In this document: positions 1 to 34,431 of the stretch, in pieces
Position numbering within the stretch: the first letter of the stretch is position 1
Layout: every line of letters starts with the position of its first letter
Origin: Myxococcales bacterium
GTDB lineage: Bacteria; Myxococcota_A; Polyangia; Polyangiales; Houyiibacteriaceae
Reading direction: 5' to 3'
DNA length: 34,431 nucleotides
Assembly: GCA_019637115.1 (NCBI GenBank)
Contig: JAHBWH010000079.1
Location: forward strand, 1-34,431
Notes under the pieces: generated by a model
Database searches by the model: none
The model's input: the letters and a program-made list of their open reading frames with translations, nothing else
Told to the model about the DNA's origin: nothing
Position numbers and translations under genes: made by a program

Positions 1-846
1 CTCGAAGGCGGCCCGCCCGAGCTGATGCTCACGCAGACGGGGGTGGTCCTCGGCACGCCGCTCTACATGGCGCCCGAGCAGCTCAAGGGGCGACCGCTCG
101 ACGGCCGCTGCGACCAATACGCGCTCGCGTGCATCCTCTACGAGCTCGTGGAGGGGCGCCCCCCCTTCGAGGCCGACAACTACGCGGAGCTCGCGGCCGC
201 CAAGCTCCGCGGCAAGCCCGCCCCGCTGCGAGCGCTGGTGCCCCCTCCCTTCCGCGCGGCCCTCGAGCGGGCGCTCGCCACGAGCCCCGACGATCGCTTC
301 CCGAGCGTGATCGCCTTCGCCGCAGCGCTCGAGCCCGTGGCCGAAGGGGTACGCTTCCGCGACGACGCGGACACCTCGGGGCTCTTCCCCTCGAGCAACA
401 GCGCGCCAGAGCTCGACCCGACGCTCCTGGACGGGGCCGCCGACACGCTGGGCTCGACGCACATCGAGCTGACGCTGGCCGGGCGACGATGGCGCGCGGC
501 GCTCGTGGCGCTGGCCGTGGTGGTCGTCGTCACGGGCCTTGCGGTGGGGTGGTCGCTGCGCGGTCCGACCGAGCCGCAGGTCGCGCGAGAGTCGCAGTCC
601 GACTCGGGGGAGATGCTCCCCACAGAGCGCGATCAGGCGCTCGACGAGCCGATCGCATCCCGCGATCTGGCGACCGGGGCTGCCCCAGGACAGGCTGCGC
701 AGCCCGATCCATCCGAGCCATCCATCGCCGAGCCCACGAGCGACGACGTCGAGGTGGGCACCACGAGCGACGAAGCGGCGGCCCCGCGCGCTCGCCGGCC
801 CCGCGTCCGTCACCGAACGGGCGGCGTCAGCCTCGGCGACTTCTGA
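1..846 (+). CDS. Ser/Thr protein kinase, C-terminal part (5' end outside window)
   Basis: The frame is open from base 1, so the N-terminal lobe and the HRD and DFG motifs lie upstream. What remains begins in the activation segment with GTPLYMAPEQ (subdomain VIII), followed by the DQYALACILYELVEGRPPF helix of subdomain IX and the closing arginine of subdomain XI (DDRFPS). After the kinase fold come an acidic/Ser stretch, one hydrophobic membrane segment (about bases 490-555, an ALVALAVVVVV-type run) and an 85-residue Pro/Ser/Glu/Asp-rich tail ending in a basic patch. This is the usual layout of Hanks-type (PknB-like) kinases: cytoplasmic kinase, one membrane pass, extracytoplasmic tail. The tail shows no PASTA or other known sensor domain, so its ligand is unknown. 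It phosphorylates Ser/Thr on unidentified targets. Confidence 0.93.
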   Translation, partial: LEGGPPELMLTQTGVVLGTPLYMAPEQLKGRPLDGRCDQYALACILYELVEGRPPFEADNYAELAAAKLRGKPAPLRALVPPPFRAALERALATSPDDRFPSVIAFAAALEPVAEGVRFRDDADTSGLFPSSNSAPELDPTLLDGAADTLGSTHIELTLAGRRWRAALVALAVVVVVTGLAVGWSLRGPTEPQVARESQSDSGEMLPTERDQALDEPIASRDLATGAAPGQAAQPDPSEPSIAEPTSDDVEVGTTSDEAAAPRARRPRVRHRTGGVSLGDF

Positions 847-850
847 CGGC

Positions 851-1008
851 CGGACGAGGTCCAGCCCTCGACGCACGCCTCGAGGTCACGAAGACGCCTC
901 GACGTCGCGGAGCCAGACGAGGTCCAGACCAAACAGGAATCGGCGACCGGGCCCGCGGCGCGGCGCGGCGCGAACCTCGACCTCGGGCCGAGACGCCTCG
1001 ACGTCGCG
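851..1008. repeat. Short direct repeats between kinase and selO genes
   Basis: The 186-bp gap holds an exact 18-bp direct repeat (AGACGCCTCGACGTCGCG) at 892-909 and 991-1008. A 12-bp repeat (GACGAGGTCCAG) occurs at 852-863 and 917-928, and several looser CGCCTCGACCTCGG copies surround them. No gene is visible. The repeats could be operator sites for selO or simple expansion of a low-complexity spacer. Confidence 0.6.
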
Positions 1009-1032
1009 AACACGCGCCTCGACCTCGGGGGG

Positions 1033-2532
1033 ATGGACGTCCGGCGCGGGTTGCCCGATGACTACGAGATGATCGACTTCGACGCGGGCTACGCCCGCCT
1101 GCCGGCCCGCTTCTACGCGCGCGTGGCGCCCACCCCGGTCGCGCAGCCCACCCTCTTGCGCGTCAACGGACCGCTCGCCGAGCTCCTCGGCGTCGACCCC
1201 GACGCGCTCGCCTCCTCGGAGGGCGTCGCGCGGCTCGCCGGCAATCGCCCCTTCGAGGGCTCGGATCCGATCGCCGCGGCGTACGCGGGCCACCAATTCG
1301 GACATTTCGTGCCCCAGCTCGGCGACGGGCGCGCGATCCTGCTCGGCGACGTGGTCGGGCGCGACGGCGTCGCGCGCGAGCTCCAGCTCAAGGGCGCGGG
1401 CCCGACGCCCTTCTCGCGTGGCGGAGACGGACGCGCCGCCATCGGGCCGGTCCTCCGCGAATACCTCGTCAGCGAAGCGATGGCGGCGCTCGGCATCCCG
1501 ACGACACGCGCGCTCGCCGCAGTGGCGACCGGCGAGTCCGTCTACCGCGAGGAGGCGTTGCCGGGCGCCGTGCTCGCGCGTGTCGCGACGAGCCACCTCC
1601 GCGTCGGCACCTTCGAGTACTTCGCCGCCCGACGCGACCACGACGCCGTCGCCCAGCTCGTGGAGTACGCGCTCGCCCGTCACTACCCCGACGCGAAGGA
1701 CGACGTCCCCGCGCTCGCGCTCCTCGATCGCGTCATCACGGCGCAGGCCGAGCTCGTCGCCCGCTGGCTCGGCGTCGGCTTCGTGCACGGCGTGATGAAC
1801 ACCGACAACTGCTCGATCGCGGGCGAGACCATCGACTACGGCCCCTGCGCCTTCCTCGACGCCTACGACCCCAAGCGCGTCTTCAGCTCGATCGATCGAG
1901 GCGGGCGCTACGCCTTCGAGCAGCAGCCTCGCCTCGCGCTCTGGAACCTGGCGCGCCTCGCCGAGGCGCTCTTGCCGCTCGTCACGGACGACGAGCAAGA
2001 GGCGGTGCGCCTCGCCACCGAGCGGCTCGAGACCTTCCCCGCGCGCTTCGAGGCCGCGCACGCCGCCGTGTTGCGCGCAAAGCTCGGGCTCCTCGCGCCG
2101 CGAGAAGGTGATCTCATGCTCGCGAGGGCGCTCTTCGATCAGCTCGCGGCGGGGCGCGTCGACTTCACGCGCTTCTTCCGTTGGCTCGCCGACGCGGCCG
2201 AGGACGATGCCGAGGACGCGCGCTTGCTCGCGCTCTTCCCGGCGGGCTCGGGCTTCCCGGCCTGGCTCGAGAGCTGGCGCGCGAGGCTGCGCGACGAGCC
2301 GACGACGGCCGAGATGCGCGCCTCGGCGATGCGGCGCGCGAGCCCCGCGTTCATCCCGCGCAACCACCGCGTCGAGGAGATGATCGAGGCGGCCATCCGC
2401 GGAGACCTCGCGCCCTTCGAGCGGCTCCTCGAGGTGCTCGCGCGCCCCTACGACGACCAACCCGAGCACGACGCGCTCGCCGAGCCCCCCGGCGCCGAGC
2501 AGTGGTCGTATCGGACGTTCTGCGGCACCTGA
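1033..2532 (+). CDS. selO: Protein adenylyltransferase SelO (YdiU/UPF0061 family)
   Basis: This is a 499-residue SelO pseudokinase. The family transfers AMP from ATP to Ser/Thr/Tyr of proteins and is linked to redox stress. Visible signatures are ELQLKGAG with Lys120 (phosphate-binding Lys), the GIPTTRAL segment, the NTDN active-site motif with Asp258/Asn259, Asp268 as the second metal ligand ten residues later, and GRYAFEQQP. The C-terminus ends FCGT, keeping the penultimate-region Cys that is selenocysteine in eukaryotic SelO. Its disulfide partner in E. coli YdiU (FICNHSD context) is replaced in VFSSID, as in many bacterial homologues. Start is uncertain: ATG 1033 sits right behind a G run, while the in-frame ATG at 1069 (MIDFDAGYARLP) matches the usual family N-terminus. 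It converges with the CcmH-like gene, with 8 bp between stops. Confidence 0.95.
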   Translation: MDVRRGLPDDYEMIDFDAGYARLPARFYARVAPTPVAQPTLLRVNGPLAELLGVDPDALASSEGVARLAGNRPFEGSDPIAAAYAGHQFGHFVPQLGDGRAILLGDVVGRDGVARELQLKGAGPTPFSRGGDGRAAIGPVLREYLVSEAMAALGIPTTRALAAVATGESVYREEALPGAVLARVATSHLRVGTFEYFAARRDHDAVAQLVEYALARHYPDAKDDVPALALLDRVITAQAELVARWLGVGFVHGVMNTDNCSIAGETIDYGPCAFLDAYDPKRVFSSIDRGGRYAFEQQPRLALWNLARLAEALLPLVTDDEQEAVRLATERLETFPARFEAAHAAVLRAKLGLLAPREGDLMLARALFDQLAAGRVDFTRFFRWLADAAEDDAEDARLLALFPAGSGFPAWLESWRARLRDEPTTAEMRASAMRRASPAFIPRNHRVEEMIEAAIRGDLAPFERLLEVLARPYDDQPEHDALAEPPGAEQWSYRTFCGT

Positions 2533-2540
2533 GGCGAACG

Positions 2541-2996
2541 TCAGCTCCGCTCGAGCCGCGCGAGCTCTTCGTCGAGGCGCGCGTCGAGCTCGGGGCCGAC
2601 CGCGGGCGAGGTGTCCGGCGGCGCGCGTCGACGCAGCCGCCGCGCCGCCCAGAGCCCGAAGCCTGCCGCGCCGAACGCGAGGAGCGCGAAGAGCCAGCCT
2701 GGGACCCCGCGGCGCCCCGAGAGATCGACGTCGGGCGCGCGGGCCTGAAGGCGCTCGCGGATCTCGCGGCCGCTCGCGCCCTCTTCGACCCACTCGCGGA
2801 TGTCCGCCCGCCACGCAGCGGCGGCCTCGCTCGGACAATCGTCGAGGGTGCGCCCAGGGCAGAAGGGGCTCTGGGTGCTCCGATAGATGGACAGGCTCCG
2901 CCGATCGGCGGCGCCGCCCTCGGTCTGCGCGCCGGCCGGGACGAGCCACGTCGTCGCCGCGAGCGCAACCACCGCTGGGATCCATCTCGGCTTCAT
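2541..2996 (-). CDS. CcmH-like cytochrome c biogenesis protein, variant Cys motif
   Basis: This is a 151-residue protein. It has a signal peptide (residues 1-24, ending PAGAQ), a short helical domain with a Cys pair in FCPGRTLDDCPS (Cys46 and Cys54), the ADIREWVEEGASGREI helix typical of CcmH, and a C-terminal membrane helix (about 98-117) followed by a basic cytoplasmic tail and a charged helix. CcmH holds apocytochrome c for haem ligation in System I maturation. Classical CcmH has LRCxxC, whereas here the two Cys are seven residues apart, so the assignment rests on the helix and layout. Start ATG 2996 was chosen because it gives the clean signal peptide; the frame extends upstream without one. 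No other ccm genes are in the window, so this may be a stand-alone copy. Confidence 0.7.
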   Translation of the reverse strand: MKPRWIPAVVALAATTWLVPAGAQTEGGAADRRSLSIYRSTQSPFCPGRTLDDCPSEAAAAWRADIREWVEEGASGREIRERLQARAPDVDLSGRRGVPGWLFALLAFGAAGFGLWAARRLRRRAPPDTSPAVGPELDARLDEELARLERS

Positions 2997-3150
2997 GCGT
3001 GAACCGTGGGGATGGGTCGGCGTGCCAGCCACCCCGTGCGACGATTCGCCGCAGCCGACCGACGGCTGTCGCTTTCGGCACGGCCGTCGATCACGTCCCC
3101 TCGGTGGGCGGAGACGAACGCCGAGCTTCGATGCAGCCCGACCTCGCTGG

Positions 3151-3166
3151 GAGGCCGGCCGGCCTC
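3151..3166 (-). terminator. Candidate hairpin terminator after the kinase-AAA gene
   Basis: A perfect 16-bp palindrome (GAGGCCGGCCGGCCTC) lies 30 bp beyond the stop of the kinase-AAA-TPR gene. It can fold as a 6-bp stem with a GGCC loop. It has no T tract, so intrinsic termination is only inferred. Confidence 0.4.
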
Positions 3167-3195
3167 CGGCCAAGAACGCTTGCGGCGAGCGAGTG

Positions 3196-6100
3196 TCACC
3201 GAGGAGGTACGATGGAAGGACAGAGCATGCCCGCCCACCGCAGCGGCGCTCGAATCCCGAGCGCGCCGAGCGCGCGCTCCCCCTCGTTCACCAGGTCATC
3301 GCCACGCGACCCGCGAGATACGCGACCTCGCGCGATCGTCGCTGCGGCGACGTGGCTGCGCATGTCGAGCGCGGCGAAGCGAACGGCGGCCTCGGCGTAG
3401 GACGCCTCCGCCTCGGTCGCGCGTCCCATCCGGTGGAGTCGCCCCGCTTCCAGCGCGATGGCGCTCGCGAGCGCCCAGGCGACGTTCTCCTTGCGCAGCG
3501 CCTTCTCGTGTCCTTTCGCGGCGCGCAGATCGCCCGAGGCGAGGGCCGCGCGGCCCGCGAGCTCGTGGCCCGCGACGCGAAGAAACTGCAATCGCGTGAG
3601 CAACGAGCGCCGGAAGGCCCCCCACCCCGCGCGCACACGCGCGGCCGCCGCCACGGCGTCACCCTGGTAGAGCTCGATCTGCGATCGGGCCCAGAGGTCG
3701 AAGAAGCTCTGGATCACGTAGCCCTCGATTCGCCACTCGCGCATCGCGAGCTCCGCCTCGGCCTTCGCACGCTCGGGCTCGTCGGCGGCGAGCCACCCGG
3801 CGTTCAGAAAGCCCGTCCGAAAGCACGTGATGCTGAAGAGATCACCTCGGGACTCTGCGGACCGGAGCATCGCTCCGTGTCGACGCTCGAGCTCGCCGAG
3901 CTCGCCGAGGAAGGTCAGCGCGGTCGTGCCGAGCAGCTGGATCGTGGCGATCTCCTTCACCATCCCGACCGAGTGCTCGCGGAACGCACCGACGGCATCG
4001 TCGGCCTGCTCTTGCGCCTTGCGCCAGCGCCCCGTGTGGAACTCGACGAGACACTTCGCCCCGCTCACGAGGGCCCGGAGGTGGGGGTCTTCGAGCTCGC
4101 GAGCGATGGCGGCGGTCGCGCTGATCAACGCTCGTGCGCGAGGCTCGCCGGAGACGCCCTGGTTGGCCTGGTAGGAGGCTTCGTAGGCCATCGACCGCGC
4201 GATGCGGTAAGGATCCCCCGCGTCGAGCGCCTCGAGCAAGCTTCGCGTCAAGAAGCTCGCGCCCCGAATGCTGTCCACGAAGCCAAGCCCGATCCCCGCG
4301 GACCAGCAGAGGTCGATCCGTTGCAGCGTGGCGTGGGCGATCTCTCGCTGCTGGCGGGGCTCGAACCGGATGCCACGCAGCCACAGCTTCGCGCGGCCAG
4401 CGAGCAAGCTCGTCAGCGCGAGCTCGATCCGGCGGGGATACCGCAACCCGACCTGAATGAGCGCCTCGTCGAGCGCCGCGACGCCCTCCTCCATTCGCCC
4501 GCATCGGAGGAGCTGCTCGGCGACGCGCCGGCGGAGCTCGAGCGGATCGATCTCGACGTCGGGCGTGGCGTGCACCTCGTCGAGCGCTCTGCGGAACGCC
4601 GTCGCAGCGTCGATGCCGCGGCCCGCGTGGCCGAGCGCGTCACCCAGCGCGACCTCGAGACGCCCGCGAGTCAGCTTCTTCGAGGGGCTGTCGCCAGCCC
4701 CTCCCCCAAGGGGCGTGAAGCCCCGCGGGGCCCCCTCCCACGAGCCAACGGTCGGTCCGCTCGCTGCGCGCCGTCCGGTAGGGTGGCCTACAAAATTGGC
4801 TGCGCTTCTGTTCGGCGACGACGTCTCGCCAGCACGCAGCGCCTCGATCGTCACCTCGACCGGCGCGTCCATGCTTTCCCAGCGCTGGATCGCCCGCAGG
4901 TAGAGGCGGGCCGCCGCCTCCCACGCGAGGGCTGACTCCGCACGCCGCGCCGCGCGCACCATCCAATCGATCGCGAGCGCGACCTCCTCCGCCCGGTCGT
5001 AATGGTGCGCGATGAGCTCGGGCTCCGCCCCGATGGCCACGAGCGATCCCGCGAGCCGGCGGTGGAGCGTTCGCCGAGCAGAGGCGTCGAGGCGAGCGAC
5101 CACTGCCTCACGGATGCGGTCGTGGTAGGGCTCGAGCAGCACCCGGCCGGGACGCTCGTCTGCATCTCGGCCGCGCAGTTGGAGCGTGATCAGATGATCC
5201 GCGCGCAGCTCGCTCAACGCGCGGTCGGCGCCCCGGCTCACGTCCGCGACCTCGAGCGCGGTCGCACGACTGATGGGAGAGCCCGCGAGACATACGACGT
5301 CGAGGAGTCGCCGGCTCTCGGGCAAGAGGCCGTCCAGGAGTCGTGACACCGCATCGCGGAGGTCCGAGGCCCCGGCGCCGTGTCGCACCAACATCTCGAT
5401 GAGGAAGGGGTTGCCCTCGGCGGCCTCGATGACCCGCGAGGAGGCCTCCCACTGCGCGCCGCCGAGCGCGCGCGCGAGCGCCCTCGCGTCCGCGCTCGTG
5501 AGAGCATCGATCGTCATCGACTCACCCCCGAGCGCGCGGACCGCCATCACCCACGGCGCGCGCTCGAAGGTCGAAGCCCGCAGGACGCCGAGGAAGACCA
5601 TTGGGATCCCGTCAGGGCCGCGGAGGAGCTCCGCCAGCAGGGCCGCGCCGTCGCGGTCGACCCACTGCAAGTCGTCGATGACCAGCACCATCGGTCGCCT
5701 CGAGGCCACGTGGTTCAACAGCTGGTGCAAGGCGTCGAACGCCTCCACGCGGAGCTGGGCGCGCTCGTACCCGACGGGGCGGACCATCGCGCCGAAGTGG
5801 GAGACTTGCCCGAGCACCGGAAAGAGCGTGAGCAGCGACGGGATGCCCGTCCCCTCGAAGCCATCCAACACGTCGGGCTGCGCGCGCAGGTAGGACGCCA
5901 GCCGGTCGACCGCGGCGTCGAGCCCCTCGTACGGCACCGACTCCTGCTCGAAGCAGCGCCCGGCGAGCACCCACACATCGGCCGGGAGCTCCGTCAGGAA
6001 CCGACGGACCAGCGCGGTCTTCCCGACCCCGGGCTCCCCCTCGAGCCACAACGTCGTCGCCTGTCCCCGACGTTGCGCCGCCCAGGCGTCGCGGAGTCGC

Positions 6101-6977
6101 GCGAGCTCTGGCTCCCGCCCTACCCAAACCGCGGGCTCGCCGACGTCCTCCGCGTGTCCCACGCCCGTCTCGAGCGCTCCCCCCTCGAGGAGCGTCGCGA
6201 GCGCCTCGAGCCGGGGTCGTCTCTCCGGCGCGCGGTCCAGCAGATCGGCGACGACGGCCTCGAGGTCGGACGAGATCTCCACGGCGTCGTCCACCTGCAG
6301 GGGCGGAGCCGGCTCGAGCCGCTTTCGGACGAGGACGTCGAGCGGTCGCCCCTCGAAGGGAGGATGACCACAGACCGCCTCGTACATCACCGCCCCGAGG
6401 CCGTAGGCGTCGCTGGCGGGTGTCGCGCGTCGTCCCTCGGTTTGCTCTGGGGCCATGTACCTCGGCGAGCCAACGAGCCCGTCCGACATCGAGCCCTCGT
6501 CGAGCGCCAGGGAGAGCCCGAAGTCGAGCAGTACGACTCGACCGTCGTGGACGCGGACGTTCGATGGCTTGACGTCCCGGTGGACGTGTCCGCTCGCGTG
6601 CAGGGCCGCGAGCGCGGCGGCGAGCTGAGCGAAGGTCGGAGCGAACCGCCCCCACTCGAGGCGGCCGCCGGGCCGCACCCAGCTCACGACGTCGGGTCCG
6701 GGGACGAGCTCCATCGTGAAGAAGAAGCGGTCCCCGTCCCGAAAGAGCCCGTAGAGCCGGACGAGGTTGTCGTGGTGGACGTCGGCGACGGCGCGAAACT
6801 CCTTTTTGAATCGCGCGATCGAGAGAGGATCGGCTCGATGCAGCAGCTTGAGCGCGACGAGCTGCGCCTCCTCGTGATCGTATGCCTGATAGACGTCGCC
6901 GAAGCTGCCCGAGCCCAATCGCTCGGAGAGCTCGAAGCGCCCACCCGCGAGCGCTCCACAGGACGCTGCGAGCCGGC

Positions 6978-6981
<4 letters not shown>
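3196..6981 (-). CDS. Ser/Thr kinase-AAA ATPase-TPR signalling protein
   Basis: This is a 1,261-residue multidomain protein. Residues 15-265 are a complete Hanks kinase: glycine loop GSGSFG (23-28), Lys45, HRDVKPSN (134-141), DFG (153-155) and GSPRYMAPEQ (171-180). Residues 290-560 are a STAND/AAA_16-type ATPase with a Walker A (EGEPGVGKT, about 312-320) and a Walker B (VLVIDDLQWVD, about 430-440). The rest is helical, TPR-like repeat. The layout is like PknK and many myxobacterial kinases, in which ATPase and helical scaffold gate kinase output. No membrane segment is seen, so it should be cytoplasmic. Its ATG overlaps the stop of the upstream sigma-54 activator (ATGA), so the two are translationally coupled and probably one pathway. 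A dispersed repeat is inserted in frame at 4667-4809, adding about 48 residues between helices. Confidence 0.95.
4667..4809 (-). repeat. Dispersed GNRA-hairpin repeat, copy A, inside the kinase gene
   Basis: Both ends match copy B at 12722-12810 in the same orientation relative to transcription. The 5' block, AGAAGC...GCC followed by CCCTACCGGACGGCGCGCAG, is nearly identical. The 3' block has GGCGACAGCCCCTCGAAG then AAGCTGA-TCG. The middle differs: A carries about 55 extra bases including a GCCCCGCGGGGC palindrome. On the transcribed strand A contains GGGGCTG-GCGA-CAGCCCC (plus-strand 4684-4701), a 7-bp stem closed by a GNRA-class tetraloop. It is read through in frame as a Gly/Pro/Arg/Ser-rich insert (about residues 724-771) that interrupts the TPR helices. 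It carries no transposase and no clear terminal inverted repeats, so it is either a MITE/REP-like element or an RNA-based repeat. Confidence 0.75.
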
Positions 6982-8540
<1,559 letters not shown>

Positions 8541-8652
8541 GGGGCGGAGCCTCGCCGACCCCGACGTGGAGGGTCAAGTCGGGGCGAGACGGACGAGGCG
8601 ACGACCAAGGCGACGCTTCTACGACCGTGCCCGCGGTAGTACGCTCGTTGCC

Positions 8653-9771
8653 ATGAAGCTGGCGGTGCTGACGTCGGGGGGTGACGCGCCGGGGATGAAC
8701 AGCGCGATCCGCGCCACCGCGAAGGTCTGCGCGGGGCGGGGCGTCGCGCTCGAGGGCGTGGAGCTCGGCTACGAGGGCTTGATCGATGGACGCTTCCGCC
8801 CGCTGACGCTCGCCGCAGACGCGCCGGTCGGGAGCCCGCGCGCGGGCTCGACCAACATCGACGCGAGGCCCCCCGTCATGACCGTCGAGACCGACGTCGA
8901 GCGCTGCGGGGGTTGGGGCGGCACGATCCTCGGCTCCGCGCGCTCCGAGCGCTTCCGCGACGCGGAGGGGCGACGAGCGGCCGCCGAGGTCCTCCGCGCG
9001 CGCGGCACGGACGGGGTCATCGTGATCGGCGGCAACGGCTCGCTCACCGGCGCGCTCCACCTCGCGCGCGAGCATGGCGTGCGCGTGGTCGGCATCCCGG
9101 CGTCGATCGACAACGACATCGGCTGCACCAGCATGAGCCTCGGCGTCGACACCGCGCTCAACACCATCATCGACGCCTGCGACCGCATCGCCGACACCGC
9201 GAGCGCGCACCGGCGCGCCTTCGTGATCGAGGTGATGGGCCGCGACTGCGGCTACCTGGCGATGGCCAGCGCGATCGCGGCGGGCGCCGACGCTGTCTTG
9301 ATGCGCGAGCAGGGTCGCAGCGAAGAAGAGGTCGTCACCGCGCTCGAGCGCACGATCCGCGAGGGCTTCGACCGCGGCAAGCTCCGGGTCTTGGTCATCA
9401 AATCCGAGGGCGTGCGCATCCCATGCACCAAGCTCGTCCGCGAGCTGAACGCGCGGATCGACGGCGACCACGTCCGCGCGACCGTGCTCGGTCACGTCGT
9501 CCGCGGCGGCCGCGCGTCCTACCAGGACCGCCGCATCGCGAGCCGGCTCGCGTTCCAAGCGGTGGAGGCGTTCTCGAACGATCGAACCGGCACGATGGTC
9601 GCGTGGCAGCCGTCGGAGCGCGACGGGATCGCGACGCTCGATCCCTCCGTGAAGCTCTTCCCGCTCGAGCGGGTGATCGACGTGACGCGCGCCGTCCACG
9701 AGGGCACGAGCCCGGAGATGCAGTGGCGCCTAGCCATGATGGAGCGCGTCGCGGGCGTGCTCGGCGTCTGA
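8653..9771 (+). CDS. pfkA: 6-phosphofructokinase
   Basis: This 372-residue PFK-A family enzyme phosphorylates fructose 6-phosphate to fructose 1,6-bisphosphate in glycolysis. It shows the ATP-loop motif GGDAPGMNSAIR (residues 9-20), GIPASIDND with the catalytic Asp153 (E. coli Asp127) and the MGRDCGYLA segment. The nucleotide/Mg motif normally written GGDGS reads IGGNGS (Asn128 at the E. coli Asp103 position). The following Gly, rather than Asp, favours ATP over pyrophosphate as donor. ATG 8653 is preferred over the ORF's upstream start because it begins directly with MKLAVLTSGGDAPG. No Shine-Dalgarno is obvious. It stands alone, divergent from the sigma-54 activator across about 110 bp. Confidence 0.95.
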   Translation: MKLAVLTSGGDAPGMNSAIRATAKVCAGRGVALEGVELGYEGLIDGRFRPLTLAADAPVGSPRAGSTNIDARPPVMTVETDVERCGGWGGTILGSARSERFRDAEGRRAAAEVLRARGTDGVIVIGGNGSLTGALHLAREHGVRVVGIPASIDNDIGCTSMSLGVDTALNTIIDACDRIADTASAHRRAFVIEVMGRDCGYLAMASAIAAGADAVLMREQGRSEEEVVTALERTIREGFDRGKLRVLVIKSEGVRIPCTKLVRELNARIDGDHVRATVLGHVVRGGRASYQDRRIASRLAFQAVEAFSNDRTGTMVAWQPSERDGIATLDPSVKLFPLERVIDVTRAVHEGTSPEMQWRLAMMERVAGVLGV

Positions 9772-10025
9772 CCAGCACCACGTGGCGACCATGAACGCCA
9801 CTCACACCCCGTCGGTCAGTCGCGCTGCGAGAACCGACCAGGGAGCTAGCCATGGCAACTCCGTCGGTGCGTTTGGCGCGGGCACGCGAGCTCAGCCCCG
9901 CCGCGACGCGATCGCCCAGCCAGTCCGAGTGAATTCGCAATCGACGAGATCCACGCCGGGGCGATGGCGAGATGCCGAGCCGCCATGGCGCGCAGCGGGC
10001 ACACCGCTTGCGATGCGTACAGGCG

Positions 10026-12719
10026 ATGCGCTCGAACCTCGACTCGTCACGCCCGTCGCCCCGCCTCAGACGATGCCGTCACCCACCATGCGCGGTGCTC
10101 GTCCTCGCGATCGTTGGCGGCTGCGGGGGCGGCGAGCTCTCAACCACCCCCGCGATGGAGGGCGACGCGGGCCTCGCGCCGGAGGTCGAGCTCGAGGTGC
10201 TGCGCGATCGCGCCGTAGCGCTCGATACGCTCGGACCCGAAGCGCTGCGCGCGGGCGACGCGCTCCTGGTCGAGTGCGCCGTGCTCGACGCTGATGGCGA
10301 GCGCTCCGCGTGGCCGGCCGAGGCGACGCCGAGCTTTCGCTTCGTCCCCGAGTCGGCGGTGGCGCGGGCCCCCGACGGCGGTTGGGTGGCCGTGCGCGCG
10401 GGCGTGCTCCACGTCAGCTGCCTCTCCGACGCGTTAGGGCTCCTGGACGAAGAGCCCCTCGTCGTGCGCGTGCGAGCTTCCGAGCCGATCGCCACCGAGG
10501 CCACCCTCGAGACGCTCGAGCTCGACGCCGGCGACGCCGTTCGCGCGGCGTGCGTCGCGGTCGACGCCTGGGACAACGCGGTGGAGCTGCCACTCTCCCC
10601 CGAAGCCCACCCGAGCGAGCGCGTGACCCTCGAGGGCGGCGCGCTCCGCTTCGAGCGCGCGGGCACCTACGCCGTGAGCTGCCCGCACCCCGGCGCGGCA
10701 GCGCGCCCGGACGCGCTCACGGTGCGACCTGCCGCGCCCGCGAGCTTCACGCTCGGCGTGTCGCCGCGCCGCGAGATCTACAGTGTCGGCGAGGTCGTCG
10801 AGCTCGTGGCCGAGGTCCACGATCGCTTCGACAACCTCGTGCCCGGCGCGGCCCTCGACGTGCAGGCTCCCACGGGGGTCAACCGCCTCGGCGAACGCCG
10901 CGTCACGCTCGACGCCGAGGGGCGCCACCTCGTCCGTGCGCGCGTGGCGGGCATGGAGCGAGAGGTGCGCCTCGACGCGAACGGCGAGGGCCCGCGCATC
11001 CGCTGCACCGATCCCCCCGACGCGAGCGCGATCGTCGCCGAGCCGGGCACGCGCCTCGACGTGCGCGGCGTGGTCACGGACGTGCTCGGCGTGAGCGCGC
11101 TCGAGGTCGACGGCCGCTCGGTCGCGATCGGTCCGGCAGGTCAATGGTCCGCCTCGATCGATGCGGGGTCGGGCGTGCGCTTCGTCGAGCTCCGCGCGCG
11201 CGATCGCGGCGGCCTCGAGTCATCGAACGTGTGCACCTATCTCATCGCGCCGCGCTATGTCGACCCCGCAACCCCAATCGTCGCGGCCGGCACGATCGGC
11301 CTGTCACCCGCCGCGATCGACGACCGGCGCTCGAGCTTCACTTCGTTCGGCGACGGCCTGCGGCGAGTCCTCGGTCACGACGGCAACTGGCTACGCCTCG
11401 ACGCCGCACTACGCCGCGCGAACCCTCTCAAGCCACGCGCCTGCGACCAACCCGGCCCCTTCGGCACGTGCCTCGCCAGCTCGCGGATCGACTACCTCGC
11501 CTCATGGGTCGACGGCCCCAACGACGCGCAGCTCACGCCGGTGGCCGGCGGCCTCCGCGCTCGCGTCACGATCCCGAGCGTGCGCACGTCCCTGCGGGTC
11601 GATGCGCGCGCCGCGGGCGTCCCCGTCCGCTCGACGGGCGAAGTGACGATCGAAGACATCGAGCTCGCGCTCACCCTGAACGTCTCCATGCAAGGGGGGC
11701 GGCCTCGGGTCTCGCTGCGCGAGGGCAGCGAGACCCTGCGCATCGGACGGGTGCGGTCGAGCTTCCCCGGCATCTCCGGGGCGCTCCTCAACACCATCGT
11801 TCGTTTCACGGAGTCCCGGATTCGCGCCGCCGTCGTGGCCGCCTTGCTCGCAGAGCTTCGAACCCAGGCGGCGCGCTCGCTCGCCGGGATGCTGGCGGAT
11901 GTTGGCGCGCCGCAGGTTGCTCACCGCGCCTCGGTACCACGTCTCGACGGCGGCTCGAGCGTGCTGGTTGCGGGGGTCCGGCCCGGGCAGCTCGTGCTCG
12001 ACGCAGGCGGCCTGCGGCTCGGTCTGGATGCCACGCTTCGAGCGCAGCCGCGGCGCGCAGGCTTGCCGGCGGTCGGGGTCCCGGTCCCGCGCCACGATGG
12101 AGCCGCCCCGCTCCCGCTGCCGCCACGTCGCGCTGCCATCGCCACGGTGAGTACCGAGCTGCTCTCGCGCGCCGTGTACGCGCTCTGGGAAGCCGGCACC
12201 TTCGAGACCGCGGTCGCGGGCGCACGTGTCGGAAACTCCTCGAGCGACGCCCGCGCGAGCTTGTCCATGGCGCTCCCTCCCTATGTCGAGGTGCGCGACG
12301 GGCGCGCACACGTGGCGCTCGGCGGCGTCCGCGCGCGCGTCACTTGGCCCGGGCTGCTCGCGGAACCCCTCGATGTCGTGCTCGGCGCGAAGGCGAGCGC
12401 GGCGCTTCGACTACGGGGCGACGCCTTCGCGCTCGAAGCCGCGCGGGTCGACCAGGTCGTCGTCGGCAGTCCCTCGATCGTCCTCGCGCCAAGCGTGCGC
12501 GACGCGCTCGAGTCCTTCCTCACCCACATCGCGCGCTATTTCGTCGTCGAAGTCTTCGTCGCGTCGCTCCCGCGTTTGCCGTTGCCGCGTTTCCCGATCT
12601 CACCCGAGCTCCGAAGCTTCGGTCTGCCCGCGGGCGACCTCGGGCTCGTCGCCCCGAGCTTCGAGGTCCGCCCCCACGCCGCCATCCTCGACGCCGACCT
12701 CGGCTTGCTCGACCGCTGA
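10026..12719 (+). CDS. Secreted lipoprotein: Ig-like domains plus TULIP/BPI-like C-terminal half (paralog 1)
   Basis: It is about 897 residues long. The N-terminus has an Arg-rich region, a short hydrophobic core and a lipobox (AIVGGC, Cys33), so it is probably anchored to a membrane outside the cytoplasm. Residues about 45-410 form successive beta-rich Ig-like modules, the last one (ending near SSNVCTYL) of the type often met in bacterial surface proteins. The back half alternates beta stretches with amphipathic helices and carries LLSRAVYALWEAGTFE (about 712-727), which resembles the BPI/LBP-family signature near the start of the second barrel. Paralog 2 follows directly and has ALHVLWNMGALDVSL in the same place. 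If the fold is right, it would bind lipid in a hydrophobic groove. The start is uncertain: ATG 9972 is also in frame, and 10026 gives the shorter signal peptide. Confidence 0.6.
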   Translation: MRSNLDSSRPSPRLRRCRHPPCAVLVLAIVGGCGGGELSTTPAMEGDAGLAPEVELEVLRDRAVALDTLGPEALRAGDALLVECAVLDADGERSAWPAEATPSFRFVPESAVARAPDGGWVAVRAGVLHVSCLSDALGLLDEEPLVVRVRASEPIATEATLETLELDAGDAVRAACVAVDAWDNAVELPLSPEAHPSERVTLEGGALRFERAGTYAVSCPHPGAAARPDALTVRPAAPASFTLGVSPRREIYSVGEVVELVAEVHDRFDNLVPGAALDVQAPTGVNRLGERRVTLDAEGRHLVRARVAGMEREVRLDANGEGPRIRCTDPPDASAIVAEPGTRLDVRGVVTDVLGVSALEVDGRSVAIGPAGQWSASIDAGSGVRFVELRARDRGGLESSNVCTYLIAPRYVDPATPIVAAGTIGLSPAAIDDRRSSFTSFGDGLRRVLGHDGNWLRLDAALRRANPLKPRACDQPGPFGTCLASSRIDYLASWVDGPNDAQLTPVAGGLRARVTIPSVRTSLRVDARAAGVPVRSTGEVTIEDIELALTLNVSMQGGRPRVSLREGSETLRIGRVRSSFPGISGALLNTIVRFTESRIRAAVVAALLAELRTQAARSLAGMLADVGAPQVAHRASVPRLDGGSSVLVAGVRPGQLVLDAGGLRLGLDATLRAQPRRAGLPAVGVPVPRHDGAAPLPLPPRRAAIATVSTELLSRAVYALWEAGTFETAVAGARVGNSSSDARASLSMALPPYVEVRDGRAHVALGGVRARVTWPGLLAEPLDVVLGAKASAALRLRGDAFALEAARVDQVVVGSPSIVLAPSVRDALESFLTHIARYFVVEVFVASLPRLPLPRFPISPELRSFGLPAGDLGLVAPSFEVRPHAAILDADLGLLDR

Positions 12720-12721
12720 CG

Positions 12722-12810
12722 AGAAGCTCGGCCGATTCCGCAAGCCGCCCTACCGGACGGCGCGCAGGGGCTGGCGCCCTGGCGACAGCCCCTCGAAGGA
12801 AGCTGAATCG
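12722..12810 (+). repeat. Dispersed GNRA-hairpin repeat, copy B, after paralog 1
   Basis: This is the shorter (89 bp) copy of the element in the kinase gene. It begins two bases after the TGA of paralog 1 and lies in its sense orientation. It shares the CCCTACCGGACGGCGCGCAG block and the CTG-GCGA-CAG core followed by CCCCTCGAAGGAAGCTGA. The RNA could fold from GGGGCTG (12767-12773) to CAGCCCC (12786-12792), so it could serve as the gene's 3' hairpin. Confidence 0.72.
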
Positions 12811-12935
12811 ACCGCTCGATCCCCGCTCACGGAGCTCCGAAGCGGACCTGCGCAACCGCCGCGGGGTGGCTCTCCCCGACCCGAGCTCTTCTCGCCCTCC
12901 CCCTCTTCGAAGTCGACCTCCGCGTGCTCGACCGA
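12811..12935 (+). pseudogene. Possible degraded copy of the 3' end of paralog 1
   Basis: The stretch contains GAGCTCCGAAGC, also found near the end of paralog 1 (about 12608-12619), then loosely similar blocks, and ends CTTCGAAGTCGACCTCCGCGT-GCTCGACCG, which resembles the last codons of paralog 1 (LDADLGLLDR against LFEVDLRVLDR). The matching pieces fall in different frames, so if real this is a frameshifted remnant left by a tandem duplication. The similarity was judged by eye and is modest. Confidence 0.3.
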
Positions 12936-12953
12936 CGTCCAAAGGACCACCCG

Positions 12954-15230
12954 ATGCCGATCCCTTCTCGCGTTCACGCTTTCCTGCGAGCGCTGCTCCG
13001 CTGGCTCCTTCGTCGCCACCCAGCGTACGAGCCCCTCTCACCGTTCGGGCCTCCACCCCCAAGCTCGACCCGAGTCGTCGTGAATGACCGGCGTCGAGGT
13101 CGGCTGCGGCGCAGTCATTGCGCGGGCGGAAGACTCTTCGAGGAGGTCGGCGAGCGAGACCTGCGGCGACAGGCACAGATCCCCGGAACGAGCCTCGGAT
13201 GGGGGGCACTCGGCCCGCTCGCACTCACCACTACGCTCGTGGCGCTCGGTTGCGGGTCCGGACAGATCACGCAGGTCGCGCCAGGCGATTCGGAGGAAGG
13301 GGCGATGCCCCGCGTGTCGGTGCGACGCGTCGCTCTCCGGGTCTCGCCGCTACGCGCGGCGTATTGGACCGGCCAGCGGGTGCGGGTCGACCTCGTCGAC
13401 CTCGACACGGACGAGCCCGTCGCGGAGAGCCAGCTACGCTTCTCGCCCGAGACGGCGGCCGCGCTCGAAGAAGACGGATCTCTCACGCTCGTCGACGAAG
13501 GCTTGCTCGCGATCGAGCGCTGCGTCGAGACCGCCGCCACGTTGCACTGCGCCCAGGCCTCTCTCCGCGTCGACGACGGCTCGCCTCGACTCGCGCTCGA
13601 CGGCCCGCTGCACGGCACGGAGGTCGAAGAGGGCACTCTGTTCATCGAGGGTTCGGCGACCGACGCGCGTGAGCTCTCGGTCTTCGTGAACGGATCACCC
13701 GTTCCGCTCGACGATCTCGGACGCTTCACCGCCGAGATCCCGACCCGTCTCGGACTCGAATCGATCGAGATCGTGGCGAGCGACCGCTGGAGCCCACCCA
13801 CGCGGCTCGTCGCCGACGTCCTCGCCGCGCCGCGTTTCGAGGGCGGGGTCGCGATGAGCGGGGAGCCCGCAGTCTGGCTCTCGGAAGCGCTCGTGGTACG
13901 CGCGACGCAGCGCGCGCTCGATGACGGCGTGAGCAGCCCCCTCGACGCCCCAGAGGATGTCGCCGACCTGCTCCGCGCGGTGCTCGTGCGCACGGACCTC
14001 GGCGCCCTCGCCGCCTCGCGTTTTCAGTCGAGTGGCGTCGACCTTCGTGTGAACCGCGTGACCCAGCGTTCGCCCGAAGCGCGCCTCGACCTGCGTCCTG
14101 ACGGCGTCGACGTCTTCGTGCGCAGCACCTTCGTCGTCGCGACCAGCGGCCGGGCGGACGTCGGCGGCGCGACCGCGACCCTCGACGGCGAGATCTCGGC
14201 GCGAGTGGCGGCGGCGCTCACCCTCGACGCCGCGACCGGTGCACCACGCAACCTCTCGCTGCACCTCGAAGCCATCGATGCGCGCATGAACGACCCGCGG
14301 GTTGGCGCCCTCATCGAGCAAACCGGGAGCACGCTGCGACGGACGGTCGAGCGGGGCGCGAACGAACTCGCGCGGCGCATCGTCGACGCGCAGGTCGCGC
14401 CCGTCCTCGAGTCCGCCTGGGCGATGCTCCGGGCTGGCGTCGCGCAGCGTGTGGACGTGCCCACGCCCGGCGAACCCCTCGCGCTGCATCTCCGGGCGAG
14501 CGGTTCGCCGCCCGAGGTCACCCGCAGCGGCGTCCTCACGCTGCCGGCATCGCTGCGCATCGGTGGCGAAGGGGCCCCGAAGAAGGAGAGCCGCGGCCTC
14601 GGGCGCCACGCGCGCCCTCGCGCCGAAGGCCTGCCGCCCGCCGCCGACCTCGCTGCCTTCGCATCACTCGATGCGTTCAACGGCGCGCTGCATGTCCTGT
14701 GGAACATGGGCGCCCTCGACGTCTCGCTCGACGAGCTCGTGGCCGAAGCGAGCCGCGGACTCGTGAGCGAGGCGCGCCTCGCCGCCGACGTTCCGCCCTT
14801 CGTGCGCGCGCCGCGCCCGGGTGAGGCGGGCACGCTGGTCCTCGAGCTCGGCGCGCTCTCGCTCGACGTCGCGCAGGCCGAGCTGCGTGGGCGCTTCGGG
14901 GCACGCGCGCGGATCGCGGTCACGGCGAGGCTCGACGAACGCGGCGGACTCTCACTCGCGCTCGCGGACGTGGCACTCGACATCGAGACGCTCGAGCGCC
15001 CGCGAGGGCTCCTCGTCAGCGGCGAGCTCATCGAAGACCTCGTGCGAAGCCAGGCGCTGCCGATGTTGGAGACCGCGCTCGACGGGCTCGGCTTGGCCCT
15101 CGTGGGCGCGGTCGAGCACGAGGTCTCGCTCGGTTCGGCGCGCCTGCACGCTTCCCTCGTGGCGCGCGAGCTGCGGGTGGCCCACGGCTGGCTGATCGTC
15201 GACGCGGGCTGGCGCTTCGAGCTGCGCTGA
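12954..15230 (+). CDS. Secreted lipoprotein with Ig-like domain and TULIP/BPI-like half (paralog 2)
   Basis: Paralog of the preceding gene. A lipobox (LVALGC, Cys at 13251-13253) and the hydrophobic run before it look like a lipoprotein signal, yet the first in-frame ATG (12954, with AAAGGA seven bases upstream) lies 99 codons earlier. GTG 13080 or a non-canonical CTG at 13161 behind AGGAGG (13141-13146) would shorten the leader, so the true start is unsettled. After the lipobox come a short beta domain, an Ig-like module (LFIEGSATDARELSVFVNG) and the long lipid-binding-like region with ALHVLWNMGALDVSL (about residue 579) and a C-terminal barrel ending WLIVDAGWRFEL. Expected location is the periplasm or outer membrane. 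The tandem arrangement suggests a cooperating or heteromeric pair in lipid binding or transport. Confidence 0.6.
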   Translation: MPIPSRVHAFLRALLRWLLRRHPAYEPLSPFGPPPPSSTRVVVNDRRRGRLRRSHCAGGRLFEEVGERDLRRQAQIPGTSLGWGALGPLALTTTLVALGCGSGQITQVAPGDSEEGAMPRVSVRRVALRVSPLRAAYWTGQRVRVDLVDLDTDEPVAESQLRFSPETAAALEEDGSLTLVDEGLLAIERCVETAATLHCAQASLRVDDGSPRLALDGPLHGTEVEEGTLFIEGSATDARELSVFVNGSPVPLDDLGRFTAEIPTRLGLESIEIVASDRWSPPTRLVADVLAAPRFEGGVAMSGEPAVWLSEALVVRATQRALDDGVSSPLDAPEDVADLLRAVLVRTDLGALAASRFQSSGVDLRVNRVTQRSPEARLDLRPDGVDVFVRSTFVVATSGRADVGGATATLDGEISARVAAALTLDAATGAPRNLSLHLEAIDARMNDPRVGALIEQTGSTLRRTVERGANELARRIVDAQVAPVLESAWAMLRAGVAQRVDVPTPGEPLALHLRASGSPPEVTRSGVLTLPASLRIGGEGAPKKESRGLGRHARPRAEGLPPAADLAAFASLDAFNGALHVLWNMGALDVSLDELVAEASRGLVSEARLAADVPPFVRAPRPGEAGTLVLELGALSLDVAQAELRGRFGARARIAVTARLDERGGLSLALADVALDIETLERPRGLLVSGELIEDLVRSQALPMLETALDGLGLALVGAVEHEVSLGSARLHASLVARELRVAHGWLIVDAGWRFELR

Positions 15231-15325
15231 CGGGGCAACGCGCCGTGCGCCGTGTCGCCCAGAGAAGGCGAGGCGTCGACGGGCGAGGGTCGAGGGCGGA
15301 GCCGGAGCGGAGACGACGGGCGCGC

Positions 15326-15997
15326 TCAGCTCACCGTCGCGATGAGCACCACGCGCGTCACCCCCTCCCCGATCGGCGGCGAGCGGTGCACTGCGCCGCG
15401 ACCTCCGCTCGTCGGGTGCGCGGTCCCCTTCAACCCGACGACCTCGCCCACGCGCGCGTGGCGCACTCGCTCGGGGGCGACGATGCTCCGGTTGGCGTCG
15501 TCGACGCAGCACCACTCGCGCGCCATCGCCGCGCGATCGACGTCGCGCTCGGCCGCCCACTCGGTGCCGGGTCCGACATACGTCGAGACCATCCGCATCT
15601 GGACGTAGTCGTGATGGAAGCGCCGACATCGATCGTCTCGGATCGGCCCGAAGAGCAAGCGCACGCGATCCGTTCGTCCGGCGAGCGCGAGCCGCGACAC
15701 GAGGTCTCGGACATCCCGCTCCACCCACGCGCGCAGCGGCGGCGCCATCCCATCGAGCCACGGTCCGAGGTCGCCGCCGAGGACGACGAAGGGCGCCTCG
15801 AGCGGCTCCGCTCGACCGAGCGCCCAGGCCTCGAGCGCTTCGGTCAGCCCCGGGGGCAGCGTGCGCTCCCAGAGGGCCGTCCAGACTCCGGGCTCCGCCA
15901 GCTCAGCGAGCACGCTGGGGGAGGAGCTCGCGCGTTCCGGAAGCTCACCAGCGGGTAGCGGTCGAGGTCCCTTCAGGGTGATCGGGGCGGCGTGCAT
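15326..15997 (-). CDS. DUF1826 family protein
   Basis: A 223-residue protein recognised by the DUF1826 signatures: CRRFHHD (124-130), TYVGPGTEW (139-147) and a late HRSPPI (204-209). The conserved Cys/His residues suggest metal binding, but the biochemical role of the family is not established. DUF1826 genes often sit beside COG0523 GTPases in zinc-responsive (Zur-type) clusters, as here, where a GTPase/WD40 locus lies directly upstream on the same strand. A TGCAA-N5-TTGCA inverted repeat ends 34 bp before its ATG. It converges with paralog 2 of the lipoprotein pair, 95 bp apart. There is no signal peptide, so it is cytoplasmic. Confidence 0.85.
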   Translation of the reverse strand: MHAAPITLKGPRPLPAGELPERASSSPSVLAELAEPGVWTALWERTLPPGLTEALEAWALGRAEPLEAPFVVLGGDLGPWLDGMAPPLRAWVERDVRDLVSRLALAGRTDRVRLLFGPIRDDRCRRFHHDYVQMRMVSTYVGPGTEWAAERDVDRAAMAREWCCVDDANRSIVAPERVRHARVGEVVGLKGTAHPTSGGRGAVHRSPPIGEGVTRVVLIATVS

Positions 15998-16030
15998 CGC
16001 CCCGGTCCACTAACGCACACGGAAATCTGG

Positions 16031-16046
16031 TGCAAACAAATTGCAT
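16031..16046 (-). promoter_or_regulatory. Zinc-regulon operator candidate, site 1 (DUF1826 gene)
   Basis: On the coding strand this reads ATGCAATTTGTTTGCA, containing a perfect inverted repeat TGCAA-N5-TTGCA. It lies in an AT-rich island between the WD40 remnant and the DUF1826 start. It matches site 2 (17190-17205) at 14 of 16 positions. A Fur-family repressor such as Zur is the natural candidate, inferred from the genes it precedes. Confidence 0.7.
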
Positions 16047-16059
16047 CACGAGAATGACG

Positions 16060-16851
16060 TCAACGTGAGAGCTCGTAAGCAACCACCGTCCCGGTCCTGG
16101 TGGTTACGATCAGGAGCTCCGACGGGCTCCAGGCGAGGGCCGTCACCTCGGCGCCCACCTCCGCGCCAGCGAGAGGCTCGGGAGAGCGCAGCGGCGACCA
16201 AAGCAACACGCGGCCAGCCCGGGTGCCGCCAGCGAGCGTCGCCTCGAGCGGCTTGAACGCCATCACGTCGCAGGGCACGTCGTCGTGACCGGAGAGGATC
16301 GTCGGCCGCTGCCCTTCGGGCCCCGTCGTGAAGTCCCAGGTGCACACGAGGCCTCCCCCGCTGGTCGCGAGCACCCTCCCCCGCGAGTCCCATACGATCG
16401 CCTTCGGTTTCGCGGGGAAGCCGTGCATCGCAGCGTCGCTGCCGCGATCGAGCCGCCAGAAGTGCACGGCGCCATCCTGCGTTCCGGATGCGATCACGGT
16501 GGCGTTGGGGCGCCACGCGGTCTGCAAGAGCGACCCCTTCCACGCGAGGTCCTTGGCCGCGGGCTCCCCCGCTTCGATCGACCAGAGCCGCAACCCTCCA
16601 TAGGCCGCGACGGCGAGCGTCCGACCATCGGCGGCATAGGCGAGCGCCTCGACGGTGCTCGCGTGTGGCTCGAGCACGTGCCGAAGCTCGCCAGATCGAT
16701 CGACGACGAGGATCCGACGGCGGTCGGCGATCGCGAGCAGAGCGCCGTCCGGCGTGAACGCGAGCCCGGCAGGGGTCGGCACGCACGCGGCGATCTCCCG
16801 GTGAGCGCACGCCGCCGCTTGGGTCCTGTCGGTCAGAACGACACCATCGGC
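16060..16851 (-). pseudogene. WD40-repeat protein, 5'-truncated by a deletion
   Basis: About 264 codons of beta-propeller remain: [78 protein letters not shown] and a final [13 protein letters not shown] blade. This resembles the WD40 proteins that accompany COG0523 GTPases in zinc-related clusters. The reading frame runs upstream to about 16851, where it meets the GTPase gene in a different frame. There is no ATG and no ribosome site, and the first blades are missing. A GTG at 16782 could start a shorter product, but the protein is unlikely to be a complete propeller. Treated as a pseudogene; a sequencing or assembly error at the junction is the alternative. Confidence 0.75.
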
Positions 16852-16852
16852 C

Positions 16853-17158
16853 CCCCGGATCGGCCATCCCCGTCGTCTCGACGAGGATCTGATCGAACCG
16901 GTCGCGTCGGCGCAAGAGGTTGCCGAGGATTCGAATCAGGTCCCCGCGGACGGTGCAGCAGATGCACCCGTTGTTCATCTCGAAGACCTCTTCGTCGGCG
17001 TCGATCACGAGCTCGTGGTCGATCCCGGTCTCGCCGAACTCGTTCTCGATGACGGCGATCCGTCTCCCGTGCTGCTCCGTCAGGATGCGGTTGAGGAGCG
17101 TCGTCTTCCCCGACCCGAGGAAGCCTGTGAGGATGGTGACGGGGATCTTGTCGGCCAT
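16853..17158 (-). pseudogene. COG0523 (CobW/ZigA-type) GTPase, truncated after residue 102
   Basis: The N-terminus is intact: Walker A GFLGSGKT (12-19), the family's metal-binding GCICC motif (Cys65, Cys67, Cys68), [12 protein letters not shown] and [10 protein letters not shown] (93-102). ATG 17158 has GGAGG four bases upstream (17163-17167). Family members are about 300-400 residues and act as GTP-dependent zinc (or other metal) chaperones. Here the sequence stops matching right after the ADPG of the G3 region. The frame continues open but encodes only the shadow of the WD40 gene, so the rest of the G domain and the CobW C-terminal domain are lost. Site 2 of the operator family lies 32 bp upstream of the start, consistent with zinc-starvation expression of the original gene. 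Confidence 0.8.
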
Positions 17159-17189
17159 GACGCCTCCAGCTATCGCATACACGATTCCA

Positions 17190-17212
17190 ATGCAATTAGT
17201 TTACAATGGCAT
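17190..17212 (-). promoter_or_regulatory. Zinc-regulon operator candidate, site 2 (COG0523 GTPase)
   Basis: ATGCAATTAGTTTACA (17190-17205) repeats the site 1 core as TGCAA-N5-TTACA. A wider imperfect palindrome, ATGCAATT-N7-AATGGCAT, spans the whole interval. It lies in an AT-rich island between the lipoprotein stop (17245) and the GTPase start (17158). Confidence 0.7.
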
Positions 17213-17244
17213 CGGAGACCTCGCGGGCGACCCGTTGGCGGGCG

Positions 17245-18114
17245 TCAGCGCTGGAGCTCGATGCGGATCTCGGTCGTGCACTCTCCCTCGAGCCCGTTGA
17301 AGTGGCCGAAGCGCGCGGCCATGACGAAGTCGGCGAGCGTCTCGGCTCCTTCGGCGGGAGGGATGTAGAGCACGGGGAAGCCATTCTCGTCGCGGAGCGG
17401 GCGACCATCGAGCCCGCGAAGGCTCGCGAGCGGCTGGGTCCTCAGGGCGTCGAGGTCGATGGGCCGCTCACCGTCCCACGCGGCCGCGAAGGGCTCACCG
17501 CGGAGGGCGCTGTTCTCGGCGAACGAGTCGAAGAAGAGGTGCGTCAGGTGCCAGGTCACCTCCGCCTCGACGACGCCCCCCTCTGGCACGGCGACGCCTC
17601 GGGTGCGGTCGGTGCCACTGCGGCAGTTGAGGTACTCCGCGCGGACGGGGACGCCGATGGCGAAGGGGTACTCGTTCCCGTCGGGATCGAAGAGCGCGCC
17701 CTCGTAGTACGACGACCACCCCTGCTCGACCATGGCGTCCCGAATCCGAGGCTCGACGCCACCGATGAGGCGAGCGTCGGGGGGCGGCGGGGCGAGAACG
17801 AAGCCCACGTCGTCCCAACGTCCAGCGGTGATCCCGTCGAAGCGCCAGACCTCGTGGCCCCGTGGGACGAGCTCGACGAGCACGGGGTCCGGCTCGACCT
17901 CGGCGTCGTCCATGAGCCGCGTACGGACTCGGAAGCTCTCGATCGCGATCACCGCGTGGTCGAAGCGGGCCGAGAAGCCGTCGATCATCTGGTCCGACCG
18001 AACGCCCGCCTGGGCCTCACTCTCCCCGCTCGCCACGACCACGATCGTCCCCGGAGCACCCGCCGAACAGGCGAACGCCGAGAGGAGGCCAAGAACCAGC
18101 GGGCTTCGTCGCAT
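17245..18114 (-). CDS. Predicted lipoprotein, probable zinc-regulon member, unknown function
   Basis: A 289-residue protein with a short signal peptide and a lipobox (AFAC, Cys16). The mature part is beta-rich: an early VIAIESFRVRT segment, a WRFDGITAGRWDDVGFVLAPPP turn, a paired-aromatic EGALFDPDGNEYPFAIG stretch, EVTWHLTHLFFDSF and a His-containing RFGHFNGLEGECTTE end. I do not recognise the family. It lies directly upstream of the COG0523 locus on the same strand, and operator-like site 3 sits 36 bp before its start, so it probably responds to the same signal and may bind or import a metal; this is inference. ATG 18114 follows GGAGGG almost without spacing, so a start at one of the upstream in-frame TTG codons (for example 18132) is possible. 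Confidence 0.75.
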   Translation of the reverse strand: MRRSPLVLGLLSAFACSAGAPGTIVVVASGESEAQAGVRSDQMIDGFSARFDHAVIAIESFRVRTRLMDDAEVEPDPVLVELVPRGHEVWRFDGITAGRWDDVGFVLAPPPPDARLIGGVEPRIRDAMVEQGWSSYYEGALFDPDGNEYPFAIGVPVRAEYLNCRSGTDRTRGVAVPEGGVVEAEVTWHLTHLFFDSFAENSALRGEPFAAAWDGERPIDLDALRTQPLASLRGLDGRPLRDENGFPVLYIPPAEGAETLADFVMAARFGHFNGLEGECTTEIRIELQR

Positions 18115-18150
18115 CCCTCCGACATGGATCAAAAGCAATCACATTGCAAC

Positions 18151-18165
18151 TGCAACTGCATTGCG
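18151..18165 (-). promoter_or_regulatory. Zinc-regulon operator candidate, site 3 (lipoprotein gene)
   Basis: TGCAA-CTGCA-TTGCG matches the TGCAA-N5-TTRCA pattern with one arm mismatch, inside a run of overlapping TTGCAACTGCAA repeats (18144-18165). It is AT-rich against its surroundings and sits between the LysR stop and the lipoprotein start. It is the weakest of the three sites. Confidence 0.55.
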
Positions 18166-18171
18166 TATGCA

Positions 18172-19071
18172 TTAGTGCCGGGCCGCGCTGCGTCGCGCCG
18201 GCGGAGTCGAGCCGCCGAGCGCCTCTGCCGCGTGATCGAGGAACGCGCGAACCCGCGGCACCGTCCGCAGCTCGGGGAGCGTGAGCAGCCAGAGGTCGCG
18301 ACGGAACTCGGGCGCGATCTCGGAGACGCGCACGAGGCGCGGGTCCGCGTCGCCCTCGCGGGTCGGGAGGAAGTGGACGCCGAGCCCGCACGCGACGACA
18401 TCGCGCCACGCGGACGTCGCGACGTCGAAGCGCGCGACGACGCGCGCTCGAGGTGCGTGGCGGGCGAGCCACTCGTCGAGCCAGGGCATACCGAGGCGGG
18501 TGTCCCAGCCGAGCCACGGGTACGCTTCGAGCGGCGCCCCCTCGCCCACGCGACGCTCGAGCTCGCGGCTGGCGTAGACGGCGAACTCGACGCGCCCGAC
18601 CCGCCGACCGACGAGGCCCTGCGGCGGCGAGCCCGTCATGCGGAGCGCGACGTCCGCCTCTCGTCGGACGAGCGAGACCTCGCGGTCGCTCGCACAGATC
18701 GTGAGCGACACGCTCGGGTGTCGCTCGAGGAACGACGCGAAGAGCGCGTGGTGGTGCCGCAGCCACATCTCGAGCGTCGCCACGCGCAGCTCGCCTTCGA
18801 GGCGCACGTCGCGACCGAGCACGCGGGCCTCGAGCGCGAGCACGTCCTCCTCGAGACGCGCCGCCACACGCGCGACGTCGTCCCCCGCGACCGTCGCAAC
18901 GTAGCCGTCGGGCGTGCGATCGAAGAGGCGCGCCCCGACCCGCGCCTCGATCGCGCGTAGGCGTCGGCCCACCGTCGTATGCGTCGTGCCGAGCGCGCTC
19001 GCCGCCGCGCTCAGCGTGCCTTCGCGGTGGAGCGCCAACACCACCCGCAGGTCGTCCCACTCGAGGGCCAT
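18172..19071 (-). CDS. LysR-family transcriptional regulator
   Basis: A 299-residue LysR protein. Residues 1-60 are the winged HTH (LRVVLALHREGTLSAAASALG then HTTVGRRLRAIEARVGARLFDR). A linker helix and a periplasmic-binding-like effector domain follow (about 90-290, with LRVATLEMWLRHHHALF and EVSLVRREADVALRM). The DLWLLTLPELRTVPRVRAFLDH end is typical of the family. It is divergent from the neighbouring oxidoreductase gene, the classical LysR arrangement, and the 75-bp gap holds two copies of an inverted-repeat motif that it probably binds. The effector is unknown. Start ATG 19071 gives the normal LysR N-terminus. Confidence 0.95.
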   Translation of the reverse strand: MALEWDDLRVVLALHREGTLSAAASALGTTHTTVGRRLRAIEARVGARLFDRTPDGYVATVAGDDVARVAARLEEDVLALEARVLGRDVRLEGELRVATLEMWLRHHHALFASFLERHPSVSLTICASDREVSLVRREADVALRMTGSPPQGLVGRRVGRVEFAVYASRELERRVGEGAPLEAYPWLGWDTRLGMPWLDEWLARHAPRARVVARFDVATSAWRDVVACGLGVHFLPTREGDADPRLVRVSEIAPEFRRDLWLLTLPELRTVPRVRAFLDHAAEALGGSTPPARRSAARH

Positions 19072-19074
19072 GCC

Positions 19075-19130
19075 TGTGCACGATTGCACACGCGACGCGC
19101 ATAATCGACCGGTGCGTGCACGAATGCACA
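19075..19130. promoter_or_regulatory. LysR/oxidoreductase intergenic operator pair
   Basis: TGTGCACGATTGCACA (19075-19090) and CGTGCACGAATGCACA (19115-19130) are near-identical dyads, GTGC/GCAC arms around a 6-bp centre, spaced exactly 40 bp apart start to start, about four helical turns. They fit the T-N11-A style of LysR sites. A CATAAT hexamer at 19100-19105 between them could be the -10 of the rightward gene. Confidence 0.75.
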
Positions 19131-19146
19131 CAACCATCCTACGACC

Positions 19147-20163
19147 ATGCGAGCCATCATCCAGCACCGCTACGGCGGGTTCGAGCGCCTCGAGTACCGG
19201 GAAGACGTCGCGGAGCCGCGGCCTCGCCGAGGAGAGGTCGCCATCGCGGTCGCCGCCGCGTCCGTCAACCCAGCGGACCGCTTCCGCGTCTCGGGCGTCC
19301 CGCGCCTCGGGCGCCTCGCGTTCGGGTGGTTCCGCCCCCGGGTGCCGGGGCTCGGGATGGACGTCGCCGGGACCGTGGTCTCGCTCGGCCCGGGCGTGAC
19401 GCGCTTCGCGGTCGGTGACGAGGTCTATGGCGAGACGCTCGGCTCGTTCGCCGAGGTGGTCTGCGCGCGCGAGGACCGGGTCGCAGCGCGACCGCGTGGG
19501 CTCACGATGCCCGAGGCCGCAGCCCTGCCCTTGGCCGGCATGACGGCCCTGCAGGCGATGCGCGCGGGCCGCGCACGCGCCGGCGCGCACGTGCTGATCC
19601 TCGGCGCCTCCGGCGGGGTCGGGCACCTCGCGATCCAGATCGCGCGCGCGCTGGACGCCGAGGTCACGGCGGTCTGCAGTGAGCGCAACGTCGGCCTCGT
19701 CCGCTCGCTCGGCGCGCATCACGCCATCGACTACACCCGCGACGACTTCACGGCGCACTCGACACGCTACGACGCGATCCTGGATCTCGTAGGCACCACC
19801 CCGATCGGCCGGTGCGTCGCGCACCTCTCGGAGCGCGGCGTCTACCTCGCGTCGGTCGGGCGCACGGGGTGGATCCTCCGCGCCGCGCTCCGCTCCTTGG
19901 TGTCGCGGCGTGTGAAGGTGCTCGCGGCCATCTCGTGCGCGTCGGATCTCGACGCGCTGCGCGAGCTCGTCGACGCGGGGGCCGTGCGGCCCGTGATCGA
20001 CCGACGCTTCGCGCTCGAAGGCGTACCCGACGCGCTCCGCTACTCGGCGACGGAGCGCACGCGGGGGAAGTCGGTCATCGAGATCACCGCCCCGCGTCGA
20101 GCTCGGGCGTCGCTCGGATCCCCGATCGAGAGCGAGGCCGACCCGCGCGCGGCGCGTCGATGA
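19147..20163 (+). CDS. Zinc-independent MDR oxidoreductase (quinone oxidoreductase-like)
   Basis: A 338-residue medium-chain dehydrogenase/reductase. The N-terminal GroES-like domain holds AASVNPADRFRVSG and GMDVAGTVVSLGPGVTRFAVGDEVYG. The Rossmann domain has the NADPH-binding GASGGVGHLAIQIA motif and a YDAILDLVG segment. The catalytic and structural zinc Cys clusters of alcohol dehydrogenases are absent, which places it with NADPH:quinone reductases and related enoyl reductases. It probably reduces quinones or other electrophiles under control of the divergent LysR regulator. Substrate is not predictable. No Shine-Dalgarno is visible before the ATG. Confidence 0.92.
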   Translation: MRAIIQHRYGGFERLEYREDVAEPRPRRGEVAIAVAAASVNPADRFRVSGVPRLGRLAFGWFRPRVPGLGMDVAGTVVSLGPGVTRFAVGDEVYGETLGSFAEVVCAREDRVAARPRGLTMPEAAALPLAGMTALQAMRAGRARAGAHVLILGASGGVGHLAIQIARALDAEVTAVCSERNVGLVRSLGAHHAIDYTRDDFTAHSTRYDAILDLVGTTPIGRCVAHLSERGVYLASVGRTGWILRAALRSLVSRRVKVLAAISCASDLDALRELVDAGAVRPVIDRRFALEGVPDALRYSATERTRGKSVIEITAPRRARASLGSPIESEADPRAARR

Positions 20164-20217
20164 GCTCCGCGCGACGAGGACGCATGCCCTCGGCGAGCGG
20201 GCGTCGACCTCCACCAC

Positions 20218-21243
20218 TCAATCGGTCAAGAGCAGCTCCACCCCCGTGACCGTCCGGGTCGCGTGCAGGGCAGCGCCTCGGGCGATCGCCTCGTCGACGA
20301 GCGCCGCGAACGCGTCGAGGTGCGCGCGTACGGACTCGGCGACCATCTGCTCGCGCGCGGGCGGGCGCTTCAGGTGCGCGATGTGTCGACCGATCTCGGC
20401 GACCGCGTCTTCGGGCGCGGCGGGTTGGAGCTCGCGCGCGAACAGGTATGCGTGTGGGGCCTTGCTCACGAGCTCGTACGAGGTGTGAGGGTGATACGAC
20501 CACCCGAACCAACGACCGAACGAGGCGCGTAGGACGGCTTCCGTCGGCGCGTCCGAGGCCCCGAGCCGAAAGCGCGCGAGCTGGACGATCGCCTTGTGCC
20601 CGTCGGTGGCGGGCTTACCCCCGACGGCGAGGGCCTTCTTCGGTGAGGTCCGCAGGACCGCGTCCCACTCGGCGCGGATCGCGGCCGCCACGTTGGGCGT
20701 GAGCGGATCGCCCTCACGCGGGTGAGACCAAGGGGCAGCGAGCTCGTCGGCCGAGAGCTCGCGCCCCGCGAGCCAAGCGATCCACCGCGTGCGCGCCGTG
20801 GGGCGCGCCGGTCCCTCGAGCTGCGCTGCGGCGAGCCGCCGCGCGAGCGCCGGCTGACCACAGACGGCGACGATCATGAGGCGCTCGAGCGGGTTGAGCA
20901 CGTCGTGGAGCAGCGCCGCGAGCGAAGCGGGGGTCTGCGTGGGGGACTCTGCGAAGTCGGCGATCCGCAGGTAGTGCTGCTCCCACCCGGAGAGGGCTCG
21001 ACCGCGCTGCGCGTTCCAGTAGGGCATCGTGATGGCGCGGATGGGGCGGGCGCAGCCGGCGCGGAGTCGATGCAGCGCCGCGGCGAGCCCCGCGAGCTCT
21101 CCTGGTTCGACCCGGTGCCAGGTGTTGAGGAGCGGCCGAATCGTCGCGGCGTCCGCCGGGGTCCCCGCAGCGTAGGCGAGCTCGATCGCGTTCACCTCCC
21201 GGTAGCTCAATGCCAGCACGCCCACCTCCACATGTCGCGTCAC
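20218..21243 (-). CDS. Conserved-looking hypothetical protein, 341 residues
   Basis: I do not recognise this protein. It is soluble, without a signal peptide or membrane segment, and mostly alpha-helical by composition, with many Ala/Leu/Arg helices (GELAGLAAALHRLRAG, SLAALLHDVLNPLERLMIVAV). Three conspicuous aromatic/His stretches are TMPYWNAQRGRALSGWEQHYLRI (about residues 73-95), WIAWLAGREL and FGRWFGWSYHPHTSYEL. The coding frame is clean and codon use matches neighbours. The listed start is GTG 21243, but GTG 21219 (MLALSYREVNAIE) has GGAGGT four bases upstream and may be the true one. It converges with the oxidoreductase and is divergent from another unknown gene across a repeat-bearing spacer. 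Confidence 0.75.
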   Translation of the reverse strand: MTRHVEVGVLALSYREVNAIELAYAAGTPADAATIRPLLNTWHRVEPGELAGLAAALHRLRAGCARPIRAITMPYWNAQRGRALSGWEQHYLRIADFAESPTQTPASLAALLHDVLNPLERLMIVAVCGQPALARRLAAAQLEGPARPTARTRWIAWLAGRELSADELAAPWSHPREGDPLTPNVAAAIRAEWDAVLRTSPKKALAVGGKPATDGHKAIVQLARFRLGASDAPTEAVLRASFGRWFGWSYHPHTSYELVSKAPHAYLFARELQPAAPEDAVAEIGRHIAHLKRPPAREQMVAESVRAHLDAFAALVDEAIARGAALHATRTVTGVELLLTD

Positions 21244-21353
21244 GCCCCGTCTCGGACGGCGGTCGGAGTGAGTATCGTCCAGTCACGCGGTGCGTGCTCG
21301 ACGGATGACTCCGGGCCGAGCCGCGCGCAGCCCCCTGCCTCGACCGTTTTGCG

Positions 21354-21428
21354 TGCCTCGAGCGCTCCCACGTACCTCGAGCGCCTGGAGTGCTCCCATG
21401 CCTCGAGCGCTCCCACGCGGCGTGGGAG
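21354..21428. repeat. Repeated motif and hairpin in a divergent promoter region
   Basis: TGCCTCGAGCGCTCCCAC occurs exactly twice (21354-21371 and 21399-21416) with a degenerate third copy between. The second copy runs into a perfect 8-bp stem, 3-nt loop hairpin (CTCCCACG-CGG-CGTGGGAG, 21410-21428). It lies 30-100 bp before the ATG of the rightward gene. Operator array or RNA leader structure are both possible. Confidence 0.65.
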
Positions 21429-21457
21429 TACGCGACGCCTGGTACACTGGTGGCCCG

Positions 21458-22075
21458 ATGCGCAACGTCGTCGTCCTCCGGATCGAGCGCGCCCCTCGGC
21501 CACATGCTCGCGTCGAGATCGCGCACGATCGCGACACGCTCTTCATGGTTGCGTTCTCGGGAGGCCAAGGCGGGTTCGCGACGTCGCCGATGCCGCCGCC
21601 GTCCACGTGGCGGACCCATGGCGACTTCGAGGGGTCGTGGACGGGTCTGATCCGCGAGGTGACCCGAATGCTGCAGGCCGAGCCGCTGCAGGGCACGTCC
21701 GTCGCGGCCCTCGTCGGCGTCGACTTCGATCGCGGCGTCGGCGTCATGATCGGGGCGATCGGGGCGTACCAAGAGCGGGCAGGCGCGATCGACGTCTGCG
21801 CCGATCAGACGCTCGGCGCGAAGCTCCACGGCGCTGCCCCGGTCGAGGCGAGCATGTTTCGCGCTCCGCTCGCGTGGCTCACGCCGCGCGGGCTCGAGGG
21901 CGAGATGCCGCCGAGTCGTTTCGTGATCGGACAGGGCGCGCTGATCCTCTCGTCGGTGCCGCTCCATTGGCACACGCGCTGGGAGCCCACGTGGCCCGCG
22001 GGCGTCCTCGCCGCGTGCGAGCTCGAGCGCAACGGTGAAGACCTGACCCTCGCCGTGATCTCACCGCACGCTTGA
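21458..22075 (+). CDS. Hypothetical protein, 205 residues
   Basis: Not recognised. It is a compact soluble protein with alternating beta and turn segments (MRNVVVLRIERAP, LFMVAFSGGQGGFATSP, VAALVGVDFDRGVGVMIGAIG, RFVIGQGALILSSVPLHWH) and an acidic end. There is no signal peptide. Start ATG 21458 was chosen because the sequence before it is repeat and hairpin DNA. A TACACT hexamer at 21443-21448 would place the transcript start within a few bases of the ATG, so the mRNA may be nearly leaderless. A strong hairpin follows the stop. Confidence 0.72.
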   Translation: MRNVVVLRIERAPRPHARVEIAHDRDTLFMVAFSGGQGGFATSPMPPPSTWRTHGDFEGSWTGLIREVTRMLQAEPLQGTSVAALVGVDFDRGVGVMIGAIGAYQERAGAIDVCADQTLGAKLHGAAPVEASMFRAPLAWLTPRGLEGEMPPSRFVIGQGALILSSVPLHWHTRWEPTWPAGVLAACELERNGEDLTLAVISPHA

Positions 22076-22084
22076 GCGCGCCGC

Positions 22085-22121
22085 GACGAGCGCGCTCGAG
22101 GGCTGCGCCGGCGCGCTCGTC
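22085..22121. terminator. Bidirectional hairpin between convergent genes
   Basis: A perfect 10-bp inverted repeat, GACGAGCGCG (22085-22094) and CGCGCTCGTC (22112-22121), with a 17-nt loop. It lies between two convergent genes and its right arm overlaps the alkC stop codon. It has no T tract. Confidence 0.6.
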
Positions 22122-23241
22122 ACTCGCCCGGCTCGACGCGCACGTCGGCGCGCGCGGCCTCGACGCCGTTCACGAGCAACGTGAACCGATGCGCGCCGGG
22201 CCGGACCGCGCGGATGGTTCGCGGTACGAACGCGTGGCGTGCCTCGGGCGCCGCGCCCTCCCCCGCCCCGAGCTCGAGATCGGCAAACCGGAAGGTCTTC
22301 ACGTTCGGGCGCGCGCCAGCGCCCGGGCTCTCGAGCCGATAGTCGACGCGGACCGAGCGTGGGGTGTCGCCGCCGTTCGTCACGCGCGCCGTGAGCGTCA
22401 CGGTCTCACCGACGCGAATCCGCTTTGGCTTCGCCACGAGCTTCGCCGAGAGCTCGACGCTCGGCGTGTGCCCGAAGAGCGCGAGCGCGCGCGGATCACC
22501 CTCCTTGAGCGGAGCGCGCGCCGCATGGCGGACGATCCACGCGGTGCGCGGATCGTCCTCGGCCGCCCACGCCTCGAGGCAATCGAGCCCCCGCGAACGA
22601 TCGTCCTTGAGCACGTCGCCGAGGTGGTTGGCCACCGAGCGCTGTACGTAGCGCGATGGATCTCGACGGAGCGCGCCGAGCATCGCGAGCCGTCGCTCGA
22701 CACGCGCCTCGAGCGCGGGCACGCGCTTGCCCCAGGGCAGACGCGTGCGTGTCCCTTCGCTGACCCAGCGGCGGACGTGCTCGCTCTCGTGCGCGACCAG
22801 CGCCTCGAGCCGATCGAGCGTGCCGTCGGGATCGGCGGCGAGGAAGGGCCGAACCGCGAACTCGGACGAGAAGCGCTGCGTCAGCTCGATCATCGCAGAG
22901 AAGCTCGCGTCGACGTCGTCGAGTCCGTGCCGCGCGATGAGCTCGCCGTAGGGCCAGAGAGCGTAGCCGTAGTCCGTGATGCCCTCACCCGACGCGGCGG
23001 GAGGCGGCATCGAGGCGACGAGCGCGCGCATCACCGCGGCCGTCGGCCCCGGCAGCGCGCCGCGCATCGCGTCGGCGATGTGGCCCACGCGGCCCATCAT
23101 CTCGAGCGCATCGAGCCCACGACACGCGCGGCGCACGAAGCCCGCGTGATCGAAGCCCGGCTCTGCCGCCCTCAACCATCCGCCGACCCGACGGACCAGC
23201 TCGCCATCGAAATAGTCCTTGAACGCCTTTCGCTCGGTCAT
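22120..23241 (-). CDS. alkC: DNA alkylation repair glycosylase AlkC
   Basis: A 373-residue AlkC-type glycosylase. HEAT-like helices span residues 1-250, with the family signatures ALWPYGELIARHGLDD (94-109), LTQRFSSEFAVRPFL (120-134), SEGTRTRLPW (161-170) and SVANHLGDVLKD (202-213). Residues 258-373 form an Ig-like beta domain, which characterised AlkC proteins also carry for DNA contact. AlkC removes 3-methyladenine and 3-methylcytosine type lesions without base flipping. The basic, non-flipping HEAT surface is the basis of family recognition here. Start ATG 23241 (MTERKAFKDYFD) fits homologues; ATG 23277 with CGGAGG right before it is also in frame. No other repair gene is adjacent. Confidence 0.9.
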   Translation of the reverse strand: MTERKAFKDYFDGELVRRVGGWLRAAEPGFDHAGFVRRACRGLDALEMMGRVGHIADAMRGALPGPTAAVMRALVASMPPPAASGEGITDYGYALWPYGELIARHGLDDVDASFSAMIELTQRFSSEFAVRPFLAADPDGTLDRLEALVAHESEHVRRWVSEGTRTRLPWGKRVPALEARVERRLAMLGALRRDPSRYVQRSVANHLGDVLKDDRSRGLDCLEAWAAEDDPRTAWIVRHAARAPLKEGDPRALALFGHTPSVELSAKLVAKPKRIRVGETVTLTARVTNGGDTPRSVRVDYRLESPGAGARPNVKTFRFADLELGAGEGAAPEARHAFVPRTIRAVRPGAHRFTLLVNGVEAARADVRVEPGE

Positions 23242-23741
23242 CGTCGCTCGATAGTGCGCGGGGGCGCCGGTCGCCATCCTCCGCGTCACCTGCGTCGCAG
23301 CTCACTCGCTGCGCAGCCCATCGAGGGCCCTCGTGGGCCACGAGGCCCCTCATCCGTTCTCGCCCCGACGACCGAAACTCCCTCGCGCCCGACTCACGTG
23401 AGCACGCACACGGTCAGCGCCAGACCTCCGCCCGTGAGCCCGCGCACGAATCGACGCACCCGAGTCGATGGAGTGGCCGACCGCGGGAACGCGCGGAGGA
23501 CGGCCGCCGAGCGGCACGATCGATATCCCCGTTCGCGGATTCATCGGAGCGGTCCAACGCGCGGACGCGCTCGGGGAACCACGCTCGCATCAGTCGGCGC
23601 CAAGGCGTGGACCGCGCGGTGCTGGCGTCGCTCGCTCCGCTTCGATAGCCTTCCGCCTCCTTTGCTCCGCGCCTCCATCGTCGTCCGCAACACGGCGAGG
23701 TCTCGAGGGGACCGGGAGCTCCAGCCGAGAGGACGTGCACC
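23242..23741. other. 500-bp gap without a supported gene
   Basis: The only structure is a near-perfect palindrome at 23325-23349 (GGG-C-CCTCGTGG-G-CCACGAGG-C-CCC), preceded by a CTGCG/CGCAG-rich stretch at 23290-23317. Open frames crossing the region have shadow-like composition and no start signals. The promoters of alkC and of the following lipoprotein should lie here but are not recognisable. Confidence 0.6.
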
Positions 23742-24719
23742 ATGGTTCGACTTGCCTTCATCAGCAGCCTCGCGTTGCTCCTCGCATGTGGCGGCTCGGG
23801 CCGGCCAGGACGTCCCGGGAGCGGCACCGGAGGTGACGGCGGCGGAACCGGCGTCGACGGAGGCCCGGGCTGGACCGGATACGACGCGGGCGACTGCACC
23901 CCCTCGGTCGAAGGCACGCCCGAGACCTGCTCGGACGGCATCGACAACGACTGCGACGGCCGCGTCGACTGCGGCGACGTGAGCTGTTCTGGTATCGGCT
24001 CCTGCCCCGTCTGCGGCCAAGTCGACACGCCGCTCGGTGCGCCGCTCGCGCTGCCCGACGGCGTCGGCAGCGGCAACTGCGAGACCGACGCGCAATGCCC
24101 CGGAGACCAGCGCTGCTTCGACCTCGGCGAAGACCCGCTCCCCTTCCCGATCCCCGGCCTCGGTGGCAACGAGTGCCGCGAGTCGTACCGCTCGACGCTC
24201 GACTTCGTCGGCTTCGCGGAGGGCACGACGTTCACGGATCCGAGCGACCTCGTCTCGGTCTGCGTCACGATGGAGCACTCGTGGCTGCGCGACCTCGAGA
24301 TGGCGCTCGAGGCCCCGAACGGTCAGGTCGTCCGGCTGCAGCGCTTCCTCGGCCGCACGGGCGGCGAGATCTACCTCGGAGAGGCGAACGACTGCGACTC
24401 GGGCTCGTCACCGTCGCCCGGTGTCGGCCGGCGGTACTGCTGGACGCCGACCGCCACGCGGCCCTCGATGCTCGACTACGCGAACTCGGGCGGCGCGCTC
24501 GAGAGCGTGACGACCTGCACCGGCGGGACGGCGCAGATGATGCCGCCCGGCGACTACAACGCGGCAGAGAGCTGGAGCAACTTCGTCGGGACCCCGCTCA
24601 ACGGGCGCTGGACGCTCTCGGTGACGGACCTTTGGGGCGCCGACGACGGCTACATCTTCGATTGGTCGATCACGTTCAACTCGCGCAACGTCGACGACTG
24701 CCAGACGCCGCTCATCTGA
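23742..24719 (+). CDS. Lipoprotein with MopE-type motif and proprotein-convertase P domain
   Basis: A 325-residue surface lipoprotein. Signal peptide and lipobox are LALLLAC (Cys16), followed by a Gly/Asp-rich linker (17-50), a Ca-binding-like CSDGIDNDCDGRVDC motif (63-77) typical of myxobacterial secreted proteins, further Cys-rich sequence to about 145, and a P/Homo-B beta-jellyroll at about 152-314 (VTMEHSWLRDLEMALEAP then GRWTLSVTDLWGADDGYIFDWSITF). P domains usually follow subtilisin-like proteases, but no protease is present here, so the domain may act in adhesion or as a partner of a secreted protease. No Shine-Dalgarno is obvious. A strong hairpin follows the gene. Confidence 0.9.
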   Translation: MVRLAFISSLALLLACGGSGRPGRPGSGTGGDGGGTGVDGGPGWTGYDAGDCTPSVEGTPETCSDGIDNDCDGRVDCGDVSCSGIGSCPVCGQVDTPLGAPLALPDGVGSGNCETDAQCPGDQRCFDLGEDPLPFPIPGLGGNECRESYRSTLDFVGFAEGTTFTDPSDLVSVCVTMEHSWLRDLEMALEAPNGQVVRLQRFLGRTGGEIYLGEANDCDSGSSPSPGVGRRYCWTPTATRPSMLDYANSGGALESVTTCTGGTAQMMPPGDYNAAESWSNFVGTPLNGRWTLSVTDLWGADDGYIFDWSITFNSRNVDDCQTPLI

Positions 24720-24740
24720 GCACGCGCCGCTCGCCGACCT

Positions 24741-24771
24741 GACGCGCGCGCCCGACCTGGGCGCGCGCGTC
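24741..24771 (+). terminator. Strong hairpin terminator after the P-domain lipoprotein
   Basis: A perfect 13-bp stem, GACGCGCGCGCCC (24741-24753) and GGGCGCGCGCGTC (24759-24771), with a 5-nt GACCT loop, 22 bp after the stop. No T run follows, as is common in GC-rich genomes. Its 3' arm is also part of the tandem duplication that starts in the loop. Confidence 0.7.
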
Positions 24772-24908
24772 GTGCGTTGGACTGACCGCTCAGCGAAGAG
24801 AGCGCGGGCATGGGCCCGAAGTTGTCACCCCACTGGGCGCGCGCGTCGTTCGTTGGACTGACCGCTCAGCGAAGAGAGCGCGGGCATGGGCCCGAAGTTG
24901 TCACCCCA
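24757..24908. repeat. 76-bp tandem duplication
   Basis: Two head-to-tail copies, 24757-24832 and 24833-24908, differ at one base (CGTGCGTTGG against CGTTCGTTGG). The duplication starts inside the loop of the upstream terminator hairpin and ends 26 bp before the SEC-C gene's ATG, so it fills most of that gene's promoter region. Its near-identity suggests a recent event or one kept by conversion. Confidence 0.92.
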
Positions 24909-24934
24909 CCAGGCCCACGCGATGCTGTCGCGCG

Positions 24935-27412
24935 ATGCCGACCGCTCGACCCAACGACAGGTGCCCGTGTGGGAGCGGGCGGAACTACAAGAAGTGCTGC
25001 GCGAAGAAGCGACGCGGGCGCCGAGACCCTGCGAGCGAGCCGCGCTACACGAAGGCCGACCGCGAGGAAGCGTTGCGCAAGCTCGACGCTCTCCTGCACG
25101 AGGTTGTCGATGAGGAAGAGCTCAACGACCTCGCCGAGGAGTTCTGGGGTGGCGTCCCCGTCCCTGAAGACCCGCAGCTGCTCGAGATGAGCCACTTCGC
25201 GTTCCAGGCCTGGTCCTACTTCGACGTGGACCTGGGCGACAGGGAGACCCTGGCCGACATCGCCCTCCAGGAGCCGGGCCTACTCGCCCCGAGGGAGCGA
25301 GCGTTTGTCGAGCGAGGACGCCAGGCCGCGATGCGCCTCTACGAGGTGGTCGACGTCCGACCGGGAGCTTCCCTCTCGCTCCGCGATCTCTTCGACGGGT
25401 CCGTCCAGGAGGTTCGCGAGCGGGCCGGCTCGCGAGCCCTGCACCGGTGGGACGTGATCGCAGCTCGCATCTTCTTGCCCGGGGCGTCGGGCCGTCCGGA
25501 GCTCGACGGTGGCATGTTCACGCTCTCGCCCGCGCGGCGCGACGACGTGTTCGGCCGGGCGACGCGGCACCTCGAGGCATGCCGCGCCGAGCTCGGAGCG
25601 CTGAGCGAACGGATGCATCACGCGCTCTTGGCGCCGCTCTACCACCAGGCCTGGCTGACCCCACCGAGCATCCCGAAGCTGGTGAACTACGACGGTCATG
25701 AGCTGGTCGAGACGAGCGTCTACTACGACGTCACGGCGGGCTCCGGACCCACCCTGTGCCCCCTTCTCGACGCGATCCCGGAGTTCGAGCGCCCGGAGGT
25801 CTCCGAGCTCGAGACGCGATGGACCTGGTCTGGCATCGGCACCGATCGCGTGGAGCCGGTCGTGCGAGGTTGGCTCGAGCTCCGCGACGAGCGCCTCGTC
25901 CTCCACACGAACTCCTGCGAGCGAGCCGAGCTCGGCCGCACCCTGCTCGAGGGCGCGCTCGGCGACCTCGTGAGCTACCGGTGCACGGAGAGCTCAGACA
26001 CGCGGAGTGCCCTCCAGCGCCAGCTCGCGAGCCGCGACCGCGCGAGCCACGACGACGCCGCATCGGATCGAGAAGAGCTCCCCGCCGAGCTGCGCGAGCC
26101 CGCCACGGCAGCGCTCGAGGCGTACTACCAGTCGCACTACGAGAAGTGGATCGACGAGCCAGTACCGATGTTCGAAGGCAACACGCCGCGCGAGGCAGCG
26201 GCCTCGCCTGAGCTGCGCGCGCGCGTGCAACAGGCGCTCAAGGACCTCGAGCGAATGTACGAATCGGCGTTGGAAGCGGGCCAACCCGGGTTCGACCCCT
26301 GGTGGCTCCGAGAGGAGCTCGGGATCTTCGAGGAAGGCGCCGCCGTCGGCGCCCACCCCGCGCCGCTTGCCCACGAGACCGTCGCCGACCTCATGCCCGC
26401 CCTCCCGGCCGTCGCGACCCAGATCGCCGACCGCGTGCGCGCGCAGAGCGAGGGCGCGCTCGACCGAGTGGTCGAGGCCGAAGATCTCGCGCTGGACCTC
26501 GGCCTCGAGCGTCTCGTCCGCGACCACCGACGGGCCGTGGCGACCGACGCCGACTCCGAGACCGCGACGAGCCATGACGGCTTGCTCCGCGCGTATGTCG
26601 AGCTGCTCGCCAACTTCGAGCTCCATCGCCGCAAAGTCTTCTGGGTCTCCGATCCCCTCTCGTGGGCCCTCGGCGCGACTCGACTCGATGCGGGTGGCGA
26701 TCTGCTAAAGCCGCCGTTCGCGAGCTTCGCGCTCGTGTTCACCGATCGTTACGCGCTCGGCCTCGCCGAGAAGATGCTCTCACGCGAGCCTCAGGCGCGC
26801 CTTCGCGGCCGCATGCTCCGGGTGCTGACCGTCTACGTGACGCGAGCCCGAGATCACGGCGCCAGCTCGACCCTTCGTGTCACGCTCGCTTGCGACGCCC
26901 TCGATGGGGACTGGCCCTACCTCGTCGCGCGAAACCTGAAAATCAGCGACGACCGCCGGATCGACGAAATCCTAGCGCAGAGCTGGCCGGATGCGCTGCA
27001 CGACGAGCTGGATTCGCTCCACGACTGTGTGCCGCTGCGCGATCTGTTGCACCTCGTGATGAGCGCGGTCCTCTACGCGACCAGCGCTGGCGCGCGCACT
27101 GAAGAACGCCCTGCGCGCACACGGCGAGCGAGCGCCCGAGCCTCGCGGCCCACGTTCTCCTCCGAGAACGTCTACTACTTGCCTGGCACCATCGACATCT
27201 CCGCGCTGCGAGCCATCCAGCGCGCTCGCCGAGGAGCCGGCGACCGCGCGCAGATTCATCGCTGCCTCGTGCGCGGGCATTGGCGCCGCGCGAACCCGAG
27301 CTGGAAAGAGGACCGCCCACGATGGATCGAGCCCTACTGGCGGGGCCCGAGCATCGCGGCGATCGTCGAGCGCCAATACCGCCTCCAGCCCAGCGCCCCT
27401 CGTTCGTCGTGA
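24935..27412 (+). CDS. SEC-C zinc-motif protein, large multidomain
   Basis: An 825-residue soluble protein. Residues 10-22 are a canonical SEC-C zinc knuckle (CPCGSG-x5-CC; Cys10, Cys12, Cys21, Cys22), the module that tethers SecA C-termini and many nucleic-acid or ribosome-associated proteins. About 403-465 (KWIDEPVPMFEGNTPREAA then FDPWWLREELGI) resembles the C-terminal toxin-binding domain of MbcA/ParS/Xre antitoxins and similar stand-alone modules. The last 50 residues (VRGHWRRANPSWKED, WIEPYWRGP) resemble a small C-terminal domain of phage and plasmid proteins. The rest is helical and unassigned. Function unknown; the combination hints at a regulatory or defence-linked role, which is inference. 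Start ATG 24935 puts the knuckle at the very N-terminus, as usual. Confidence 0.88.
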   Translation: MPTARPNDRCPCGSGRNYKKCCAKKRRGRRDPASEPRYTKADREEALRKLDALLHEVVDEEELNDLAEEFWGGVPVPEDPQLLEMSHFAFQAWSYFDVDLGDRETLADIALQEPGLLAPRERAFVERGRQAAMRLYEVVDVRPGASLSLRDLFDGSVQEVRERAGSRALHRWDVIAARIFLPGASGRPELDGGMFTLSPARRDDVFGRATRHLEACRAELGALSERMHHALLAPLYHQAWLTPPSIPKLVNYDGHELVETSVYYDVTAGSGPTLCPLLDAIPEFERPEVSELETRWTWSGIGTDRVEPVVRGWLELRDERLVLHTNSCERAELGRTLLEGALGDLVSYRCTESSDTRSALQRQLASRDRASHDDAASDREELPAELREPATAALEAYYQSHYEKWIDEPVPMFEGNTPREAAASPELRARVQQALKDLERMYESALEAGQPGFDPWWLREELGIFEEGAAVGAHPAPLAHETVADLMPALPAVATQIADRVRAQSEGALDRVVEAEDLALDLGLERLVRDHRRAVATDADSETATSHDGLLRAYVELLANFELHRRKVFWVSDPLSWALGATRLDAGGDLLKPPFASFALVFTDRYALGLAEKMLSREPQARLRGRMLRVLTVYVTRARDHGASSTLRVTLACDALDGDWPYLVARNLKISDDRRIDEILAQSWPDALHDELDSLHDCVPLRDLLHLVMSAVLYATSAGARTEERPARTRRASARASRPTFSSENVYYLPGTIDISALRAIQRARRGAGDRAQIHRCLVRGHWRRANPSWKEDRPRWIEPYWRGPSIAAIVERQYRLQPSAPRSS

Positions 27413-27428
27413 CGAAGCGCGCGATCCT

Positions 27429-28499
27429 TCACGGCGTCCAGTCGCCACCCAAGCCGGCTTCGCAGGTCATCCGGAGGTCCGCGGCGTCGTAGTCTGCGTG
27501 GCTCCGATCGAAGACGAGATCGATGCCATCCACGTTGCGGCAGCGCGCGCCGTCCCCTGGACACGGCCCGTCACCGAACGACGCGGCCTCGAAGAGATCA
27601 CAGAGAGCGGGCGGAGGCTCGTCTGGGTGGTTCTGCATGCAAACCCCCTCTCCGCTGCAATGGACCGTTCCGACCACGCACCTCGAGTCGAAGCAGGTCC
27701 CGTTCTCGCAAAAGCCATCGGGCTCACCGGGCCCACACGGCGCGCGCGGAGCGCGGCAGAAGCCGCCATCGCAGATCAGCCCGTCCGCGCAGAAGCCGGA
27801 AGGAGACGCGAAAGAGCACTGAACGTCGCAGCCGTGCGCCATGCACACGAGCCCTGGTGCGCAATAGCCGTCCGCACCGTCGACACACTGCGGCACCTCC
27901 GCGCTGGCGGTGCGCCCATCCGCCGCTCGATAGCTCACGCTGACCGGGTCGCCCGCCTCTGGAAGGAACTCGACCCAGCAAGCCGCCGAGGAGCCCGGCG
28001 GCACCGCGCGATCCGCGGCGCATCGGAGTCCGTCGTGATCACCAATCGGGTCGCGGCCCAGGAACTCGACGCCGGCGTCGGTGCGAACGCCGAAGAGCTC
28101 GGGGGTCAGCGAAGCGCTGGACGAGGTGCCGTTCGCCAAGCGCACGTGCACGGCCCAGCGCGCGCGATCCCACGAGAAGGCCTCGATCGTCAGCTCGAGC
28201 GCATCGGGCTGCGGCCCCCCGTCGCCCATGCCTCCATCCACCGCGCCGCCGGCACGGCACGACTCGAGGGCCTGCGCCTCCGCCGTCGCGCAGGCCTCCG
28301 GAGAGCCACACGTGAAGACCGCGCCGTTCGCCACGCGGTACTCGCAGCTCCCCGCGCCGTCGCACCAGGTCTCGACGGTTCCCGCGGCAGGATGACACAC
28401 GCTCGAGCCGCGCAGCTCCAGCGCCGAGTCGCCGCACGACGACATCCAAACCATGGCGAGCGCGCACGGCACGCTCAGCAGCACCTTCTTGCGAATCAT
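27429..28499 (-). CDS. Cys-rich lipoprotein
   Basis: A 356-residue secreted lipoprotein: signal peptide with lipobox WMSSC (Cys22), a small Cys-paired domain (about 30-80), a Gly/Asp linker, a beta-rich domain (about 100-205, DALELTIEAFSWDRARWAVHVRL), then a tandem of short Cys-rich modules (about 205-330; repeated GFCADGLICDGGFC and GFCENGTCFDSRC type units) like Dickkopf/EGF-type repeats of other myxobacterial surface proteins. No enzymatic motif is seen. ATG 28499 has GAGGGGG a few bases upstream and yields the signal peptide; upstream codons in frame do not. It converges with the SEC-C gene, 16 bp between stops. Confidence 0.85.
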   Translation of the reverse strand: MIRKKVLLSVPCALAMVWMSSCGDSALELRGSSVCHPAAGTVETWCDGAGSCEYRVANGAVFTCGSPEACATAEAQALESCRAGGAVDGGMGDGGPQPDALELTIEAFSWDRARWAVHVRLANGTSSSASLTPELFGVRTDAGVEFLGRDPIGDHDGLRCAADRAVPPGSSAACWVEFLPEAGDPVSVSYRAADGRTASAEVPQCVDGADGYCAPGLVCMAHGCDVQCSFASPSGFCADGLICDGGFCRAPRAPCGPGEPDGFCENGTCFDSRCVVGTVHCSGEGVCMQNHPDEPPPALCDLFEAASFGDGPCPGDGARCRNVDGIDLVFDRSHADYDAADLRMTCEAGLGGDWTP

Positions 28500-28838
28500 G
28501 ATGGTCCCCCTCGAGGCGATTGAAACGATCGCGGAGCTCGATGGAACTCCGTCCCCGCGCCACGGAAGAGCGTGTCGCGATGGGTGCCTTAGCAGCGTTG
28601 CGCCGCACATCCAATCCGAGCGACGGAGGCCTTCCGATGACGAATCCGATGGGGGGTTGTGGCGTGAGAGGAGCCCGCTGGCTGCGCCTGTATCCGCGGC
28701 GAGGGCCGCGGATACCCGGAACGAACTTCAGGTTGGGGGCATAGTACCTCGCCACAGGAGTCTTGACCGGTTGATCGCGGTCCTCGACCTCGATCTCGCC
28801 CCCGCGCCTCCTCGAATAGGCTTCGGGCCGAGCGCAGC
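28500..28838. other. 339-bp spacer without a supported gene
   Basis: It lies between the giant gene's stop and the Cys-rich lipoprotein start, both on the minus strand. It holds a perfect 11-bp hairpin (28690-28715) and nothing else recognisable. It is somewhat less GC-rich than the coding regions. A minus-strand frame through it (containing YYAPNLKFVPGIRG) has no start codon or ribosome site and was not called. Confidence 0.5.
28690..28715 (-). terminator. Perfect 11-bp hairpin downstream of the giant gene
   Basis: GTATCCGCGGC (28690-28700), loop GAGG, GCCGCGGATAC (28705-28715). It stands about 125 bp beyond the stop of the giant gene and about 190 bp before the next start, so it could terminate one transcript or structure the leader of the next. 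No T tract. Confidence 0.5.
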
Positions 28839-31800
28839 TCAGCGTCGTCGCAGCCGCTCGAGTATCGCCTTCGCGGCGCGAGGATCGTCGAGGGCCTCGA
28901 GGATCGCCCGGCGCTCGGCGTCTTCGAGCGGCTCTCCCGACAGGTGCGCGAGGTGGTGGAGCACGCGGCTGAGCTCGACCCGCGGAGGGCGGCGTTGTGA
29001 GCGGTCGACCTTGGTCGGCGCCTCGGCGCGACGACGCTGACCAGCCCCGCGGCGCTCGCCGCCTTCCTGCCGCGCAGGCGTTCCCCGTCGCCCCGCTCGA
29101 TGCTCGGCGGGATCGCCCGCGTCGCCCGACCACCCGCGCGGCGCCGACGCGCTCCGATCGCGTGGCGCGCGGAAGCGCCCCGGAGGTCGGCGCGCGACGC
29201 GGAGCGGCCGCCCGTCTCTCGTGGTGCTGGCGTCGATCGGGATCCACGCGGGCGCCCCGTGCGCGTCCTCGAGCAGCGCGAGCGCCCAAAGGTGGTCGGG
29301 CTCGGAGAGGTGCCCGCCGTCCATCACCCAGCCCGTGGCGAGCGCGGCGGGCACCCCGGCGCGCCGCATCAGCTCGCACGCGAGCGCGTTCAGCTCGTAG
29401 CAGACGCCCGCGCCGAGGTGCCGTCCGTCGCGCCCGGCGTGCAGCGCCGCGACGTGCACGTTCGCGCGTCCGCGCGTCGCGCGCGCGAGCCACCGCCCGA
29501 CCGAGGCGTCTTCGAGGTAGGTGGGGTCGTAACGGTAGCGCGCGCGGACGAAGTCGCGGACGCGGCGCGCGCGCTCGAGCGCGCTCGCGGCGTCGTCCTC
29601 GAGCGCGCCCAAGAAGTCGTGCACCTCGTCGGGCAGCTCGTCGTCGGGCACGGTCCGCTCGAGCGCCGCCGCGGGCGTCGCGCCGGCCGTGAGCCCGTCG
29701 AGCGCGGGCGCGGGGCCCAACGTCACGCGGAGCGTGACGTCGCTGCTCTCCGCGAGGTGAACGGACGTGAGGGGCCCCTCGACGCGCAGGCGCGGATCAC
29801 GACGGCCGAACGACAGCGCGGAGGGGCCCTCGTCGTGATCGACGACGATGGTGTCGAGCGCGCCGTAGTGTGGGATCGGCAGGAGAGACCTCCCCGCAGG
29901 AAGCCGCCCGCGCAGGGCGAGGACGCCCGCCTCGCCCCGCGCCGCAGGCACGTCGAGGGGCGCGGGCAACCAACGCTGCGTGCGGCGGTCGAAGCGGACA
30001 CCGACGAGGTTGGGCGCGTAGGCCCACGGCGGCGCGAGCCGCTCGGGCGTGAACGCGAAGCCATACGTCGGCACCTCGCGTCGGCGCTCGACCCAGCCCT
30101 CGGTGGTCTCGAGCTGACCCTCGAGCCTCTCGCGAGCGCGAAAGAATGCCTCGTCACCCGCCGACGAGCGCTCGACGCCCGATGTTCGGGACCGCCCGCT
30201 GCCCACCGTCGACGCGCTCGGCGGCGGTTTGCTGCGCGGCCCCGCCGCCTCGCGCGACGTTCGCGCGTCCGAGCCCTGGGCGCGCGCCTCGTCGCGAGCG
30301 TCGCCAGCGTCGTCGCGAGCGCCCCGGAAGAACCGGCGCACGCGCGCCATGAGCCCCTCACCGCTCGCGATACGGCGCGGCGGGGGCGCGGGAGGCGTAG
30401 GCGCCTCGTCGACGTCGTCGATCGAGCGCAGCCAGGCGCCGAGCGCCTCGCGTCGCGCCGCGTCGTCGCTCAAGGCGTCCGCGAGGCGCGCGGGCTCCTC
30501 GAGCGCGATCGCGGTCGCGCGCAGCACGCGTCCGTCGATCGCTGCGTCCGCCTCGAGCGCGAGGCGCGGACCGGCGCCGAGCTCGAGCGTGACCTCGAGC
30601 GCGAGCGACTCGTGGACGACGAGCGCGTCGATCGGTCGGTCGGGGGCGAGGCGCGGCAGGTGCGGCGCGAGCCGCGCGAAGAGCGCCGCCGCGCGCGCGT
30701 CGAGCGCCGCCGCGACGCGCGGCGATGGCCGCGGCCCGGGCGTCACCCGCTCGAGCCTCGCGCGCTCCCCGAGGTCGGGCACCCCCGAGCGCGCGAGCAG
30801 CCGCGCGATCGCGGGGTCGCGCGCGAGCGGCAGCGGCTCGGCCACGTCGAGGGTAGAGGCGTCGAGGGCCACCGCCTCGAGCGCCGCGGCGAGCGGCGGC
30901 GGGCCCCACGTGCGAACGCGTGGATCATCGACGCGCAGCAGCGTCACCCGATCGCCGAGGCGGACGGCCACCACCGCGTTGGGAGGGAGCACCTCGTCGG
31001 GCGCGATCTGCGCGAGCCGGTCGAGGCAAGCGGGGACCCGCGCGCAGAGCGCGTCTTCATCCGCGCGCTCACCTGAGGGCTCGTCGCCGAGCTCGACCAA
31101 GAAGTCCACGATCATGCGCGCGTCCGGGCGCGCGGGGACGCCGAGCGCCCGCGCGAGGCGAGGGGTCGCGTTGCCGGCCGGCCAGTCGGCCCGCCGGGCG
31201 CCGAAGAGCGCGCGCGCCTCCGCGCGGGCGAGCTGCCCGGGGGCCCGCGCGACGCCCTCGTCATCGATCAAGCGGAGCCCGGCGAAGGCATCGCGCACGT
31301 CCTCCGGCGAGAAGCGGCGCTCGCCGAGCCCCTCCTCGAGCCACGCGAGCAGCGCGTCGGTCGGGAGGCGATCGCCGAGCGCCGCGACCAGCTCGCGGGG
31401 CTCGGCGGTCGCGATCGTCCGGAACCCGAAACGACCGACGACGCGCCCGTCGGCCTCTCCCTCCAACCCTCCCTCGCGTGATCCCCTCAGCAGCTCGACG
31501 ATCGACGGATCTGGGAGCCGCAGGGCGCCGTTTCCCGGCGCACGCGAGCCCGGGCGCGCGGCAGCCGCGCGCCCGGCGGCCACATCCGACGACCGCGCGT
31601 TCGACGACCTCGCATCCGACGACCGCGCTTCCGACGACCGCCCGTCCGACGACCGCCCGTCCGACGACCTCGCGTCCGTCGACGTCGTGCCCGTCGACCT
31701 CGCGTCCGTCGACCTCGCGTCCGTCGACCTCGCGTCCGACGACCTCGCATCCGACGACCTCGCATCCGACGACCGCCCGTCCGACGACCGCCCGTCCGAC

Positions 31801-34431
31801 GACCGCCCGTCCGACGACCGCCCGCCCGACGACCGCCCGTCCGACGACCGCCCGTCCGACGACCGCCCGTCCGACTTCCTCGACGCCGACGACGCGCCCG
31901 CGGCGTCGGCGTCGAGGACGACGCGACTCGCCAACGCCCCAGGGTCACCGAGGAGCTCCCGCAGGCGCGCGTCGGGCCAGATGAGCGCGTTGGGCGCGGC
32001 CAGCTCGCCTTCGAGGTCGGGGATCCAGGCGCGCTCGCGGAGGCCCCAGGCATCGACGAGCCGCGGCGTCGCGCGGGCCCGCGAGGCCACGTACCGCGCG
32101 AGCGCGTGCGCGGCCGCGCGCGGCAGGCGCGCCACGACGTCGAGCTTCTCGAGCACGCGCGCGTCGTCGAGCTCCGATCGAGCGCCGCAGGCCGCGAGCA
32201 GGCGACGGCTGGGGGCGTCGAAGGACGATGCGTCGATCGCTGGCGGCGGCGCGTCGAGGAAGCGTCCGGGGTCGACTGAATGTTCGCGCGCGAGCTCGGG
32301 TGGCGGCATCCACGCGAAGCGCGGCTTCTCCCACCGTCGCAAAGAGCCCCCTGCCGTGCGCTCCCAGACCGGCACCTCGAGGCGCGCCCGGACGCCGAGC
32401 CGACGCAGCCGCCGGTCGAGCGCCGCGTCGTCCGCGTCGTCGGCGCCGATCGCGCGCGAGAGGAAGCGGACGAGCTCGAGCGCGCGCTCCACGTCGTCCG
32501 CGGCAGCGGCCTCGTCGAGCGCGTCGAGCACGCGCTCCACGATCACCCGCCGTGTCTCGCGATCGAGCGCGTAGCGTGCGCGGAGCCAGTCGGCGACGTC
32601 GCGCGGCACCTCCGGGGAGAGCCCCCACCCGAGCCCGAGGTCCGGCACCTCGGGATCGAGCACGAGCTCGCGGAGCGCGCTCGGCGCCCCCGCGCGCGAC
32701 GGGAAGACGCGCGCCGCCCCCAGGATCGAGCGCGCCTCCTCGTCGGCGTCCAGGGCGTCGCGCGCGTCGCGCAGCCACGCCACGAGCGCCGGGAGCGGGG
32801 CCGACGCCGTCTCGCGCAGCGCGTGCGCGACGCGCCGGACCGGCAGCGGGCGCACGCGCGGGCGCGAAGCCTCGGCGAGGAGCGTCGCCCACTCGGCATC
32901 GGCGAGCTCGCGCACGAGGGACTCGGCGGCGGTCGTCGGCCGCGTCGGCTGCACGCCAGCCGTAGGCTGCCGTGTCGCCCCCTCGGCGGCCGGAGGCGGA
33001 CCCAGCCCGGCACCAGCCGAAGGCTCGTCCGCGGATGGCGGCCACGTCGGCTCCGCGCCGGGCGTCGTCGACCGCGTCGGCCCCGCGCCCTCGACGCCCG
33101 CGCCGTGGGCGCGAGCGGGCTCCGTCAGCGCCGCGAGCAGCCCGCGCGTCGGCTCGCTCGCCTCGAAGCAGACGCCGCGGACGAGCCGCGTCTCGACGTC
33201 CAACGTGAGCGGCGCGTCCGTCGCCCGTGCTCGGTCGAGGAGAGGCGCCGCGTCGAGGATGCCCGCCAGCGCGGCGATCGCCTCGCGAGACCGAAACGGC
33301 CTCGGCTGCGCGTCGAGCCGCGCGCCTGGGACGAGCGGGGCGTGCACGTCGGCGACGGTCGCAACGTCTGCATCGGGCGCGTTCACTCGCGTGCCGACCG
33401 CCGCGCGCGGCGACTCGAGCGTATTGCGCGCACCGACGCTCGGCCGAGGCGAGCTGGCGACCTCGTCGGGCGGTGGCAAGAGCCGCGCGGCCAAGAAGGC
33501 CGCCGGCGCAGCGCGCGGGAGCCCGAGCTCGAGCACGACGCTGGCGGCCTCGTCGTCGAAGAGAGAGGCATCGAGCCACGGATCGTCGGCGGTGGCGGCG
33601 AGCAATCGCCCGACGTCCGCCGCCAAGAGCAGCTCCGTCGCGGGACGGCGTGGCCCGCGCCGCGACGCGAAGAGCGGCAAGCTCGCGAGCGTCCTACGGG
33701 TCGCGTCGTCGAGCGCGTCCGGGTGTGCGCGCGCGAGCGAGAGCAGCGCCGCGGGGCCCGTCCGCAGCGACGCGGCGCGCCGCAGCACGTCGAGCGGGCT
33801 CGGCGGTAGCGATCCGAGCGCGTCGAGGAGCGGCGCGAGCCGCGCCTCGTCGTCCGTCGCGAGCAGTGGCCACGGTCCGCTCGAGAGCAGTGGCCGCAGC
33901 GCGCCCGCGCGGTGCACGGCGCGCTCGTCGGGCGCTCGCCACGCCCCGAGCGCCCGCGCCACGCCGCGGGTGTCGACGAAGAGCGGCGCGGCGGCGAGCG
34001 GCGAGAGCGAAGACGGCCCGAGCCGACGCGCCGCCTCCGCGAGCGCGTCGTAAAGCGCCGCGCGCAGCGCGGGGGAGCGGAGCAGGGGCGGAGCAGCGCT
34101 CGCCACGGCCGGGTCCGCTGCGCGACGGAGAGGCACGCGACCCCTCGCGCCCGTGCCCGTGGCAGCCGCGCGATCGTGCGCGTCCACGTCCACGTCCACG
34201 TCCACGTCCACGACGTCCACGACGTCCACGACGTCCACGACGTCCACGACGTCCACGACGTCCACGACGTCCACGACGTCCACGACGTCCACGTCGTCCA
34301 CGTCCACGTCCACGTCCACGTGCGCGTGCGCGTGCGCGGGCGGGTCCGTCGCCGAACGCGAGTCCGAGTCCGAGTCCGAGTCCGTGTCCGAGTCCGAGTC
34401 CGAGTCCGAGTCCGTGTCCGTGTCCGAGTCC
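28839..34431 (-). CDS. Giant sacsin-like protein with C-terminal transglutaminase domain (5' end outside window)
   Basis: About 1,863 codons, open to the window edge, so the N-terminus is missing. Much of it is Leu/Ala/Arg-rich helical sequence punctuated by short LPLFxxxxG-type strands (SLPLFASRRG, ARVFPSRAG, AWIPDLEGELAAP, LRLIDDEGVARAPG). These resemble sacsin repeats, whose proteins carry an N-terminal Hsp90-like ATPase that would lie outside the window. The C-terminus holds a transglutaminase-like fold: Cys in GVCYELNALACELMRRAGVP (29400-29402), His in DHLWAL (29292-29294) and Asp in PIDAST (29232-29234), followed by a basic tail. Three disordered tracts (DS/TD, VDV and SDGRS repeats) interrupt it. 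A role as chaperone-like scaffold with a protein-modifying domain is inferred from architecture only. The stop is followed by a hairpin. Confidence 0.8.
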   Translation of the reverse strand, partial: DSDTDTDSDSDSDSDTDSDSDSDSRSATDPPAHAHAHVDVDVDVDDVDVVDVVDVVDVVDVVDVVDVVDVVDVVDVDVDVDVDAHDRAAATGTGARGRVPLRRAADPAVASAAPPLLRSPALRAALYDALAEAARRLGPSSLSPLAAAPLFVDTRGVARALGAWRAPDERAVHRAGALRPLLSSGPWPLLATDDEARLAPLLDALGSLPPSPLDVLRRAASLRTGPAALLSLARAHPDALDDATRRTLASLPLFASRRGPRRPATELLLAADVGRLLAATADDPWLDASLFDDEAASVVLELGLPRAAPAAFLAARLLPPPDEVASSPRPSVGARNTLESPRAAVGTRVNAPDADVATVADVHAPLVPGARLDAQPRPFRSREAIAALAGILDAAPLLDRARATDAPLTLDVETRLVRGVCFEASEPTRGLLAALTEPARAHGAGVEGAGPTRSTTPGAEPTWPPSADEPSAGAGLGPPPAAEGATRQPTAGVQPTRPTTAAESLVRELADAEWATLLAEASRPRVRPLPVRRVAHALRETASAPLPALVAWLRDARDALDADEEARSILGAARVFPSRAGAPSALRELVLDPEVPDLGLGWGLSPEVPRDVADWLRARYALDRETRRVIVERVLDALDEAAAADDVERALELVRFLSRAIGADDADDAALDRRLRRLGVRARLEVPVWERTAGGSLRRWEKPRFAWMPPPELAREHSVDPGRFLDAPPPAIDASSFDAPSRRLLAACGARSELDDARVLEKLDVVARLPRAAAHALARYVASRARATPRLVDAWGLRERAWIPDLEGELAAPNALIWPDARLRELLGDPGALASRVVLDADAAGASSASRKSDGRSSDGRSSDGRSSGGRSSDGRSSDGRSSDGRSSDARSSDARSSDARSTDARSTDARSTGTTSTDARSSDGRSSDGRSSEARSSDARSSNARSSDVAAGRAAAARPGSRAPGNGALRLPDPSIVELLRGSREGGLEGEADGRVVGRFGFRTIATAEPRELVAALGDRLPTDALLAWLEEGLGERRFSPEDVRDAFAGLRLIDDEGVARAPGQLARAEARALFGARRADWPAGNATPRLARALGVPARPDARMIVDFLVELGDEPSGERADEDALCARVPACLDRLAQIAPDEVLPPNAVVAVRLGDRVTLLRVDDPRVRTWGPPPLAAALEAVALDASTLDVAEPLPLARDPAIARLLARSGVPDLGERARLERVTPGPRPSPRVAAALDARAAALFARLAPHLPRLAPDRPIDALVVHESLALEVTLELGAGPRLALEADAAIDGRVLRATAIALEEPARLADALSDDAARREALGAWLRSIDDVDEAPTPPAPPPRRIASGEGLMARVRRFFRGARDDAGDARDEARAQGSDARTSREAAGPRSKPPPSASTVGSGRSRTSGVERSSAGDEAFFRARERLEGQLETTEGWVERRREVPTYGFAFTPERLAPPWAYAPNLVGVRFDRRTQRWLPAPLDVPAARGEAGVLALRGRLPAGRSLLPIPHYGALDTIVVDHDEGPSALSFGRRDPRLRVEGPLTSVHLAESSDVTLRVTLGPAPALDGLTAGATPAAALERTVPDDELPDEVHDFLGALEDDAASALERARRVRDFVRARYRYDPTYLEDASVGRWLARATRGRANVHVAALHAGRDGRHLGAGVCYELNALACELMRRAGVPAALATGWVMDGGHLSEPDHLWALALLEDAHGAPAWIPIDASTTRDGRPLRVARRPPGRFRAPRDRSASAPRGWSGDAGDPAEHRAGRRGTPARQEGGERRGAGQRRRAEAPTKVDRSQRRPPRVELSRVLHHLAHLSGEPLEDAERRAILEALDDPRAAKAILERLRRR
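31585..31875 (-). repeat. 15-bp minisatellite encoding SDGRS pentapeptides
   Basis: About 19.4 units of GACGACCGCCCGTCC read on the coding strand as SDGRS, with SDARS, TDARS, SGGRS, SEARS and SNARS variants. Being a multiple of three, it keeps the giant protein's frame and gives a hydrophilic linker between two helical regions. Confidence 0.95.
34182..34325 (-). repeat. 6- and 9-bp repeats encoding a VDV tract
   Basis: GTCCAC hexamers flank a core of GTCCACGAC nonamers (about 34205-34290), read on the coding strand as VD and VVD repeats; GTGCGC units at the right end encode HA. Frame is preserved throughout. Confidence 0.92.
34359..34431 (-). repeat. 6-bp repeats encoding a Ser-Asp tract, continues past window
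   Basis: GAGTCC units with a few GTGTCC variants, read on the coding strand as SD with occasional TD. The same reading frame as the giant gene, and it runs to the last base. Confidence 0.9.

Follow-up and report, generated by a model that had tools for sequence, protein, structure and literature searches.

The proteins of the LBP/BPI/CETP family (PF01273 and PF02886; structures 1ewf, 4m4d and 2obd) are boomerangs made of two pseudo-repeats and a central sheet, with a long helix in each half, an NxxxxALWxxG-type helix opening the second half and a C-terminal stretch of the Phe-Pro-Leu-Pro type. The barrels of BPI, LBP and CETP hold acyl chains. BPI works through a strongly cationic N-terminal barrel; this feature, like the disulphide of BPI and LBP, is dispensable in CETP. 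Known bacterial families of the TULIP superfamily are few and their link to eukaryotic BPI-type proteins is weak, according to PMC6791001, in which DUF4403 (PF14356) is described as a bacterial full-length BPI homologue with a predicted double TULIP. YceB (3l6i), a TULIP lipoprotein of E. coli, consists of a single barrel and has neither an Ig stalk nor a paired protein, and the P47/OrfX proteins of Clostridium, which are located in toxin gene clusters, have a TULIP-type fold but are non-lipoproteins without an Ig stalk. Adhesins of the invasin/EaeH type carry arrays of Ig-like repeats but no TULIP domain.

The window analysed here, a contig of 34.4 kb with 72% GC from a genome of 8.9 Mb, contains two adjacent lipoprotein genes, P1 and P2. 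With the LBP/BPI/CETP family their products share the full-length boomerang with its pseudo-repeats, central sheet, long helices, second-half helix and C-terminal stretch, as predicted from models and alignments, and sequence profiles match. Unlike that family, P1 and P2 are bacterial and lipid-anchored, have an Ig-like stalk as in invasin/EaeH-type arrays, occur as a conserved pair, and their relatives have N-terminal barrels that are not cationic; individual P1 and P2 proteins lie below the Pfam cut-off of the family. YceB is likewise a lipoprotein and superposes on the second half of P1 (Z 10.3), while the P47/OrfX proteins gave Z values of about 10-12 and no sequence match to P1 or P2 was found. 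An assignment to DUF4403 was rejected, as PF14356 matches other genes of these genomes but neither P1 nor P2, and the profile-profile probability was 0.6%; the layout of an Ig-stalked pair is also absent from the description of DUF4403 in the consulted passages of PMC6791001. Two DUF4403 proteins are encoded in tandem in the source genome (L164 and L165; G000:C47:12308-15236), another type of BPI-like pair. A literature search, with subscription journals and preprints outside its coverage, found no paper on TULIP proteins from Myxococcota or Bdellovibrio. Fold and superfamily are known, while an Ig-stalked, lipid-anchored, paired and phylum-wide family with a sequence relation to LBP/BPI was not found in the searched family libraries or literature. 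The predicted fold, the pairing and the spread across Myxococcota suggest that P1 and P2 belong to a family of lipid-handling proteins of the outer membrane that has not been described before.

Layout of the P1 and P2 genes

In an earlier note the locus had been read as two tandem lipoproteins, each with a lipobox, an Ig-like front and a long domain, and the open reading frames, lipoboxes and Ig matches of orthologues confirm this description (Table 1). In both proteins a hydrophobic stretch with the lipobox cysteine is followed by Ig-like modules and a C-terminal domain of ~490 residues in P1 and ~465 residues in P2. The P1 frame is free of stops over 897 codons, where ~14 would be predicted from composition (chance 1e-6), and its GC content at the three codon positions (0.78/0.55/0.88) compares with that of the adjoining kinase gene (0.76/0.51/0.86), with similar values for the TULIP part of P2. 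Among 57 near genomes, homologues were found for P1 in 16 and for P2 in 14, at identities of about 25-37%. In an hhalign comparison (2.8e-41), P2 corresponds to the P1 double barrel together with the two Ig modules that precede it, which makes the two proteins paralogues.

Table 1. Coordinates of the features of the P1-P2 locus within the window
Feature	Position	Strand	Evidence
P1 lipoprotein gene, 897 aa	10026..12719	+	ORF with ATG start at 10026 and stop codon 12717-12719; homologues in 16/57 near genomes; no stop where ~14 expected
P1 signal peptide and lipobox VGGC, lipidated Cys33	10026..10124	+	Sequence; comparable lipoprotein signals in orthologues
P1 Ig-like stalk, at least 3, probably 4 modules	10161..11243	+	EaeH Ig match; Big_1, Invasin_D3 and Glucodextran_B in orthologues
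P1 BPI-type double-barrel (TULIP) domain, predicted	11244..12716	+	pLDDT 80.9; BPI Z 22.3 over 418 residues; widened profile LBP E 4.9e-6
P1 barrel halves, predicted	first ~11277-11939; second ~12135-12716	+	
ALWEAG helix opening the P1 second half	12180..12197	+	W and G nearly invariant; helix 304-316 in model
Decayed dispersed 162-bp MITE-like element between P1 and P2	13047..13208	+	~40 genome copies; terminal inverted repeats
P2 lipoprotein gene	13080..15230	+	ORF with stop codon 15228-15230; GTG 13080 is the nearest ordinary in-frame start; homologous part from ~13218 on; normal start behind P1 in orthologues
P2 signal-peptide core and lipobox ALGC	13218..13253	+	Sequence, compared with orthologues; Cys codon 13251-13253
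P2 Ig-like stalk, 2 modules	13335..13832	+	Glucodextran_B E 1.3e-5; profile match to P1 modules 3 and 4
P2 BPI-type double-barrel (TULIP) domain, predicted	13833..15227	+	pLDDT 81.7, pTM 0.79; BPI Z 21.1 over 398 residues; Foldseek BPI E 4e-17

Searches of Pfam, NCBIfam and PHROGs with the window proteins returned no named family and only a sub-threshold Ig match. The nature of the stalks is apparent from the orthologues: Glucodextran_B-like Ig modules were found in 15 of 16 P1 and 13 of 14 P2 orthologues, with Big_1 and Invasin_D3 in others, and the P1 profile matched the Ig array of the adhesin EaeH with an E-value of 1e-7.

By inspection, a lipoprotein signal with a lipobox cysteine is present in P1 and its orthologues; in the window P2 the lipobox is kept and the start is displaced. 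A lysine at position +2, which marks inner-membrane lipoproteins in Myxococcus xanthus (PMC3222651), is absent from P1, P2 and the listed orthologues. By analogy with this rule, which was taken from a different myxobacterium, the signals would fit a placement in the outer membrane.

Predicted double-barrel domains and their relation to LBP and BPI

AlphaFold2 models of the C-terminal domains were built from 15 (P1) and 13 (P2) sequences. In each model a helix-strand-long helix unit occurs twice, and a central sheet connects the two. The top Foldseek matches were LBP, BPI and CETP, with E-values of 4e-20 to 1e-17 for P1 and 4e-17 to 3e-14 for P2. In VIA-align the superposition on BPI covered both halves of either model, at an rmsd of 4.6 for P1 and 4.4 for P2 (Z-scores and aligned lengths in Table 1), while single-barrel TULIPs (Der p 7, PLUNC, JHBP and YceB) scored lower, with Z values of 8-13. 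The models thus support the view that the C-terminal domains of P1 and P2 are BPI-type double-barrel boomerangs along their whole length. The earlier note had suggested a BPI-like fold and a comparison with BPI, CETP and YceB; two half-barrels in a boomerang are what the models of both proteins give, BPI is the best match over the full length, and sequence profiles lead to LBP and BPI as well. Along the predicted strands hydrophobicity alternates, the pattern needed for a lined barrel, clearly in P2 (combined p 7e-10) and more weakly in P1 (7e-4).

As a single-sequence phmmer search against the PDB gave no useful match, profiles were built. The first P1 profile matched LBP and BPI with E-values of 0.007 and 0.014, and after widening to 32 relatives these improved to 4.9e-6 and 9.6e-5, with no other match. 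The P2 profile alone is weak against LBP and BPI (0.1-0.3), and the probable membership of P2 in this group rests on its modelled fold and its paralogy with P1. PF01273 did not match P1 or P2 of the window, and an E-value below 0.01 was reached by 5 of 32 P1 relatives. Cysteine pairs are kept in the P1 family.

A more distant subfamily in Myxococcota (L186, L187 and L188) comprises Ig-fronted BPI-like proteins from open frames of ~1000-1450 aa, most with a recognisable lipobox and often also in tandem pairs. It is linked to P1 by profile comparison (6e-47), and its own profile matches LBP at 1.4e-13 and BPI at 1.5e-8, the BPI alignment extending into the second half. Some of its members pass the Pfam cut-off of PF01273, in 11 of 95 genomes. 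In this subfamily the helix NQILYALWWGG, the counterpart of the ALWxAG/LWNMGAL signature, is aligned with YAFNIASRVYHQAG, a helix of LBP. This helix, on which the earlier note had based its reading, proved to be real: its tryptophan (ALWEAG in P1, LWNMGAL in P2) is invariant in 32 P1 and 29 P2 relatives, and the related-subfamily counterpart aligns with the helix that opens the C-terminal half of BPI and LBP. Together with Pro-Pro and PIPSF/PIPEI, this tryptophan makes up the invariant residues of the C-terminal domain, which is common to all subfamilies. Since both sequence profiles and the whole-length fold link a large family of bacterial lipoproteins to LBP and BPI, phylogeny can be used to test the bacterial roots of the LBP/BPI/CETP family. 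In a set of shorter paralogues (L030-L034, in G034, G053 and G043), VAPDM/VAPDMI pentapeptides are repeated in tandem in or after the second barrel half.

Conserved pairing and the divergent window copy

Of 36 P1 loci examined, which cover several families and classes and include a few near-duplicates, one lies at a contig edge, leaving 35 with downstream sequence. P2 is the next gene downstream on the same strand in 33 of these, the exceptions being G040 and G063. From the P1 stop to the first matched P2 residue the distance is -1 to 157 nt in 32 loci and 507 nt in the window. A conserved third gene was sought around the ~36 P1 loci and none was found. Within the order, a profile search detected the P1-type domain in 32 of 183 genomes, and across the phylum in 180 of 377 sampled Myxococcota genomes; for this phylum the earlier statement that bacterial members of the fold are few is therefore wrong. 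One entire genus of the same family, closely related to the source genome, lacks the domain, so its function is accessory rather than essential. A scan of a collection with a narrow alignment gave nine named loci. The near relatives that carry names are MAGs of marine and other origin with the labels Sandaracinus, Sandaracinaceae and Myxococcota, which makes the source organism a myxobacterium within or close to Sandaracinaceae.

The source genome contains a second pair, with a P1-like gene on contig C45 and a P2-like partner that is cut off by the contig end, its remainder probably lying on C172. In the tree this pair groups with a genome of the same genus (G001), while the window P1 sits on a long branch; a join of the window P1 with that of G040 was set aside, as both are long branches. 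The pair in the window represents an additional, divergent copy.

Between the two genes of the window lies the 162-bp element, which has near-perfect terminal inverted repeats of ~30 bp (TGCCCCCAACCCGAAGTTCGTTCCGGG...) and recurs in the genome about 40 times (70-99%). With 77% identity to the consensus, compared with 86-99% for the others, the window element is the most drifted of the copies aligned. As an Rfam search gave no match, its identification as a known RNA was rejected, and the element was not found as an exact pattern in viral contigs. Whereas other P2 genes have a normal signal peptide directly after P1, the signal core of the window P2 directly adjoins the element, so that P2 has no ordinary start beside its signal peptide; the element has taken the place of the normal start. 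An in-frame GTG inside the element is the closest ordinary start. As the element is 23% off the consensus and the P2 frame is still open, P2 has probably been under selection after the insertion. This suggests that the window P2 outlived the insertion under selection, with a start supplied by the element, although the element could have been divergent already before it inserted. Lacking an ordinary start near its signal peptide, this copy may be poorly made. Just 3' of P1, short stretches of 12721-12811 recur on contigs C60 and C8 at 89-96% identity; they represent a second, smaller repeat, with one pair closely spaced.

Proposed role of the pair and rival explanations

We think it fairly probable that P1 and P2 form a pair tethered to the outer membrane, which binds or transfers lipids or other hydrophobic molecules via stalked double barrels of the BPI/LBP type. 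Both proteins would be anchored in the outer membrane with the double barrel at the end of the Ig-like stalk, and, by analogy with BPI and CETP, each barrel would enclose acyl chains or a different hydrophobic ligand in its core. The tethered domain could then extract lipids, carry them across an aqueous gap and hand them over. As the tight gene pair is kept across the phylum, joint action of P1 and P2 is most likely, either within a heteromer or in a relay that works at two heights, with stalks of three to four and two modules, respectively. The strict pairing offers a simple genetic target of two genes for the question whether bacteria of a phylum with many predatory and social members move lipids with BPI-like proteins.

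Such a pair might also face inward from the outer membrane, as a periplasmic device that carries lipids between the inner and outer membranes, a role proposed for bacterial TULIP and AsmA-type proteins, and we regard this as a serious possibility, if a less probable one. The default destination of lipoproteins is the inner leaflet of the outer membrane, and several Ig modules together with a BPI-sized domain could span the periplasm; bacterial TULIPs have also been proposed to act in the envelope (PMC6791001). The patchy presence in the order and the genus without the domain are, however, unlike an essential envelope pathway, and Ig modules of the invasin/EaeH type usually belong to surface structures.

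That the window pair is a decaying copy without present function, its P2 start lost to the repeat element, appears unlikely. The position of the element, the long branch and the second pair elsewhere in the genome would all be in agreement with decay, but both frames are fully open and have a normal codon-position composition despite the drift of the element.

More speculative still is a wider version of the favoured lipid-handling role, in which Myxococcota carry the closest bacterial relatives of LBP, BPI and CETP as a surface-exposed pair that would move lipids between cells, for instance in outer-membrane exchange among kin or in the uptake of prey lipids. It is similarly improbable that the Ig stalks are the working part of an adhesin, with the double barrel as a structural end domain without a lipid ligand: the modules resemble those of EaeH and invasin and stalk length differs among paralogues, but the invariant Trp, Pro-Pro and PIPSF/PIPEI residues lie in the C-terminal domain.

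Most doubtful is a predation factor that binds the lipopolysaccharide of prey or neighbours like BPI and permeabilises or captures Gram-negative cells, since, even though LBP and BPI are the closest sequence relatives of known function and many members of the Myxococcota are predatory, the N-terminal barrels of the relatives are neutral to acidic (4-13 Lys/Arg versus 34-43 Asp/Glu in P2; mostly neutral to acidic in P1, with only the window P1 basic) and no predation genes lie nearby.

Among the neighbouring genes none points to surface exposure, predation, lipid exchange or outer-membrane traffic. On the minus strand downstream of P2, 15326-15997 encodes a DUF1826 protein; with the cobW remnant beside it, the arrangement is reminiscent of zinc-responsive gene sets. 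In the remnant (16046-17182, minus strand) the N-terminal portion of a CobW-type GTPase gene, covering 98 of 180 profile positions, is followed by WD40 repeats in another frame; either the gene is broken or fused, or two pieces were joined in assembly. Further along the same strand, 28839-34319 encodes a protein of 1826 aa with a transglutaminase-like core near its C-terminus.
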